NCBI GenBank assembly: GCA_947165675.1
Contig: CAMVBJ010000017.1
Span: 1-64,000 of the forward strand
Origin: an uncultured Prevotellaceae bacterium
GTDB lineage: Bacteria; Bacteroidota; Bacteroidia; Bacteroidales; Muribaculaceae
DNA: 64,000 nucleotides
Direction: 5' to 3'
Made by a program: the position numbers and the translations under genes. Shown here in pieces: positions 1 through 64,000 of the stretch (its first letter is position 1; the number at the start of each line of letters is the position of its first letter). The notes beneath the pieces were generated by a model, which was not told the origin of the DNA, made no database searches, and worked only from the letters and a program-made list of their open reading frames with translations.

Positions 1-2
1 TG

Positions 3-65
3 TACAGCAAGCAGCTGAGCAAGGAACAACTCCTGGAAGACGGATACAAGACCGACACCAAATAA
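3..65 (+). CDS. C-terminal end of a CDS entering from the left edge (..YSKQLSKEQLLEDGYKTDTK*)
   Basis: Open frame from window edge to TAA just before the next ORF; too short to assign. Confidence 0.4.
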   Translation, partial: YSKQLSKEQLLEDGYKTDTK

Positions 66-71
66 AGCGGA

Positions 72-1844
72 TTGCCCGACACCGTTGTGATAGCGTATCG
101 TCCCATAACATTCGGAGATCTGGAGGTTATTGCCCCCTACATGAGGTGGGAAGACCTGCAGGGCTGCGAGTGGAGCAGTGTGAACCTGCTCACGTGGAAC
201 CGTTATGGGCTGGAATATGCCATCGTCAAGGGATACCTGGTGCTGCGGTTCATCCTTGACGGGCAATATACCCACACCATGCCACTGCCACCCGTCCCCG
301 ATGGAGTGGAGCACCCCCGACTGGCCGAGGCGGGCGAGGGATGCCTGGAATGCGTCATCCGCGCCTTGAGAGATGAGTCGTTTGCCCATCATCAACCCTT
401 CAGCATCACCAACTTGAACCAGCGGGACATCGACTTCTTGCAGCGCACATTCCCGGGGGAGTTTGAGTTCAGCGAGCCGATGACCGAGCGCTATGACTAC
501 ATCTGCCTGAGGGAGAATATCATCAATCTGCCAGGACACGCGTTGCGGCCCAAGCGGCAGCATCTGTCACAATTTCCCAAGTTCTACCCCAACCATGAGT
601 ACCGCCCCCTGGAGCCGTCGATGTTTCCCGAGTGCCTGCAACTGTTGCAGCGCTGGAGCGACAACGCCGAGGCCATCGGGCACATCCAGGGTGCCGACAG
701 CAAGGTGATGGAGCGAGAGTCCATCAGCCAGGTGTTTGACAACTGGGAACGCTTTGGCACCATGGGTGGTGCACTGTATGTTGACGGCAAGATAGCCGCA
801 TTCACCTATGGTGTCCCCATCAACGGCAACACGTTTGACCTGTGTGTCGAGAAGGGAGACATCTCCTATAAGGGCATTTATACTGTCGTGCGCCACGAGT
901 TCATGCGACAGATTCCCGAACAGTTCACCTATATCAACCTGGAGGAAGACATGGGCTTGCCTGGACTGCGGCGTGCCAAGTCATCTTATCATCCCGCCTA
1001 TCAGATCAAGAAGGACGGAGCCATCTCACGGCCCGAGCACTCCATCAGGGAGGAGGAACGCAAGCGTGAAGGTGTGCGCCAGCTGATGAAGACCGTGTTT
1101 AACGACCGTGACGATGCCCTCGATATCTTCTTCTCGCACGTATATGACCCGGCAGGCAACTATTGCCGCAGCCATGAGGGCCAAATCGTGACTGCGGCCC
1201 AAGCACTCCCCTATCAACTGAATTATCATGGCCAGCAGGGCAAGGCCGTCTATTTGTATGCCGTGGGTACCCTGCCCCACTTCCGCGGCCAGCACCTCGT
1301 GTCGCGTCTGTTCGAGCACATGCACCGTGGGCTCCTGTGCCAGGGTGTGGTATTCACTACCTTGCTGATAGAGCAGGCTGGTTTACAGCAGATGTATGAG
1401 AAATTTGGTTATGCCCAAGTGGGCACTTGTCCATTGCTGGATGAAAATGTGGTGGAAAATGGCTTTGAGACCTATGACAAGTGGCAGCGTTCCCGCCCGT
1501 GCGTGCTAATGCAAGATGAGCGTCGATGGGAAGCGCTGAAGTCCTATAGCCACTATGACAAGGCCTACTACCTTGTCAAGCCACATTACAAGGGGATGGT
1601 GCGAGTCATCAATGTCATGGAAGCCTTGAGGACCTATGCCACAGCTCATGCCGACACATCGCTCAACCTGCGGATTACCGGAGACCATCACATCAGTGAG
1701 AACAACGGCTGCTACAGGATTGATGGCGGTACCGTCCAACGCATCGCAAGATGTGCCAGCATCAAGACGGTTTTCACCATCAACCAGTTAGCCGAATTCA
1801 TCTTTCAGGACAATCAACTCGAGATGCCCTTAATGCTGCTATAA
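72..1844 (+). CDS. DUF2156 (phosphatidylglycerol lysyltransferase C-terminal-like) fused to GNAT acetyltransferase, with Eis/SCP2-like C-terminus
   Basis: 590 aa ORF; DUF2156-like N half (..HLSQFPKFYPNHEYRPL..INLEEDMGLPGLRRAKSSYHP), GNAT-like middle (YAVGTLPHFRGQHLVSRLFEHM), C-terminal ~110 aa extra domain; TTG start. Confidence 0.7.
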   Translation: MPDTVVIAYRPITFGDLEVIAPYMRWEDLQGCEWSSVNLLTWNRYGLEYAIVKGYLVLRFILDGQYTHTMPLPPVPDGVEHPRLAEAGEGCLECVIRALRDESFAHHQPFSITNLNQRDIDFLQRTFPGEFEFSEPMTERYDYICLRENIINLPGHALRPKRQHLSQFPKFYPNHEYRPLEPSMFPECLQLLQRWSDNAEAIGHIQGADSKVMERESISQVFDNWERFGTMGGALYVDGKIAAFTYGVPINGNTFDLCVEKGDISYKGIYTVVRHEFMRQIPEQFTYINLEEDMGLPGLRRAKSSYHPAYQIKKDGAISRPEHSIREEERKREGVRQLMKTVFNDRDDALDIFFSHVYDPAGNYCRSHEGQIVTAAQALPYQLNYHGQQGKAVYLYAVGTLPHFRGQHLVSRLFEHMHRGLLCQGVVFTTLLIEQAGLQQMYEKFGYAQVGTCPLLDENVVENGFETYDKWQRSRPCVLMQDERRWEALKSYSHYDKAYYLVKPHYKGMVRVINVMEALRTYATAHADTSLNLRITGDHHISENNGCYRIDGGTVQRIARCASIKTVFTINQLAEFIFQDNQLEMPLMLL

Positions 1845-1937
1845 ACCCATAGCTGAATGCGCCGTTGCTGCACCACCTCGGATCGCACTGAAGCACCTGC
1901 GGTCCCAAACATAATCACAGGAAACAGGGTCCTCGCT

Positions 1938-2969
1938 TTACAAATCCTTGTTTCGCCAAGTAACTGCATCAATAGATTGCTGTACCATTCTGGCGATCCA
2001 CATAACCACAACCGCCAGTAAATAGCTGACCACCGCTAACCCAATAAAAATCAACACAGGGTACTTGAGGGAATAGACCTGAGGTTGGAACAAGTAATAA
2101 GCCAGCCAACAATGAATCATCCATATCGGCATCGATTTACGGCCCAATTCCAATAGTATCATCTTGATTACCTTGGGGAAATGCAGCTGGGACAACAATA
2201 TCACAATCAATGGTGTATTGTACATATATCCCATACCAAAGCCGATAACACATTGCAGAATCACCAAACCGATAATACACAGCACCATCATGACCTGGCA
2301 TCGCACAGAGGCCTGCTTGAGATTCAATGGAAGCGATGTGCGCCTTAATGAGACTCCGAGAGTGAAAGAATATAGCATGTGGATGAAGAGCAGAGGCTGA
2401 TAGGCCAACATGTGGGTGTAGAAAAAAATTCCACACTTGCTGATCATGAAGCTCGTGAACAATTGTAAACAAGCCGTGATGAGCAACGACCACAATAAAC
2501 CGATCTTGTCAATGACGCGAATGATGTACAGGCTAAACAGACTGACTAACGCATAGGGCAAGAGAAACCACATCTCGGAACAATAGTCGGTATTCCAGCC
2601 CGATGCATTAGCAATCAATTGGCTCAAACGGCCTGGATATCGAGTCGGGTAAAGCACATGACCAATAACCAGGAATATAGCCAACACTATCCAGTAATGC
2701 ACGTATAGATTGAAGATGCGACCAGATTGATATCGAGGACTGAGTGTGCCTTGCTCATATTTGCAAGCCAAGCCATAGCCACTGAGTAACAGAAAAAATG
2801 ACACTGGATTACAAGCCTGAGTTAGCCACAACGCAAGCGGGACATCTCCTATATAGAATAAGTTGGTGCACAAGTCCGTGTGTTGCCCATTAAAGAGATG
2901 CAAGAAAAGCATCATCGATATAGCAACACCCTTGATTATGGTACTTTGCTCTCTGGATACATCTAACAT
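1938..2969 (-). CDS. Acyltransferase-3 family membrane protein
   Basis: 343 aa, multi-TM, N-term IIKGVAISMMLFLHLFN and FFLLLSGYGLACKYE typical of the acyltransferase-3 family. Confidence 0.75.
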   Translation of the reverse strand: MLDVSREQSTIIKGVAISMMLFLHLFNGQHTDLCTNLFYIGDVPLALWLTQACNPVSFFLLLSGYGLACKYEQGTLSPRYQSGRIFNLYVHYWIVLAIFLVIGHVLYPTRYPGRLSQLIANASGWNTDYCSEMWFLLPYALVSLFSLYIIRVIDKIGLLWSLLITACLQLFTSFMISKCGIFFYTHMLAYQPLLFIHMLYSFTLGVSLRRTSLPLNLKQASVRCQVMMVLCIIGLVILQCVIGFGMGYMYNTPLIVILLSQLHFPKVIKMILLELGRKSMPIWMIHCWLAYYLFQPQVYSLKYPVLIFIGLAVVSYLLAVVVMWIARMVQQSIDAVTWRNKDL

Positions 2970-2995
2970 GAAAAGGCATTAAACAAATTGGTTTG

Positions 2996-3003
2996 CAAAA
3001 ATA
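2996..3003 (-). promoter_or_regulatory. Bacteroidetes -7 box (TATTTTTG) for acyltransferase gene
   Basis: Reverse complement CAAAAATA 27 nt upstream of start; matches TAnnTTTG. Confidence 0.5.
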
Positions 3004-3090
3004 ACCTTTTTGATCCAAATAGCAAACTAATACACGCACATTTCAGGGTCACCAATCACAATACAATGATCCACATCCCATCAAGACAAC

Positions 3091-3156
3091 GAGGCGTTAA
3101 AACATGCTGAAAGGCGCCCGCCAGCGCAAAAAGGGGGAGCGCACGCATCCCCGAAG
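3091..3156 (+). repeat. Dispersed repeat copy R1
   Basis: GAGGCGTTAAAACATGCTGAAAGGCGCCCGCCAGCGCAAAAAGGGGGAGCGCACGCATCCCCGAA; about 80-85% identical by eye to 4767..4834. Confidence 0.75.
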
Positions 3157-3179
3157 AAATCTCTCTCGTTCTTTTCTTT

Positions 3180-4529
3180 TTATAACAGTGAGGTCATATA
3201 GACTGGCAGCAAAATGGTTTCGCCATCGGTATGCAGGTCCTTAGTGTAAACCAAAAAGCGTTTTGACACTTTGTCTGAGAATTTCTTGCAGAACTCGTCA
3301 AGCGAAGCATGTTTTTTATAACCAGATGACTTGACCTCGATAGGACAAAGTTTATTACCACGTGACAGCAGGAAATCCACCTCATAATTGTGTTTGCCAC
3401 TGGGGGTTGGCCAGGTGTAATAGTACAATTCATTTCCAGCGGTTTTAAGCATTTGAGCTACCACATTTTCATAGACATAGCCCAAATCGGCACTCAGTTT
3501 GTCTGACAACAGTTTCTGATAGATGATATTCTCGGTCACTTGCTTATCCCAAAAAGCAAGCGTAATAAACAATCCCGTGTCTGCGACAAACATTTTGTAT
3601 CTGTCCCTATCCTTATGCAGGGCCAACCCCACAGACGGGTCATTGGCATGGTAGGCGAAGTTGACACAAAGGCTGTCTTCCAAGTCGGCAAGCAATTCGC
3701 CTGCATTAACATACTCGGCGGTACGTCCCAACGCACTTGAGACCTGATATCGGGATGCATTGCCAGTCAATTGCGAGGGTATATCCATAAAAAGGCGGGA
3801 GATATTACCACTCGAATCAATCTTACGGAAATCATCGGCATAAAGTTCCAATATCTCACGCTTGGTTTGATCCACCTCACTCAGATTATTGGTGCTGAGG
3901 TAAGTATTTACAGCTTGAGGCATACCGCCCACCAGCATATACAGGCGAAAATCCCTCAGCAGTTTGCGGTTGACTTGGTCCCCTAAAGGGTGTCGCCTCT
4001 CAAACGCTTCGCCAAGCATCGGCAAAGTGGTTGTGTCCCCTAACGCCCAGCGGAACTCTTCATAATCCATTGGGTACATTGTCAAGCGGGTCTCTTCACT
4101 CGGAATGGTGATGTCTTTAACGTTCTTCTTGATGGATAACAGCGACCCTGTTTCAATATAGTCATAGCGATGATCCTTCACCAAATATTTAATGGCTTGA
4201 CGGACAAGTGGGGCCTTCTGGATTTCATCAAAAATGATAACCGATTGGCGCTCTATCAGTTTAACATTATAGATAAATTGAAGTTTCACAAAAAAGTCAT
4301 TCAGGTCGGCAATATTGTCAACGGCTTCCCACAGGGCCCGAGGCGCATCGTCAAAGTTTACCACGATGTAAGAGGCATACTCCTTTCGAGCAAATTCCTC
4401 GGCAATCGTGGATTTACCGACACGACGGGCACCCTTAATCAACAACGCCGTCTCGCCATCCTTACTCCGTTTCCACTTGAGCATCTGCTCATAGAGTTTT
4501 CTCTTGAATATCCTTATCCCTTTCTCCAT
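3180..4529 (-). CDS. AAA ATPase with C-terminal DUF4143 (PD-(D/E)XK-like) domain
   Basis: Walker A GARRVGKS, Walker B SVIIFDEIQKAP, C-term YEVDFLLSRGNKLCPIEVKSSG. Confidence 0.88.
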   Translation of the reverse strand: MEKGIRIFKRKLYEQMLKWKRSKDGETALLIKGARRVGKSTIAEEFARKEYASYIVVNFDDAPRALWEAVDNIADLNDFFVKLQFIYNVKLIERQSVIIFDEIQKAPLVRQAIKYLVKDHRYDYIETGSLLSIKKNVKDITIPSEETRLTMYPMDYEEFRWALGDTTTLPMLGEAFERRHPLGDQVNRKLLRDFRLYMLVGGMPQAVNTYLSTNNLSEVDQTKREILELYADDFRKIDSSGNISRLFMDIPSQLTGNASRYQVSSALGRTAEYVNAGELLADLEDSLCVNFAYHANDPSVGLALHKDRDRYKMFVADTGLFITLAFWDKQVTENIIYQKLLSDKLSADLGYVYENVVAQMLKTAGNELYYYTWPTPSGKHNYEVDFLLSRGNKLCPIEVKSSGYKKHASLDEFCKKFSDKVSKRFLVYTKDLHTDGETILLPVYMTSLL

Positions 4530-4579
4530 TTCCTCAAAATCTTTGCTTGTTTTGAGCGCAAAATTAAGCCATTTTGGGT

Positions 4580-4652
4580 AAATCTCAAAATGTTTTTAGG
4601 TAAATCATGTAGAAATCTCACAATTTATTTCGTCAAATCCTGTAGAAATCTC
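4580..4652 (+). repeat. Three AAATCTC iterons with exact 33 bp period upstream of DUF4143 ATPase
   Basis: AAATCTC at 4580, 4613, 4646; second and third units share AAATCmTGTAGAAATCTCrCAAT. Confidence 0.8.
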
Positions 4653-4766
4653 GCAATGTTTGACATTGTATTACACCAGACCTTCAAATTAGGACTCCGG
4701 TTCGCACCTCCCAAAACCTTTAAAACCTCCCGAAGCCTAATTGACAGCGTTTTTCTGCAAGCCGAT

Positions 4767-4834
4767 GAGGCGTTAAAATGCGCGGAAAGACGTCCAACGG
4801 CGCAAAAAGGGGGAGCGTACGCACCCCCCGAAAA
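4767..4834 (+). repeat. Dispersed repeat copy R2
   Basis: GAGGCGTTAAAATGCGCGGAAAGACGTCCAACGGCGCAAAAAGGGGGAGCGTACGCACCCCCCGAA; same orientation as R1. Confidence 0.75.
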
Positions 4835-4918
4835 GGGTGCGGAATTGTCACGAGGAACGGGGCAATGTGCCTTAACTCCATCGCTATCGGCTGCTATGGC
4901 CTGAATCAATATTGGCGC

Positions 4919-5326
4919 TTATACACAGATGGATTTCAATTCGTCGGCGAGTGTGGCGATTTCTTTCAGGATGAGGGTTTCACGTTCTTTTGAGGGCTTT
5001 TTCATGCCGTTAATGTATTGAGCCATGAGGCTTTGGCTGATGCCAAGTCTGCGACCGATGGCCGCGGCATTCAATTCGGGGTGAGACAAGAACACCTTAG
5101 AAACCCCAACAGGTTCCGGGTCATCATATTCAAAACTCTCGAACGACACATCCTCATCCAATTTTTCCCAATGGATGCCCTCGTCATCCATCTCGTAGTC
5201 ATTACGCTCCTCGTCGGTTGCATTCCTCAACCGACGATAATAGAGCAGCGACTGCCACAACGTGCGGCCATCATCAGTCTCTCCATAGATGCGGTCATCC
5301 GCAAACCAAATCCTGTTAATCTTCAT
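4919..5326 (-). CDS. DUF2442 protein with C-terminal helix-turn-helix; antitoxin-like
   Basis: MKINRIWFADDRIYGETDDGRTLWQSLLYYRRLRNATDEER..; HTH-like AAAIGRRLGISQSLMAQYINGMKKPS; start overlaps the stop of the upstream DUF4160 frame. Confidence 0.75.
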   Translation of the reverse strand: MKINRIWFADDRIYGETDDGRTLWQSLLYYRRLRNATDEERNDYEMDDEGIHWEKLDEDVSFESFEYDDPEPVGVSKVFLSHPELNAAAIGRRLGISQSLMAQYINGMKKPSKERETLILKEIATLADELKSICV

Positions 5327-5574
5327 CGTTAACGCTTTTACCAAAATACTCATTCCACTTCTCAATAGCCAATTCCTTGTTCTCTTCAAGGACCATTTCG
5401 GCGGCTTTGATATCCTTAATCTTAATACCTTTGTTCTCAGCGAGAACAATGTCCTCTGGCAGAATATCAAACTTCGCCTTCCCCATCGGCATTCTTCACA
5501 TGCACATGAATCGGTTCATGTTCCCTCGAATAGAAGAAAAACCGCATTCCAAACATTCTAAAAATCTCAGGCAT
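5316..5574 (-). pseudogene. DUF4160 gene interrupted by a +1 frameshift
   Basis: Frame 1: MPEIFRMFGMRFFFYSREHEPIHVHVKNADGEGEV*; next frame: AKFDILPEDIVLAENKGIKIKDIKAAEMVLEENKELAIEKWNEYFGKSVNDED*; one extra G near 5476-5480 joins the two. Confidence 0.75.
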
Positions 5575-5601
5575 AATCTAATATTTGTGATTTCACTACT
5601 G

Positions 5602-5631
5602 CAAAGATAGGTAATTTTTTCATTACCTCAA
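5602..5631 (-). promoter_or_regulatory. Promoter with palindromic operator for DUF4160/DUF2442 pair
   Basis: -7 TATCTTTG (5602-5609), -33 TTG (5629-5631), 19 nt spacer containing GGTAAT-n6-ATTACC (5610-5627). Confidence 0.7.
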
Positions 5632-5705
5632 AGCATTTTGTAAATAATATCATGTAATTGCATATAAAAATGTCAGATGACTATAAAATCACCTGACATT
5701 AAACG

Positions 5706-5790
5706 TGGTGCGCCTGATAGGACTCGAACCTACACAACCGGAGTTACCAGATCCTAAGTCTGGCGCGTCTACCAATTTCGCCACAGGCGC
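5706..5790 (-). tRNA. tRNA-Leu (anticodon TAG)
   Basis: gcgcctgtggcgaaattggtagacgcgccagacttaggatctgg...ggttcgagtcctatcaggcgcacca; class II variable arm, encoded CCA. Confidence 0.93.
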
Positions 5791-5845
5791 GGGCATTTTT
5801 GTTTTGCGGGTGCAAAGGTAGTGAAAAGTTTTTAGTTATCAGTTG

Positions 5846-6058
5846 TCAGTTGTCAGTTTTTTGGATGTCGGCGAGGATTTGCTTGAGTTGCTCGTCGGCA
5901 GCGGTGAGTTTCTTGCGGCAGATGTCGAGGAGTTCTTTACTGCGCTTGGTATAGGCCGTCAGGTTGTCGATGCTGCACTGGGGGTCCTGCATCTTCTGGA
6001 CGAGCTGTTCGAGTTCGGTCACGGCCTGGGTATAAGTCATCTGGTTATTATCTTCCAT
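5846..6058 (-). CDS. xseB: Exodeoxyribonuclease VII small subunit
   Basis: 70 aa, MTYTQAVTELEQLVQKMQDPQCSIDNL; adjacent to xseA. Confidence 0.92.
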   Translation of the reverse strand: MEDNNQMTYTQAVTELEQLVQKMQDPQCSIDNLTAYTKRSKELLDICRKKLTAADEQLKQILADIQKTDN

Positions 6059-6070
6059 TGTTTTAAGTTA

Positions 6071-7402
6071 TTAGTTGTTATTAACTGTTGCGGTTGTGGT
6101 GCCGGTGGCAAAGTGGATGGTGATATGGTCACCGGGCTGTAGCTGGCTGGCCGAGGTGACACATTGGTCACCGGTCCTCACCAGGGCATAGCCGCGTCGC
6201 AGGGTGTTGAGGGGTGATAGCAGAGTTGCCTTGTCATCCAGTGCCTGGAGGCGCTGCTGCTCTCGTTGCATGGTGCGCATCACGCTCTCCCCTATCCTCT
6301 CACCAGCCCGTTCCAGTCGTGTGCGCTGGGTTGCAATGAGACCTGTTGCGGCAAAGGGGATGCTTGTGGCATAGTTGTCGAGGCGAATGCGGTTGGTGTC
6401 GATGAGGCGGCGTGCGGTAGCAGGAATCATGCTGGCGAAAAAAGCCAAATGCTCCCTCGCCTGGCCCACTGTCTCGCGGACAGCCGTGACCACCGCATCC
6501 TGTAACTCATCAAGGCGAGCCAGGGCATTGGCGCCCTGCTGTATGAGCCACTCGGCAGCAGCGGTAGGGGTCTTTACCCTGATGGCAGCCACATAGTCGA
6601 GCACCGTCTCGTCACGCTCATGACCGATGCCCACGATGACGGGAAGGGGAAAAGTGGCTACACTGGAGGCAAGGTCATAGTTGTCAAACGAGTTGAGCTC
6701 GGACGTTGCTCCGCCACCACGGATGATGACCACACAATCAAACAAGTCGGCATACTGGTTGATGCGGTCCAGGGCGGCCATGACAGTAGGGACAGTCTGC
6801 GCTCCCTGCATGACAGCCTGGAACAGGCAGGTATAGAACTGCAAGCCGTATGGGTTGCCCTTCAATTGATTCATGAAGTCGCCATAGCCCGCAGCCCCCG
6901 CTGCCGAGACGATAGCGATGCGCTGCGGCACCTCGGGCCAAGGTAGCCGCTTATTCCTGTCAATGAGATCATTGGCCGCAAGACGCTTGAGGATTTCCTG
7001 ACGCTGGCGCTCCATGTCGCCCATGGTGTAACTGGGGTCGATGTCGTTAATGACCACCTTGATACCATACAGGCGATGGAACGATGCCGTGACATTGACC
7101 AGCACCTTCATGCCTGTAACGAGCACCTGCCCAGTTGAGTTCAGGAATTTCTCATACAGTTTCCTGTAGGTACCAGCCCAAATGGCAGCCCCGATGCGGG
7201 CGATGGTGGTGCCCTGTTCATCCTTCTCAATGAGCTCTGTGTAACAATGCCCGCTGCGATTGAGGCGCATATCGCTGCACTCGGCAATGACCCACTGGCT
7301 CTGAATATCGGCCTGGCCATTCAGGTGCCCCTCGATGCGTGCATTGAACTCACTCAACATCATGCCTTGAGGGCGTGGGGTGAAAAGTGACGGCTGCTGC
7401 AT
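6071..7402 (-). CDS. xseA: Exodeoxyribonuclease VII large subunit
   Basis: 443 aa; RIAIVSAAGAAGYGDFMNQL..VVIIRGGGATSELNSFDNYDLASSVATFPLPVIVGIGHERDETVLDYVA. Confidence 0.95.
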   Translation of the reverse strand: MQQPSLFTPRPQGMMLSEFNARIEGHLNGQADIQSQWVIAECSDMRLNRSGHCYTELIEKDEQGTTIARIGAAIWAGTYRKLYEKFLNSTGQVLVTGMKVLVNVTASFHRLYGIKVVINDIDPSYTMGDMERQRQEILKRLAANDLIDRNKRLPWPEVPQRIAIVSAAGAAGYGDFMNQLKGNPYGLQFYTCLFQAVMQGAQTVPTVMAALDRINQYADLFDCVVIIRGGGATSELNSFDNYDLASSVATFPLPVIVGIGHERDETVLDYVAAIRVKTPTAAAEWLIQQGANALARLDELQDAVVTAVRETVGQAREHLAFFASMIPATARRLIDTNRIRLDNYATSIPFAATGLIATQRTRLERAGERIGESVMRTMQREQQRLQALDDKATLLSPLNTLRRGYALVRTGDQCVTSASQLQPGDHITIHFATGTTTATVNNN

Positions 7403-7408
7403 GATTAC

Positions 7409-8047
7409 TTACTTGACTCGCTTGATCTTCAGTCCCTTGAAAGCGAAATTGATGGACGGCCTAAGATAAGGCTCAAAACGCTTGTACTCGCTGGGCACAA
7501 GGAACTGCTCCAAGCCATGTGTTGCCTCAATGGTGTCATGTTTATCCCCCTTGAAGGCAAGCCGTACAAGCGGGAAAATCATTGCGTCCTGCAAGTCAGC
7601 ACGAAGGTCACGCGGCATCTTGTCGACGATGAAATCATCCATCGAGGGCATCGCGAACAGACGATCGCTCGTGTATCGCTGCCAGTGGCTGTTCCACTGG
7701 CTGAGGCGGCTGTCGGGCACAGGCGTTTTCACAGTTTCAATTACCGTAATCACGGTATCCTTGCCCACCGTCCTCATGCTCATTTCCACCTCACGGCTCC
7801 CGCTGGTCTGCACCTTGAGATAGGTGCTATCCATAACGAGCAGTTGACTCTCGCCGGTTAAGTTGTTGGTGACAGACACCATCTGGCCACTGTTGTAGTA
7901 GTCCATCATGTCGAGACGATGGGTGCGGGTGAGCAAGGGAAAAATGTTCCCTGGCTCACTCGCAAAAAAGTCACCAATGGTGCGTGCCACACCTGTCAAG
8001 GGCAACAATGCCAATGACAAAGCGACGATGCTTAAGATGCGCTTCAT
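7409..8047 (-). CDS. DUF3256 family protein
   Basis: 212 aa with signal peptide; TIGDFFASEPGNIFPLLTRTHRLDMMDYYNSGQ. Confidence 0.7.
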   Translation of the reverse strand: MKRILSIVALSLALLPLTGVARTIGDFFASEPGNIFPLLTRTHRLDMMDYYNSGQMVSVTNNLTGESQLLVMDSTYLKVQTSGSREVEMSMRTVGKDTVITVIETVKTPVPDSRLSQWNSHWQRYTSDRLFAMPSMDDFIVDKMPRDLRADLQDAMIFPLVRLAFKGDKHDTIEATHGLEQFLVPSEYKRFEPYLRPSINFAFKGLKIKRVK

Positions 8048-8845
8048 TTACTTGCCGCCGTACTGCTTTTTAACCTCGGGAAGCCACTTCTGGATATCAG
8101 AGATGCGGGTAGCATGGCTCGGGTGCGAACTCATGAACTCGGGAGGCTCTTGAGTGGTGGTAGCCTGCATCTTCTGCCAGAAGGTGACAGCCACATCAGG
8201 GTTATAACCAGCGATGGTCATCAGCACCAGACCCATCTTGTCGGCCTCGCTCTCGTGCTTGCGCGAGAAGGGTTGCATTACGCCGTACTGGGCACCCAGG
8301 CCATAGACCTGCTGCGCAATCTGCTGGGTGGCAGCACTCTTGCCACTGGTGAGGATACCGATGGCGTTGGCACCATACTGAGCCAACACCTGCTGACTCA
8401 TGCGCTCATTGCTGTGCTTTGCCACCGCATGAGCGACCTCGTGACCAATAACCACAGCCAACTCATCGTCGCTGCCGACAAGGTTCATGATACCCTCATA
8501 AACCACAATCTTGCCACCAGGCATACACCATGCGTTGACATCATCACTCTTAACCAGATTGAACTCCCAAGCAAAATTCTGCAACTCACTCTCGAGGCCG
8601 GCATACTTGAGGTAGGCCTCAGTTGCAGCGGCAATGCGCTGACCCACTCGGGTCACTTGGGCACTCTGAGCCTTCTGGCTCGAGATAGTTGCCGACTGCA
8701 TGAAGCTGGAATACTGCTGGAGACTTGCAGCCAGCACTTCCTGGTCGCTGACGAGATTCAACTGTTTGCGGCCCGTAATGGGAACCGAACCACAGCTGGT
8801 GAGCAGCATCGCTGCAACAGCCAGCATCGCGATAATCTTTTTCAT
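8048..8845 (-). CDS. M48 family metalloprotease lipoprotein
   Basis: 265 aa; lipobox LLTSCGS, HEVAHAVAKHSNERMSQQ. Confidence 0.92.
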   Translation of the reverse strand: MKKIIAMLAVAAMLLTSCGSVPITGRKQLNLVSDQEVLAASLQQYSSFMQSATISSQKAQSAQVTRVGQRIAAATEAYLKYAGLESELQNFAWEFNLVKSDDVNAWCMPGGKIVVYEGIMNLVGSDDELAVVIGHEVAHAVAKHSNERMSQQVLAQYGANAIGILTSGKSAATQQIAQQVYGLGAQYGVMQPFSRKHESEADKMGLVLMTIAGYNPDVAVTFWQKMQATTTQEPPEFMSSHPSHATRISDIQKWLPEVKKQYGGK

Positions 8846-8913
8846 AATCGATAGATTTTACTGTTATTTACAAATCCTGAAAATCAGGTGAATTATTGCC
8901 TATTCTCGATGAA

Positions 8914-10017
8914 TTAATGCGTCTGGACAACCTCGGTGGGAGGCAAGGTCTCGTTGCGGCGGTCGATGGCCTCGACCACACGGGTGGCGAGCTGCTTAAA
9001 TGCCACGCCACTCACGTCGCTCATGCGCACCACGGGAAGCCCGTCATCACTACCCTTGCAGATGCCAGCTACCAGGGGTATCTGACCCAGCAGTTCCACG
9101 CCCAGTGTCTCGGCCAACTGCTTGCCACCGTCACGGCCGAAGATGAAGTACTGCTCATCGGGGTGAGTGGCAGGCGTGAACCATGACATGTTCTCGACGA
9201 TACCCAGCACGGGAACGTTCACATGCTCACCCATGAACATGCTGATGCCCTTGCGAGCGTCGGCCAGAGCCACCTGCTGTGGAGTCGTCACCACGATAGC
9301 ACCCGTGATGGCAAGTGTCTGTACCAGGGTCAAATGGATGTCACTGGTACCAGGTGGCAGGTCAATGACAAAGTAGTCCAGCTCGCCCCAATCGGCCTCG
9401 TTGATGAGCTGGCGCAGGGCATTACTGGCCATGGCTCCGCGCCACAGGATAGCTTTCTCCTTATCCACAAGGAAACCCAGGGATAGCATCTTCACGCCAT
9501 ATTTCTCAAGAGGAATAATCAGGTTCTTGCCGTCCACCTCGTGCATATAGAGTTGCTCGTCCTCGGCGCCAAACATCTTGGGCATCGAGGGGCCAAAGAT
9601 GTCGGCATCAAGAAGACCCACGCGGTAGCCCTGCATGGCAAGCGCCACGGCAAGGTTGCAGGCAATGGTTGACTTGCCCACGCCGCCCTTACCCGAGCTC
9701 ACGGCGATGATGTTCTTTACTCCAGGTAGAGGTTTCTCGATTTTGCGCACGGGATTGTCTTGAGCGGTTTTCACTCCGATGTTCCCTTTGATATCCACCT
9801 CATTGCCCACATGGGCAAGAATAGCAGCCTCGGCAGCTTTTACTACACTCTTGATAAAAGGATCAGTGGGTTTCTCAAACGTTAATGAGAAGCTCACACG
9901 GTTGCCGTCGATGCGGATGTCGTCATTCACCATGCCCATTTCCACGATGTCTTTTCCCGTGCCGGGATAGCGGACCGTGCGAAGGGCATCCAGTACCAGA
10001 TTTGGATAGATGGTCAT
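8914..10017 (-). CDS. mrp: Mrp/NBP35-family Fe-S carrier ATPase
   Basis: 367 aa; VSSGKGGVGKSTIACNLAVALA, LPPGTSDIHLTL. Confidence 0.93.
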   Translation of the reverse strand: MTIYPNLVLDALRTVRYPGTGKDIVEMGMVNDDIRIDGNRVSFSLTFEKPTDPFIKSVVKAAEAAILAHVGNEVDIKGNIGVKTAQDNPVRKIEKPLPGVKNIIAVSSGKGGVGKSTIACNLAVALAMQGYRVGLLDADIFGPSMPKMFGAEDEQLYMHEVDGKNLIIPLEKYGVKMLSLGFLVDKEKAILWRGAMASNALRQLINEADWGELDYFVIDLPPGTSDIHLTLVQTLAITGAIVVTTPQQVALADARKGISMFMGEHVNVPVLGIVENMSWFTPATHPDEQYFIFGRDGGKQLAETLGVELLGQIPLVAGICKGSDDGLPVVRMSDVSGVAFKQLATRVVEAIDRRNETLPPTEVVQTH

Positions 10018-10037
10018 ATCTTAGTTGTTAGTGTTGG

Positions 10038-10829
10038 TTAGTTGTTAGCGTTAGTGGTCGGTTCTTGATCAGGCATGAGCTGGGGCATCTGGATGTAGCC
10101 ACGATTGTAGCTGCGGTAAGTGTCTGGCTCGATGTCGATGTCTGGCTCGATGAGATCCACGCCATGAGGTAGGGCAAAGCGGATGTACTTGATTGTCAAA
10201 CCGCGCTGCAGCCACTGCATCTCGTAGTGCGTCTTGATGTCCAGGATGTCGCCGGCAAGGCCACTGGCATACAGGTCATCGGTGTCGGCCTCGACGGGAA
10301 GATGGTTCTCCTCGACAAGGGCGTGGGTATAGGTGTAGAGAAAGGGACTGTCGGTCTTGAGATGAACGATACCTCCATCACGCAGGATGTGGCGGTAGTT
10401 GCTCAGGAAGCGGGTCGAAGTCAAGCGCTTGTTGACTTTCTTCATCTGCGGGTCGGGGAAGGTAATCCATATCTCGGACACTTCATCAGGGGCAAACATG
10501 CGGTCGATCAGCTCGATGCTGGTGCGCAGAAAAGCCACGTTAGGCAAGCCGAGTTCAGTGGCCAGCTTAGCTCCAGTCCACATGCGTGCTCCCTTGATAT
10601 CCACGCCGATGTAGTTCTTGCCGGAGAAGCGCTGAGCCAGCCCCACTGCATATTCCCCCTTGCCGCAACCCAATTCCAGCACGATGGGGTTGTCATTCTT
10701 GAAGTATTGCTCGTTCCACTTGCCACGCATGGGACAACCTCCCTGCTGGGTCACGACCGCAAAGGGAAACTGGAAAACGCACTCCATGCGCTCCATGTCG
10801 GCAAATTTCTTGAGTTTATTCTTTCCCAT
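10038..10829 (-). CDS. trmB: tRNA (guanosine(46)-N7)-methyltransferase
   Basis: 263 aa; [42 protein letters not shown]. Confidence 0.9.
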
Positions 10830-10870
10830 TCTATTAAATAAAAAATAAATATTGTTTGTCGTTAGCTGGA

Positions 10871-12844
10871 TTATTTGATGGCGATTTTGTAACTCCTGGC
10901 ATTCAAGGTAACGACATAGAAGCCAGGCTCTAACTCATGACGGTTGACGCCCTGCTCCACAGCGATATCGCGTGTGCTTCCATTGATGGCTGTGATCAAC
11001 GCAGTGCCGGCATTGCGGGTCTCAATGCACAGGATGCGACCCTCAATCCACACGTTATCGGCATTGGCAGTCAAGTCCTCGACGCCTGTGCTATTGGTCA
11101 CACGGGAAGCATAATTAGCGACATGCCATCCCACATTGTCGTCATCGGCAAGCACGACGTGGGTGAGTTGAATCTCGGACTCGGAGGCAAGTGCAGCGTC
11201 GGCAAGCACGGTGATGGTGAGGACCCGATTGCTTGTAAACGGCTGCTTACTCATCGAGTACAGAGCCACACGCGAGGTCAATGCGTCGATGTCATCGCTT
11301 TTCACCACCTGGTCCTTGCCAGCCTTGACATCAACCAGCGACAAGCCTTGCGGCAGCGTGATGTCACACTGCAACGCACTATAATTCTCGGCATTGTCCA
11401 GCAAGATATCCAGGGTACGTTGTTCGCCAGGCTGCATCGACACTTCGTCGAGACGCAGAGCATCGTCGGTGTCAACCCTTAGAGACAACATGAGACTCGG
11501 ATTCAGAATCATGTCAACAAGGGCATTCACGTCGGCAATATTCACCTCGCCATCCCCATTGACGTCGGCACGCATCATGGTATCGGAATCGGCAGGATTA
11601 CCCAAGATGATATCCACCAGAGCATTGATGTCAGCAATGTTCACCTCTCCGTCAGCGTTCACATCACCCTTGGTCCAGGTTTTAGCAAACTTGAATTCCT
11701 TCCACTGTTCAGCGGCCTTGTAACTATTGATGGCAGCCACAGGCACCGTCAGGGGGACGTTAGGCTGGTCCACTCCAGCCCACACATTCTCACCCAGGGG
11801 GGGGACCTTAACGGCATTGCTAACCATTGATGTCATGCCTGTCATACCTGCCATGGCATAGGCGCCTATCCACGTGACAGTAGAAGGCAATTCAACGACC
11901 GACATCGTCGAAACATTATACAGCGCATAATCGCCCAGCGAGGTCACTCCAGTCAAGTCGAGATCACCATTGAGGCTTGTTCCCGCAAACGTGTAGTTAT
12001 CCAGTTGAGTCAAGTGGTTTCCAAGCTTAACGGTTGTTAGATTAGTATCGTATAGAAAGGCGCCATCGCCCAGTTGAGTCAAGCTTGAAGGCAGTTGAGC
12101 ATCTTGAACTGGTGTCTGAACCATTACCCACTTGCCCATGGTCGTCAATTTGTTGCTACTGTTCAGGTTCAATCGAGAAATGCCAGTGCCCGCAAAGGCT
12201 CGATCACCGATTTCCTGCACGCCAGTGCCCAGGCTCACGGTCTTCAGCGAAGTGCATTCAAGCATAGCCGCATTGCCTATGCTACGCAACTTGCTGGACG
12301 AGGCGACCGACAGACTTGTGAGAGCCTTGCAACGCATAAATGCGCCATCGCCCACAGTCTCTACGCTGGCAGGCAAAGCAATACTGCGCAACGCCGTACA
12401 ACCCGCAAACGCATAATCGCCTATTGCCGTCAATGTCGAGGGCAATGTAATCGACGTCAACTTGGTACAGCCAGTAAACGCACCCTCACCGATTGTCTTG
12501 AGGCCAGATGGCAGCTTCACGCTTGTCAGATCCATGCCGGCAAATGCGCCTACGGGCAATAAAGCAGCCTCGAAGTCGCGCAGCCAGTAATGCATCTTGC
12601 CTGTCTGACAAGCAAGCACTTCGACCTGGGACAAGTCGACGGTCGTCAGCTTGGTGAGTTTTTCAACGATGAAGTAAAAATCGTTGGCATCCATTGTTCC
12701 CTTGACAGTCAAGTCGGCTATACTATAATTAGTCACCTTGCTGCTGAGGTGCCCGGCGGTATTCTCTACCTCAAGCGCCTGGACCTGTATCGCAACAAGG
12801 ACTGTTAACGTGATCAGTATTATTCTCTTTATCATAGCCTGCAA
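10871..12844 (-). CDS. BspA-type leucine-rich repeat protein with dockerin-type repeats and probable T9SS C-terminal sorting domain
   Basis: LRR_5-like repeats ([34 protein letters not shown]), two [21 protein letters not shown], C-term [21 protein letters not shown]. Confidence 0.85.
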
Positions 12845-12866
12845 TTAATGACATGTGTTAAACATG

Positions 12867-12874
12867 CAAATATA
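12867..12874 (-). promoter_or_regulatory. -7 box (TATATTTG) for LRR/dockerin gene
   Basis: Reverse complement CAAATATA upstream of 12844 start. Confidence 0.5.
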
Positions 12875-12983
12875 GTCCAATTTCATGAAACAATGGCCTA
12901 TTTTAACAAAAAATACCACCAATCGTGTTTTTTACGCACTTGGCAGCATCATTAATTTTCGGGGCTTATCAGGTTCCCTCTTT

Positions 12984-13460
12984 TCATCCTCCCTGGCGCA
13001 ACTTGAGTTCTTGCAGCATCTGCGCAGCGGTGAGGCCTGTGACAGGATGCCTCCAGCATGGAGCCAACTCCATCATGGGAACCAGGAAGAATTCCCGTTG
13101 AGACATGCGCGGATGAGGCACTTGCAACACGGGCAAGTCAATAATCTGACCATCAATGGCTACGATATCTATGTCCACAAGGCGGTCCACATAGTTGCCA
13201 TGGGCATCACGATGGGCAGCGCTACCCAATTGCCGCTCAATGTCATGAAGACGATCCAGCATGGCAAGCGGGGCGTCGTCCGAGTCAATGACAAGACCCA
13301 AATTCAAGAAGCGGTTATCACTCTCATAGCCCCACGGCTCGCTCTCGACAATGCGTGACACTGCAGCTCCACTCGAGCCAGCAACAAGAGCAACAACGGC
13401 GCGATAGAGATGATCGCGCCGGTTGCCTATGTTACTACCTACATTCAGGTAATATTTCAT
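12984..13460 (-). CDS. folK: 2-amino-4-hydroxy-6-hydroxymethyldihydropteridine diphosphokinase
   Basis: 158 aa; YLNVGSNIGNRRDHL, ESEPWGYESDNRFLNLGLVIDSD, LVDIDIVAIDGQIID. Confidence 0.9.
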   Translation of the reverse strand: MKYYLNVGSNIGNRRDHLYRAVVALVAGSSGAAVSRIVESEPWGYESDNRFLNLGLVIDSDDAPLAMLDRLHDIERQLGSAAHRDAHGNYVDRLVDIDIVAIDGQIIDLPVLQVPHPRMSQREFFLVPMMELAPCWRHPVTGLTAAQMLQELKLRQGG

Positions 13461-13472
13461 ATCCTTAAGGAA

Positions 13473-16319
13473 TTACAAGGTCTTGTGAACCTCGATTTCC
13501 TCAAATGCCTCAATGATATCACCCTCTTGCAGGTCATTGTAAGACTTGATGCTAAGGCCACAGTCATAGCCACTGGTGACCTCCTTGGCGTCGTCCTTGA
13601 AGCGCTTGAGCGAAGCCAACTCGCCCGTGTGGATAACGATACCGTCGCGAATCAAGCGCACCTTGCTCTGGCGCTTGACTTTGCCCTCGGTAACCATAGC
13701 ACCTGCAATGGTTCCCACCTTGCTGATGTGATAAACCTGGCGAACCTCGGCAGTACCTGTTACCTCCTCCTTGATATCGGGCTGCAACATGCCTTCCATT
13801 GCGCTCTTGACCTCCTCGATGGCGTCATAGATGATGGAATACAGGCGGATGTCAACACCCTCTTGCTCGGCAGCACGCTTGGCTGAGCTCGACGGACGCA
13901 CCTGGAAACCAATAATGTAGGCATCGCTTGCAGCAGCCAGAGTAACATCACTCTCGGTAATGGCACCCACAGCCTTGTGGATCACATTGACCTGAACCTC
14001 GGGAGTGGACAACTTGATGAGTGAGTCGCTCAACGCCTCAATCGAACCATCCACATCACCCTTGACAATACAGTTGAGCTCGTGGAACTCACCCAAGGCA
14101 CGGCGACGACCGATATCCTCCAGGCTGACACGATGCTGAGTGCGGCGGCTCTGCTCACGCTGCAACTGCTCACGCTTGTTGGCAATCTGACGAGCCTCCT
14201 GATCGGAATCCATCACGTTGAACTTGTCACCAGCTGTCGGGGCACCGTCCAGACCCAGGATCAGAACAGGCGTCGAGGGGCCACTCTCGGTGATGCGCAC
14301 GTTACGCTCGTTGAACATAGCCTTAATCTTACCGAAGTGAGTACCAGCCAACACGATATCACCCACATGGAGCGTACCATTGTCGATGAGCACGGTTGCG
14401 ATATAGCCACGACCCTTATCAAGAGAAGACTCAATGACCGAACCCGTTGCCTTACGGTTGGGGTTAGCCTTGAGGTCGAGCATGTCGGCCTCAAGCAGCA
14501 CCTTCTCCATCAGCTCGTCAACACCTATACCCTTCTTTGCCGAAATATCTTGGCTCTGGTACTTACCACCCCAGTCCTCGACGAGGTAGTTCATCTGGGC
14601 CAGTTCCTCCTTAATCTTCTCGGGATTAGCGCTGGGCTTATCAATCTTGTTGATGGCAAAGATGATGGGCACGCCAGCTGCCGAAGCATGGTTCAGCGCC
14701 TCGACAGTCTGTGGCATGACGTTATCATCGGCAGCGACAATCACAATGACGATATCCGTGACCTTGGCACCACGGGCACGCATAGCGGTGAAAGCTTCGT
14801 GACCAGGGGTGTCAAGGAAAGTGATGCGACGACCATTGGGCAGCTTCACGTTGTAGGCACCGATGTGCTGGGTAATACCACCAGCCTCACCTGCGATGAC
14901 GTTTGAGTTACGGATATAGTCAAGCAATGAGGTCTTACCGTGGTCAACGTGACCCATGACAGTCACAACGGGAGGTCGCTGAACGAGATCTGCAGGATCA
15001 TCCTCCTCGTCGCTGATAGCCTCGGCCACCTCGGCACTGGTATATTCGGTCTTGAAGCCAAACTCATCGGCCACAATATTGATCGTCTCGGCATCCAAGC
15101 GCTGGTTGATGCTCACCATGACACCCAGATTCATACAAGTGGCGATAACCTTGTTGATGGGCACATTCATCATGCTGGCCAAGTCATTGGCTGTCACAAA
15201 CTCGGTGAGCTTGAGCACCTTGCTCTGAGCTGCTGCCTGAGCTGCTTCTTCACGCAATTCCTCACGGAATTCCTCGCGCTTCTCGCGACGACGGGCAGCG
15301 GCAGCTTTCTTGCTGTTCTTGGCGGTGAGGCGTGCCAGCGTCTCCTTCATCTGGCGCTGAACGTCCTCCTCGCTCACCTCAGGCCTGAGTGGCCTGCGGT
15401 TCTTATTCTTGTCTTTGCGCTTGCCGCCCTGGTCGTCCTTGCCACCACGGCCCCTACCCTGTGACGGGGAGGGCTGATTGCCGGCGCTCTCAATATCGAC
15501 TTTTTCCTTGCCGATGCGCTTGCGTTTCTTCTTTCCGGCATTTTCGGCCTGAGCCTTGGCAATTCGCTCGTTACGCTTTTCTTCCTTGCTCTTCTTGCGC
15601 GGACGTGTCTGTTGATTGATAGAGGTCAAGTCAACCTTGCCCACCACCTTGAGTTGTGGACCGCCAACAGTTTCAGATACAGGCTTGAAGACGTCATCAT
15701 CCTTGTCCTTCTGAGCTGGTGAATCAGCTTGCACGGGCTGGGCTTCAACAACTGGCTCTTCGACCTTGGGAGCGGGCTGAGGCTCGGGAGCAGGCTGAGG
15801 CTCAACCTTGGGTTCAGGCTGAGGCTCGGGAGCGGGCGCAGGGGCAGGTTGAGGCTCCTTCTTCGGCTCGAGCTCGACCTTAGGCTCGGGCTCGACCTTG
15901 GGTTCTGCTTTGGGTTCTGCAGGTTTCACTTCAACCGGCTTCTCCTCTACAGCCTTTTCCACCTTAGGTGCGGGCTCACTGGCAGGCTTTTCGGCAGGTT
16001 TGGGCTTGCCAGCGGTAGCTAAATCAATCTTACCTAAAATTTTAGGCTTCTGACCAGGCAAGACAGTCTTGATCTCATGCGACTCCTTGGCTGCGTTCTG
16101 CTTAGCTTTCTCCTTCTGGCGTTCGTTGGCCATTTTCTCCGACTTGTTTTTGAGGTCCATGTCGGGTTTAAATTCCTTGACAAGCATCTCATAGACATCA
16201 TCATCGATGCGCGCATTGATGTTGGCGCCGATTTCGATGCCCTTCTTGTGCAGGAACTCTTCAATGGTCTGCCTACCCACATTTAAATCTGCGATGACTT
16301 TACTGATCTTTATCGCCAT
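13473..16319 (-). CDS. infB: Translation initiation factor IF-2
   Basis: 948 aa; [25 protein letters not shown]-rich N-terminal region. Confidence 0.97.
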
Positions 16320-16438
16320 ATAATCTGTTTTATCGGTTCGCTTTCAGCAATATGCTTTCGGCTTGAATATTTATTTGCTAATGAGAAGTTTATATGAATT
16401 ACATAGATGTGTAGATAGATTGATGAACCGCATCAATA

Positions 16439-17695
16439 TCAGTCCTCAAACTCGGCACGGAGCACAGCCAGCAGGTTGTCAACAGTGTCCTCCTCAAGGT
16501 CAGCCCTATCGATAAGATCCTCACGCGGCGTGCGCAGCACACTCTTGGCTGTGGCAAGGCCCACATTCTTGAGTGCCTCGATTACCCACTCGTCCACCTC
16601 GTCCTTGAATTCGTCCAGGTAGATGTCTTCCTCACCCTCGGTCTCAACATCACGGTAAACGTCAATGCTGTAACCAGTGAGAATGCTGGCAAGCTTGATG
16701 TTCAAGCCGCCCTTACCGATGGCGAGTGACACCTCCTCGGGGCGCAGGAACACCTCGGCATGCTTGTGCTCATTGTCCAGGCGGATAGAGGATATCTTGG
16801 CAGGACTCAAGGCGCGCTGGATGAGCAGCTGCGGGTTACTGGTGTAGTTGATCACATCAATGTTCTCGTTACGCAACTCACGCACGATGCCATGGATGCG
16901 CGCACCCTTGACACCGACACAAGCGCCGACGGGGTCAATGCGGTCGTCATAGCTCTCAACGGCAATCTTGGCACGTTCACCGGGGATGCGGGCAACGGAA
17001 CGGATGACGATCAAGCCATCATGAATCTCGGGCACCTCCTGCTCGAACAGGCGGCGCAGGAAGTTCTGGCTCGTGCGCGACACGATGACTTTGGGATTAT
17101 TGTTGGTGTTGTCCACTCGCTCAATGACAGCCCTCACCACATCACCCTTGCGGTAAATGTCGGTAGGAATCTGCTCGTCCTTGGGCAGGAGCAGCTCGTT
17201 TTTATCATCATCAAGCAGCAGCACTTCACGCTTCCACACTTGATATACCTCGCCAGCCACCAACTGACCCTCAAGGGCCTTGAACTTGGTGTAGATGGCG
17301 TCCTTCTGCAAGTCAAGTATCTTGCTGGCCAGTGTCTGGCGCAGATTCAGGATGGCGCGACGGCCAAACTTGGCGAAGTCGATTTTGCGGGTGTGCTCCT
17401 CGCCCACCTCACAGTCGGGATCATCATCAGCCTGGGCATCACTCAACGAGATCTGCTTGTTGGGATTCTCCACCTCGCCGTCGTTAACGACCTCCAAGTT
17501 CTGATAGATTTCACAGTCACCCTTGTCGGGGTTGACAATCACGTCAAAGTTATCGTCGTTGCCAAACATCTTGGACAGCACACTGCGGAACGACTCCTCG
17601 AGCACACTGATGAGTGTGGTCTTATCGATGTCCTTGAGCTCTTTAAACTCGGCAAATTGTGCGGTCATGTTAACCGCTTCTTCTCTTTTAGCCAT
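16439..17695 (-). CDS. nusA: Transcription termination/antitermination factor NusA
   Basis: 418 aa; RIPGERAKIAVESYDDRIDPVGACVGVKGARIHGIVRELRNENIDVI. Confidence 0.96.
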   Translation of the reverse strand: MAKREEAVNMTAQFAEFKELKDIDKTTLISVLEESFRSVLSKMFGNDDNFDVIVNPDKGDCEIYQNLEVVNDGEVENPNKQISLSDAQADDDPDCEVGEEHTRKIDFAKFGRRAILNLRQTLASKILDLQKDAIYTKFKALEGQLVAGEVYQVWKREVLLLDDDKNELLLPKDEQIPTDIYRKGDVVRAVIERVDNTNNNPKVIVSRTSQNFLRRLFEQEVPEIHDGLIVIRSVARIPGERAKIAVESYDDRIDPVGACVGVKGARIHGIVRELRNENIDVINYTSNPQLLIQRALSPAKISSIRLDNEHKHAEVFLRPEEVSLAIGKGGLNIKLASILTGYSIDVYRDVETEGEEDIYLDEFKDEVDEWVIEALKNVGLATAKSVLRTPREDLIDRADLEEDTVDNLLAVLRAEFED

Positions 17696-17707
17696 AATGT
17701 TGTAATG

Positions 17708-18172
17708 TCAAACTTTGATGATATTCTTGGTGTATTTAATGTCATTGTAATTGAAACGCTCCTGCTCTTCGACCAATTCAGGACGCTTCTTACCTTCGAG
17801 CTTGCGCTTGACGGTCATCGTCAAGACGAAGCCCTCGTCGTCAGCATCGGCAAGGACGCCCTTGAGTTTGCGTCCATCAGCGGTGAGCACCTCAACCTCG
17901 TAGCCAACGTTCTTGCTATACTGGCGAGGCAACAGCAAGGGAGAAGTGATGCCATAGGAGCCCACGGTCAGCTCGTAGTCCTCGACATCGCGGTCAAACG
18001 CGTCAAGGACTGCGTCGTTCACCGCCACGCAATCGTCAATAGTAATATCCTCATCACTATCGAGCTGCACATCGATGATGTTATCCTTGCTCACCTTCAG
18101 GGTGACCAGGAACATCTTAGTGCCCTCAAGAGCCTCATTGATCACTTGTTCCAGTGCCTTCTTGTCAATCAT
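17708..18172 (-). CDS. rimP: Ribosome maturation factor RimP
   Basis: 154 aa, 5' of nusA-infB; YELTVGSYGITSPLLLPRQYSKNVG. Confidence 0.88.
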   Translation of the reverse strand: MIDKKALEQVINEALEGTKMFLVTLKVSKDNIIDVQLDSDEDITIDDCVAVNDAVLDAFDRDVEDYELTVGSYGITSPLLLPRQYSKNVGYEVEVLTADGRKLKGVLADADDEGFVLTMTVKRKLEGKKRPELVEEQERFNYNDIKYTKNIIKV

Positions 18173-18234
18173 TGTTTCAATTTATTATAATAAAAACGAG
18201 GAAGCCCTTATGCCCCCTCTCACGAATGCTGGTG

Positions 18235-18242
18235 CAAAAGTA
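18235..18242 (-). promoter_or_regulatory. -7 box (TACTTTTG) for rimP-nusA-infB
   Basis: Reverse complement CAAAAGTA ~60 nt upstream of rimP. Confidence 0.5.
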
Positions 18243-18422
18243 CTCATTTTCCCGCATTCACGCAATATTTAATGTATCAAACCTCCACAAAACCAAAGAA
18301 ATATTCACAATATTTAACGTTAATTAACTCATTCGGCATTTTTTACAACCCGCTGGAATGGTCTTTCATGGCGTTTTTTGCCTTCGGCTGGCTTTTTAGT
18401 CACCTAATTCAGAATTATTTTG

Positions 18423-18430
18423 TACTTTTG
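18423..18430 (+). promoter_or_regulatory. -7 box (TACTTTTG) for 18459 gene
   Basis: TAnnTTTG match 28 nt upstream of ATG. Confidence 0.55.
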
Positions 18431-18458
18431 GAGCCCAAAAATGACTGAATAAGGAACG

Positions 18459-18899
18459 ATGAAACCAGCAATTATACTATTGACCATACTGGTAGTCGGG
18501 GGAGCCATTGTGTGGCTCATCGACAAGCTGTTCTACCACAAGCAGGCAGCCGAAAATGTCGATGAAGCCGAGCAAAACGCCGCGGATTCCAGCCCTTCAC
18601 AAGGATGTGCCGATGAGTCTTGTGGCATACGCTCCATCTGCCCGAGCGAGCAGATTCTCAAAGGCGAGTGCCAGCAGGAAATCACCTACTACGAGGATGA
18701 AGAGCTGGACGCATTCATCGGCCGTGACGAGAATGACTACTCGGCCGACGAGGAAGAGCAATGGCGCGATGTGCTTTACACCTTGCAGCCAGCCGATTTA
18801 CTGGGCTGGGGACAGAGCATCAAGCATCGCGGCCTGGTGATGCCGGCTGCCATCCGGCAGGAATTCATGCAACTTGCCGCTGAACATCATGCCCCATAG
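18459..18899 (+). CDS. Hypothetical protein with N-terminal TM helix
   Basis: 146 aa, IILLTILVVGGAIVWLIDKLF then acidic Cys-containing region; immediately upstream of porW-like gene. Confidence 0.65.
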   Translation: MKPAIILLTILVVGGAIVWLIDKLFYHKQAAENVDEAEQNAADSSPSQGCADESCGIRSICPSEQILKGECQQEITYYEDEELDAFIGRDENDYSADEEEQWRDVLYTLQPADLLGWGQSIKHRGLVMPAAIRQEFMQLAAEHHAP

Positions 18900-18947
18900 G
18901 GCAATAAATCAGCCGATGACTCGTTCTATAGATACTAAAATACAAAT

Positions 18948-21900
18948 TTGGCCAATTTGAACAAGACACGACGATTCATACCAGTAATGATGTTAGCGAT
19001 GATAATCTTGCTTGCTGCTTGCAGCAACAAGACTAACACCGCAAGGTCACGTTTCTGGCAATCCTTTACCACCAAGTATAACGTCTATTTCCACGGCAAG
19101 ACCAACTATGACGAGCAGGAAAAGGCGATGTTGACCGCCTACGAGGACGACTACTCACAACGCCTGTTCATGCACCCAGCCGAGGCCCGTTCCAACCCTA
19201 AGGCGCCACAGCCCACAGGCAGCTTTGAGCGCACCATCGAGAAGATGGAAAAAGCCATCACCCTGCACTCCATCAAGAAGAAGCCCAAAAGGAAAAGTGG
19301 CAAGAACCGTGACCCCAAGTACCGCGAGTGGCTGGCCAGGGACGAGTACAACCCCTTCCTGCACAATGCATGGTACTTGCTTGCCAAGTCACAGTACATG
19401 AAGGGTGACTTCCTGGATGCGGCTGCCACCTTCCGCTACATTGCACGCCACTTTACCTGGAAGACCGACCTGGTACAGGAGTGCCAAGTGCGCGAAGCCC
19501 TGTGCTACTGCGCCATGGGCTGGCCTACTGAAGCCGACAACGTGCTTGCCCACGTCCACATGGATGAAATCACCAACAAGCGAGTGCGCGCACTGGCCAA
19601 TGCGGCATTTGCTGACTATTATATCAAGGCACAACGGCCCGAGGAGGCCATCCCTTACCTGGCCAAGGCCGTCAAGGGATTCAAGGGCAACGAGAAAGTG
19701 AGGATGAACTTCCTGCTCGGTCAACTCTACGAAGAGGTGGGCGACAAGCACAATGCCTATCTTGCCTACAAGCAAGCCGGCAGCAGCAGCGGCTCGACCT
19801 ACCGCACCAAGTTCAACGCCCGCATTAAGCAGAGCGCTGTCTATGAGGGAGCCAACATTGCCAGCGAGGTCAGGGCACTAAAGCGCATGACCCGATATGA
19901 CCGCAATAAGGATTACCTTGACCAGATTTACTATGCTATCGGTAACCTGTACCTCACGCACGGCGACACCTTGAGTGCAATCGAGAACTACAGACTCGCC
20001 GCCAAGAAGAGTACCCGCAACGGTGTGGACAAGGCCATCAGCCAGCTGACCCTGGGAGGCATCTACTTCAACCGCCGACAGTATGACGAAGCACAAGTCT
20101 GCTATGCCGAGGCCATCCCACTTGTCAACGAGGACTACCCCAACTACAACATGCTCAAGAAGCGCAGCGACGTGCTCGACGAGCTCGCCGTCTATTCCCA
20201 GAACGTCACGCTGCAAGACTCGCTACTCAGACTATCAGCAATGACTCCCGAAGAGCAAAAAGCCGTCATTGCCAAGATCATCGAGGAACTCAAGAAAAAA
20301 GAGAAAGAGGAGGCCGAGAATGCCGCACGTGAGGAATATCTGGCACAGCAGAACGCCAAGGGCAGCCAGCTCAAGGACAACAAGAACGATCCCGCAAGCT
20401 ACAATATCAACACCGACAATTCATGGTACTTCTATAACACCGCTACCAAGAATGCTGGTAAAACCCAGTTCCAGAAACAGTGGGGCAGCCGCAAACTTGA
20501 GGACAACTGGAGACGCAGGATCAAGACCACATTCTCGTTTGATGACGAGGAGACAGACAGTGCCATGCTTGCCCTTGCTGACAGCATGGTCGTCAATGAA
20601 AACGGCGACACAGTGAAGGTCGATGTTGAAGCACTCAAGCGTGCCGAAGACCCCCACTATGAAGAATATTACCTCAAACAGATTCCAAAGACCGAGGAAG
20701 AGATTCAGTCAGCCCATGAGATTATTCAAGAGGGCTTGTACAACATGGGTACCATCCTCAAGGACAAGATGGAGGACTATAATGCGGCGGCCTACGAGTA
20801 CAACCAGCTGCTCGAACACTATCCCGATAACACTTACCGTCTGGATGTCTATTACAGTATGTACATGATGTACATGCGCAATGGACAGGTTGCTGACGCT
20901 GAGCCCTACCGCGATAGTATTCTCATTCATTTCCCCGACTCCAAGTATGGTCAAGCCATGCAGGATCCCAACTATCTGGAGAATCTCAAGAACATGACCC
21001 GCGACCAGGAGAACATGTACGAGGCAGCTTATGCCGAATACCTTGCCAACAACCACAACGGCGTCCACGACGCCTATGCCGAGATGATGCGCAAGTACCC
21101 GCTCTCCAAGATCATGCCCAAGTTCATGTTTATCGATGCACTGAGCTACTTGACCGAGAAGAATTACGACAAGTTCAAGGAAACGCTCAAGGACATGTTG
21201 CAGCGTTATCCCCAGACCGATATCACTCCCACTGCATCCGAGATTATCAAACAGCTCAACCAGGGCCGACGCTTGGAGGGTGGTGGCAGCAACGTGCGTG
21301 GCATGTTGTGGACTACCCGCTTGAGCAACGACACAACACCACAGGCTATTGAGCGCACCTTCACTCCGTTTGCCGAGGACAACGACAAGCCACAAGTCTT
21401 CATCTTGCTCTATCCCATTGACAGCATCAACAGTAACATGCTGCTCTATGAGGTGGCTCGCCACAACTTCAACTCATTCCAGGTCAAGGACTATGACATC
21501 GAGCAGATGAACTTTGGCACATTAGGATTGCTTGTCGTTAAGGGCTTGGACAACTTCAAGGAGGCGATTAACTACCGCTCGGTATTCGAGAACGACCAGA
21601 GTATCAATATTCCGCGACAGGTGCACTATGTCATCATCAGTGTCGATAATTTCAACCTGCTCTTGAACGAGGGCCGCACCTTTGAGGACTATTTCAACTA
21701 TCTGCAAGAAAAGAACGACAAGGAGCACAGCGACCTCGAGAAGAAGGAACTAGACGAGGCCGAGAAGAAGGCTATGGAAGAAGCTGAACGTGAGGCTGCC
21801 GCCGAGCGCGAGAAAGCCCGCATCGAAGCCGAGCGAATCGAACGTGAGGCTGCTGAACTTGCCAAACGTGACGCTGAGGAAAAGGCCAAGGAAATCGCCG

Positions 21901-22742
21901 AGGAAAAGGCTCGACTCGAAGCCGAAGCTGCCGAACAGGCACGCATCGAGGCCGAGGAGAAAGCACGCCAAGAGGCCGAGCGCAAGCAGATCAAGGCCAG
22001 CGACTACCGCAACAACTCCACTGCCACCAGCCCCCAGAAGACCTTGACCGACAAGGAGCTCAAGGCTCAAGAACGTGCCGAGGAAGAGCACCTCAAGCAG
22101 CTCGAACGTGAAGCCAAGGCCCGAGAAAAGGCCGAACGCAAACGCCAGAAAGAGATTGACGACAGCATCAAGAAAGAGCAGAAGCACCAGCGCAAGTTGG
22201 CACGCATCCAGGAGATTGCCGAGCAAGACTCTATCGAGCAGGCCGAACGCGAGAAGGAAAAAGAGCGTGACTTCCGCTACAAGTGGCGTGAAGACTCAGC
22301 CAAGGCTGCCTACAAGGCTGCTGAGCAAGCCAAGAAGGATGCCAAGAAGGCTAAGGAACAGGCCCGCAAGGAAAAGGCTAAAGAGCGCAAGGAACTGGCT
22401 AAACAACGCGAGAAGGAGCGGAAAGAAAAGGCCAAAGAGCGTGAACGCGAACGCAAAGAGAAGGCCAAGGAACGCAAGGAGCAAGCCAAGGCCCGTGAGC
22501 AAGAACGCAAGGAGCGCCAGAAAGAGCGTGAACGCGAACGCAAGGAAAGGGCTGAACAGCGCAAGCAAGAAGCCCGTGACCGAGAGAATCAGCGCAAGGA
22601 GCAAGCCGCCCAGAGGAAAGCGGAAGCTAACGACAAGTCCAATTCACAGGGCAAATCCACCGATTCCACCAGTCCTGATAATAACGGCGACGACAACGAT
22701 CCTTCACAACACTCCGTCAGACCAAACAAGAAGAACAACTAA
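18948..22742 (+). CDS. porW: PorW/SprE-like TPR lipoprotein (type IX secretion) with long K/E/R-rich C-terminal tail
   Basis: AACSNKTNTARSRFWQSFTTKYNVYFHGKTNYDEQEK, TPR repeats; no ATG at ORF start (TTG at 18948 or 18957); adjacent to porX. Confidence 0.85.
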   Translation: MANLNKTRRFIPVMMLAMIILLAACSNKTNTARSRFWQSFTTKYNVYFHGKTNYDEQEKAMLTAYEDDYSQRLFMHPAEARSNPKAPQPTGSFERTIEKMEKAITLHSIKKKPKRKSGKNRDPKYREWLARDEYNPFLHNAWYLLAKSQYMKGDFLDAAATFRYIARHFTWKTDLVQECQVREALCYCAMGWPTEADNVLAHVHMDEITNKRVRALANAAFADYYIKAQRPEEAIPYLAKAVKGFKGNEKVRMNFLLGQLYEEVGDKHNAYLAYKQAGSSSGSTYRTKFNARIKQSAVYEGANIASEVRALKRMTRYDRNKDYLDQIYYAIGNLYLTHGDTLSAIENYRLAAKKSTRNGVDKAISQLTLGGIYFNRRQYDEAQVCYAEAIPLVNEDYPNYNMLKKRSDVLDELAVYSQNVTLQDSLLRLSAMTPEEQKAVIAKIIEELKKKEKEEAENAAREEYLAQQNAKGSQLKDNKNDPASYNINTDNSWYFYNTATKNAGKTQFQKQWGSRKLEDNWRRRIKTTFSFDDEETDSAMLALADSMVVNENGDTVKVDVEALKRAEDPHYEEYYLKQIPKTEEEIQSAHEIIQEGLYNMGTILKDKMEDYNAAAYEYNQLLEHYPDNTYRLDVYYSMYMMYMRNGQVADAEPYRDSILIHFPDSKYGQAMQDPNYLENLKNMTRDQENMYEAAYAEYLANNHNGVHDAYAEMMRKYPLSKIMPKFMFIDALSYLTEKNYDKFKETLKDMLQRYPQTDITPTASEIIKQLNQGRRLEGGGSNVRGMLWTTRLSNDTTPQAIERTFTPFAEDNDKPQVFILLYPIDSINSNMLLYEVARHNFNSFQVKDYDIEQMNFGTLGLLVVKGLDNFKEAINYRSVFENDQSINIPRQVHYVIISVDNFNLLLNEGRTFEDYFNYLQEKNDKEHSDLEKKELDEAEKKAMEEAEREAAAEREKARIEAERIEREAAELAKRDAEEKAKEIAEEKARLEAEAAEQARIEAEEKARQEAERKQIKASDYRNNSTATSPQKTLTDKELKAQERAEEEHLKQLEREAKAREKAERKRQKEIDDSIKKEQKHQRKLARIQEIAEQDSIEQAEREKEKERDFRYKWREDSAKAAYKAAEQAKKDAKKAKEQARKEKAKERKELAKQREKERKEKAKERERERKEKAKERKEQAKAREQERKERQKERERERKERAEQRKQEARDRENQRKEQAAQRKAEANDKSNSQGKSTDSTSPDNNGDDNDPSQHSVRPNKKNN

Positions 22743-22766
22743 CACGATAAAAGTGAGACAAGCCAC

Positions 22767-24311
22767 ATGAGCAAAGAAAGAATCTTATGGGCCGACGACG
22801 AGATTGACCTGTTGAAACCTCACATCCTGTTCTTGCAGAACAAGGGCTATGAGGTAGAGACCGTCACCAATGGTCGTGATGCCCTCGACGCATTGAACAA
22901 CCAGATTTTCAACCTCATCATCCTGGATGAAAACATGCCAGGCATCAGCGGGCTTGAAGCCTTGCAGCGCATCAAGATCCTGCAACCCAATGTCCCTGTC
23001 ATCATGATCACCAAGAGTGAAGAGGAGGACATCATGAACCAGGCCATCGGCAGTGAGATCGCTGACTACCTCATCAAGCCCGTCAATCCCATGCAGATTC
23101 TGTTGTCCATCAAGAAGAATCTGCACAGCGAAGCTCTCATCAACGAGAAGGTCACTGGTGATTACCAACAGGAATTCATGCGCATCAGCCAGATGATCAA
23201 TTCAGCACAGAGCATCGAGGACTGGTATGAACTCTACTCCACACTCGTCAGGTGGGAGCTCACACTCTCCAATGCCGACACCAAGATGGACGAAATGTTG
23301 AGGATGCAGAAGGTCGATGCCAACAACGCGTTCGCCAAGTTTGTCAAGCGCAACTACGAGAACTGGATGACCCAGCCTGAGCACCCCCTGCGCAGCAATG
23401 AGTTGTTCAAGACCAAGGTGTTACCCCTGCTGGATAAGGGAGAGAAAGTCTGCTTTGTGGTTATCGATAACTTCAGGCTCGACCAGTGGAAGACTGTCAG
23501 TCCGTTGCTATCAGAGTACTTCAATATCGAGAGCGATGAGCTATACACCACGATCCTGCCCACTGCGACACAGTATGCACGCAATGCTATCTTCTCGGGA
23601 CTGATGCCCGTGGACATCGAGCGCATGTTCCCCGACCTGTGGGTCGATGAAGAGAGCGAGGAGGGCAAGAACCTGAACGAGGCCCCACTCATCCAGACCC
23701 TCCTCGACCGCTACCGTCGCAAGATTCACTTCTCCTATAGCAAGATGAATGACAGTGCTGCCGGCGAGAAACTGATGCAGAACTTCGGCATGTTCAAGAA
23801 CTACGAGCTCAACGTGCTGGTGTTCAACTTTGTGGATATGCTGTCACACGCACGCACCGAGTCCAAGATGATACGTGAGTTGGCCAACAGCGACGAGGCT
23901 TACCGCTCGGTAACCGTGTCGTGGTTCAAGAATTCCAATGTGCTCGACATCTTCAAGCTCATGGCCGACAATGGTTACAAAGTCGTGCTTACCACCGACC
24001 ACGGCACCATCAAGGTGGATCGCCCCATCAATGTCATCGGCGACAAGAACATCAACACCAACTTGCGTTACAAGGTGGGCAAGAGCTTGACCTACAACGG
24101 CAAGCAAGTCTATGAGATCAAGCAACCCAAGCGTGTGGGCTTGCCTGCTCCTAACATCTCGAGCACCTACATCTTTGCGATGAACAAGGATTTCTTTGCT
24201 TACCCTAACAACTATAACTACTACGTCTCCTACTATAACGACACGTTCCAGCACGGTGGCATTTCCATGGAAGAGATGCTTGTGCCCGTCGTGACACTCT
24301 CTCCCAAGTAA
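22767..24311 (+). CDS. porX: PorX: response regulator receiver + PglZ domain
   Basis: 514 aa; [54 protein letters not shown]-terminal PglZ-like (alkaline phosphatase superfamily). Confidence 0.93.
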
Positions 24312-24361
24312 TTCCATCAAGACTATCTACATTATACCGATCATCTAAACTATCAACTACA

Positions 24362-24805
24362 ATGAAAACAATCGAGATACCGATTCCCGACCTGGATGCT
24401 ATCGACAGTGCTGCCTACAAGTTCATGACCGAAATGGGCGACATGACCGTTTTTGCCTTCTATGGTGAGATGGGCGCCGGCAAGACCACATTTATCAATG
24501 CCCTGTGCAAGCAATTAGGCGTCGAGAGCGACATGACCAACTCGCCCTCGTTTGCCATCATCAACGAGTACCGTAGCGACACCACCGCCGAGCTGATTTA
24601 TCACTTCGACTGCTACCGTCTGGAGAAAGAGGAAGAAGCTATGGACCTGGGAGCCGAGGATTACTTTGACAGCGGTGCCCTGTGCTTCATCGAGTGGCCC
24701 GAACGCATCGACGGACTGCTGCCCGACGACACCGTGCGGGTAGATATCACAGTGAACGAGGACGAGAGCCGCACATTGAAAATGACATTCCCTGCTACCG
24801 TCTGA
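24362..24805 (+). CDS. tsaE: tRNA threonylcarbamoyladenosine biosynthesis ATPase TsaE
   Basis: 147 aa; [49 protein letters not shown]. Confidence 0.94.
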
Positions 24806-24807
24806 CC

Positions 24808-25560
24808 ATGCCACATTACATCAAGGTCAGCCAGACGGCGAGCACCAACACCTACCTATCCCGCTTGGCAGCTACTCTGCCAGGCGGTACCGTCATTTAT
24901 ACACCCCGACAGACCGCTGGACGGGGTCAGAAAGGTAATTCCTGGGAAAGCGAGGACGGCAAGAACCTCACCTTCTCGATGCTGATCAAGCGCCCACCCG
25001 TCAAGGCCCGCGACCAGTTCTACCTGAGCGAGGCTGCCGCCCTGGCGGTTGTTGAGGCACTCACTGCCGAGGCTGGAAACGGGTTCACAGTCAAGTGGCC
25101 CAACGACATCTATTGGCAGGATAAGAAGATCTGCGGCATGTTGCTGGAAAACTCCTTGGATGGCAGCGATATCGCCCACTGTATCGTGGGCATCGGCCTT
25201 AACGTCAACCAGGAACGCTTCCTGAGCGATGCGCCCAATCCCGTGTCACTGATCAATATCACAAGCCATGAGCATGACCTGATGGCACTGCTCAAGCGCG
25301 TCTGCTCCCGCATCGAGGAACTGGTGGACTCACTGGGTAATGAGGCAGACCGCCAGCAATTACACAGCCAATACATGACAGCACTCTATCGCAACGACGG
25401 CCTGCTGCATCCCTTCGAAGACGCCAGTGGCAACCGCTTCATGGCAAGCGTGGCTGACATCGCCCCAGATGGCACCCTGACACTCCAGCACGAGGACGGC
25501 ACCAGTCACGCCTACCTCTTCAAGCAAGTCAAGCACATCATTTCAGGCTACAGCCTTTAA
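24808..25560 (+). CDS. birA: Biotin--[acetyl-CoA-carboxylase] ligase
   Basis: Start trimmed to ATG 24808 to avoid tsaE overlap; QTAGRGQKGNSWESEDGKNLTFSML, KWPNDIYWQDKKICGMLLE. Confidence 0.9.
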   Translation: MPHYIKVSQTASTNTYLSRLAATLPGGTVIYTPRQTAGRGQKGNSWESEDGKNLTFSMLIKRPPVKARDQFYLSEAAALAVVEALTAEAGNGFTVKWPNDIYWQDKKICGMLLENSLDGSDIAHCIVGIGLNVNQERFLSDAPNPVSLINITSHEHDLMALLKRVCSRIEELVDSLGNEADRQQLHSQYMTALYRNDGLLHPFEDASGNRFMASVADIAPDGTLTLQHEDGTSHAYLFKQVKHIISGYSL

Positions 25561-25570
25561 GTTCTGGAGG

Positions 25571-25661
25571 TCACTGAAAACTGAAATAAAAGGCTATAGG
25601 TTATAGGCTGTAGGTTATAGGTTTTAGCTGACAACTGAAAACTAAAAACTGAAAACTAAAT
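25571..25661 (+). repeat. Heptamer-type tandem repeats (TATAGGT-like, then ACTGAAA-like) ending just before a start codon
   Basis: ggctataggttataggctgtaggttatagg...acaactgaaaactaaaaactgaaaactaaataaaATG. Confidence 0.75.
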
Positions 25662-25664
25662 AAA

Positions 25665-26213
25665 ATGAACATCGTCGTTTATTGCAGTTCACAGCAAGGG
25701 CTGGAGGAGAAATACCAGCAACTGGCCCGAGAGTTGGGCACATGGATTGGCCAGCATGGACATACCCTCTTGTATGGTGGCTCCAACGCAGGCTTGATGC
25801 ACATCACCGCCAGTGCCGTTCACGAGGCGGGCGGGCGTGTCACGGGCGTGATTCCCGCCATGTTCAAGCACCGCCTCGATCCCGTGTGCGACAATGCGGT
25901 ACACACGGCCAACCTGGGCGACCGCAAACAATACATGATCGAGCATGGCGACGTGTTCGTCGTCATGCCAGGCGGTATCGGAACCCTCGACGAGTGGATG
26001 TCCACCCTTGCCGTGATGACCATCGCCGGTGATGACCCGCGCCCCATTGTCGTGGCCAACCTCGACGGACTGTACGACGCTACCATTCAGCAACTTGCTG
26101 ACATGTCCCTCACCCCATTTGCCCGTGGAAAGAACCTCTCCCGCACCCTCGTCACCACCAGCGCCATGGAACTGCTTCACACCATGTCCGAAGTAACGCC
26201 TTCGGCTTCATAG
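25665..26213 (+). CDS. LOG-family (TIGR00730) Rossmann-fold protein
   Basis: 182 aa; LLYGGSNAGLMHITASAVHEAGGRVTGVIP, VMPGGIGTLDEW. Confidence 0.93.
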   Translation: MNIVVYCSSQQGLEEKYQQLARELGTWIGQHGHTLLYGGSNAGLMHITASAVHEAGGRVTGVIPAMFKHRLDPVCDNAVHTANLGDRKQYMIEHGDVFVVMPGGIGTLDEWMSTLAVMTIAGDDPRPIVVANLDGLYDATIQQLADMSLTPFARGKNLSRTLVTTSAMELLHTMSEVTPSAS

Positions 26214-26256
26214 TCTCTTTTTTAGAAAAAAAATTGCCATTTGGGGTTTAGTAAAT

Positions 26257-26271
26257 GACACGTCACGTGTC
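26257..26271 (+). promoter_or_regulatory. Palindrome GACACGT-C-ACGTGTC upstream of ECF sigma gene
   Basis: Perfect 7 bp arms with 1 nt centre. Confidence 0.6.
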
Positions 26272-26346
26272 TTAATAGTGAACACTTGTGTAAGCCGAAC
26301 GCAAATGAGCTTGCTCGATTTGCTGAGGCGCAGTCAAGTTTATTCA

Positions 26347-26838
26347 ATGGCAATCGATAATAGTCATATTGAACCGCTCTTTAAGGCACATTATCACGAG
26401 ATGTGCCGACTGGCTATCATGCTCCTGCATGACGAGGATGAGGCCAGGGATATCGTGCACGATATCTTTGCCCAGCTACTTGACGGAGAGATTCGTTTTG
26501 ACCAGGAAAAGGCAAGGAGTTTCCTGATGACTTGTGTTCGCAACAAGTGCTTGAACGTCATGCGCAACCTCGACGCCCGCCAGCAGGCATTACGATTCTA
26601 TCCGCTTGATGATGAGGCACAAGCGTTGATCACTCATGAGCAGAACATACAAGCCCTGCAGGACGGTATCCAGCGACTCGCGCCACCCATCTGCCGTGAC
26701 ATTGTACTGATGCATTATCGTGACGGACTGACTTTCAAGAGAATCGCCGCCCACTACAACGTGAGCGAGACAACCATCTATAAACACCTGCGTGAAGCGA
26801 TGAGACAACTACGTTTAACATTAAAACAATTGGGATGA
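26347..26838 (+). CDS. RNA polymerase sigma-70 factor, ECF subfamily
   Basis: LFKAHYHEMCRLAIMLLHDEDEARDIVHDIFAQL; region 4 VLMHYRDGLTFKRIAAHYNVSETTIYKHLREAMRQLR; start trimmed from the 26278 GTG ORF. Confidence 0.93.
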   Translation: MAIDNSHIEPLFKAHYHEMCRLAIMLLHDEDEARDIVHDIFAQLLDGEIRFDQEKARSFLMTCVRNKCLNVMRNLDARQQALRFYPLDDEAQALITHEQNIQALQDGIQRLAPPICRDIVLMHYRDGLTFKRIAAHYNVSETTIYKHLREAMRQLRLTLKQLG

Positions 26839-27521
26839 TGGACAAGACTGAATTGCTGTTCCGCATGATGGAACAACCCGAGAAATATGATGACGGGCAG
26901 TGGCGCGAAATCCTATCGGACAAGGAGTGTCACGAGCTCTACACGATGATGACAGCCACCAGGAGCGCCCTGGATGCTGAACGCTATGACCAGCAGTCCG
27001 ATGACACAGTCATCCAGCAGGAATGGGAACGATTTGTGGCACAGCACCCTCGAGCAGTCACGTCCACACGCCCCATCTGGCGCAGGATAGCAGCAGTAGT
27101 GGCAATCATCGTCATCGCTGCCGGCATTGTGGTGGCAGCAGTACACACTCGCGGCTTTGGGTTACTGCATGAGCAGCAGGCGATCAACCTTGACGGACAG
27201 CAAGCAACCATCAGCAGCACCACCATCGACGTTTCAAGCGATGTCACCGAGGCTCAAAAGGAGATTTCCACGTTGCAGGACGAGGCACATCTCTATGACG
27301 ACGTGCCTCTGGAACAAATCATTGACGATATGACCACAAGGTACAACATCCAGGAAGTGGAATGGCGGTCGGAAGAGGCCAAGTCGTTGCGCCTCTATTA
27401 CCGCTGGGAGCCGTCATACTCTATCGACAAGGTGGTGGACATGCTCAACAGTTTCCAGTCCTTCACCATCAGTCGCACGGGTAACAAACTCATCATCAGC
27501 GACATCGACAACAACCAATGA
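26835..27521 (+). CDS. Anti-sigma-like protein: TM helix plus C-terminal DUF4974-like domain
   Basis: 228 aa; overlaps sigma stop; single TM IAAVVAIIVIAAGIVVAAV; C-term PLEQIIDDMTTRYNIQEVEW. Confidence 0.72.
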   Translation: MMDKTELLFRMMEQPEKYDDGQWREILSDKECHELYTMMTATRSALDAERYDQQSDDTVIQQEWERFVAQHPRAVTSTRPIWRRIAAVVAIIVIAAGIVVAAVHTRGFGLLHEQQAINLDGQQATISSTTIDVSSDVTEAQKEISTLQDEAHLYDDVPLEQIIDDMTTRYNIQEVEWRSEEAKSLRLYYRWEPSYSIDKVVDMLNSFQSFTISRTGNKLIISDIDNNQ

Positions 27522-30187
27522 TCAAGCGGTGGTACATATTGCTGCTCGTGTTGTGCCTCACGGCAATGATTGCCCAGGCGCAACGAATCACTCACCGGTT
27601 TGACAACGTATCGATGAGCGACGCATTGCGATACTTGCAAGAACAGACCGACAAGTATCAAATCGTATTCATCTTCAATGAGCTGGAGGATTTCAGCGTT
27701 ACCGCCAACGTCAAGAATCAGACCATTCCTGATGCCATCAGACAACTCATCGGCTTCTACCCCATCGCCATGACCACCAAGGGGGATGGCCGTGAAATCT
27801 ATGTCGAGTGTACCCACAAGACCGAATATCGCCTGATTGGCCGACTGGTGGATGAGAAATCCCAGGCCCTGGAGTTTGCCAACGTGATGCTGTTCAATCC
27901 AGCCGATTCGTCCTTTATCACTGGTGGCGTGACCAATGGCAGCGGCGTGTTTGTCATTCCAGTGGAACTATCCACGGTCATCGCCCGCATCAGCCATGTG
28001 GGCTACAAGACGGTGTATAGGCGCTGCAAGTCCAGCAGAATAGGCACCATCAAGATGGAACGCTCCATCACGCCCCTCATGGGAACTCAAGTCATGGCCC
28101 CGGTCATCAACCTGCAACATGAAGGCACCAGTTACGTCTTGACCAACCTGGGTGGCACGCTGATGGGTCATGCAGGCACTGCAATCGACCTGTTGCGGTG
28201 GACTCCAGGGGTGGTGATTGACGCTGGAGACAACATCGGGGTCATCGGCCGCGAAGCCACACTTGTCTATATCAACAACCGCCTCATCCACGACGCAGCC
28301 GAACTCTCGATGCTCAATTCCCAGGACATCAAGCGCATCGAGGTCATCCGCGACCCTGGCGCCCAATATGCCTCCACAGCCGATGCCGTCATCAAGATCT
28401 ACACCCACAGTTCTCTCAAGAACTACCTGGGCGCCAGCGTGACCGATGTGGTCGATTTCAAGCACAAGGTGTCGAACGCCGCGACCCTCACCATCGACGG
28501 CAAGTACAACAAGCTGTCGGGTAACATCTCGATGAGTTACAACCATTACAACTCGCGCAGTTCCAACACGCAGCACACCCACATCTACGACAGCAACAAG
28601 GACGACACCATCCACTATGTGGGCAACGGTAACGATTACCGCGTGTTTGCCGGCATCAACTATGCCTTGACACCGAGAAGTGTGCTCGGCCTGCAATACA
28701 ATGGCGGCTACAGCAAGACGGGGCTTGACCTGCAAGTGACGCGGCAATTCCAGCACACCAGCGGCAACTCTTACTACATCATCCGCACAGATGATGACAA
28801 CGCGATGAAACTGGGCTCGGTGAACAACAATTTCTCGGCCAGTTACTCGTGGCAGCCCAGCGATGATGCCCAGCTGCTGGTCATTGCCGACTATGCCACC
28901 TCGCGACAGACCAACGACCAGAAGATTGTCGACCGGTATTTCCAGCAAACCAAGAAGATTCACTATTCCAACGACTATGACATCACCACGGCGACGGCAA
29001 GATATGACTTTGCCACCCGTGGCTGGCAGCACAAGACCGGACTGGAATGGGGACACGCGGGCAACAACGGCGAGGCGACCAAGGACCACGACACGCAACA
29101 GATCAACCGCAACAACGATTGGGCTGCCGCCTATTATTCTGTCGCCTGGCAATGGAAGCGCTGGCGCGTCAGCGCGGGTTTGCGCTACGAGTATGACCAC
29201 ACGAGTAGCATCCAGGACGTCGTCATCCGCTACAAGAAGGACTACCATGACTTGCTGCCCCATGTCAATGTCGGGTACCGTGTGAATCGCGACTTTGACC
29301 TCACAGCCAATTACCGTCGCACCCTCGTGCGCCCGTCCTACAACCAGTTGCGCTCAACATTTTACTTTAACATCCTGCCCTACAGCAGCCTGGGCTACTC
29401 GGCACTGGCGGGTACCGATTTCATGGTATTTCCCACCCAGTCACAATCCGTTTCTCCCAGCAACAGCCTGTCGCCCGGCGTCACCTATGTCTATGCCGAC
29501 GACATATCTACTGGAAATCCCCTGTTACGTCCCACGGTGACCAATCGCGTCAGCCTCGCGGCACATTATCGCCACTTCAACGTCCAGGCCTCCTATCGGC
29601 ACGTGAAGAATGGCATCCAGACGATACACCAGTTGCTCCAGTGGGGAACGTTGCGCCAGAGTCCCATCAATATCAACCCCTACCACGCCTGGACGCTCGA
29701 CCTGGACTACTCGCTCAGCACCGACAGGCTCAGTCTCTACCTGCTGGCATCGGGCACGCTGCCCCACATCACCATCCCCATGCTGGGACTGGAGACCGAG
29801 AAGCGGCCCTGTGGCCTGCTGCACGGCAACGTGCAGTACAACGTGCTGCGGCAGTTGATGTTGGGCTGCAGTGTGCTCTACTCGACACCGTGGACGATGG
29901 GCTATACCCGCTGCAACTCGATACTGGGATTGAACCTGAGCGTGAGGGCCACCTTCTTCAAGGGCAGGCTCATGCTGGGCGCCAACTATCACGACGTGCT
30001 GAACCGCAGCATGAGCACCCGCAGCGAGACCAACTACCTGGGCGTGATCAACAACGTCGAGATCAACAACGACTCCCGCAGCATCCAGGTCATCGCGCGG
30101 TGGACGTTCAACACCATCAACAACCCCTTCAAGCGCCGCAGCGGCAACGACGCCCCCCTGCAGCGCACCCAAGAAACCGTCAATTAA
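27518..30187 (+). CDS. TonB-dependent outer-membrane receptor with N-terminal STN domain
   Basis: 889 aa; STN-like HRFDNVSMSDALRYLQEQTDKYQIVFIF, carboxypeptidase-regulatory-like domain, plug YINNRLIHDAAELSMLNSQDIKRIEVIRDPGAQYAS. Confidence 0.9.
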   Translation: MIKRWYILLLVLCLTAMIAQAQRITHRFDNVSMSDALRYLQEQTDKYQIVFIFNELEDFSVTANVKNQTIPDAIRQLIGFYPIAMTTKGDGREIYVECTHKTEYRLIGRLVDEKSQALEFANVMLFNPADSSFITGGVTNGSGVFVIPVELSTVIARISHVGYKTVYRRCKSSRIGTIKMERSITPLMGTQVMAPVINLQHEGTSYVLTNLGGTLMGHAGTAIDLLRWTPGVVIDAGDNIGVIGREATLVYINNRLIHDAAELSMLNSQDIKRIEVIRDPGAQYASTADAVIKIYTHSSLKNYLGASVTDVVDFKHKVSNAATLTIDGKYNKLSGNISMSYNHYNSRSSNTQHTHIYDSNKDDTIHYVGNGNDYRVFAGINYALTPRSVLGLQYNGGYSKTGLDLQVTRQFQHTSGNSYYIIRTDDDNAMKLGSVNNNFSASYSWQPSDDAQLLVIADYATSRQTNDQKIVDRYFQQTKKIHYSNDYDITTATARYDFATRGWQHKTGLEWGHAGNNGEATKDHDTQQINRNNDWAAAYYSVAWQWKRWRVSAGLRYEYDHTSSIQDVVIRYKKDYHDLLPHVNVGYRVNRDFDLTANYRRTLVRPSYNQLRSTFYFNILPYSSLGYSALAGTDFMVFPTQSQSVSPSNSLSPGVTYVYADDISTGNPLLRPTVTNRVSLAAHYRHFNVQASYRHVKNGIQTIHQLLQWGTLRQSPININPYHAWTLDLDYSLSTDRLSLYLLASGTLPHITIPMLGLETEKRPCGLLHGNVQYNVLRQLMLGCSVLYSTPWTMGYTRCNSILGLNLSVRATFFKGRLMLGANYHDVLNRSMSTRSETNYLGVINNVEINNDSRSIQVIARWTFNTINNPFKRRSGNDAPLQRTQETVN

Positions 30188-30209
30188 CCATTTAAACGAC
30201 AATAGAGTT

Positions 30210-31052
30210 ATGAAAAAGAAAATGATTTCAATGGCCCTGATGGCCCTGATGGCCCTGACAGCCTGCACGACCGACGATCCTGAGCCCGTCATCCAGGACG
30301 ACCCTGCGTCGCCTGTAATGCCCGTAGGGGACTTCAAGATGTGGCCCACGCCCACCATCGACGACAGCAACCTGCAGGGCGAGGGCTACACGTTTGACTA
30401 CTGGCAGGCGCACAAGGGTGAGGCCCAAACGGGCGACGAACTCATGGCCATGTGCAATGTCCCCAACGATCTGCTCAAGAACATGTCAACGGCCAATCTG
30501 GCCTGGACCTGCTTCAACCACCCTTACCATTTTAATTGGGAACTTTTTAACGACATCTATGACGGCATTCTGTCGGTCATAACGAGGTTTAACGGCTATG
30601 AGGAACTCATGAAGCGTAAAGGCGGTGCACAGTCCTTGATTGACCTGTACTGCCGATTAGGCTGCAAGAGGGTCGAGGCCGAACGTGATGGCATCACCCT
30701 GGTTGACGAGATCGACCTGGCATCATGGGTAATGGTCATGTGCACCGCAGCCGATTACCAGGCGTTCAGCCAAGACCAAGTCACAGAACTGGCCAAAGAG
30801 ATGCTCCACAAGAGACGCATCCACGCCCCCAGTTCCAACTCTCATTTCACGCTTGATTATTCTTCTTATTTACTGGGCGGCTTTATGGCTTACCACTATG
30901 ACAAGACACTACCCGTGGAGCAGCAAGTCCTGCTGGCCAATTTCATCAAGTTCTGCTGCAAGCAGCAAGGCGTGGGTGGCGACATGAGCCGCTCCCATGA
31001 CATCATCTTGACCAGCCTGCAACGCCTCTCTGGACAGTCCCTCTGGCAATAA
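30210..31052 (+). CDS. Hypothetical lipoprotein
   Basis: 280 aa; signal MKKKMISMALMALMALTACTTD; follows TonB receptor. Confidence 0.75.
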   Translation: MKKKMISMALMALMALTACTTDDPEPVIQDDPASPVMPVGDFKMWPTPTIDDSNLQGEGYTFDYWQAHKGEAQTGDELMAMCNVPNDLLKNMSTANLAWTCFNHPYHFNWELFNDIYDGILSVITRFNGYEELMKRKGGAQSLIDLYCRLGCKRVEAERDGITLVDEIDLASWVMVMCTAADYQAFSQDQVTELAKEMLHKRRIHAPSSNSHFTLDYSSYLLGGFMAYHYDKTLPVEQQVLLANFIKFCCKQQGVGGDMSRSHDIILTSLQRLSGQSLWQ

Positions 31053-31073
31053 CATTGATTAAATGAGAATAAG

Positions 31074-32138
31074 ATGAAAAAGATATTTTTCTTACTGCTG
31101 GTGGGGCTCGTCTCCCTGGCGGCCTGTGACGATAATGGCAAAGACGGGCCCGGTGGGGACAAATCGGCACGCATCTATCTGGAGATATTTACCGGAAGCC
31201 TGGGAGGGTACTATATCTATGACTCCAATGGTAAACTGATATTTGAGTGCCCCAAGGGCTATGGCATCACCCAGTTGACAGGCGAGGGCAAGAACTGGTA
31301 TGGCGTGCTGCAGTCCAACAGCGACTCGATCTACCGCATCTTGAAGAACGGCAAGGTCGTCATCTCCACGCCCAACGAGATTATGGGTCTCGCCGTGGAA
31401 AACGGCGACATCTACACCCTGCAGTGGGACAAGGAACCTAACTTTAAATACAGCGGTCACTACACGGCAAGAATCTTCAAGAACGAGCGGCAACTCTATG
31501 AGTACGACAGCGAGGAACTGTTCATCTACGGCCTCAGCGTGGACCACGGCGACCTCATTGCCAGGGCTTATTATAACGGGCACTACGGCACGCCCACCTA
31601 CTGGCTCAACGGCAAGATTTATTCACTCCCGATTCAAGTCGATCGGGACTACACACCTGTCGAAGAAATCGTTAAAAACGGGAAAGACACACTGGCGTTT
31701 ATCGGCAATGGCAACTACCAGTCGCCCTACTGGTGGCTCAACGGTGAAGCGCACCAGTTACCCCAAGATTTTGCCCTTGACAATAGAGCCAGGTATTCCT
31801 ACCCTAGGCCCAAAATCGCGATTGCCGGTGGCATCCCCTATATGGCTGGCTATCGGCGCAGCGGATTGGTGCTGATGGTCAATGGCCAGGAATATCCGCT
31901 TAATGCTCCTGAAGGTAATACAATCATCGAGGTGCAACGCCACGGCAATGACGTCTATACGCTCACCGGCAGTTACTTTGGCGATTTACCGCCCAGAGGA
32001 AATACAAGCATCTTCAAGGGGACTGAACCTGTTGAAATAAACGGCAAGATCAGTAGCAGAGACGTTGGTTTATCTGGCAATGATTCGGTTTATCTTAACC
32101 AGTTCTCGGTCGATGACTTCGTCGTCCTGGACAAGTAA
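31074..32138 (+). CDS. Hypothetical lipoprotein, probable beta-propeller-like repeats
   Basis: 354 aa; lipobox SLAACDD; recurrent WLNGK / LNGEA / VNGQE segments. Confidence 0.72.
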   Translation: MKKIFFLLLVGLVSLAACDDNGKDGPGGDKSARIYLEIFTGSLGGYYIYDSNGKLIFECPKGYGITQLTGEGKNWYGVLQSNSDSIYRILKNGKVVISTPNEIMGLAVENGDIYTLQWDKEPNFKYSGHYTARIFKNERQLYEYDSEELFIYGLSVDHGDLIARAYYNGHYGTPTYWLNGKIYSLPIQVDRDYTPVEEIVKNGKDTLAFIGNGNYQSPYWWLNGEAHQLPQDFALDNRARYSYPRPKIAIAGGIPYMAGYRRSGLVLMVNGQEYPLNAPEGNTIIEVQRHGNDVYTLTGSYFGDLPPRGNTSIFKGTEPVEINGKISSRDVGLSGNDSVYLNQFSVDDFVVLDK

Positions 32139-32172
32139 GCATGAGGGGACAGAATGATTCCCTAAAAACAGT

Positions 32173-32253
32173 AGTGAACACGTCCACGACATCAGACAAA
32201 AAAGAGGAATACGCACTAATTTTTTTGGAAAATCACACGTGGATGTGTTCACT
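32173..32253 (+). promoter_or_regulatory. 16 bp inverted repeat (15/16) with 49 bp spacer overlapping a promoter
   Basis: AGTGAACACGTCCACG (32173-32188) versus CGTGGATGTGTTCACT (32238-32253); TACATTTG -7 box at 32259-32266. Confidence 0.7.
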
Positions 32254-32308
32254 TTTTATACATTTGCACTGTAAAAATCAGCCAATAACCCGATAAACCG
32301 TAATAATC

Positions 32309-33163
32309 ATGAAAGGGATTGTCTTTATCCTGATATTGTGCCTGCTGGGAGGCATGACCGCCCAGGCACAGGCCCCCAAGGGCAAGAAAGAGAAACAGGA
32401 GGTGGTGAAGTTAAAAAACGGCCACCGCGTGAGGGGCAAGATTGTGACCTATGCTCCGCTGGATTCGCTGGTCATCCAGGAGGAAGACGGCACACTGCAG
32501 ACCATCTATTGGAACAGCATCAAGCAGATCACCAAGGAGGACTGGCAGCCGCAGCAGGCGATGGGCGGCGACTTCACCCCAGGCAAGGGCCCGCAGAAGG
32601 GTTACCGCGGCTTCGTTGACCTGGAGTACTATCTTTCTATCGATGCGGTGTCTAAGGATCACTTGGGTTTCAGCACCTCCCATGGCTATCAGTTCAAGCC
32701 ATGGTTGTACATCGGCGCTGGTGTGGGTATGAGATACATTCACAAAAAACATCTCAAGGCCCCTCCATTTAATATATATACTTCTGTACCGAGCTCAATA
32801 TATGGCGATTATGTTGATGCTGTTAATGGTTACATGAGTAAAAAATCTGACTTCTATATCTTTCCCGTGTTTGGTGACATCAGGCTCGACCTGTTAAAAA
32901 GCAGGTTCTCTCCTTACTTGGATTTCCGAGTGGGCTATACCTTCGGTGGCAAAGCATTCGGCATGATGCTCAACCCCTCGCTGGGTTGCCGCATCGGCCT
33001 TAACGACAGATTGGCTATCAATCCCTCGTTGGGGTACAGCATGCAGAGTACCGATATTGTGGCTTTCAACCACGAGACATCAGCCATCTGGCACCATGAG
33101 GGCGGCAACGAGCAGAACAATCCCTATCACTGCCTATCGTTCAAACTGGGCATCGAGTTCTAA
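32309..33163 (+). CDS. Hypothetical secreted/outer-membrane protein
   Basis: 284 aa, signal peptide, KLKNGHRVRGKIVTYAPLDSLVIQEEDG, beta-rich C-term ending KLGIEF. Confidence 0.7.
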   Translation: MKGIVFILILCLLGGMTAQAQAPKGKKEKQEVVKLKNGHRVRGKIVTYAPLDSLVIQEEDGTLQTIYWNSIKQITKEDWQPQQAMGGDFTPGKGPQKGYRGFVDLEYYLSIDAVSKDHLGFSTSHGYQFKPWLYIGAGVGMRYIHKKHLKAPPFNIYTSVPSSIYGDYVDAVNGYMSKKSDFYIFPVFGDIRLDLLKSRFSPYLDFRVGYTFGGKAFGMMLNPSLGCRIGLNDRLAINPSLGYSMQSTDIVAFNHETSAIWHHEGGNEQNNPYHCLSFKLGIEF

Positions 33164-33198
33164 GGCACCAATCGCCAAAATCGACAACAATAATATCT

Positions 33199-33277
33199 AA
33201 CACGAATGACCGTAAAAACTCACGAATGGTCATCAATTGTTTATTATAATTCGTGGAGATTTACGACCATTCGTGTT
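33199..33277. repeat. Imperfect inverted repeat containing ATTCGTG motifs
   Basis: Left 33199-33227 AACACGAATGACCGTAAAAACTCACGAAT, right 33249-33277 ATTCGTGGAGATTTACGACCATTCGTGTT; 23/29 complementary. Confidence 0.75.
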
Positions 33278-33426
33278 TAAATATCACCAAGAGGATTTGA
33301 TGGGCATTGATATGTCATTACGTCAGTTATCGACGTGATGGCATGTTTCTTGCTGAGGGATATAACATTGACGGGCATTTGTCCGTTATTGTAATACTAA
33401 CACAACAACAATAAAAAAGATACACT

Positions 33427-33981
33427 ATGATTACCAAAGTTTATACCCGCACCGGCGATGCCGGCATGACGTCGCTGGTGAGCGGCAACCGCGTGAGCAA
33501 GGATGACGTGAGGGTCGAGGCCTATGGCACGGTCGATGAGCTGAACAGCAACATCGGCGTGCTCATGCACAGCTCCAAGCTTGATGACCCCGATATCGTT
33601 GCGCTGTTGCGCAAGGCACAGAATAAGCTCTTCAACATCGGCGCCTACCTGGCCAACGACCGCGAGGATGCCACCCTGTATGGTCTCACCCAGGAAGATG
33701 TCAAAGCGCTGGAAAAGATGATGGACGAAATGAACGAGGAACTACCGCCCATGACGGGCTTTGTCCTCCCAGGCGGAACACGCTTGTCGGCCCAGGCCGA
33801 CCGCTGCCGCACTATCACCCGCCGCGCCGAGCGTCGCGTGGTGACCCTGACCCGCCAAGCTACCGTCAACCCTCTCGTGCTTGAATACTTGAACCGATTG
33901 AGCGACTTCTTCTTTGTTTTTGCAAGATTTAACAATATCCACAACCAAGTCGAGGAAATTTATTGGGATAAAGATGCTTGA
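33427..33981 (+). CDS. Cob(I)yrinic acid a,c-diamide adenosyltransferase (PduO type)
   Basis: 184 aa; KVYTRTGDAGMTSLVSGNRVSKDDVRVEAYGTVDELNSNIG, GFVLPGGTRLSAQADRCRTITRRAERRV. Confidence 0.93.
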   Translation: MITKVYTRTGDAGMTSLVSGNRVSKDDVRVEAYGTVDELNSNIGVLMHSSKLDDPDIVALLRKAQNKLFNIGAYLANDREDATLYGLTQEDVKALEKMMDEMNEELPPMTGFVLPGGTRLSAQADRCRTITRRAERRVVTLTRQATVNPLVLEYLNRLSDFFFVFARFNNIHNQVEEIYWDKDA

Positions 33982-34060
33982 ATTCCCAAGAATGTATTAC
34001 TTTTGCGCACAATTTTAAGACACAGGATATTTTCATAAAAAAACACAACAAGAAAAGACT

Positions 34061-34285
34061 ATGTATTGGACACTTGAATTGGCAACCAAACTCGAGGATG
34101 CTCCATGGCCTGCAACCAAGGCCGAGCTCATCGACTATGCCGTGCGCAGTGGCGCACCTCTCGAAGTGATAGAGAACCTGCAGGAAATCGAGGACGAAGG
34201 CGACACCTATGAGTCAATAGAGGACATCTGGCCTGACTATCCGACCAACGATGACGACTTTTTCTTTGACCCTGACGAGTACTAA
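34061..34285 (+). CDS. DUF2795 family protein
   Basis: 74 aa; ATKAELIDYAVRSGAPLEVIENLQEIEDEGDTYESIEDIWPDYPT. Confidence 0.78.
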   Translation: MYWTLELATKLEDAPWPATKAELIDYAVRSGAPLEVIENLQEIEDEGDTYESIEDIWPDYPTNDDDFFFDPDEY

Positions 34286-34318
34286 CCATCATCTTCTGAG
34301 ATACAGTAAAAAAAACGA

Positions 34319-34363
34319 TAACGGCAGTCCGGCACACCAGCGGGACTGTCGTCATTTTACACT
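34319..34363. terminator. Hairpin terminator (bidirectional-looking)
   Basis: GGCAGTCC..GGACTGtC stem with flanking A-run on left and short T-run on right. Confidence 0.5.
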
Positions 34364-34418
34364 TGTCGGGAATAGCGGCACGATTTTTGCAGCATTTTCC
34401 CAATAGCGCAATGATTGC

Positions 34419-34426
34419 TAACTTTG
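34419..34426 (+). promoter_or_regulatory. -7 box (TAACTTTG) for 34446 gene
   Basis: TAnnTTTG match 20 nt upstream of ATG. Confidence 0.55.
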
Positions 34427-34445
34427 TAAATAATAACAACCGATT

Positions 34446-35111
34446 ATGATATACACCTGTCCCAAGTGCGGCAAGAAGATGGAACTGAGCACCGAGGTGC
34501 TCATCAACAGCGATTACAAGGTGATCTGCCCACAGTGCCTGAGCCAACTGCAGATTGTGGGAGACTATGCTTACATCCCCGAGGAAGGTCTTGAGCTGGA
34601 CACCAGTATCGAGCCCTCACGCACAATCAATTGCCCAAAATGCGGGCATGATGTAAACACTGGGGTCCACTTCTGCCCCAACTGTGGCACGAGCCTTGAC
34701 TCGACAACCACGGCAGTGGATACAGCCCCCGACGAGGTAACTGTCCTGCCACCACCCCTGCCCAATAGTGACCCCCTCTATAACGATGCCGTGCAGTTCC
34801 TCATGACCTGCACAGCAATCACACCGATGATGCTGCGCGACCACTTCCACATCAGCGACGAGCGAGCTGCCGAGCTCATCCGCCAGCTTGAACAAGGTGG
34901 TGTCATCGGTCCTTACAACAACGGCGGTCCACGACAGATCCTGATTCCCCATCGCACCATCTATTCTTATCCGCGATCCTACCCAGTCAACGGAGGGAAC
35001 GATAACCCACAGAATGACAATCCCACGGCCCAGCGCCGCGGCCCTGGCTGCATCATGTGGTTCATCATCATCATGTTTATCATCATGGTTGTCAAGTCTT
35101 GTGGTGGATAA
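34446..35111 (+). CDS. Zinc-ribbon protein with FtsK-gamma-like winged helix and C-terminal TM
   Basis: 221 aa; CPKCGKKMEL..CPQC, CPKCGHDVNTGVHFCPNCG, LYNDAVQFLMTCTAITPMMLRDHFHISDERAAELIRQLEQGGVIGPYNNGGPRQIL, C-term IMWFIIIMFIIMVVKSC. Confidence 0.82.
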   Translation: MIYTCPKCGKKMELSTEVLINSDYKVICPQCLSQLQIVGDYAYIPEEGLELDTSIEPSRTINCPKCGHDVNTGVHFCPNCGTSLDSTTTAVDTAPDEVTVLPPPLPNSDPLYNDAVQFLMTCTAITPMMLRDHFHISDERAAELIRQLEQGGVIGPYNNGGPRQILIPHRTIYSYPRSYPVNGGNDNPQNDNPTAQRRGPGCIMWFIIIMFIIMVVKSCGG

Positions 35112-35132
35112 CACATTCATCGCTACGCACAC

Positions 35133-35174
35133 ACAACGAGGGGCCTGGAGTAACATTTCCAAGCCCCTCGTTGT
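35133..35174. terminator. Bidirectional terminator hairpin between convergent genes
   Basis: Perfect 12 bp arms ACAACGAGGGGC / GCCCCTCGTTGT. Confidence 0.75.
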
Positions 35175-35203
35175 ATCATTGACGCGCGCGTTGATGACTC
35201 AAT

Positions 35204-36148
35204 TCATTTGCCCAGCTTGTCGATTTGCTGCTTGGCCCATTCTTTGGCCATCTTCATAGCCTCGTTGGCCATCTGGTTGACCATGCTGTCCATACCCTCA
35301 GGCACCTCGATGCCCATCACACTATCAGGAAGCATTCGAGGGTCGGGCATCACATCCTCTTGCTCGTCTTGGGGAGCATCGCTCTCGTCATCCTGCTGCT
35401 GAACTGGCGGCGCGGGCGTGATGTGATGGTTAGCCTCGTAATCGTCCATTGCACGGGTCCACGCCTTCTCGATATCCTCCTTACCGAAGGTGAACACGTG
35501 GCCAAACACGCCCAATGAAACCATCTTGCTCTCGTTCTCGCCCAGCGTGACATTGCCCACCGAGCAGATGACATAGTTCTTGACATCCAGGTAACTGGAT
35601 ACGATCTTGTCGGTGCCTGTACCCGTGAGTTCCTTGATGGCCTTGTTGATCAGGTCACCAAAAACGCCTCCGATGCCTGTAATTCCGCCTAAATTGTCAT
35701 CGACCTTATCACGCACCCAAGCCTTGGTCACCTCCTGGATGGCCGCCTCGTGGGCTGATCGGTCAGGGCAAGTAAACACCATCGTGGCAAACATGATGGC
35801 AAGAATCAGTGCAGCGATGAGCCACGGTGTGCAACCGCTCTTCTTCTTGGTCTCATCCTGCACGGGAACACGCGGAGGTACTGGAGGCGGAACCTGGCCT
35901 GGATTCACAGCAGGCTCATAGGGCTGACCCATGGCAGGTTGATTCTGGGCAGCACGAGCTGCTTGCTGTGCCGCCTCAAACTCGGCACGTTGCAGCACAG
36001 CGGTCAATTCGGGCACGTCACCAGCCTGCATCCAGTCGGCCATGCCTGGTGCCCACACTTCACTCTCGGGCGTTATTCCTTGCTGGGATAATTCCTCGAC
36101 GGTGAACGGTCCTTCTTGTTTCCCATTTTTAATCAGATGAAATTCCAT
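35204..36148 (-). CDS. GYF_2/DUF4339 domain membrane protein
   Basis: 314 aa; MEFHLIKNGKQEGPFTVEELSQQGITPESEVWAPGMADWMQAGDVPEL; one TM; DUF4359-like C-term. Confidence 0.8.
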   Translation of the reverse strand: MEFHLIKNGKQEGPFTVEELSQQGITPESEVWAPGMADWMQAGDVPELTAVLQRAEFEAAQQAARAAQNQPAMGQPYEPAVNPGQVPPPVPPRVPVQDETKKKSGCTPWLIAALILAIMFATMVFTCPDRSAHEAAIQEVTKAWVRDKVDDNLGGITGIGGVFGDLINKAIKELTGTGTDKIVSSYLDVKNYVICSVGNVTLGENESKMVSLGVFGHVFTFGKEDIEKAWTRAMDDYEANHHITPAPPVQQQDDESDAPQDEQEDVMPDPRMLPDSVMGIEVPEGMDSMVNQMANEAMKMAKEWAKQQIDKLGK

Positions 36149-36237
36149 ATTTTTAGTCGTTAGTTCTTAGTTGTTAGTACTGATGTGGATGACAACTGAA
36201 AGGATGATTACAAAAACCGTGCCATCTCGCTGGGTCA

Positions 36238-36963
36238 TCACTTGGCATTGATGAAGTCCTGGAAAGCCTGCTTATAACTGTCACCGATGGGGATATACAC
36301 ATCGCCAAAGACGATGCGGTTCCTCTCGATCTCACGGATCTTGCTCTTCTGCACAATGAATGAGCGATGCACCCTGATGAAGCGCGAGGCGGGCAACATC
36401 TGCTCGATGGCCTTCATGTTCATCAACGACAGGATGGGATGTGGCGACTGCTCGGTGTAGATTTTCACATAATCCTTCAAGCCTTCGATGTAACGGATGT
36501 CATCCAGATTGATCTGCAACAGCTTATACTCACTCTTGACAAAGATGCTGCGAGGCTCCTCCTCGACCGTTGCCACGGGAGCCGTCTGCTCACTCTGCTG
36601 CACAAGTTGGAACCACTGCAGGGCCTTGTTGCACGCCTCCATAAAGTCGGCATAGCTGATGGGCTTCAACAAGTAATCAAGCGCATTGGCACGGAAACCG
36701 TCAACAGCATACTGGTCAAAAGCCGTGGTGAACACGATGCGTGTATCCTCTGGTACCATGCGACTCAGTTCCAGACCATTCAATTCGGGCATCTGGATAT
36801 CGAGGAACAACAGGTCAACAGGCGCCTCACCGATGCCGTGCAAGGCATCGGTCGCGTTATTATACTTACCGCACAACTCCAGGAACGGTATCTTCTTGAC
36901 ATAGCTTGCCAGCAACTCAACTGCCAACGGCTCATCGTCAACTATGGCACACTTGATGATCAT
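36238..36963 (-). CDS. LytTR-family response regulator
   Basis: 241 aa; CAIVDDEPLAVELLASYV receiver; LytTR IFVKSEYKLLQINLDDIRYIEGLKDYVKIYT. Confidence 0.93.
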   Translation of the reverse strand: MIIKCAIVDDEPLAVELLASYVKKIPFLELCGKYNNATDALHGIGEAPVDLLFLDIQMPELNGLELSRMVPEDTRIVFTTAFDQYAVDGFRANALDYLLKPISYADFMEACNKALQWFQLVQQSEQTAPVATVEEEPRSIFVKSEYKLLQINLDDIRYIEGLKDYVKIYTEQSPHPILSLMNMKAIEQMLPASRFIRVHRSFIVQKSKIREIERNRIVFGDVYIPIGDSYKQAFQDFINAK

Positions 36964-38057
36964 TTCTCTTCTTTTTTAATGGTGATGATTGAATAATACA
37001 ACTTACCGTCAGGGGTTGTCCCCTTCTCCCACGTGTAGCGGTCGGGGTACATAAGCTCCAGCCGGCGGCTCACCTGCTCCAGCCCTATGCCCGAGCCACT
37101 CTTGTCGTTCTCACGCTTCGGGTAACAGGTGTTCCTGATTTCACAGGTGATGTTCCCGTCGGTCTGTGACAAGTCTATCTTGATGTGGCCTGCACCTTGT
37201 GGTGAAATGCCATGCTTGAAGGCATTCTCGATGAGCGAGATGAAAATGAGCGGAGCCACGGGGGTTGAGTCGTTAGGTTGAATGTTGATGCTGGTGTCGA
37301 TCTTCACGTTGTCGGTCACGCGTATCTTCATCAACTCAATATAATTCCTCATAAAGTCGGCCTCCTTGCACAGTGGCACGAAGTCCTGCTGGTTCTCATA
37401 GAGCACGTGACGCAACAGTTTGCTCAGCTCCCCGACCGCAATCTGTGCCTTTTCCTGGTCAAAGGCGATCAAGGCATAGATGTTGTTCAACGTGTTCAAC
37501 AAGAAGTGGGGATTCAACTGATTGCGCAGGTTGCTCAACTCGGCCTCGGCACGGGCAGCCTCGGCCTCCTTGCGCACGTCCTCGACATGCTGCCACCGCT
37601 GATACATGCGCACAGCAACCGTCAAAGCGATGAACATGCACAGTATTAACACGGCCCAGAAGTATCGCGGCACCCGGGACGGACGTCTGGCAGGATTCTG
37701 TCGCACCTGATCAGGCAGCTCGGTCAGCAGGTTTTGACTCACAACGTGCCACACGTCTATAGCACACAAGCCCAGAGCGATAACACCCACATTGATGAGC
37801 AGGAACATCTTCCAGTCCTTCTTCTTAATCAAGTAGCGAGGAACCACCCACAGGTAATTGATGTAAAACACCAGCATGTAAGCCAGTGGCGTGCCCAGCC
37901 ACCGCATGTAGCGGGTCCACACGTGAGACCACGGATCATCAGAGCTGTGGAAGAAGAGTGGCACAACTATCAGCACAGCCCAGCCCAGGACATGCAACAC
38001 CAGGTTGCGGTATCTGAATTTCGTTTTATCGAGTTTGGCAGTCATCTTTGATTGCAT
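36960..38057 (-). CDS. LytS/YehU-type sensor histidine kinase
   Basis: His_kinase LRNQLNPHFLLNTLNNIYALI; HATPase; start trimmed because -7 box (CAAAGATA, 38072-38079) lies downstream of the ORF-track start; 38045 is also possible. Confidence 0.88.
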   Translation of the reverse strand: MQSKMTAKLDKTKFRYRNLVLHVLGWAVLIVVPLFFHSSDDPWSHVWTRYMRWLGTPLAYMLVFYINYLWVVPRYLIKKKDWKMFLLINVGVIALGLCAIDVWHVVSQNLLTELPDQVRQNPARRPSRVPRYFWAVLILCMFIALTVAVRMYQRWQHVEDVRKEAEAARAEAELSNLRNQLNPHFLLNTLNNIYALIAFDQEKAQIAVGELSKLLRHVLYENQQDFVPLCKEADFMRNYIELMKIRVTDNVKIDTSINIQPNDSTPVAPLIFISLIENAFKHGISPQGAGHIKIDLSQTDGNITCEIRNTCYPKRENDKSGSGIGLEQVSRRLELMYPDRYTWEKGTTPDGKLYYSIITIKKEEK

Positions 38058-38179
38058 TTTGTAACATATCGCAAAGATAATCAAGTATTCCCGACATAAC
38101 AAATAATCTCGACAAAAACGCATTACAGCTCGACCAAACAACAATCAGGCAGAACCGGCCACCAGTGGGTTACGACTGA

Positions 38180-38215
38180 CAAGGGACAGGCAGCTTGGAT
38201 GTGCCTGTCCCTTGT
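38180..38215. terminator. Strong hairpin
   Basis: CAAGGGACAGGCA..TGCCTGTCCCTTG perfect arms. Confidence 0.6.
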
Positions 38216-38245
38216 GTGGTGATAAGAAATAGATATTTCCTTGGG

Positions 38246-39322
38246 TTACTTGACCTCTTTCACCAGATAGATCATTGTGGGGAAGTGGTCGCTGTAACCG
38301 TTCAAGAAGATACCAGATGAGAAGGTGCGCAGCGGGTAACCCTGGCGGTCGCCCTCGCTGGAGCGCAGGAACTTGCGGTTGAGCACCTCGGCGCGCGAGA
38401 AGGTCAAGGTGGGCTTGTCCTTGCTGTCATAGTGCTTCAAGAAGTAGTCGGTGAAGATAATCTGGTCAAACAGGTTCCAGTTACCCTTGTAACCTAAGGT
38501 ACCAATACCCTTATTCAAGATATTCCACCAGGGGTTGAAGCAGGTACCGTCACCAGGACAGTCCTTAATCTCACGCTTTGCACCCAGTGCCTCGCTGCAA
38601 GACTTGTTCTGCGGGTCATCATTCAAGTCACCCATGAAGATAATGCCCTGGTTGGGGTCGTCACGCAGCAGCGAGTCAATGGTCTCGCGAGCCATGCGTC
38701 CGGCAGCCTCACGCAAGTAGCTTGACTGCTCCTCGCCACCCAGTCGTGAGGGCCAGTGATTGACCAGCACCGACACCTTCTCGCCCGCGAGCATACCCGT
38801 GACACACAACTGGTCACGGCTACGGAACTCGGGATAATCGGGCAAGTACTTGTTGACGCGCTGGTTGGTCACGTTGAGCACCTTGAAGAAACGCGGATTG
38901 TACAACAGACCCACGTCCACACCACGCCTGTCGGGGCTGTCGTGATGGACAATACGGTAGTGGCGGTCCTTGATCTCGGGTTGGCGCACAAGATCCTCAA
39001 GCACGGTGATGTTCTCGATCTCGCTCACACCGATGATGACCGGACCGTTGGCAGGAGAGCCATTGACCTCCATCTGACTGATAGCATAGGCCATGTTGTG
39101 TTGCTTCTGCCAGTACTTGGTACCGTTCCACTGGCGGGCACCCTGAGGCGAGAACTCCTTGTCATACTGCCCGTTGTTGTTGATCGTGTCGAACAGGTTC
39201 TCAAGGTTGTAGAACATCACGCCATACATCGTGTAGCGGCGTTCCTGCTGCTCTTGACTAAAGGCCTGCACTGGCAGTAAAGCTGCCAGCGCCAGGGCCA
39301 TAAATAATGCTTTCTTAATCAT
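38246..39322 (-). CDS. Secreted endonuclease/exonuclease/phosphatase family protein
   Basis: 358 aa with signal peptide; GVMFYNLENLFDT, GVSEIENITVLEDLV, IIFMGDLNDDP, GYSDHFPT. Confidence 0.9.
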   Translation of the reverse strand: MIKKALFMALALAALLPVQAFSQEQQERRYTMYGVMFYNLENLFDTINNNGQYDKEFSPQGARQWNGTKYWQKQHNMAYAISQMEVNGSPANGPVIIGVSEIENITVLEDLVRQPEIKDRHYRIVHHDSPDRRGVDVGLLYNPRFFKVLNVTNQRVNKYLPDYPEFRSRDQLCVTGMLAGEKVSVLVNHWPSRLGGEEQSSYLREAAGRMARETIDSLLRDDPNQGIIFMGDLNDDPQNKSCSEALGAKREIKDCPGDGTCFNPWWNILNKGIGTLGYKGNWNLFDQIIFTDYFLKHYDSKDKPTLTFSRAEVLNRKFLRSSEGDRQGYPLRTFSSGIFLNGYSDHFPTMIYLVKEVK

Positions 39323-39351
39323 GATGATGATGATTTATGCAGTCAAGATAA

Positions 39352-41601
39352 TCACTGTGCCGAATCCCAGTTCACGTTCCAGATCGAGACGCGGTCGCGG
39401 GTATTACCCGTTGCGCCCGACGGACACAGGTTAGTGAACTCGATGGTGAAGTCACCATTGACATTAAGTGCTTCCTCAAAGGCGTAAGACGTCTTCTGAG
39501 CCACATTGTCGTTAGTAACTGTCCAGGTCTTCACCACACTACCGTTCTGCTTCACATCAACGCGGAACGAGAGCAACTTGCCCGAGTAAGCGCAACCATA
39601 GTTGAAGCGCAGCTTGGAGATACCGCCTTTCAGTACGGGAGACTCAATAGTGCCTACCGAACTGGTGCCGCCACACATGGTGGGAGCCTTGGCATACTCG
39701 CTGGTGGAACCAAAAGCGTAACCGATGAAGGTGAACACGGGGTTACCGTCGGCTGCACCACCCTCGAGCAGCGTGCAGTTCTTGGCCACCCAACCAGCGG
39801 TTGAGGTATAGGTGCCTAAAGTTGTGGTGCGACCAGGCATGGTCTCGAAGTCGGACGTAGTGGCCAACTTAGGAGCTTGACCGAAAGTCACATCGTCAAC
39901 GCACCAGGTAGCATAGTTGGCATCCTGTGTTGCATAGAAGCGGAAACCGATGTAATAAGCGCCGTCAGCCCACTGGCTCAGGTCAACGTCACCCGACTCC
40001 TTCCAGTCGCTGTAAACGGGAGAGCCACCTGTGGGTGTGGCGATAGCGGGATTGAGCTTCACCTTGACGGTAGCATCCTCTGGATTCTTGGAGTTGAGGA
40101 TATAGACCTCAAACTTGCTCGTCGTGCTGCCATAGCCGGCAACCTGGGTGCGGAAAGTGAGGATCTTGTTGGCTGCATTCTGGATGTCCAGGCAGGGAGT
40201 GATCAGCCATGCGTCAAAGGGAGGATTGGTTCCCTTGTAGCCCGTCATGGCGGCATAGCCGTTACCTGTCGAGGTGAATACCGTCTGATACCATGACTTG
40301 TCACCGGTCACCGTCACATTGTACCAGTTGTCGGGCAAGGCGGTGTCAAAGCTCTCCTCAAGCGACAGAACAGGAATATCGGGGCGTTCCCAAGATTCGA
40401 TGTCAACAATGCCTGATTGACCCATAAAGGTCTCAAAGCGACCCTTAACCTTGATCTGCTTCTTGTATAATGCGGGATAATCCTTGATATTGAGTTCCTC
40501 ACGAGCCTTTGAGCCCTGGGGCAGCGGAACGATAACACACTTGCTGATATCGGTGCAGTTGGGGTCATCGGCCAGCACAATCGTGTTGTCGATGGTAGAG
40601 GGAGCCTTCCACTCAATGTCGGCATTGCTGGTCACAGTGGTAATACCCGAAGCCACAGCACCAACGATATAGCCGGTTGCCCAACCCTTAACGCCAGAAT
40701 TCTGGGCACCAATCACTTCACCAATGCTGTAAGGATTGCTACTGCTTCCAGGGCCTCCGCCACCGATCACGTCCTGAGCACTGCGCAGGTAGAACTGCCA
40801 CGTACCCGATGAATTCTGACGTGTGGCATAGAAGCTGAGCAGACCGACAACATCCACGGTACCGTCAGGGAGAATATCAGCACGGAAATCAGCATAATTG
40901 CTGTTACGGACAACGAGCTGATTGCCTTCTTCGTCGGCGATGGTACGGTTAGTTGTCGCACTGGCTTCGGCATAGGTAGTCGTACCATTAGCCTCCACAA
41001 AATGAACACCACTGATGCGCACCAGCTTGCCCTGATACTTAAGCAGGGTCTCGACATCATACTTTCCCTGGAAGTCACTGATGTTGACATCAACGGTATC
41101 GACCTTGCTCAAGTCGGGCAATCCGTTGATCTCGACCAGCGATTCCCACATGGCCTGGGGCAGGAAGGTTGCCTCCCACACGTTGCCACTGGCATACCAT
41201 GCAGGATAACCCAACTGCTGCTGACCATTGTACTTACCAACGAAGTACCCCTTCATGGGCAGGACGATTTCCTGACCGATGCGGTAGTTGTTGTACAGGC
41301 TATTCTGGTTAATCGAGATGTTGATACCAGCACCCGACTCATCCATGATGTAAAGTGACTTGTAGATGTTGCCACTCTCGTCACTGCTGGTTACCCAACC
41401 GTGAATGATCTCATCCTCGGTCACGGTGTCAATGTAGTTGACTGCGTCTTGCCAGTGCTTGGCCTTGAATTCAGCGATGGTCATGTTAGCCTTGTGCTCG
41501 GCCGTGGGAATTACCATGGGCGGCTGGTCAAACTCATCACTGCAAGCAGCGGTGAACACCAACAGGAGCATCAAACTGAGATAAAAATTAAAACGTTTCA
41601 T
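39352..41601 (-). CDS. DUF5689 / choice-of-anchor J domain lipoprotein
   Basis: 749 aa; lipobox FTAACSDE; TIAEFKAKHWQDAVNYIDTVTEDEIIHGWVTSSDESGNIYKSLYIMDESGAGINI; anchor-J SLEESFDTALPDNWYN. Confidence 0.82.
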   Translation of the reverse strand: MKRFNFYLSLMLLLVFTAACSDEFDQPPMVIPTAEHKANMTIAEFKAKHWQDAVNYIDTVTEDEIIHGWVTSSDESGNIYKSLYIMDESGAGINISINQNSLYNNYRIGQEIVLPMKGYFVGKYNGQQQLGYPAWYASGNVWEATFLPQAMWESLVEINGLPDLSKVDTVDVNISDFQGKYDVETLLKYQGKLVRISGVHFVEANGTTTYAEASATTNRTIADEEGNQLVVRNSNYADFRADILPDGTVDVVGLLSFYATRQNSSGTWQFYLRSAQDVIGGGGPGSSSNPYSIGEVIGAQNSGVKGWATGYIVGAVASGITTVTSNADIEWKAPSTIDNTIVLADDPNCTDISKCVIVPLPQGSKAREELNIKDYPALYKKQIKVKGRFETFMGQSGIVDIESWERPDIPVLSLEESFDTALPDNWYNVTVTGDKSWYQTVFTSTGNGYAAMTGYKGTNPPFDAWLITPCLDIQNAANKILTFRTQVAGYGSTTSKFEVYILNSKNPEDATVKVKLNPAIATPTGGSPVYSDWKESGDVDLSQWADGAYYIGFRFYATQDANYATWCVDDVTFGQAPKLATTSDFETMPGRTTTLGTYTSTAGWVAKNCTLLEGGAADGNPVFTFIGYAFGSTSEYAKAPTMCGGTSSVGTIESPVLKGGISKLRFNYGCAYSGKLLSFRVDVKQNGSVVKTWTVTNDNVAQKTSYAFEEALNVNGDFTIEFTNLCPSGATGNTRDRVSIWNVNWDSAQ

Positions 41602-41660
41602 AGTCAGTATTGTATTGTTTGTTATTATTATCTGGTTGATTAAGTTGTTGAAACGGATGA

Positions 41661-44423
41661 TTAGAATCGCAGACCCAAGTTCAAGAACATCTTGAAGCCC
41701 TGTGCATAGTAGTACTTGTTGGGGAACTTGTTTGCCGTGTTGGTGATATCCTTGGTGTCGATACGACCCTGCTGGTAACCACCCGTCTGGATGTTCTTGT
41801 TGTCGAGAATGTTGTTCAGGTTCAAGTTGATGTTGAACGATGCACTGCGGTTGATGTAAATCACGTGACCGATGCTGGCATTGATGATCAATGCCTCGTT
41901 CAGTTTCTCCTGTTGGGTGATGTCCTTAATCATCTGCTGGAGTTGCTCCTCGCTATTGGCCATCGTGTACAGGGTAGGCATTTCCTCGTGGCGCACAGGC
42001 GAGATGTTCACATAGGAGCGGTTCATCCAAGCGCCATTCACCTCAACAAACCACTGCTTGGGACCAGCCCAGTTAAAGGCCAGCATGTAGCATTCCTGAG
42101 GGGTTCCTCCCACATAGAAGTTCTTCAGATAAATCGTCGAGGCCACATCGGGGCTGGTACCATTCTCATAGCTGCGGGTACCGGTGGGACGGTTCTTATA
42201 CTGGTAGCGGGCGATATTGGCGGCAGCGCTGACGGTCAACGACGGTGAGAGCTTGTAGCTCAAGCCCACCTCGACACCCTTATACTGCTTGTGGATGCCG
42301 GTAAGCGCAAAGTTCATAAACGTGCTGTGCACGTCATCGTAGTAGGCCGTACGCTCAACGTTGTCACGCTGGTCGGTAAAGAAGGCAGTGACAACGCCCT
42401 TGAAGTTGCGGTAGTTCATCGCATAGCTCAGGTCGGCCGAGAAGATTTTCTCCACCTTGAGTTCGATGACGTCATCCTTGGTGCGGGACGAGATATAGGC
42501 GTCATAGGGGCGGGGAGCCTCGGTGCCATAGAAGGCATGGCCCGTGAAGCTATTGCGGCCATCCAGTTTGAATGTGATACCGGCCTTGGCGCCATAGGTA
42601 AAGAAACGGTGCATTTCACCCTTGCCATAAGAGTTCTCGGGAGCACGGCCATTGCGCATCTTACCGTCGCGCTGGAACTGGAAGTACTCACCCTTGACAC
42701 TGGCAAACATCTCCCACTTGGCCAGGTTGAGCACCCACTGATTCCACAACTGGGTCTTGAGGGTGAGGATGTCGTAGTCATAACCGAAACGGTCACCCTT
42801 GACCACCTTGCGATCGGGATTGTCCATGTCGTTCTGGGCCATGTCGGGATTCTCGGGGAAGTCGCGCTCGCTGAAGTTGTCAATATCCAGCCAATAGCGT
42901 CCACCCAGCAGGTCCTTGATGGTCTTGTAGTAGGATGATAAGGTATAGTTGGCGTTAGCGCCTGTCTGCATTGACAGCTGGTTGGAGAAGCGCTTGTTAA
43001 GCACACTCGACAACGTGAAACTCGACTGGTTGCTGTGTCGCTTTTCCAGAATGTAGGTTGAACCCCGTTCCACGCCTGTCTCATCAGCGTGCATGTTATT
43101 CAAGTAGTTAGTCTGATACAGGTTGTCCCAGCGTATCTGGGTATATTCGCTCCCACTGGTCCACCTTTCTGTATAGAAGTCGATAATCTCGGGTTCGGTG
43201 TAATAGGAGGGAAGATAACGATAATAGTCGGGACGTGGGTCAGCAGCCTTGTGCCAGTTGAGAGCAGCCTTGCTGTAGAACGACTTGTGATAAGCCAAGC
43301 CCGTATTCAGTGAGGTTCCCTCGTTGGGCTTCCACAACCAGTTGAGGATAGCCGTGGGGTCAAACGACTCGACTACACGCGAGTTGCGCTTCTTGCCTTC
43401 CTGCCAGCCCCAGTCAGGGTTGTACATGTTGCTACCCACCAGCTGACAGGCTTCCTCATAGACGGCCGAGTTGGCGGCACGCTTGGTGGGAGCGCCAAAG
43501 GTGGTCAACGTCAACGAGTGCTGCGGGTTGAACACCTTCTGCAACGCGAGGAAGTAGCCCCAACTGTTATAGAACGAGCCAGGATACACACCCTCGTCGG
43601 CATAGCGGGCTACTGCCGAAACGGTCATTGCCCAGCCGTGCTTGTTCAAGCCCGTTGCATGGGTGACCATGCCGCGCCAGCGGTAGTTACCGTTAGTATA
43701 AGCGAGACTCAAACGGGTACCTGGAGCATAGTCAGCAGCAAAGGTCTTGATGTTATTGGCTCCGCCAATGCCACCAAAGCCGTAAGCGTTGTCCTCCAGA
43801 CCCATGCCGATGGTCTTGTTCCTGAAGGCCTGGTTCAAGCCACCTGTCATCGAGTAGTTGAACGAGAAGCGGATCGCATCATTGAATGGCACTCCGTTGA
43901 TGTAAGTCTCGGTCTTGTTGTTCTCGTAACCACGGATGCGGAAACGCGCCGTGCTGAAGGTGTAACTTGAAGCCTGATAGAAGGGATTGTCGGTCGCACC
44001 GCTCAATAGCGCCACTTCCTGCGTATTGCCTTCCTCGTCCTCGAGTTGCGACTCCGAGAGTGCCATATCAGCTACGGCATTGCGGAACTCCAGGGCTTGA
44101 GCACTCTCAAAGGAGACGGGCTCTACCTGAATTGTGCCCAGATTCTCTACCATTCCAGCGACGATAGTGACGGCACCAGACCAGTCATTGTAGCCATAAG
44201 CAAGAACAAGCAGCTGGTCAGGACCGGGATTGGCATCATCGATGATGAAGGAACCCTCGGTGTCCGTCGTAGCTGCATTGCCTTGATTGTCGAGAATTAC
44301 GGTCGCACCCACAACGGGCTGCCCGCTCTTGGCATCAATCACCACGCCTTGCACACCCGCGCGCTGCGCCAGCATCGGCAAGGTGGCAAAGAGTGCTAAT
44401 AGCAAAAACAGTTTAAGTCTCAT
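41661..44423 (-). CDS. TonB-dependent receptor
   Basis: 920 aa; carboxypeptidase-regulatory-like GVVIDAKSGQPVVGATVILDNQGNAATTDTEGSF; plug and barrel with C-term FLNLGLRF. Confidence 0.9.
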   Translation of the reverse strand: MRLKLFLLLALFATLPMLAQRAGVQGVVIDAKSGQPVVGATVILDNQGNAATTDTEGSFIIDDANPGPDQLLVLAYGYNDWSGAVTIVAGMVENLGTIQVEPVSFESAQALEFRNAVADMALSESQLEDEEGNTQEVALLSGATDNPFYQASSYTFSTARFRIRGYENNKTETYINGVPFNDAIRFSFNYSMTGGLNQAFRNKTIGMGLEDNAYGFGGIGGANNIKTFAADYAPGTRLSLAYTNGNYRWRGMVTHATGLNKHGWAMTVSAVARYADEGVYPGSFYNSWGYFLALQKVFNPQHSLTLTTFGAPTKRAANSAVYEEACQLVGSNMYNPDWGWQEGKKRNSRVVESFDPTAILNWLWKPNEGTSLNTGLAYHKSFYSKAALNWHKAADPRPDYYRYLPSYYTEPEIIDFYTERWTSGSEYTQIRWDNLYQTNYLNNMHADETGVERGSTYILEKRHSNQSSFTLSSVLNKRFSNQLSMQTGANANYTLSSYYKTIKDLLGGRYWLDIDNFSERDFPENPDMAQNDMDNPDRKVVKGDRFGYDYDILTLKTQLWNQWVLNLAKWEMFASVKGEYFQFQRDGKMRNGRAPENSYGKGEMHRFFTYGAKAGITFKLDGRNSFTGHAFYGTEAPRPYDAYISSRTKDDVIELKVEKIFSADLSYAMNYRNFKGVVTAFFTDQRDNVERTAYYDDVHSTFMNFALTGIHKQYKGVEVGLSYKLSPSLTVSAAANIARYQYKNRPTGTRSYENGTSPDVASTIYLKNFYVGGTPQECYMLAFNWAGPKQWFVEVNGAWMNRSYVNISPVRHEEMPTLYTMANSEEQLQQMIKDITQQEKLNEALIINASIGHVIYINRSASFNINLNLNNILDNKNIQTGGYQQGRIDTKDITNTANKFPNKYYYAQGFKMFLNLGLRF

Positions 44424-44589
44424 AAAATCATAAATTGTATTTAAAGTAACAGATATAGAGCAAATAGATAGCTGACACTTTTTTAAGTTAATTTAATATA
44501 AAACCAAGTCATACAATCACTTGGGCGGGTAAAAATTTGTCAAAAGTACAATTTTTTTTTGACCTGTCAAAACAAAAACTCCACTCTTT

Positions 44590-44877
44590 TCACTTTTTCT
44601 TGAAATAGTCGTTATACATCTTGATGCCAAACACGATGCCACTCGACACTGTGGTGATGACATTAGTGATGAACAGAGGCCAGTTCTTGAGCAGTAAACC
44701 CTGGATGGCAAAGAAGATACCACCCAGTCCCATCATGAGGAAAGTGGGGAGCGCAATGCCATCGGTGTCATGGGTACGGATGGTGTAAATCGCTTGGGGC
44801 ATGTAACCGAGAATCAAGCAGATCGAAGCGGTGTAACCGATGATGTCAGTCAAGTGAGTAGAAATAAAATCAATCAT
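44590..44877 (-). CDS. SemiSWEET/PQ-loop small transporter
   Basis: 95 aa; IGYTASICLILGYMPQAIYTIRTHDTDGIALPTFLMMGLGG. Confidence 0.83.
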   Translation of the reverse strand: MIDFISTHLTDIIGYTASICLILGYMPQAIYTIRTHDTDGIALPTFLMMGLGGIFFAIQGLLLKNWPLFITNVITTVSSGIVFGIKMYNDYFKKK

Positions 44878-44906
44878 TGTAGTGTTGAATTATAATAATT
44901 ATTAAA

Positions 44907-44935
44907 AGTGTGGGACCCTTTTCAGGTCCCACACT
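44907..44935. terminator. Hairpin terminator
   Basis: AGTGTGGGACC..GGTCCCACACT perfect 11 bp arms. Confidence 0.7.
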
Positions 44936-44947
44936 GGTTAGTGTTCA

Positions 44948-47900
44948 TTATTTCAGTCCGCACTCGCGCATCAGTTCCTCGACTGCGGCCTTGAGTTGCA
45001 GGTCTTCGCCACTGACCACGGTCTCGGGGTTGTTAGCAACCTTGATGTCGGGCTCGAGCTGCGTGTTCTCGAGGTAGTTGCCCTCGGGCAGCAGGTAACC
45101 GATGATGGGGATGCCAAACACGAGTGACGAGTCTTGCAGCCTCTCCCAGGAGACGCTGCTCATGGTGCCGGGAACAGGCATACCCACGAGCTTGCCCAGC
45201 TTGTCGTGGCTGTAAACCCAGGGTGTACCGTGGGCGTTGCTGTAATTGGCCTCGCATTGCAGCATGATGCTGGGCTTGTTCCAGCGGCGGCTGGGCATGT
45301 CACAGGCCTCGCGGCCACGCACCACCTGGGTGAAATACTTCTTGCCGCTGAAGAACATCTCGATGTCCTCATGCAGGCGGCCACCGCCGTTGAAGCGGGT
45401 GTCGATCACGATGCCGTCGCGCTTGTTGTACTTGCCCAGCACGTCGCTATAGAGGTCACGGAAGCTGGCGTCGTTCATCGACTCCAGGTGCACATAACCC
45501 AAGCGGCCACCCGACAAGCTGTCAACAATCTGGGCATTGCGCTTTACCCAGCGCTTGTACATCAGGTCACTCAAGGCTCCCTTGCTGATGGGCTTCACCA
45601 CCTCTTCCCAGCGCTTGCCGGTCTTGGGATTGTAGAGCGAGAGCAGGGTCTTCTTGCCAGTCTGGCCATTCAGCAGCTCGGTATAGTCATTTTCCTCGTC
45701 GATGGCTGTGCCGTTAATCTTCTCCAGGATAGTACCGGGCTTGATCTGGCTCTTGGCCTTGGCCAGGGGACCATCCGCGATAATCTCGTCAATCTTCAGA
45801 CCGTTACCAGTGTAGTTCCAGTCATAGATGAGACCCAAGTCGGAAGTCGTCTCGCCTCCGTTGGGATAATAACGGCCACCAGTATGGGAAGCATTCAGCT
45901 CGCCCAGGAGCTCACTCAACAGGTTAGCGAAGTCCTGGTTGTTGTTGATGTGGGGCAGGAACTTGCGGTAGGTCTCCACATTAGCCTTCCAGTCACAGCC
46001 GTGGTAGGTGAGGTTGTAGAAGCGCTTCTCGATCTGCTTGTCCACGTGGTTGAACATGTATTCACGCTCGGCAAACAGATCCATCTTCATGTCAGCAGTA
46101 TAGGTGATAGGAGTAAGTTTGTCACTGGCTACCGCGAGCTTCTGCATCTTGCTGCCACCCAACACAAACAGCGTCTTGCCGTCCTTGCTGGCCTGGATAT
46201 CGGCGCCACCGCCACCCATTTTGTTCAACAGCTTGGTCTCATGCTTGCGCAGGTCCATCTTCCACAGGTCATAACCGCTCTCAAATGCCGAGAGATAGTA
46301 CAGCGACTCACCGTCAGGCGTGATCATGCAGCCCGAGATGTTACTCGAGTTGGGGGTAACACGCACGATGCGGTCCTCGATACCATCCAGTTCCACCTTG
46401 ACGGACTTGTCATCGGCCTTGGGCGCAGCAGCGGCTTTGCCTTTCTTCTTGCTGTTCTTAGCAGCCTCGGCGGCCTTATCCTCGGCCTTCTTAGCCTCCT
46501 TTTCGGCCTCGGTCAGCAATTCGTAGTCCTCCTTGTTGAGGTTATAGCGGTCGAGAGCCTCCTGGTTGACAAAGGCCAGGAAGACGTCGTCCTGAGAGCC
46601 CCACGAGGCATGGCTGCGCATACCATAACGGTTGCTGCGGAACATGATGGCGTTACCTTCCATGACCCAACGGGGATCCTCGCTGATGTAGGCGCTACCC
46701 GTGATGTTGGTAATCTTGCCACCAGTGGCAGGAACAATGCCGATGTCGGTGTAGGGGTCGCGCTGGTTACCGATGAACTCGAGGGCAAACCACTTGCCAT
46801 CGGGTGACCAGGAGTAGTTAAATTCGCCGTTAGTCTCATACCATGTCGAGCCGTCGGTCACTTGGGTTACCTGCTTGGTCTTGAGGTCAAGCACCTTGAG
46901 GCTGAAGCGGTCCTCAATGAAGGCCAGCTTCTTGCCGTCGGGCGACAGGCATGGACGGGTGCGCTCAACGGTAGTCGAGGGCAACAGGATTTCTTCCTTG
47001 ATGAGGGTTGCATTGGCAAAGTTCGGGTCATCCTTGCGCTCGATAGTGGCCAGGACAAGCTGCCAGTTGCCGTTGCGCTCGGTGGCATAGGCCAGTGTGC
47101 GGTTGTCGGCGCCCCACGATACCCAGTTCTCGGCCTCGGGAGTGCTGGTGATGCGCTTGGTGGTGTTATATTCTACCGATGTCACAAAGACCTCGCCGCG
47201 AACGACAAAGGCCACCATCTTGCCGTCGGGCGAGACGGCAGCATCGGTAGCGCCACGGGAAAATGACAAGCGCTGAATCTGGTCGCTATCGTCGTGCCAC
47301 AGGCTGACGTTCACCTTGCTGGGCTGACCGCCCTGACGCATGGTATAGAGTTCACCATCCTGAGTAAAGCACAGGGTGCCGTTGTCAGCAATCGACAGGA
47401 AACGCACGGGATTGACCGTGAAGTTGGTCTCGGCCTTAAGTTGGCTGGGGCGGTCGAGGGGCATCGAATAGACGTTCATCGAGCCACCATTACGCTCACT
47501 CAGGAAATAGACGGTCTTGCCATCGGGGCTGAGAACGGGATTGCGGTCCTCGCCGCCGATGTTGGTCAGGTTAGTATGCTTCTTGGTCTTGGCATCATAG
47601 CACCAGATGTCGCGTGTGATCGACGAGGTGTGATGCTTGCGGTACTCGTCCTCACCGCCCTTGCGGTCCTGATACACGAAGTAGTCACCGGTCTTGTTCC
47701 ATGTGATATACTCGGCGGGAGTGCCCAGCTCGCGGGTGGAGCGGCCACCCTCGACGGGCACCTTATAGACCTCGGTCAAGCGGCCACTCGGGAAGAGCAT
47801 GCTGCTGGCGGGATCCTGAATGGAAGCGCTATAGTAGATGTACTTGCCGTCGGGACTGAAAGTCCACGGGGTCTCGGCAGCGCTGTTGCGCGTCAAGCGC

Positions 47901-48199
47901 TTGGGCTGACCACCGGTCGAGGGCATCACATAGATGTCGTTATTGCCCTTGCGGTCGCTGGCAAAGGCCAGCGTAGCGCCGTCGGGTGACCACACGGGCA
48001 TGGATTCATAACTCGACTGTGAGGTCAATTGCACAGCCTGTCCGCCAGCAGCGGGAACGACATAGATGTCACCCTTGTAGCAGAACGCGATCTTGTTACC
48101 GTCAGGCGAGATGCTCGCATAACGCATCCACAACGGCGTGTCGGCCATCGCGGTCATCGCCGTCACTGCGGCGAGAGAGAGCAAGATTTTTTTCATCAT
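44948..48199 (-). CDS. Tricorn-like S41 family protease (beta-propeller + PDZ + S41)
   Basis: WD40/TolB-like propeller repeats (ISPDGNKIAFCYKGDIYVV), PDZ-like GTILEKINGTAID, S41 core GIVIDTRFNGGGRLHEDI; start trimmed to MMKKILLSLAAV. Confidence 0.9.
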   Translation of the reverse strand: MMKKILLSLAAVTAMTAMADTPLWMRYASISPDGNKIAFCYKGDIYVVPAAGGQAVQLTSQSSYESMPVWSPDGATLAFASDRKGNNDIYVMPSTGGQPKRLTRNSAAETPWTFSPDGKYIYYSASIQDPASSMLFPSGRLTEVYKVPVEGGRSTRELGTPAEYITWNKTGDYFVYQDRKGGEDEYRKHHTSSITRDIWCYDAKTKKHTNLTNIGGEDRNPVLSPDGKTVYFLSERNGGSMNVYSMPLDRPSQLKAETNFTVNPVRFLSIADNGTLCFTQDGELYTMRQGGQPSKVNVSLWHDDSDQIQRLSFSRGATDAAVSPDGKMVAFVVRGEVFVTSVEYNTTKRITSTPEAENWVSWGADNRTLAYATERNGNWQLVLATIERKDDPNFANATLIKEEILLPSTTVERTRPCLSPDGKKLAFIEDRFSLKVLDLKTKQVTQVTDGSTWYETNGEFNYSWSPDGKWFALEFIGNQRDPYTDIGIVPATGGKITNITGSAYISEDPRWVMEGNAIMFRSNRYGMRSHASWGSQDDVFLAFVNQEALDRYNLNKEDYELLTEAEKEAKKAEDKAAEAAKNSKKKGKAAAAPKADDKSVKVELDGIEDRIVRVTPNSSNISGCMITPDGESLYYLSAFESGYDLWKMDLRKHETKLLNKMGGGGADIQASKDGKTLFVLGGSKMQKLAVASDKLTPITYTADMKMDLFAEREYMFNHVDKQIEKRFYNLTYHGCDWKANVETYRKFLPHINNNQDFANLLSELLGELNASHTGGRYYPNGGETTSDLGLIYDWNYTGNGLKIDEIIADGPLAKAKSQIKPGTILEKINGTAIDEENDYTELLNGQTGKKTLLSLYNPKTGKRWEEVVKPISKGALSDLMYKRWVKRNAQIVDSLSGGRLGYVHLESMNDASFRDLYSDVLGKYNKRDGIVIDTRFNGGGRLHEDIEMFFSGKKYFTQVVRGREACDMPSRRWNKPSIMLQCEANYSNAHGTPWVYSHDKLGKLVGMPVPGTMSSVSWERLQDSSLVFGIPIIGYLLPEGNYLENTQLEPDIKVANNPETVVSGEDLQLKAAVEELMRECGLK

Positions 48200-48228
48200 G
48201 ATTTTATAATTTGATTGGGTTTTATCCT

Positions 48229-48236
48229 GCAAATTT
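48229..48236 (-). promoter_or_regulatory. -7 box (TAAATTTG) for tricorn-like gene
   Basis: Reverse complement CAAATTTA 30 nt upstream of trimmed start; supports trimming. Confidence 0.5.
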
Positions 48237-48316
48237 ACAAAAAAGTCGGCACGTGACCCACATCTTAAACAATAAATCTCCCAAAATGGCCAAGTTTATA
48301 AAGTTTATAAATGCTG

Positions 48317-48354
48317 CCAGCCGCTGTGTCCTGATCATCGGTAACAGCGGCTGG
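48317..48354. terminator. Hairpin terminator
   Basis: CCAGCCGCTGT..ACAGCGGCTGG. Confidence 0.65.
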
Positions 48355-48375
48355 CGGATATGGGGTACGAGAGAA

Positions 48376-49287
48376 TCACTTGCCAGGATCCTCCTCACTG
48401 TCTCCCAGCAGTGCCTTGTAGAATTCTAACGAGACCCTGGGATCCTCGCTGAGTTTTGCGCCATGTTCCTTCATCCAATCCACGTAGTTCAGATTTTGAG
48501 TAGCCGTTTGAGTGGCTTCATCATCGGAGCCGGCGTAAGTCATCAATTTGCTATAAGCCTGATTGGAATAGAGTTTTGCAGCATAATCAATATCTTCAAG
48601 AGTCAGATTGCCGTAAGCGCTATTCAGCAATATCGCGGGCAGGCTCTTTAATATCATGTCCTTAGCATCCTCAGTCGCCTCTGTCAAGTCGGGATCAATA
48701 GAGGTGGATTGATCCATCCTCTTGATCATTGCTTCCTTCATGCTCTTGACCACAGGCGACTCCAGCATCACTTTATTGAATTTTTCGGCATAAGCGGGGT
48801 CGATGTCGGGATTGGGTTGAACAGTCTGCAGACGTTCAGCCATTCCTGTATCCTTGTACACGCCTTCGGAAGCATTCTTCATCATTTCCATGAGCGGCTC
48901 CATCAAGTAAGCAACAAAATCAACCATCCACGCCTTCTGGCGGACTTCAAAGGCCTTATACTCGGGCATAGCATACAACGAAGATAATTCTTTCAAGTCG
49001 ACCTCGGTCATGCCGCAGGATTTCAACAAGGGCACGGAAATGTCCAGATAGACCTCATCAAGGCGTTCATCTATAAAACGCTTTGTCAACTGGTCAATGT
49101 CCACATCACCGCTCCTGTCAAACAACATGCTCATCGTTGTAACGAGCGACTTGGCATTCTCGAATTGGCCACTAACTGCCATAAAGTCCTTCACAGCCTC
49201 GCGGTAACTGTCCTGAGCATTGCTGCTGGCGGCAACCATCATCGCAAACAGCACAATAAGTAATACTGGTCTTTTCATAATATTCAT
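48376..49287 (-). CDS. DUF2059-like protein
   Basis: 303 aa, signal peptide, repeated helical domain with AYSKLMTYAGSDDEATQT. Confidence 0.65.
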   Translation of the reverse strand: MNIMKRPVLLIVLFAMMVAASSNAQDSYREAVKDFMAVSGQFENAKSLVTTMSMLFDRSGDVDIDQLTKRFIDERLDEVYLDISVPLLKSCGMTEVDLKELSSLYAMPEYKAFEVRQKAWMVDFVAYLMEPLMEMMKNASEGVYKDTGMAERLQTVQPNPDIDPAYAEKFNKVMLESPVVKSMKEAMIKRMDQSTSIDPDLTEATEDAKDMILKSLPAILLNSAYGNLTLEDIDYAAKLYSNQAYSKLMTYAGSDDEATQTATQNLNYVDWMKEHGAKLSEDPRVSLEFYKALLGDSEEDPGK

Positions 49288-49323
49288 CTTTTATTAGGTT
49301 TAACATCATTCTCATTCTTGTCG

Positions 49324-49331
49324 CAAAGATA
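49324..49331 (-). promoter_or_regulatory. -7 box (TATCTTTG) for 48376..49287
   Basis: Reverse complement CAAAGATA. Confidence 0.5.
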
Positions 49332-49481
49332 TATAACTTTTTTTTTGTACCGCAATATCCAGTGATTTTTTGGGGGATAACTATTCGCCTAATACGCATA
49401 ATTACCAATTCAGGCCAGGTCGCTGAATAGATATTTTTAAGGTCGTAATATAAAATAACATTAAAATTCCCCGCTTTCAGT

Positions 49482-49511
49482 TTGCGCCACCAGAAAATGT
49501 TCCTAACTTTG
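49482..49511 (+). promoter_or_regulatory. Promoter: TTG-19-TAACTTTG
   Basis: TTG 49482-49484, TAACTTTG 49504-49511, upstream of DUF1573 pair. Confidence 0.7.
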
Positions 49512-49544
49512 CAGATTAGACTTAAAACCAATAGATAATTGACA

Positions 49545-49937
49545 ATGACTAAACGTTTTTTTATAGCGGTTGTTGCAGTGTTCATGGTGGCACTGAGCGC
49601 CGTGGCCGACGGCAAACAGGCCGAAGCCACTTTCTCGATCAAGAGTCACGACTTCGGCACCATCCAGGAGGCTAAGGGTCCTGTAAGTTGCACCTTTGAG
49701 TTCACCAACACGGGCGACAAGCCGCTGTTGATCATCGATGCGACAGCATCCTGCGGTTGCACCCGTCCCGAGTATCCCTCCAAGCCCATCAAGCCAGGCA
49801 AGAAGGGCAAAATCAAGGTGACTTATAGCCCCATCGGACGCCCCGGCGCTTTCAAGAAGACCGTTAAGGTCAAGACCAACGGCAAGGAGCGCACAACCAC
49901 ACTGCACATCCAGGGCACCGTCATTCCCAAGAAATAG
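49545..49937 (+). CDS. DUF1573 protein (single domain)
   Basis: SHDFGTIQEAKGPVSCTFEFTNTGDKPLLIIDATASCGCTRPEYP; ATG at 49545 preferred over TTG 49539. Confidence 0.88.
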   Translation: MTKRFFIAVVAVFMVALSAVADGKQAEATFSIKSHDFGTIQEAKGPVSCTFEFTNTGDKPLLIIDATASCGCTRPEYPSKPIKPGKKGKIKVTYSPIGRPGAFKKTVKVKTNGKERTTTLHIQGTVIPKK

Positions 49938-49939
49938 AA

Positions 49940-51043
49940 GTGATACGGGCGTTGTACATAGTGACATTGCTTGTCACAACTGTGATTTCGCTTGCCGCTC
50001 AGCCCCAGGCTACATGGCTTGAACGCAAGCATGACTTCGCCGTATTCAAGGAACAGGACGGCAAGGTCACCTGCCAGATGAGGTTGGTGAACTCGGGTAA
50101 CCAGCCATTGCTTATTGTCAAAGCCCAGGCTGGATGTGGCTGTACCGGGGTCCATTACCCCGAAGAGGCCATCGCCCCTGGCGACACAGCGACTGTGAGC
50201 ATCACCTACAATCCATCGGGAAGGCCAGGACAGTTCACCAAGCAGGTACTGATTTTCACCAACACCACGCCCAAGCGCTCCATCCTGGAAATTACCGGAA
50301 ACGTCATTCCCACCGAATCGACACTCAACAAGCAGTACCCGCTACAAGCCGGGGCCTTGCGCATCAGCCAGCGCGACATCCCCATGGGGGAACTCGTCAA
50401 GGGCAAGAACAAGACCGAATACCTGAGCGCCTATAATGCCTCGACCGACACATTGCTGGTGAGCGTGCAGGGTGGCAACTCCCACATCAAGCCCGCTGTC
50501 GTCCCCGACACGGTGCCACCGGCCAAGGTCACGGCTCTCACCGTACATTACCTATCGGGCAATGCGCCCCTGTGGGGACTGAACACCGACACGTTGACGC
50601 TTTCCTGTCAACCATTGAGGGCAACATCAGCAACTTCGGCTGGAGAGGCTGACATCCACGTGATGGCCCAAGTCATCGAGTCATTTGACAACCTCACCGA
50701 CCAACAACGCGCCTGCGCCCCCATCATCTCAGTGGACTGCGGTGACCGACTTGACTTCGGGACCCTGACAGCGGGCGAAGTGGCAACGTGCACCTTCACC
50801 ATCACCAATAGGGGCAAGGATAAACTGACCCTGCGCCGGCTGTGGGCACCCGATGGCGAAGGTGTCACCATCAAGGCCGACAAGCAGGAAATCAAGCATG
50901 GCAAGAAGGCACAGGTCACGGTAAGCATTGACACATCCTTCCAGCACGGCGACATACTTAACGTGCCCATCACGCTGATGAGTAATGACCCCGATTCTCC
51001 ACGGGTCATCATTCGGCTGGTAGGCATCATCGATAAGAAATAA
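49940..51043 (+). CDS. DUF1573 protein (multi-domain)
   Basis: 367 aa; KHDFAVFKEQDGKVTCQMRLVNSGNQPLLIVKAQAGCGCTGVHYP plus C-terminal repeat FGTLTAGEVATCTFTITNRGKDKLTLRRLW; GTG start. Confidence 0.85.
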   Translation: MIRALYIVTLLVTTVISLAAQPQATWLERKHDFAVFKEQDGKVTCQMRLVNSGNQPLLIVKAQAGCGCTGVHYPEEAIAPGDTATVSITYNPSGRPGQFTKQVLIFTNTTPKRSILEITGNVIPTESTLNKQYPLQAGALRISQRDIPMGELVKGKNKTEYLSAYNASTDTLLVSVQGGNSHIKPAVVPDTVPPAKVTALTVHYLSGNAPLWGLNTDTLTLSCQPLRATSATSAGEADIHVMAQVIESFDNLTDQQRACAPIISVDCGDRLDFGTLTAGEVATCTFTITNRGKDKLTLRRLWAPDGEGVTIKADKQEIKHGKKAQVTVSIDTSFQHGDILNVPITLMSNDPDSPRVIIRLVGIIDKK

Positions 51044-51057
51044 CATAGAAAATATAT

Positions 51058-52212
51058 ATGGCAGACAAAACGAGAATCATACAGCACACCGAGGAATGTC
51101 CCAGCATGAATCATCCCGAAAATGATGACCAGTTTGCTGGATTGCAAGTCAATAGCGGCGTCGAGCAGCCGCCCATTGTTAATCCTTACCTCAAGCGCAA
51201 GCGCAAACCACAGTTGACGCCCGCCGAATATGTTGAGGGCATACGCAAGGGCAACCGTGCCGTGCTTGGGCAGGCGGTAACCCTGGTCGAGAGCCGCAAC
51301 GCCGAGCACCAGATCATCGCCCAAGAGGTCATCGAGAAGTGCCTGCCCTACACGGGCAACTCGCGCCGCATCGGCATCACTGGCGTGCCTGGAGCGGGCA
51401 AGAGCACATCGATTGACTCCTTCGGCATGCACGTCATCAAGCAGGGGCACAAACTCGCCGTCCTGGCCATCGACCCCAGCAGTGAACGCTCCAAGGGGTC
51501 CATCCTGGGCGACAAGACGCGCATGGAGCGCTTGGCCATCGAGCCCGACGTGTTTATCCGCCCTTCCCCCTCGGCAGGTTCGCTGGGCGGTGTGGCACGC
51601 AAGACGCGCGAGACCATCGTGCTGTGTGAGGCAGCCGGCTACGACACCATCTTTGTCGAGACCGTCGGCGTGGGACAGAGCGAAATCGCCGTCCACTCGA
51701 TGGTGGACTACTTCCTGCTCATCCAGCTTGCAGGAACCGGCGACGAGCTGCAAGGCATCAAGCGTGGCATCATGGAGATGGCCGACGGCATCGTCATCAA
51801 CAAGTGTGACGGTGACAACGTGGAGCGCGCCAAACTGGCTGCAGCCCAGTTCCGCAACGCCCTGCACCTCTATCCCCTACCCCCCAGCGGTTTCTTGCCC
51901 GAAGTCATTACCTACTCGGGCTACTACGACCTGAACATCGATGGCGTGTGGGACATGATTGATCGCTACTTCAAGCACGTTAAGGAGAGTGGCTACTTTG
52001 ACGAGAAACGCCATGAACAGGAGCGCTACTGGATGCGTGAGACCATCAACGAGCAGTTGCTGGCACGATTCTACTTTGACCCCGAAATCGAACGTCTGCT
52101 CTCCATCAAGGAGGACACCGTGCTGGCGGGCAAGCAGACCTCCTTTGTCGCTGCCAGCGATGTGCTCAACTTCTACTACAGCAAGATTATTCACGAACAT
52201 AACAAGTCATGA
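51058..52212 (+). CDS. meaB: Methylmalonyl-CoA mutase-associated GTPase
   Basis: 384 aa; RIGITGVPGAGKSTSIDSFG, LAIDPSSERSKGSILGDKTRM, ETVGVGQSE. Confidence 0.95.
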   Translation: MADKTRIIQHTEECPSMNHPENDDQFAGLQVNSGVEQPPIVNPYLKRKRKPQLTPAEYVEGIRKGNRAVLGQAVTLVESRNAEHQIIAQEVIEKCLPYTGNSRRIGITGVPGAGKSTSIDSFGMHVIKQGHKLAVLAIDPSSERSKGSILGDKTRMERLAIEPDVFIRPSPSAGSLGGVARKTRETIVLCEAAGYDTIFVETVGVGQSEIAVHSMVDYFLLIQLAGTGDELQGIKRGIMEMADGIVINKCDGDNVERAKLAAAQFRNALHLYPLPPSGFLPEVITYSGYYDLNIDGVWDMIDRYFKHVKESGYFDEKRHEQERYWMRETINEQLLARFYFDPEIERLLSIKEDTVLAGKQTSFVAASDVLNFYYSKIIHEHNKS

Positions 52213-52676
52213 AAAAGTTTGCAATCATCTTATCCGTTACGCTTGCAGTACTGCTTTGTTGCCAGTGCGCCACTTCACAGTATGCACGGGCCAAGAAGGG
52301 TGCCAAGTCCATCCCCTTTGTGACCCTGGACAACTACTATGTGCGCAACGACATCGACTGCAGCAAGCAGCAACGGCTCATCATTGACAATGAGCGGGAC
52401 TTTAACGCGGTATTTGGTTATGCGGCTGTCATGGGCGGGCTTCCCACCGACATCAACTGGAAGAAGCAGTTTGTCATTGCGATTATCCTGCCCGAGACCA
52501 ACCGTACAACCAACGTGATTCCTCAAGACGTGAAGCAAAGTCCCGGTAATATCATTTTCAAGTACCAGCTGAACCGTGGTCTCAAAACAGGCTACCGCCA
52601 AGTACCCTTTGCAGCCGTCGCGCTCAACAGAGCCGAGGATCCGCAACAAATTGCAGTATTCTTTATAGAAAAGTAA
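52209..52676 (+). CDS. Hypothetical lipoprotein
   Basis: 155 aa; lipobox LLCCQCA; ATGA overlap with meaB. Confidence 0.7.
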   Translation: MKKFAIILSVTLAVLLCCQCATSQYARAKKGAKSIPFVTLDNYYVRNDIDCSKQQRLIIDNERDFNAVFGYAAVMGGLPTDINWKKQFVIAIILPETNRTTNVIPQDVKQSPGNIIFKYQLNRGLKTGYRQVPFAAVALNRAEDPQQIAVFFIEK

Positions 52677-52688
52677 AAAACCACTGAA

Positions 52689-53210
52689 ATGGAAGGAAAT
52701 TTCTGTTATCGATATCCGCATCCCGCTGTCACGACCGACTGCGTCGTTTTTGGTTACGATGGATTAAAACTCAACGTGCTACTCATCGAACGTGGCAATG
52801 AGCCCTACAAGGGATGCTGGGCGTTCCCTGGTGGATTCCTCAACATCGATGAGGATGCACCCGACGGTGCCCGTCGCGAGTTGTTTGAGGAAACCGGACT
52901 CCATGTGACCAATATCGAGCAACTGGGCGCTTTTGCCACACCCGATCGAGACCCGCGCGAGCGTGTCATCTCAATCGCCTTTTTCACTCTCACTCATGTG
53001 CAGGACGTCAAGGGAGCCGATGATGCCAATGTCGCCCGCTGGTACCCCATCAACCAACTGCCCGAGCTGGCTTTTGACCATCAGGAGATGTTCAACATGG
53101 CATTGCAACGCCTCTCGGATTACCTCAAGCTTAAGACGGGTAACTTCTTCAGCGGTGACTTCTCTTATGAGGAAATCGACATGATTTACTTTGCCACACT
53201 CACACGGTAA
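52689..53210 (+). CDS. NUDIX hydrolase
   Basis: 173 aa; Nudix box GGFLNIDEDAPDGARRELFEETGL. Confidence 0.92.
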   Translation: MEGNFCYRYPHPAVTTDCVVFGYDGLKLNVLLIERGNEPYKGCWAFPGGFLNIDEDAPDGARRELFEETGLHVTNIEQLGAFATPDRDPRERVISIAFFTLTHVQDVKGADDANVARWYPINQLPELAFDHQEMFNMALQRLSDYLKLKTGNFFSGDFSYEEIDMIYFATLTR

Positions 53211-53239
53211 TCACGGCTGGTTAAATTGCTAACAAATGT

Positions 53240-53277
53240 AAAAATTCACAGTAACGGTTGCGTTACTGTGAATTTTT
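53240..53277. terminator. Strong terminator hairpin after NUDIX gene
   Basis: AAAAATTCACAGTAAC..GTTACTGTGAATTTTT perfect 16 bp arms. Confidence 0.85.
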
Positions 53278-53312
53278 GTTAATTATTGACCACTTCGTGT
53301 TAGAAAAGTATG

Positions 53313-53341
53313 TTGTAAAACATATTTTGATACTATCTTTG
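53313..53341 (+). promoter_or_regulatory. Orphan promoter TTG-18-TATCTTTG
   Basis: TTG 53313-53315, TATCTTTG 53334-53341, no ORF immediately downstream. Confidence 0.65.
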
Positions 53342-53347
53342 CATCGG

Positions 53348-53506
53348 TTTTTCATGGTATTAGTTTTTAAGGTTATGAGAAGTCGAGTGTCGTGAGGCAG
53401 TTGTCTTTCTCAGAAAAAACAGAAAAGAATGTTTTAAGGTTTATGTTAATGGTATTAGAAGGTTAATTAGTTAAGCAATCCCCGACGTGAGTCGAGGATT
53501 TTTTTT
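53348..53506 (+). ncRNA. Candidate small RNA (~160 nt)
   Basis: Own promoter and intrinsic terminator (AATCCCCGAC-GTGA-GTCGAGGATT + T-run at 53477-53506), no convincing ORF. Confidence 0.6.
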
Positions 53507-53571
53507 GCCCTTACCTGAAGAGTTATTGGCAATAATCGTTACCTTTGCAACCCACAACACTAAACAACTGA

Positions 53572-54426
53572 ATGACTATGAGCAAGAACTTTATTTTCGT
53601 CCTTCTGGCAATGACCGCTCTCTGGTCTTGCGGTAACAATGGTAACACCAACCAAGTCAGCGATGACCCCAAGGTCACTGATAGCACTTTGTGCCAGTTC
53701 AGTAATCTTGATGTGGAGAAAATGTTCTCCTACGTCGATGATGACGGCGACACGCTGTATTATGACAACTCTTTCTCGGCGTTCTGGCCCCTGGCCATCA
53801 ATGGCAAGCCCTGCCCTCAACTACAGCAGGCCCTTTACAGAGCAATGACCGACAGTGCTGAACTCAATCAGTTGGACAAGGTCATTGATTTCCTGCTGAA
53901 TCCAGCCAACTACACTGAGATTGAAGCCGAACGGTTTACTCCCGTCAACGCCGTCATGCAGGATGATCGCAAACTCTCGACTAACGAGATTGACGTGGTC
54001 ATGCAGAGCATGAACGACCGCCTGCTCCTCTACCACCTGGCTACATTCTCCTACATGGCTGGGGGTGCCCATGGCACCTATGCCCACAACTATGTGACCT
54101 ATGACCTCAAGACCGAGAAAGCGGTTGAATTTGATGACGTGATTGCCGACACAACCCTGCTGCGCACTGCAATCCTCAAGGCCATCAAGAACACCTACAA
54201 CTATGACAAGGATGACCTGTTCATCCCCGACAACGGACTGCTACCCCTGCCGCGCGACTTCTACATCGAGGGCAGTGTATTCCACGCCGTTTATCAGGTC
54301 TATGACATCGCCAGCTATGCCCAGGGTGCCATCGATGCTCCCATCTACCCCTACCTGCTCAAGCCCGAGGAGATGAAACGCCTCTACACCCCCTACGGCC
54401 AAGAACTCATCGACTACACGGACTAA
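53572..54426 (+). CDS. DUF3298/RsiV-like lipoprotein
   Basis: 284 aa; lipobox LWSCGN; YMAGGAHGTYAHNYVTYDLKTEKAVEFDDVI. Confidence 0.8.
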   Translation: MTMSKNFIFVLLAMTALWSCGNNGNTNQVSDDPKVTDSTLCQFSNLDVEKMFSYVDDDGDTLYYDNSFSAFWPLAINGKPCPQLQQALYRAMTDSAELNQLDKVIDFLLNPANYTEIEAERFTPVNAVMQDDRKLSTNEIDVVMQSMNDRLLLYHLATFSYMAGGAHGTYAHNYVTYDLKTEKAVEFDDVIADTTLLRTAILKAIKNTYNYDKDDLFIPDNGLLPLPRDFYIEGSVFHAVYQVYDIASYAQGAIDAPIYPYLLKPEEMKRLYTPYGQELIDYTD

Positions 54427-54439
54427 CAATACCTGGGCT

Positions 54440-55195
54440 CTACAACAGTCCCTGATTGGTGACAACGGTCAGTGCCTCGGTAATGCTGCGCACGCCCAGC
54501 CGCTCAAACATCGCCCGCTTGTAGGTCTTGACAGTATCTAACGCACGACACATCTTGTCGGCAATCTGCGGTACGGTATAACCCTGCGCACTCAGGATGA
54601 GTACCTGCTTTTCCTGTGGGCGCAGGGTAATGCTTTTGCGCTCTTGCCAGCGGTGACTGTCAATGTCATACTCCCAATAGACCGGCTGTCCTTTCTTGCG
54701 AAATTCGATGTGACCAGGAGTATCGTGATGAGACAACGACACCACGCACATGGCCAGCCACGCCCGACCGTCGGGCGCGAGGGCAAACGGCGTGATCTTG
54801 TGGTTTACCAGATAGCAATCTTCACCGTTCCTGATATGGAAGTCATAGCTCATGAAGCAGCGACTGCGATCATCCAAGGGTTCCTCGTTGAAGCGCTTGA
54901 AACCCACTTCGTTGATCTCGGTCAACATGGGTTGTTCCTCGGCTGGTACATGGTCGATATACAGGCGGTAGCCCATCTGCTTCACCTCCTCGGCAGTATG
55001 ACCGCACAGGAACAACGGATTGCTCGCCACGTGCAGGAAACCTTGCCGGAGGTAGTCGATGACGTATATACTCTGGTAAGTGGCATTGGCCATCGCATCA
55101 ATGGCGCGTATCATGGGATCGAGATGCTGGTATCGATCGTCATCAATACCCTCAACACTGTTGGTCAACGTAAAAAAGTCCTCAACTTTAGCCAT
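54440..55195 (-). CDS. PAS-like + LuxR-type HTH transcriptional regulator
   Basis: HTH LRPQEKQVLILSAQGYTVPQIADKMCRALDTVKTYKRAMFERLGV; start trimmed to MAKVEDFF because -7 box TAACTTTG (55221-55228) abuts the ORF-track ATG. Confidence 0.85.
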   Translation of the reverse strand: MAKVEDFFTLTNSVEGIDDDRYQHLDPMIRAIDAMANATYQSIYVIDYLRQGFLHVASNPLFLCGHTAEEVKQMGYRLYIDHVPAEEQPMLTEINEVGFKRFNEEPLDDRSRCFMSYDFHIRNGEDCYLVNHKITPFALAPDGRAWLAMCVVSLSHHDTPGHIEFRKKGQPVYWEYDIDSHRWQERKSITLRPQEKQVLILSAQGYTVPQIADKMCRALDTVKTYKRAMFERLGVRSITEALTVVTNQGLL

Positions 55196-55304
55196 ATCGG
55201 TTTTCAGGTTTATAGTCATGCAAAGTTACCCCAAAAGCCTCGCCCAGCCAAGCGATGAAACTTAAAAAGCCTTATCATTAAGAAGCAGTAACTCAAACCC
55301 AGGA

Positions 55305-55383
55305 TTTTTAACACCCTAAAGTGTGAAAATGCGGTATCATTAGCCGGGAATTGCAACTTTTCACCCTTTAGTGCGTGTCTCTA
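55305..55383 (+). promoter_or_regulatory. Operator/promoter element copy 1
   Basis: ttttaACACCCTAAAGTGTGAAAAtgcggtatcattagcc..ttgcaacTTTTCACCCTTTAGTGCGTGTct; near-identical to 59701..59776; -7 TAATTTTG at 55400-55407. Confidence 0.8.
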
Positions 55384-55431
55384 TTGTACTTGGTCTCGAT
55401 AATTTTGCCATCGAACAACCAAAACAGAGAC

Positions 55432-57753
55432 ATGATTATGATCCAAAGATTAATTTCAATTATTCTAACTATCATAGCGGCACTCGCCGCTATGGCTGGT
55501 ACAATTACCGGTCGTGTACTGGACGAGAACCAAGTGCCGATGCCCTATGCCAACGTGGTGTTGATGAATCGCGTTGACTCGGCATTTGTGCAAGGTACGG
55601 TGACCGGCGAGGATGGTATATTTTCCCTAACGACCGATTGCGATGACTGCCTGTTGAAGATTTCCAGTGTGGGCTATGCCACCCGCTGGGTGGAAACGAA
55701 TGGCGCAAGTGCTGGCGACATCGTGATGCAGCCCGATGCCGCGTTGCTGGGCGAGGTGGTAGTGGAGGGGGAGCGCCCCGTCCACAAATTGGGTAGCGAG
55801 GGATTGCTCACGAGTGTTGAGGGCACCATTCTGAGCAAGCTGGGCACCGCCGAGGATGTGCTGCGCAACATCCCGGGCGTGCTGAAGAAGGACGGTGGCA
55901 AGCTGGAAGTCTTCGGCAAGGGCACACCGCTCATCTACATCAACAACCGCCTCATGCGTGATGCCAGCGAACTCAATGAGTTGAAATCACAAGACATCGT
56001 CAGCGTTGAGGTAATTACCAACCCTGGCGCAAAATATGATGCATCGGTGCAGAGTGTCATCCGCATCAAGACGCGCAAGGTGCAAGGCGAGGGATGGGGC
56101 GGACACCTGCGCAGCAGTTTCTATCAGGGCGAAATGTCGCGCACCTACAATGCCTTCCTCTGGAACTACCGCCACCATGGATTAGACATCTTTGGTACGG
56201 TCAGCGACTTTGAGAACGGCTGGTTGCAGAAGTACCGCATTACCCAGGACGTTGCAGCCGACACCATCTGGCATCAGGACAATCACGGCCGCAGCCAGGG
56301 TAATTACAACATCTTGCGTTTGGTTTTGGGAACCAATTACCAGTTCAATGACAAGCACTGGGTGGGCTTCCAATACACCAGCAGCATCAGGATCTATGAT
56401 AAGAGCACTGGCCGTTTTGTGGCCGACGTGCTGGCCGATGGCAATTTCTATGACCACCTCGAGACTAACAATGTGGAGGAAACGTCCCATAACATGCCAC
56501 ACTCGCTCAACATCTATTATAACGGCGAGGTGGGCAAGACCAGCATCGACTTTAATGCCGATTACTACTTCAACAAGACGCATGCACGCAACAGGGATGT
56601 TGAGGAAAGCCAGGAGTGGGACGACCGCTCGCTCCACAGCGTGAACAACGTGAGAAATGAACTCTTTGCCAGCAAACTCGTCCTCTCGTGGCCCCTGTGG
56701 AACGGCACGCTGACTGCGGGTGGTGAGGCCAACTACACCCACCGCAACGATGACTACTTCAACTCCTTCCACCTGGTGCCCAGCAGCGAAACCGAGGTCA
56801 AGGAGCAGAACTACAGCGTTTTTGTCGAGTATAGCCGCATGACGCCCATTGGGCAAGTTCGGGGAGGCTTGCGCGATGAGTATGTCAAAACTGGCTACTA
56901 CAGCCAGGGCGTCCTCATCGACGGCCAGAGCCGCCACTTCAACCACCTGTTTCCCAGCGTGTCGCTCTCGACCCGAGTGGGCAACGTCAAGGGGTTATTG
57001 AGTTATGCGATGAAGATACGCCGCCCCACCTACTTTGAGTTGAGCAACATGACCTACTATTCCAACCGATTTACCTGGCAGTCAGGCAACCCTTATCTGA
57101 AGCCCACGATTATCAACAACGTGTCACTCGACGCGACCTGGAAGTTCCTCTCGCTCAACGTGAGTTATTCCCACCTGCGAGACGTGGTCATGCAACTAGG
57201 CCGCCAGGTCGAGGGACACGAATCCACCACGCTCATCTATCAGGACAATATCGACAAGAAGGATGTCCTGAGTGCCAGCCTGACTGCTGCGCCACAATTT
57301 AGCCTCTGGCACCCGCAATTGACCCTCTCGGTCATGAAGGAATGGATGAGGATTCCCATGCCCACTGGCTATTACAGCCCCGAGCGACCCATCTGGAGTG
57401 CCCAGTGGAGCAACACCTTCAAGTTCTCGCCATCGTGGACAGGCTCGCTCTCCCTTGACTGGCAAGGAAAGGGAGACATTGAGAACATCAGCAGCCGTAG
57501 CCATCAATTTGACTTGTACATTGGCCTGACCAAGACATTCCTGGATGACCGTCTGTCGGTCAAGGTAGCAGGACATGACCTGTTTCACCGCAATGGTCAG
57601 GACGTACTGGTGCACTTCGGCGAATTGACCTTGTGGCAACACCGTACCAACGAGACCCGCTATGCCGAGGTGACCGTGCGCTACCACTTCAACTGGACGC
57701 GCAACAAGTACAAGGGCACTGGTGCCGGAAATAATGAGAAAAACAGACTATGA
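55432..57753 (+). CDS. TonB-dependent receptor-like outer-membrane beta-barrel protein
   Basis: Carboxypeptidase-regulatory-like ITGRVLDENQVPMPYANVVLMN; plug FGKGTPLIYINNRLMRDASELNELKSQDIVSVEVITNPGAKYDAS; tail NKYKGTGAGNNEKNRL. Confidence 0.88.
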   Translation: MIMIQRLISIILTIIAALAAMAGTITGRVLDENQVPMPYANVVLMNRVDSAFVQGTVTGEDGIFSLTTDCDDCLLKISSVGYATRWVETNGASAGDIVMQPDAALLGEVVVEGERPVHKLGSEGLLTSVEGTILSKLGTAEDVLRNIPGVLKKDGGKLEVFGKGTPLIYINNRLMRDASELNELKSQDIVSVEVITNPGAKYDASVQSVIRIKTRKVQGEGWGGHLRSSFYQGEMSRTYNAFLWNYRHHGLDIFGTVSDFENGWLQKYRITQDVAADTIWHQDNHGRSQGNYNILRLVLGTNYQFNDKHWVGFQYTSSIRIYDKSTGRFVADVLADGNFYDHLETNNVEETSHNMPHSLNIYYNGEVGKTSIDFNADYYFNKTHARNRDVEESQEWDDRSLHSVNNVRNELFASKLVLSWPLWNGTLTAGGEANYTHRNDDYFNSFHLVPSSETEVKEQNYSVFVEYSRMTPIGQVRGGLRDEYVKTGYYSQGVLIDGQSRHFNHLFPSVSLSTRVGNVKGLLSYAMKIRRPTYFELSNMTYYSNRFTWQSGNPYLKPTIINNVSLDATWKFLSLNVSYSHLRDVVMQLGRQVEGHESTTLIYQDNIDKKDVLSASLTAAPQFSLWHPQLTLSVMKEWMRIPMPTGYYSPERPIWSAQWSNTFKFSPSWTGSLSLDWQGKGDIENISSRSHQFDLYIGLTKTFLDDRLSVKVAGHDLFHRNGQDVLVHFGELTLWQHRTNETRYAEVTVRYHFNWTRNKYKGTGAGNNEKNRL

Positions 57754-58094
57754 AACAGCAATTGAGATATATCGATTTGTCCTGGGCCGTCGTGGCTGTG
57801 TGCGAGAGCGAAACGTTCACGTGGCAGAACCTCGTACGTGAGGGGAATCCCATATTTAAGGTGGAACAATATGTGTTGGGCTACATGTCCTTCTGGCATT
57901 TGGCATTCATTGATAAAGAGGCGCTTGTCCCCTGTGAAGATGAGCCATTGCGGCACGCAGCCCGCCACAAGATTGAGCGATACATCGCCGAGCACCCGCC
58001 AGTGCAGCCCCTGCCGCGCTTCTACATCGTTCTGCTCGCGCAACCTTTCACACCGCTTGAGGCCGACGGGATGACCCAGGTCTATCAAATGTAG
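57750..58094 (+). CDS. Hypothetical protein translationally coupled to the receptor gene
   Basis: 114 aa; ATG overlaps receptor TGA. Confidence 0.6.
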   Translation: MKQQLRYIDLSWAVVAVCESETFTWQNLVREGNPIFKVEQYVLGYMSFWHLAFIDKEALVPCEDEPLRHAARHKIERYIAEHPPVQPLPRFYIVLLAQPFTPLEADGMTQVYQM

Positions 58095-58129
58095 ATAGTG
58101 ATGTTTTATTAATAATAGTTTCTTTTTAC

Positions 58130-58166
58130 TGCTCCGTAACGCCTTAAAAAAACGGGTTACGGAGCA
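58130..58166. repeat. Hairpin repeat E1, possible terminator
   Basis: TGCTCCGTAAC..GTTACGGAGCA 11 bp arms; related sequence at 59663..59694. Confidence 0.7.
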
Positions 58167-58180
58167 CTATTTTTCTGATT

Positions 58181-59569
58181 CTACAATAAGGGTGTCATGT
58201 AAAGAGGAAGATAGGTTACACCATCCTCTACTTTATAGTCGGCTGCATGAAGCAAAGTAGGAGTAGCCACGTATTCACCAAACTTGTTCATACACTTCGT
58301 TAAGGACGATAACGTGTAGTTCTTGCCGCTTTTGACTTCTATTGGACGGATATTGTGGCGGCTGGTCACTTTGTCCTTTTGAAGCAAGAAGTCGATTTCC
58401 ATACGCTCTTCAGCTTTCTCTGATGACTTACTATAGAAAAAGAGCTTGTTGCCGCTGGCTATCAGCATTTGAGCCACGATATTCTCAATGAGCATTCCCT
58501 CGTTCACCTCCAGCTTACCAAAGAGCAGCTTCTGGTAAACCTCAGACGAAACAATGCCCTTTTCATCGAATGCATGACTGATCAACAAGCCCGTATCGTT
58601 CATGTAACACTTCATTGTCGTGCGGTCTTCGTTCATCTTCAACCCTATATTTGGCTCAGTCGAATTGTAGCAGATGTTGACAACTCTTGCGTCCTTCAGC
58701 CAGAAGAACGCATCGTCCCAGTCGCGATATTTCGCACCAGGCTTGAGGGCCGACAACCGAAACTTCTTTTCATGCTTGGATAGTTGAGGAGGAATCTGGT
58801 CGAAGATTGACACAACCTTGTCGGCTATCTCACCTGCATAATTAAAGATGTCATTACGATAGATAGTCAACACATCACGCTTTGCAGCATCTACAGCATC
58901 AAAGTCCTTAGTCTCAACGTACTTCTTGACTGCTTGAGGCATTCCGCCCACTATCATATAGAGCCGGAAAGCATCCATAGCCCGACGATGGAAAGTCTGC
59001 CCCATTGGCTTATGCTCTGCATACATCTTCCGTATCAAGTCCATCAGCATGTCGTTTCCTGTAGCCCAAAGGAACTCTTCAAAGTCCATCGGGTACATTT
59101 GTATAGAACGCTCTTCTGATGGGAGCACGATGCCCTGTGTATTTTTCCTGATGCTCACCAGCGAGCCAGTCTCAATATAGTCATATCGACCATCAGCCAC
59201 CAGAAACTTGATGGCTGCTCTCGCCCTGGGACATAACTGTATCTCGTCGAGGATGATTAGCGATTTGCGTTCATGGAGTCTCACCTTGTAGTGCTGACTC
59301 AGATAGAGGAAAAGCGTATCGAGGTCTTCCAGATACAGGTCAAACCAGTCTCTGACCATCTGGGGAGCCTTATTGAAGTCGATGAGGATATATGACTCGT
59401 ACTCATTCTTGCCAAACTCCTCTACGATATAACTCTTTCCGATGCGCCGAGCGCCCTCTACGAGTAGTGCTACTTCACCGTTTCTTTTCTCCTTCCAGTC
59501 AAGGAGTTGCTGATAAATTTTACGTTTCATAACGATACCTTCTGTACCTTTTTGAGATTTCTGTTCCAA
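58181..59569 (-). CDS. AAA ATPase with C-terminal DUF4143 domain (paralogue of 3180..4529)
   Basis: Start MKRKIYQQLLDWKEKRNG probable at 59527; Walker A EGARRIGKSYIVEEFGK, Walker B SLIILDEIQLCP, C-term MEIDFLLQKDKVTSRHNIRPIEVKSG. Confidence 0.87.
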   Translation of the reverse strand: MEQKSQKGTEGIVMKRKIYQQLLDWKEKRNGEVALLVEGARRIGKSYIVEEFGKNEYESYILIDFNKAPQMVRDWFDLYLEDLDTLFLYLSQHYKVRLHERKSLIILDEIQLCPRARAAIKFLVADGRYDYIETGSLVSIRKNTQGIVLPSEERSIQMYPMDFEEFLWATGNDMLMDLIRKMYAEHKPMGQTFHRRAMDAFRLYMIVGGMPQAVKKYVETKDFDAVDAAKRDVLTIYRNDIFNYAGEIADKVVSIFDQIPPQLSKHEKKFRLSALKPGAKYRDWDDAFFWLKDARVVNICYNSTEPNIGLKMNEDRTTMKCYMNDTGLLISHAFDEKGIVSSEVYQKLLFGKLEVNEGMLIENIVAQMLIASGNKLFFYSKSSEKAEERMEIDFLLQKDKVTSRHNIRPIEVKSGKNYTLSSLTKCMNKFGEYVATPTLLHAADYKVEDGVTYLPLYMTPLL

Positions 59570-59628
59570 TATATTTTACACCTTTTTGAGATTTTTTGAC
59601 GATGCAAATATACACCTTTTTGAGATTT
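59554..59628 (+). repeat. Three GAGATTT iterons with exact 34 bp period upstream of DUF4143 ATPase
   Basis: ACCTTTTTGAGATTT core; GAGATTT at 59554, 59588, 59622. Confidence 0.85.
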
Positions 59629-59662
59629 CTCGCAACAAGATTGCTATTTTATGTTTTTGCTC

Positions 59663-59694
59663 CTCCGTAACGGCAAAAAAATGGGATTACGGAT
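59663..59694. repeat. Hairpin repeat E2
   Basis: CTCCGTAACGGCAAAAAAATGGGATTACGGAT; matches E1 CTCCGTAACGCCTTAAAAAAACGGGTTACGGAG. Confidence 0.65.
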
Positions 59695-59700
59695 CGGCCA

Positions 59701-59776
59701 TTTTAACACCCTAAAGTGTGAAAATGCGGTTTCGTTAGCCCCGTGTTGCAACTTTTTGCCCTTTAGTGTGTGTCTA
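59701..59776 (+). promoter_or_regulatory. Operator/promoter element copy 2
   Basis: ttttaACACCCTAAAGTGTGAAAAtgcggtttcgttagcc..ttgcaacTTTTTGCCCTTTAGTGTGTGTct; -7 TAATTTTG at 59794-59801. Confidence 0.8.
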
Positions 59777-59835
59777 TAGGGTAAACGGCTGGATAATTTT
59801 GCTGCCGACACGATGACAACTCAAAAAAGACCTAT

Positions 59836-62151
59836 ATGACAATGAAACGAAACCTTTTCACTCTGATGATGGCAATACTGGTCGCGATAACGACCGTTGC
59901 CCAAACGTTTAGGGGCTGTGTGGTCGATGAGAAGCAGGCCCCGATCCCCTTCGCTAATGTGGTACTGCTCAATGCCAGTGACAGCGCCTTTGTGGCTGGT
60001 ACGACGACCGACACCGATGGCCGATTCACCCTCATGAGTAGCACAGCCAATCCATTGGTTAAAATTTCCTATCTTGGTTACAAAACGCGAGTGCTTATGA
60101 CCACGGGCATTGACCTGGGCACCATTGTGCTGGAACCCGAGGTGACTGAGTTGGGCGAGGTCGTTATCAAGGCACAGCGTCCCGCCTTTAAGCTGACGGC
60201 CGAGGGCCTCAAGACCGAGGTGGAGAACACCCTGCTGAGCAAAGTGGGTACCGCCAAGGCTGTGCTCGAGAACCTGCCTGGCGTGCAGCGCAAGAAGGAT
60301 GGCCTGGAGGTCTTCGGCAAGGGCACACCGCTCATCTATATCAACGGTCGGAAACTGCAGAACCAGACGGAACTGGACCAACTCAGCAGCGAGGACATCC
60401 AGAGCGTGGAACTAATCACCAGCCCGGGTGCCAAGTATGACGCCACGGTCGAGTCGGTCATCTTGATCAAGACCAAGCGGCCTCAGGGCGAGGGCTTCAG
60501 CTTCAATACCCAGGCGAGCTACTATGTGGGCAAGGGTCCCGACTTGGCACTGGGTCTGAACTGGAACTACCGCCACAAGGGGTTGGACGTGTTTGGCAGC
60601 GTTTGGTACAACGATAACCGGAACATCGAGGACGACGACTTCACCTTTGATGTGCAGGCCGACACCGTGTGGCGTCTGAATGAGCATTCCGACATCAAGA
60701 GCCACTTCAACTCGATTTACACCTCAGCGGGCGTGAACTACATCTTCAACGACCGGCACTCAATGGGGTTCAGGTATGACACCAAGGCTTATTTCCTGCA
60801 ACGCACCCGCGGCTCCTTCACCGCCGACGTGATGGCCAATGGCGCTTTCTATGACCACCTGGACAACAAGATACACATGTCCACTAAGTCCAATATGCCT
60901 CACACGCTCAATGTGTATTACAACGGCAAGGTGGGCAGCACCTCAATCGACTTCAACACCGATTACGTCTTCTACAAGGACCGAAAGAGACAGCTCAACG
61001 ACGAGGTGAGCCAGCAGCAGGAAAGCCGCACGGTGACCAGCACCAGCATCGTGCGCAACCAGCTATGGGCAGCCAAGCTCGTCCTCTCGTGGTCGCTCTG
61101 GGGTGGCAACCTGCAAGTGGGCACCGAGTATGACCACACGCGCCGCAACGACGACTATATCAACCCCGAGCAGGTCGTCCCCACGTCCTACACAGAGCAG
61201 AAGGAGCGCAATTACATCTTCTTTGCCGAGTATGCCCATCCGTTGCCCTTCGGCCAGTTGAGGGTGGGGGTGCGCAACGAGAACGTCTCCAGCAACTACT
61301 ACAGCCAGGGCAAGCTCATGGCCGAGCAGAGCCGCAACTACCACCATTTCTTCCCCAGTGTGGGGCTGATGGCGCGGGCAGGCAATGTGCAACTCATGCT
61401 GAACTATGCAATGAAGATCAAGCGTCCCAGCTACTGGCAACTGCGTGGCAGCGTCACCTATGCCAACCGCTTCACCTGGGACAGCGGCAATCCTCTGCTC
61501 AAGCCCACCATCAACAACGAGGTGTCGTTCATGGCGATGTTCAAGTGGGTGAATCTGATGGTGGGCTACAAGCATGACCGCGACGTGATCGTCAATGTAG
61601 CACATGAGATACCAGGCAGCGAGGCCACCACGCTGATGAGCAATGAGAATGTGGATCATGAGGATGCCATGCGCGTGATGCTCACGCTCTCGCCTCGATG
61701 GGATTTCTATCAGCCGTCACTCACCTTGGGCATGATCAAGGATTGGATCAAGATTCCTTCACCCATTGGCTTCATCTCACCCAAGAGCCCCATCTACCTC
61801 GTGCAGTTCAACAACAATTTCCAGATTCTACCGACCCTGACAGCCAATGTCAATTTTGATTTCACGAGCCGTGGCACCATGCAGAACGTCACACTTACAA
61901 AACCAATCTATCGACTCAACATTGGAGCCACCAAGACATTCTTGAACGACCGCCTGTCCGTCAGTATAACTGGTTACAACCTACTCAATGCCCAAGAAAA
62001 CGTTAAGTTGCAATACGGCCTGCGCACCATGTGGCACAGCCAGCACCGCGACACTCGCGAGGTGGAGTTCACAGTGCGCTACAAGTTCAATGCCGCCCAG
62101 AGCAAGTACAAGGGCACCGGCGCAGGCAGCAGCGAGAAAGAACGCCTGTAA
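59836..62151 (+). CDS. TonB-dependent receptor-like outer-membrane beta-barrel protein (paralogue of 55432..57753)
   Basis: FRGCVVDEKQAPIPFANVVLLN; FGKGTPLIYINGRKLQNQTELDQLSSEDIQSVELITSPGAKYDAT; tail SKYKGTGAGSSEKERL. Confidence 0.88.
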   Translation: MTMKRNLFTLMMAILVAITTVAQTFRGCVVDEKQAPIPFANVVLLNASDSAFVAGTTTDTDGRFTLMSSTANPLVKISYLGYKTRVLMTTGIDLGTIVLEPEVTELGEVVIKAQRPAFKLTAEGLKTEVENTLLSKVGTAKAVLENLPGVQRKKDGLEVFGKGTPLIYINGRKLQNQTELDQLSSEDIQSVELITSPGAKYDATVESVILIKTKRPQGEGFSFNTQASYYVGKGPDLALGLNWNYRHKGLDVFGSVWYNDNRNIEDDDFTFDVQADTVWRLNEHSDIKSHFNSIYTSAGVNYIFNDRHSMGFRYDTKAYFLQRTRGSFTADVMANGAFYDHLDNKIHMSTKSNMPHTLNVYYNGKVGSTSIDFNTDYVFYKDRKRQLNDEVSQQQESRTVTSTSIVRNQLWAAKLVLSWSLWGGNLQVGTEYDHTRRNDDYINPEQVVPTSYTEQKERNYIFFAEYAHPLPFGQLRVGVRNENVSSNYYSQGKLMAEQSRNYHHFFPSVGLMARAGNVQLMLNYAMKIKRPSYWQLRGSVTYANRFTWDSGNPLLKPTINNEVSFMAMFKWVNLMVGYKHDRDVIVNVAHEIPGSEATTLMSNENVDHEDAMRVMLTLSPRWDFYQPSLTLGMIKDWIKIPSPIGFISPKSPIYLVQFNNNFQILPTLTANVNFDFTSRGTMQNVTLTKPIYRLNIGATKTFLNDRLSVSITGYNLLNAQENVKLQYGLRTMWHSQHRDTREVEFTVRYKFNAAQSKYKGTGAGSSEKERL

Positions 62152-62176
62152 GAGAAATACCTGTTTCATTTTTCGT

Positions 62177-62251
62177 TATCACACCATCTACCCGAATGAT
62201 TTTACTTAATTTATTACATTGTATATCAAGTATTTAAAAGATGGTGTGATA
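62177..62251 (+). terminator. Long-loop hairpin followed by T-run
   Basis: Perfect 13 bp arms TATCACACCATCT / AGATGGTGTGATA with 49 nt loop, then TTTTTTT. Confidence 0.55.
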
Positions 62252-62352
62252 TTTTTTTGAAAAATTTATCGCAAAATCCTTTGCCAATTCAAAATCTTGC
62301 AGTACCTTTGCAGTCGCTTTGAGAAAGAAATGACTCTTGGCAATCACATGTT

Positions 62353-62426
62353 GGTGCGTTAGTTCAGTTGGTTAGAATACCTGCCTGTCACGCAGGGGGT
62401 CGCGTGTTCGAGTCACGTACGCACCG
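62353..62426 (+). tRNA. tRNA-Asp (anticodon GTC)
   Basis: GGTGCGTTAGTTCAGTTGGTTAGAATACCTGCCTGTCACGCAGGGGGTCGCGTGTTCGAGTCACGTACGCACCG; CCA not encoded; promoter TTTG-19-TACCTTTG just upstream. Confidence 0.94.
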
Positions 62427-62500
62427 CAGTGGAGAGAGGATTTGGGTGACCATGCTTCGGCTGGTTGCCCATTCTTTTTTTCGCCCCCACCATGACACAT

Positions 62501-62562
62501 GCTAAGCCGCCAAAGCGAGAAGCTTCATGTTTTTTCTCGCCTTGGCGGCTTAGTGTGAGCCA
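62501..62562. terminator. Long hairpin terminator between tRNA-Asp and GH97
   Basis: GCTAAGCCGCCAAaGCGAGAA..TTCTCGCcTTGGCGGCTTAG. Confidence 0.7.
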
Positions 62563-62576
62563 CATCCTTTTGCCTG

Positions 62577-64000
<1,424 letters not shown>

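Follow-up and report, generated by a model that had tools for sequence, protein, structure and literature searches.

Structure of the locus

The window analysed here is a stretch of 64,000 nucleotides that forms part of a 3.1-Mb Bacteroidales-type assembly. It contains an operon on the minus strand, whose features are listed below together with the evidence on which each is based.

5706-5790, minus strand: tRNA-Leu gene, directly upstream of the operon (ARAGORN)
5669-5700, minus strand: intrinsic-terminator-like hairpin between the tRNA gene and the operon promoter (14-pair stem, T run)
5629-5632, minus strand: TTTG, the -33 element of a Bacteroidetes-type promoter (sequence; position kept in most relatives)
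5610-5627, minus strand: predicted operator GGTAAT-GAAAAA-ATTACC (GGTAATGAAAAAATTACC), filling the spacer between the -33 and -7 elements (sequence and comparative tests)
5602-5609, minus strand: TATCTTTG, the -7 element (sequence; TAnnTTTG conserved in relatives)
5316-5574, minus strand: DUF4160 (DhiT-type toxin) gene, frameshifted, in pieces 5574-5467 and 5492-5316 (open reading frames, Pfam, relatives)
4919-5326, minus strand: gene for DUF2442 with a C-terminal helix-turn-helix (HTH), a DhiA-type antitoxin and predicted repressor of 135 aa (Pfam, fold)
4925-5107, minus strand: HTH domain, antitoxin residues 74-134 (AlphaFold model, pLDDT 93; Foldseek)
5009-5035, minus strand: predicted recognition helix (QSLMAQYIN, residues 98-106), which varies in step with the operator (model, Mantel and sliding-window tests)

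The consensus of Bacteroidetes-type promoters is TTTG-N19-TAnnTTTG. In the window, the whole promoter from -33 to -7, including the palindrome, spans 5602-5632, and a single A at 5628 separates TTTG from the palindrome. The original prediction had placed a palindrome in the promoter spacer, and reading the sequence confirms GGTAAT-N6-ATTACC between the two elements. A tRNA 3' end also lies upstream of the operon in two relatives (L010 and L011). Elsewhere in the window, at 4560-4700, repeated TGAGATTT-like elements occur upstream of an ATPase-like gene at 4529-3180.

The predicted overlap of the DUF4160 and DUF2442 genes on the minus strand is likewise confirmed by the sequence and by Pfam: the DUF4160 gene starts with the ATG at 5574, and the start codon of the DUF2442-HTH gene lies inside its end (GATGAAGATTAA). 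The original prediction treated DUF4160 in its text as an ordinary gene, although the tests proposed there do refer to a "repaired" one. In fact, the gene is frameshifted near 5483-5470, since the Pfam match to DUF4160 is split between two frames (profile positions 1-29 and 26-65). The same frameshift is present in an independent assembly (L008), L009 carries a different one, and the copies in L010 and L011 are intact.

The DUF2442 domain occupies residues 5-66 (Pfam). The extra C-terminal HTH that had been proposed is below threshold in the Pfam HMM matches but clear by fold: the AlphaFold2 model (22 homologs; pLDDT 93) has helices at residues 74-81, 87-93, 98-106 and 113-134, and the best solved match in Foldseek is 2AUW (NE0471), followed by 3K8R, HigA2 and the lambda and P22 repressors. 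Because the E-values are weak (best 4e-3), the fold call is based on the consistency of this match list rather than on one score. A sequence search of the HTH against the PDB returned nothing significant, so that its relatives emerged solely from the fold search, and PADLOC and NCBIfam gave no meaningful assignment. The predicted structure has the DNA-binding fold expected of an HTH antitoxin that represses its own operon. For the DUF4160 model, the fold search found no usable solved-structure match and no known catalytic fold.

Relation to known systems

DUF4160 (DhiT) proved to inhibit growth in experiments with Dickeya dadantii and E. coli, an effect that is relieved by co-expressed DUF2442 (DhiA); DhiA reduces the activity of its own promoter roughly two-fold, and the DhiT-DhiA complex represses it further (PMC8198452). 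A Thermus plasmid without the DUF2442 gene could not be introduced, whereas one without DUF4160 could (PMC12724237). The earlier statement that neither domain has an established role is thus outdated, with DUF4160 as the DhiT toxin and DUF2442 as the DhiA antitoxin (PMC8198452, PMC12724237).

The window locus has the DhiTA gene order, with DUF4160 first, DUF2442 second and the two overlapping. DhiTA of Dickeya dadantii 3937 is alike in its two domains, its leading toxin gene, its overlapping genes and its autoregulated operon. However, the text of PMC8198452 names no operator or DNA-binding motif, whereas the window locus has a C-terminal HTH on the antitoxin, a conserved operator in the promoter spacer and a broken toxin gene. 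The PEM module of the Thermus plasmids pIOK1 and pIOK9 (PMC12724237) also has DUF4160 first and DUF2442 second, but its DUF2442 protein, with 92 aa, is too short for an added HTH, and its setting is plasmid maintenance. NE0471 of Nitrosomonas europaea (PDB 2AUW), titled a putative DNA-binding protein, is the best fold match to the DUF2442-HTH model, but it is unpublished according to PMC9410881, and its partner and operator are not described in the literature searched. The HTH repressor Aca10, which has NE0471 among its structural matches, binds as a dimer to an inverted repeat overlapping -35 and -10 in the promoter of its own operon (PMC9410881); it differs in that it controls anti-CRISPR genes and has neither a DUF2442 domain nor a toxin.

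We also considered membership of the HigBA group. HigBA-type systems have the toxin gene first and an antitoxin with a lambda-type HTH. HigA2 (PDB 5JAA, 5J9I) is among the fold matches of DUF2442-HTH. However, the HigBA toxin is a RelE-fold RNase and its antitoxin has no DUF2442 domain; the partner here is DUF4160, whose model matches no solved toxin, and this assignment was rejected.

We consider it highly likely that the locus is a type II toxin-antitoxin operon of the DhiTA family, in which an HTH antitoxin represses itself through the spacer palindrome and the toxin is frameshifted in this copy. The autoregulated toxin-antitoxin layout of the original prediction is supported both by the comparison of relatives and by what has been published on DhiTA-type pairs (PMC8198452, PMC12724237). 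The window copy is a toxin-broken derivative of DhiTA and not a working pair; since its toxin gene is broken, the present unit is predicted to be an antitoxin and autorepressor.

Loss of the toxin and retention of the antitoxin

An intact toxin gene, which the window copy of the module lacks, is present in 34 of the 60 HTH-bearing relatives. In all 30 loci retrieved by searching with DUF4160, the DUF2442 gene follows directly, and 28 of them are counted as having an intact DUF4160. Thus, an intact DUF4160 without DUF2442 was found in 0/28 loci, against 26/60 HTH-antitoxin loci without an intact DUF4160 (p=7e-6), although the DUF4160 search, which took the best 30 matches to a profile built from paired genes, is somewhat biased toward paired loci. 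When only survey loci are used, 9/24 HTH-antitoxin loci are without an intact DUF4160 (p=4e-4). This one-sided retention, in which the antitoxin occurs without the toxin but no intact toxin was seen without the antitoxin, is as expected of DhiTA. The antitoxin tree requires at least about 15 changes of toxin state, with many of its forks weakly supported.

A frameshifted toxin gene may also mean that the locus as a whole is decaying and no longer functions. We regard this as rather unlikely, for toxin-deleted lineages usually keep the promoter, the operator and the antitoxin, and the palindrome occupies its promoter slot (defined below) in 19 of the 26 loci whose toxin is not intact. In addition, comparison of near relatives gives a dN/dS of about 0.02-0.03 for the antitoxin, and these relatives all have the same operator, although much of this selection may predate the toxin loss. 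The comparison of the window locus with L008 was not relied on as a measure of purifying selection after the loss, because DUF4160 and the promoter look identical while DUF2442 differs, which may reflect recombination. A more speculative proposal, unlikely in our judgement, is that toxin-less DUF2442-HTH genes whose operators are intact serve as anti-addiction or immunity factors, which would neutralise and repress incoming phage or plasmid DhiTA modules of the same operator class; modules residing in one genome would then be insulated from each other by the divergence of their operators.

Alternatively, the operon may be genuine without being a toxin-antitoxin system in Bacteroidales, in which case DUF2442-HTH would simply repress a small gene whose product is not toxic. 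The evidence for toxicity does come from outside Bacteroidales, and the DUF4160 model, as described above, resembles no solved structure or known catalytic fold. However, these two domains, with their genes in this order, have been shown by experiment to form a toxin-antitoxin system in Dickeya and E. coli and behave similarly in Thermus, and the loss is one-sided, DUF4160 being often lost but never seen intact without DUF2442. We consider a non-toxic operon improbable; under the preferred DhiTA reading, DUF4160 is presumably toxic in this lineage, by analogy with these systems.

In L091, where DUF4160 is deleted, CRISPR-like repeats (GTTGTTTTCGATGCAAATTTACACAAATTTTGAAAGCAATTCACAAC) end just before the DUF2442-HTH gene, within about 420 bases upstream.

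Conservation of the palindrome

A palindrome at a single locus is weak evidence, because a free scan of the 90 bp upstream finds an equally good one in about half of the shuffled sequences. Since such a scan is not discriminating, we used a fixed-slot test instead: the slot is the 18 nt to the left of TAnnTTTG, and the palindrome is scored by the number of dyad pairs out of 6. As background, 1/651 other TAnnTTTG sites has all 6/6 pairs and 38/651 (5.8%) have at least 4/6. Among HTH-bearing relatives, 37/41 distinct promoters have at least 4/6 pairs in the slot, against 0/18 HTH-less DUF2442 loci (Fisher p about 1e-11). The set of 41 promoters leaves out L017, L034 and L100, for which the promoter call is unreliable, and loci without a box are not counted. 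The HTH-less group leaves out L044 and L045, which have a truncated frame but possess the palindrome, because they match the HTH lineage and have lost the HTH frame. The slot palindrome is absent in 4/41 distinct HTH-bearing promoters (L032, L047, L092 and L098), and in L083 the main palindrome lies further upstream than the slot.

Homologous loci lacking any palindrome had been named in advance as an outcome that would refute the proposed operator. Among HTH-bearing homologs this objection fails, and the lack of the palindrome in HTH-less homologs is as expected if the HTH is its reader. Upstream of its DUF2442 gene, L034 has a strong palindrome, TGAGGTCAAAATATTTGACCTCA, and a helix reading SKNTMTQ; its close relative L032 is without this palindrome.

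The two arms of the palindrome covary. The alignment contains 24 double-change cells, compared with 7.5 +/- 2.0 in shuffled alignments (0 of 500) and 0-10 when the partners are slid. The alignment was restricted to loci reaching 4/6 pairs or more, a choice that biases it toward pairing, though not toward double changes specifically. In the 3.1-Mb genome, the exact palindrome occurs once. Versions with one mismatch are no commoner genome-wide than a reversed control pattern, so that we do not claim a wider regulon.

Matching of the operator to the recognition helix

The sequence of the operator varies with that of the recognition helix. Helices of the form SQSL(M/F/I)AQ mostly have GGTAAT operators, whereas QQSL(F/L/I)AA helices have GGATAT or GGTTAT and the KQSLLAA helix has GGTTAT. 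With N(A/P)(T/A)LLRN helices, GGTATC or GGAATC is paired with GGTATT or GGAATT. The NKSLLAR helix has a GGTATA operator, HKSLLAK has GGTCT and NTTLLQQ has AGTATT. L026 and L144 depart from this simple rule, and a rule based on a single residue (Q103 for GGTAAT) is too simple, being contradicted by L144.

Across 35 non-redundant loci, partial Mantel testing shows the operator to be correlated with helix residues 95-108 when the DUF2442 domain is controlled for (r=0.55, p=0.0002), but not with the DUF2442 domain when the helix is controlled for (r=-0.02). The sliding-window signal peaks at residues 97-108, and the strongest single positions are 103, 98, 89 and 97. Residues 31-54 give a weaker operator signal (partial r 0.2-0.3), for which we have no explanation. 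For example, despite a domain identity of 42%, the window locus and L094 have nearly identical helices and share the GGTAAT operator, whereas the window locus and L025 have 82% domain identity and differ in both helix and operator.

A second pair in the same genome, located on another contig and intact, has a different helix, NATLLRN, and its promoter slot holds another site, GGTATTAAAAATAATTCC. Five genomes (G000, G201, G208, G266 and G333) each have two HTH-bearing modules, always with two different operator classes, although the number of genomes is small for judging insulation. Taken together, these sequence comparisons show that the HTH and the palindrome evolve together, and residues 97, 98, 103 and possibly 89 seem to set the DNA specificity. 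The locus thus has, as judged by comparison, a dyad operator in its own promoter matched to its own recognition helix, as an autorepressor would.

The palindrome might instead be recognised by a host regulator unconnected with the operon, or have arisen by chance in an AT-rich spacer, and the frequency of comparable palindromes in shuffled 90-bp regions is in line with this. Its absence from all 18 HTH-less loci, its single exact copy in the genome, the different site of the co-resident second pair and the fact that the operator class follows the antitoxin's own helix make this very improbable. A role of the inverted repeat at the RNA level, as an attenuating or terminating hairpin, is hardly credible: the arms do covary, but the repeat lies upstream of the -7 box, hence outside the transcript of this promoter and conserved as DNA rather than RNA, its arms are AT-rich with no T tail, and it covaries with a DNA-binding helix.

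Phage, viral and plasmid variants

Bacteroides phage BT-TP2 (PQ571279.1; L142:3386-4204) encodes DUF4160, DUF2442 and the HTH in a separate gene each, one after the other.

gp36: DUF4160
gp37: DUF2442, 77 aa
gp38: HTH, 75 aa

The gp38 HTH has 55% identity to residues 68-134 of the window protein, and two tandem GGTAAT-type operators lie upstream of the split module. Fused DUF2442-HTH forms are found in a second phage record and in IMG/VR contigs. Four distinct phage or viral promoters (L142, L143, L148 and L151) contain two operator copies spaced exactly 30 bp apart, whereas in 49 chromosomal loci no further copy was found at a distance of 26-41 bp. When seven phage operators were predicted from the nearest bacterial helix, three were right, two ambiguous and two wrong; the specificity code is therefore real in outline but not solved.

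The Salinibacter ruber plasmid pSR61 (L154:850-1665) encodes a DUF2442 protein with a different, XRE-like HTH, and has the palindrome TATACGGAACCGTATA upstream of DUF4160, which suggests an independent gain of HTH and operator.

Proposed mechanism and implications

In the proposed mechanism, the first gene would encode the toxin, DUF4160, and the second an antitoxin with the DUF2442 domain. The lambda-repressor-like HTH of the antitoxin would bind as a dimer to 5610-5627, between -33 and -7, and the bound dimer would block RNA polymerase, so that the module represses itself. The toxin is known as a co-repressor in relatives; with the toxin gene broken, only autorepression at the level of the antitoxin would be left here. 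The HTH very probably reads the palindrome and represses its own operon, because the palindrome is conserved in HTH-bearing relatives, its dyad covaries, it tracks the recognition helix, and the split phage HTH has a matching operator. The original prediction that DUF2442-HTH acts through the palindrome is thus supported by comparative evidence, from which we infer binding. Most DUF2442 antitoxins have no HTH, so that autorepression in the family need not use one.

The DUF4160/DUF2442 family itself is already known. The novelty lies in the HTH-bearing branch, whose operator sits in the promoter spacer and coevolves with the helix, and in the phage antitoxin that is split in two; in the literature within reach of our search, we found neither this operator, nor its match to the HTH, nor the split antitoxin. 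A poorly known toxin-antitoxin family is now tied to a concrete operator and a few helix residues, its toxin is lost repeatedly while the antitoxin and operator stay, and a phage carries the antitoxin as two separate genes. Since only a few helix residues seem to set the specificity, the code would be testable by exchanging those residues.
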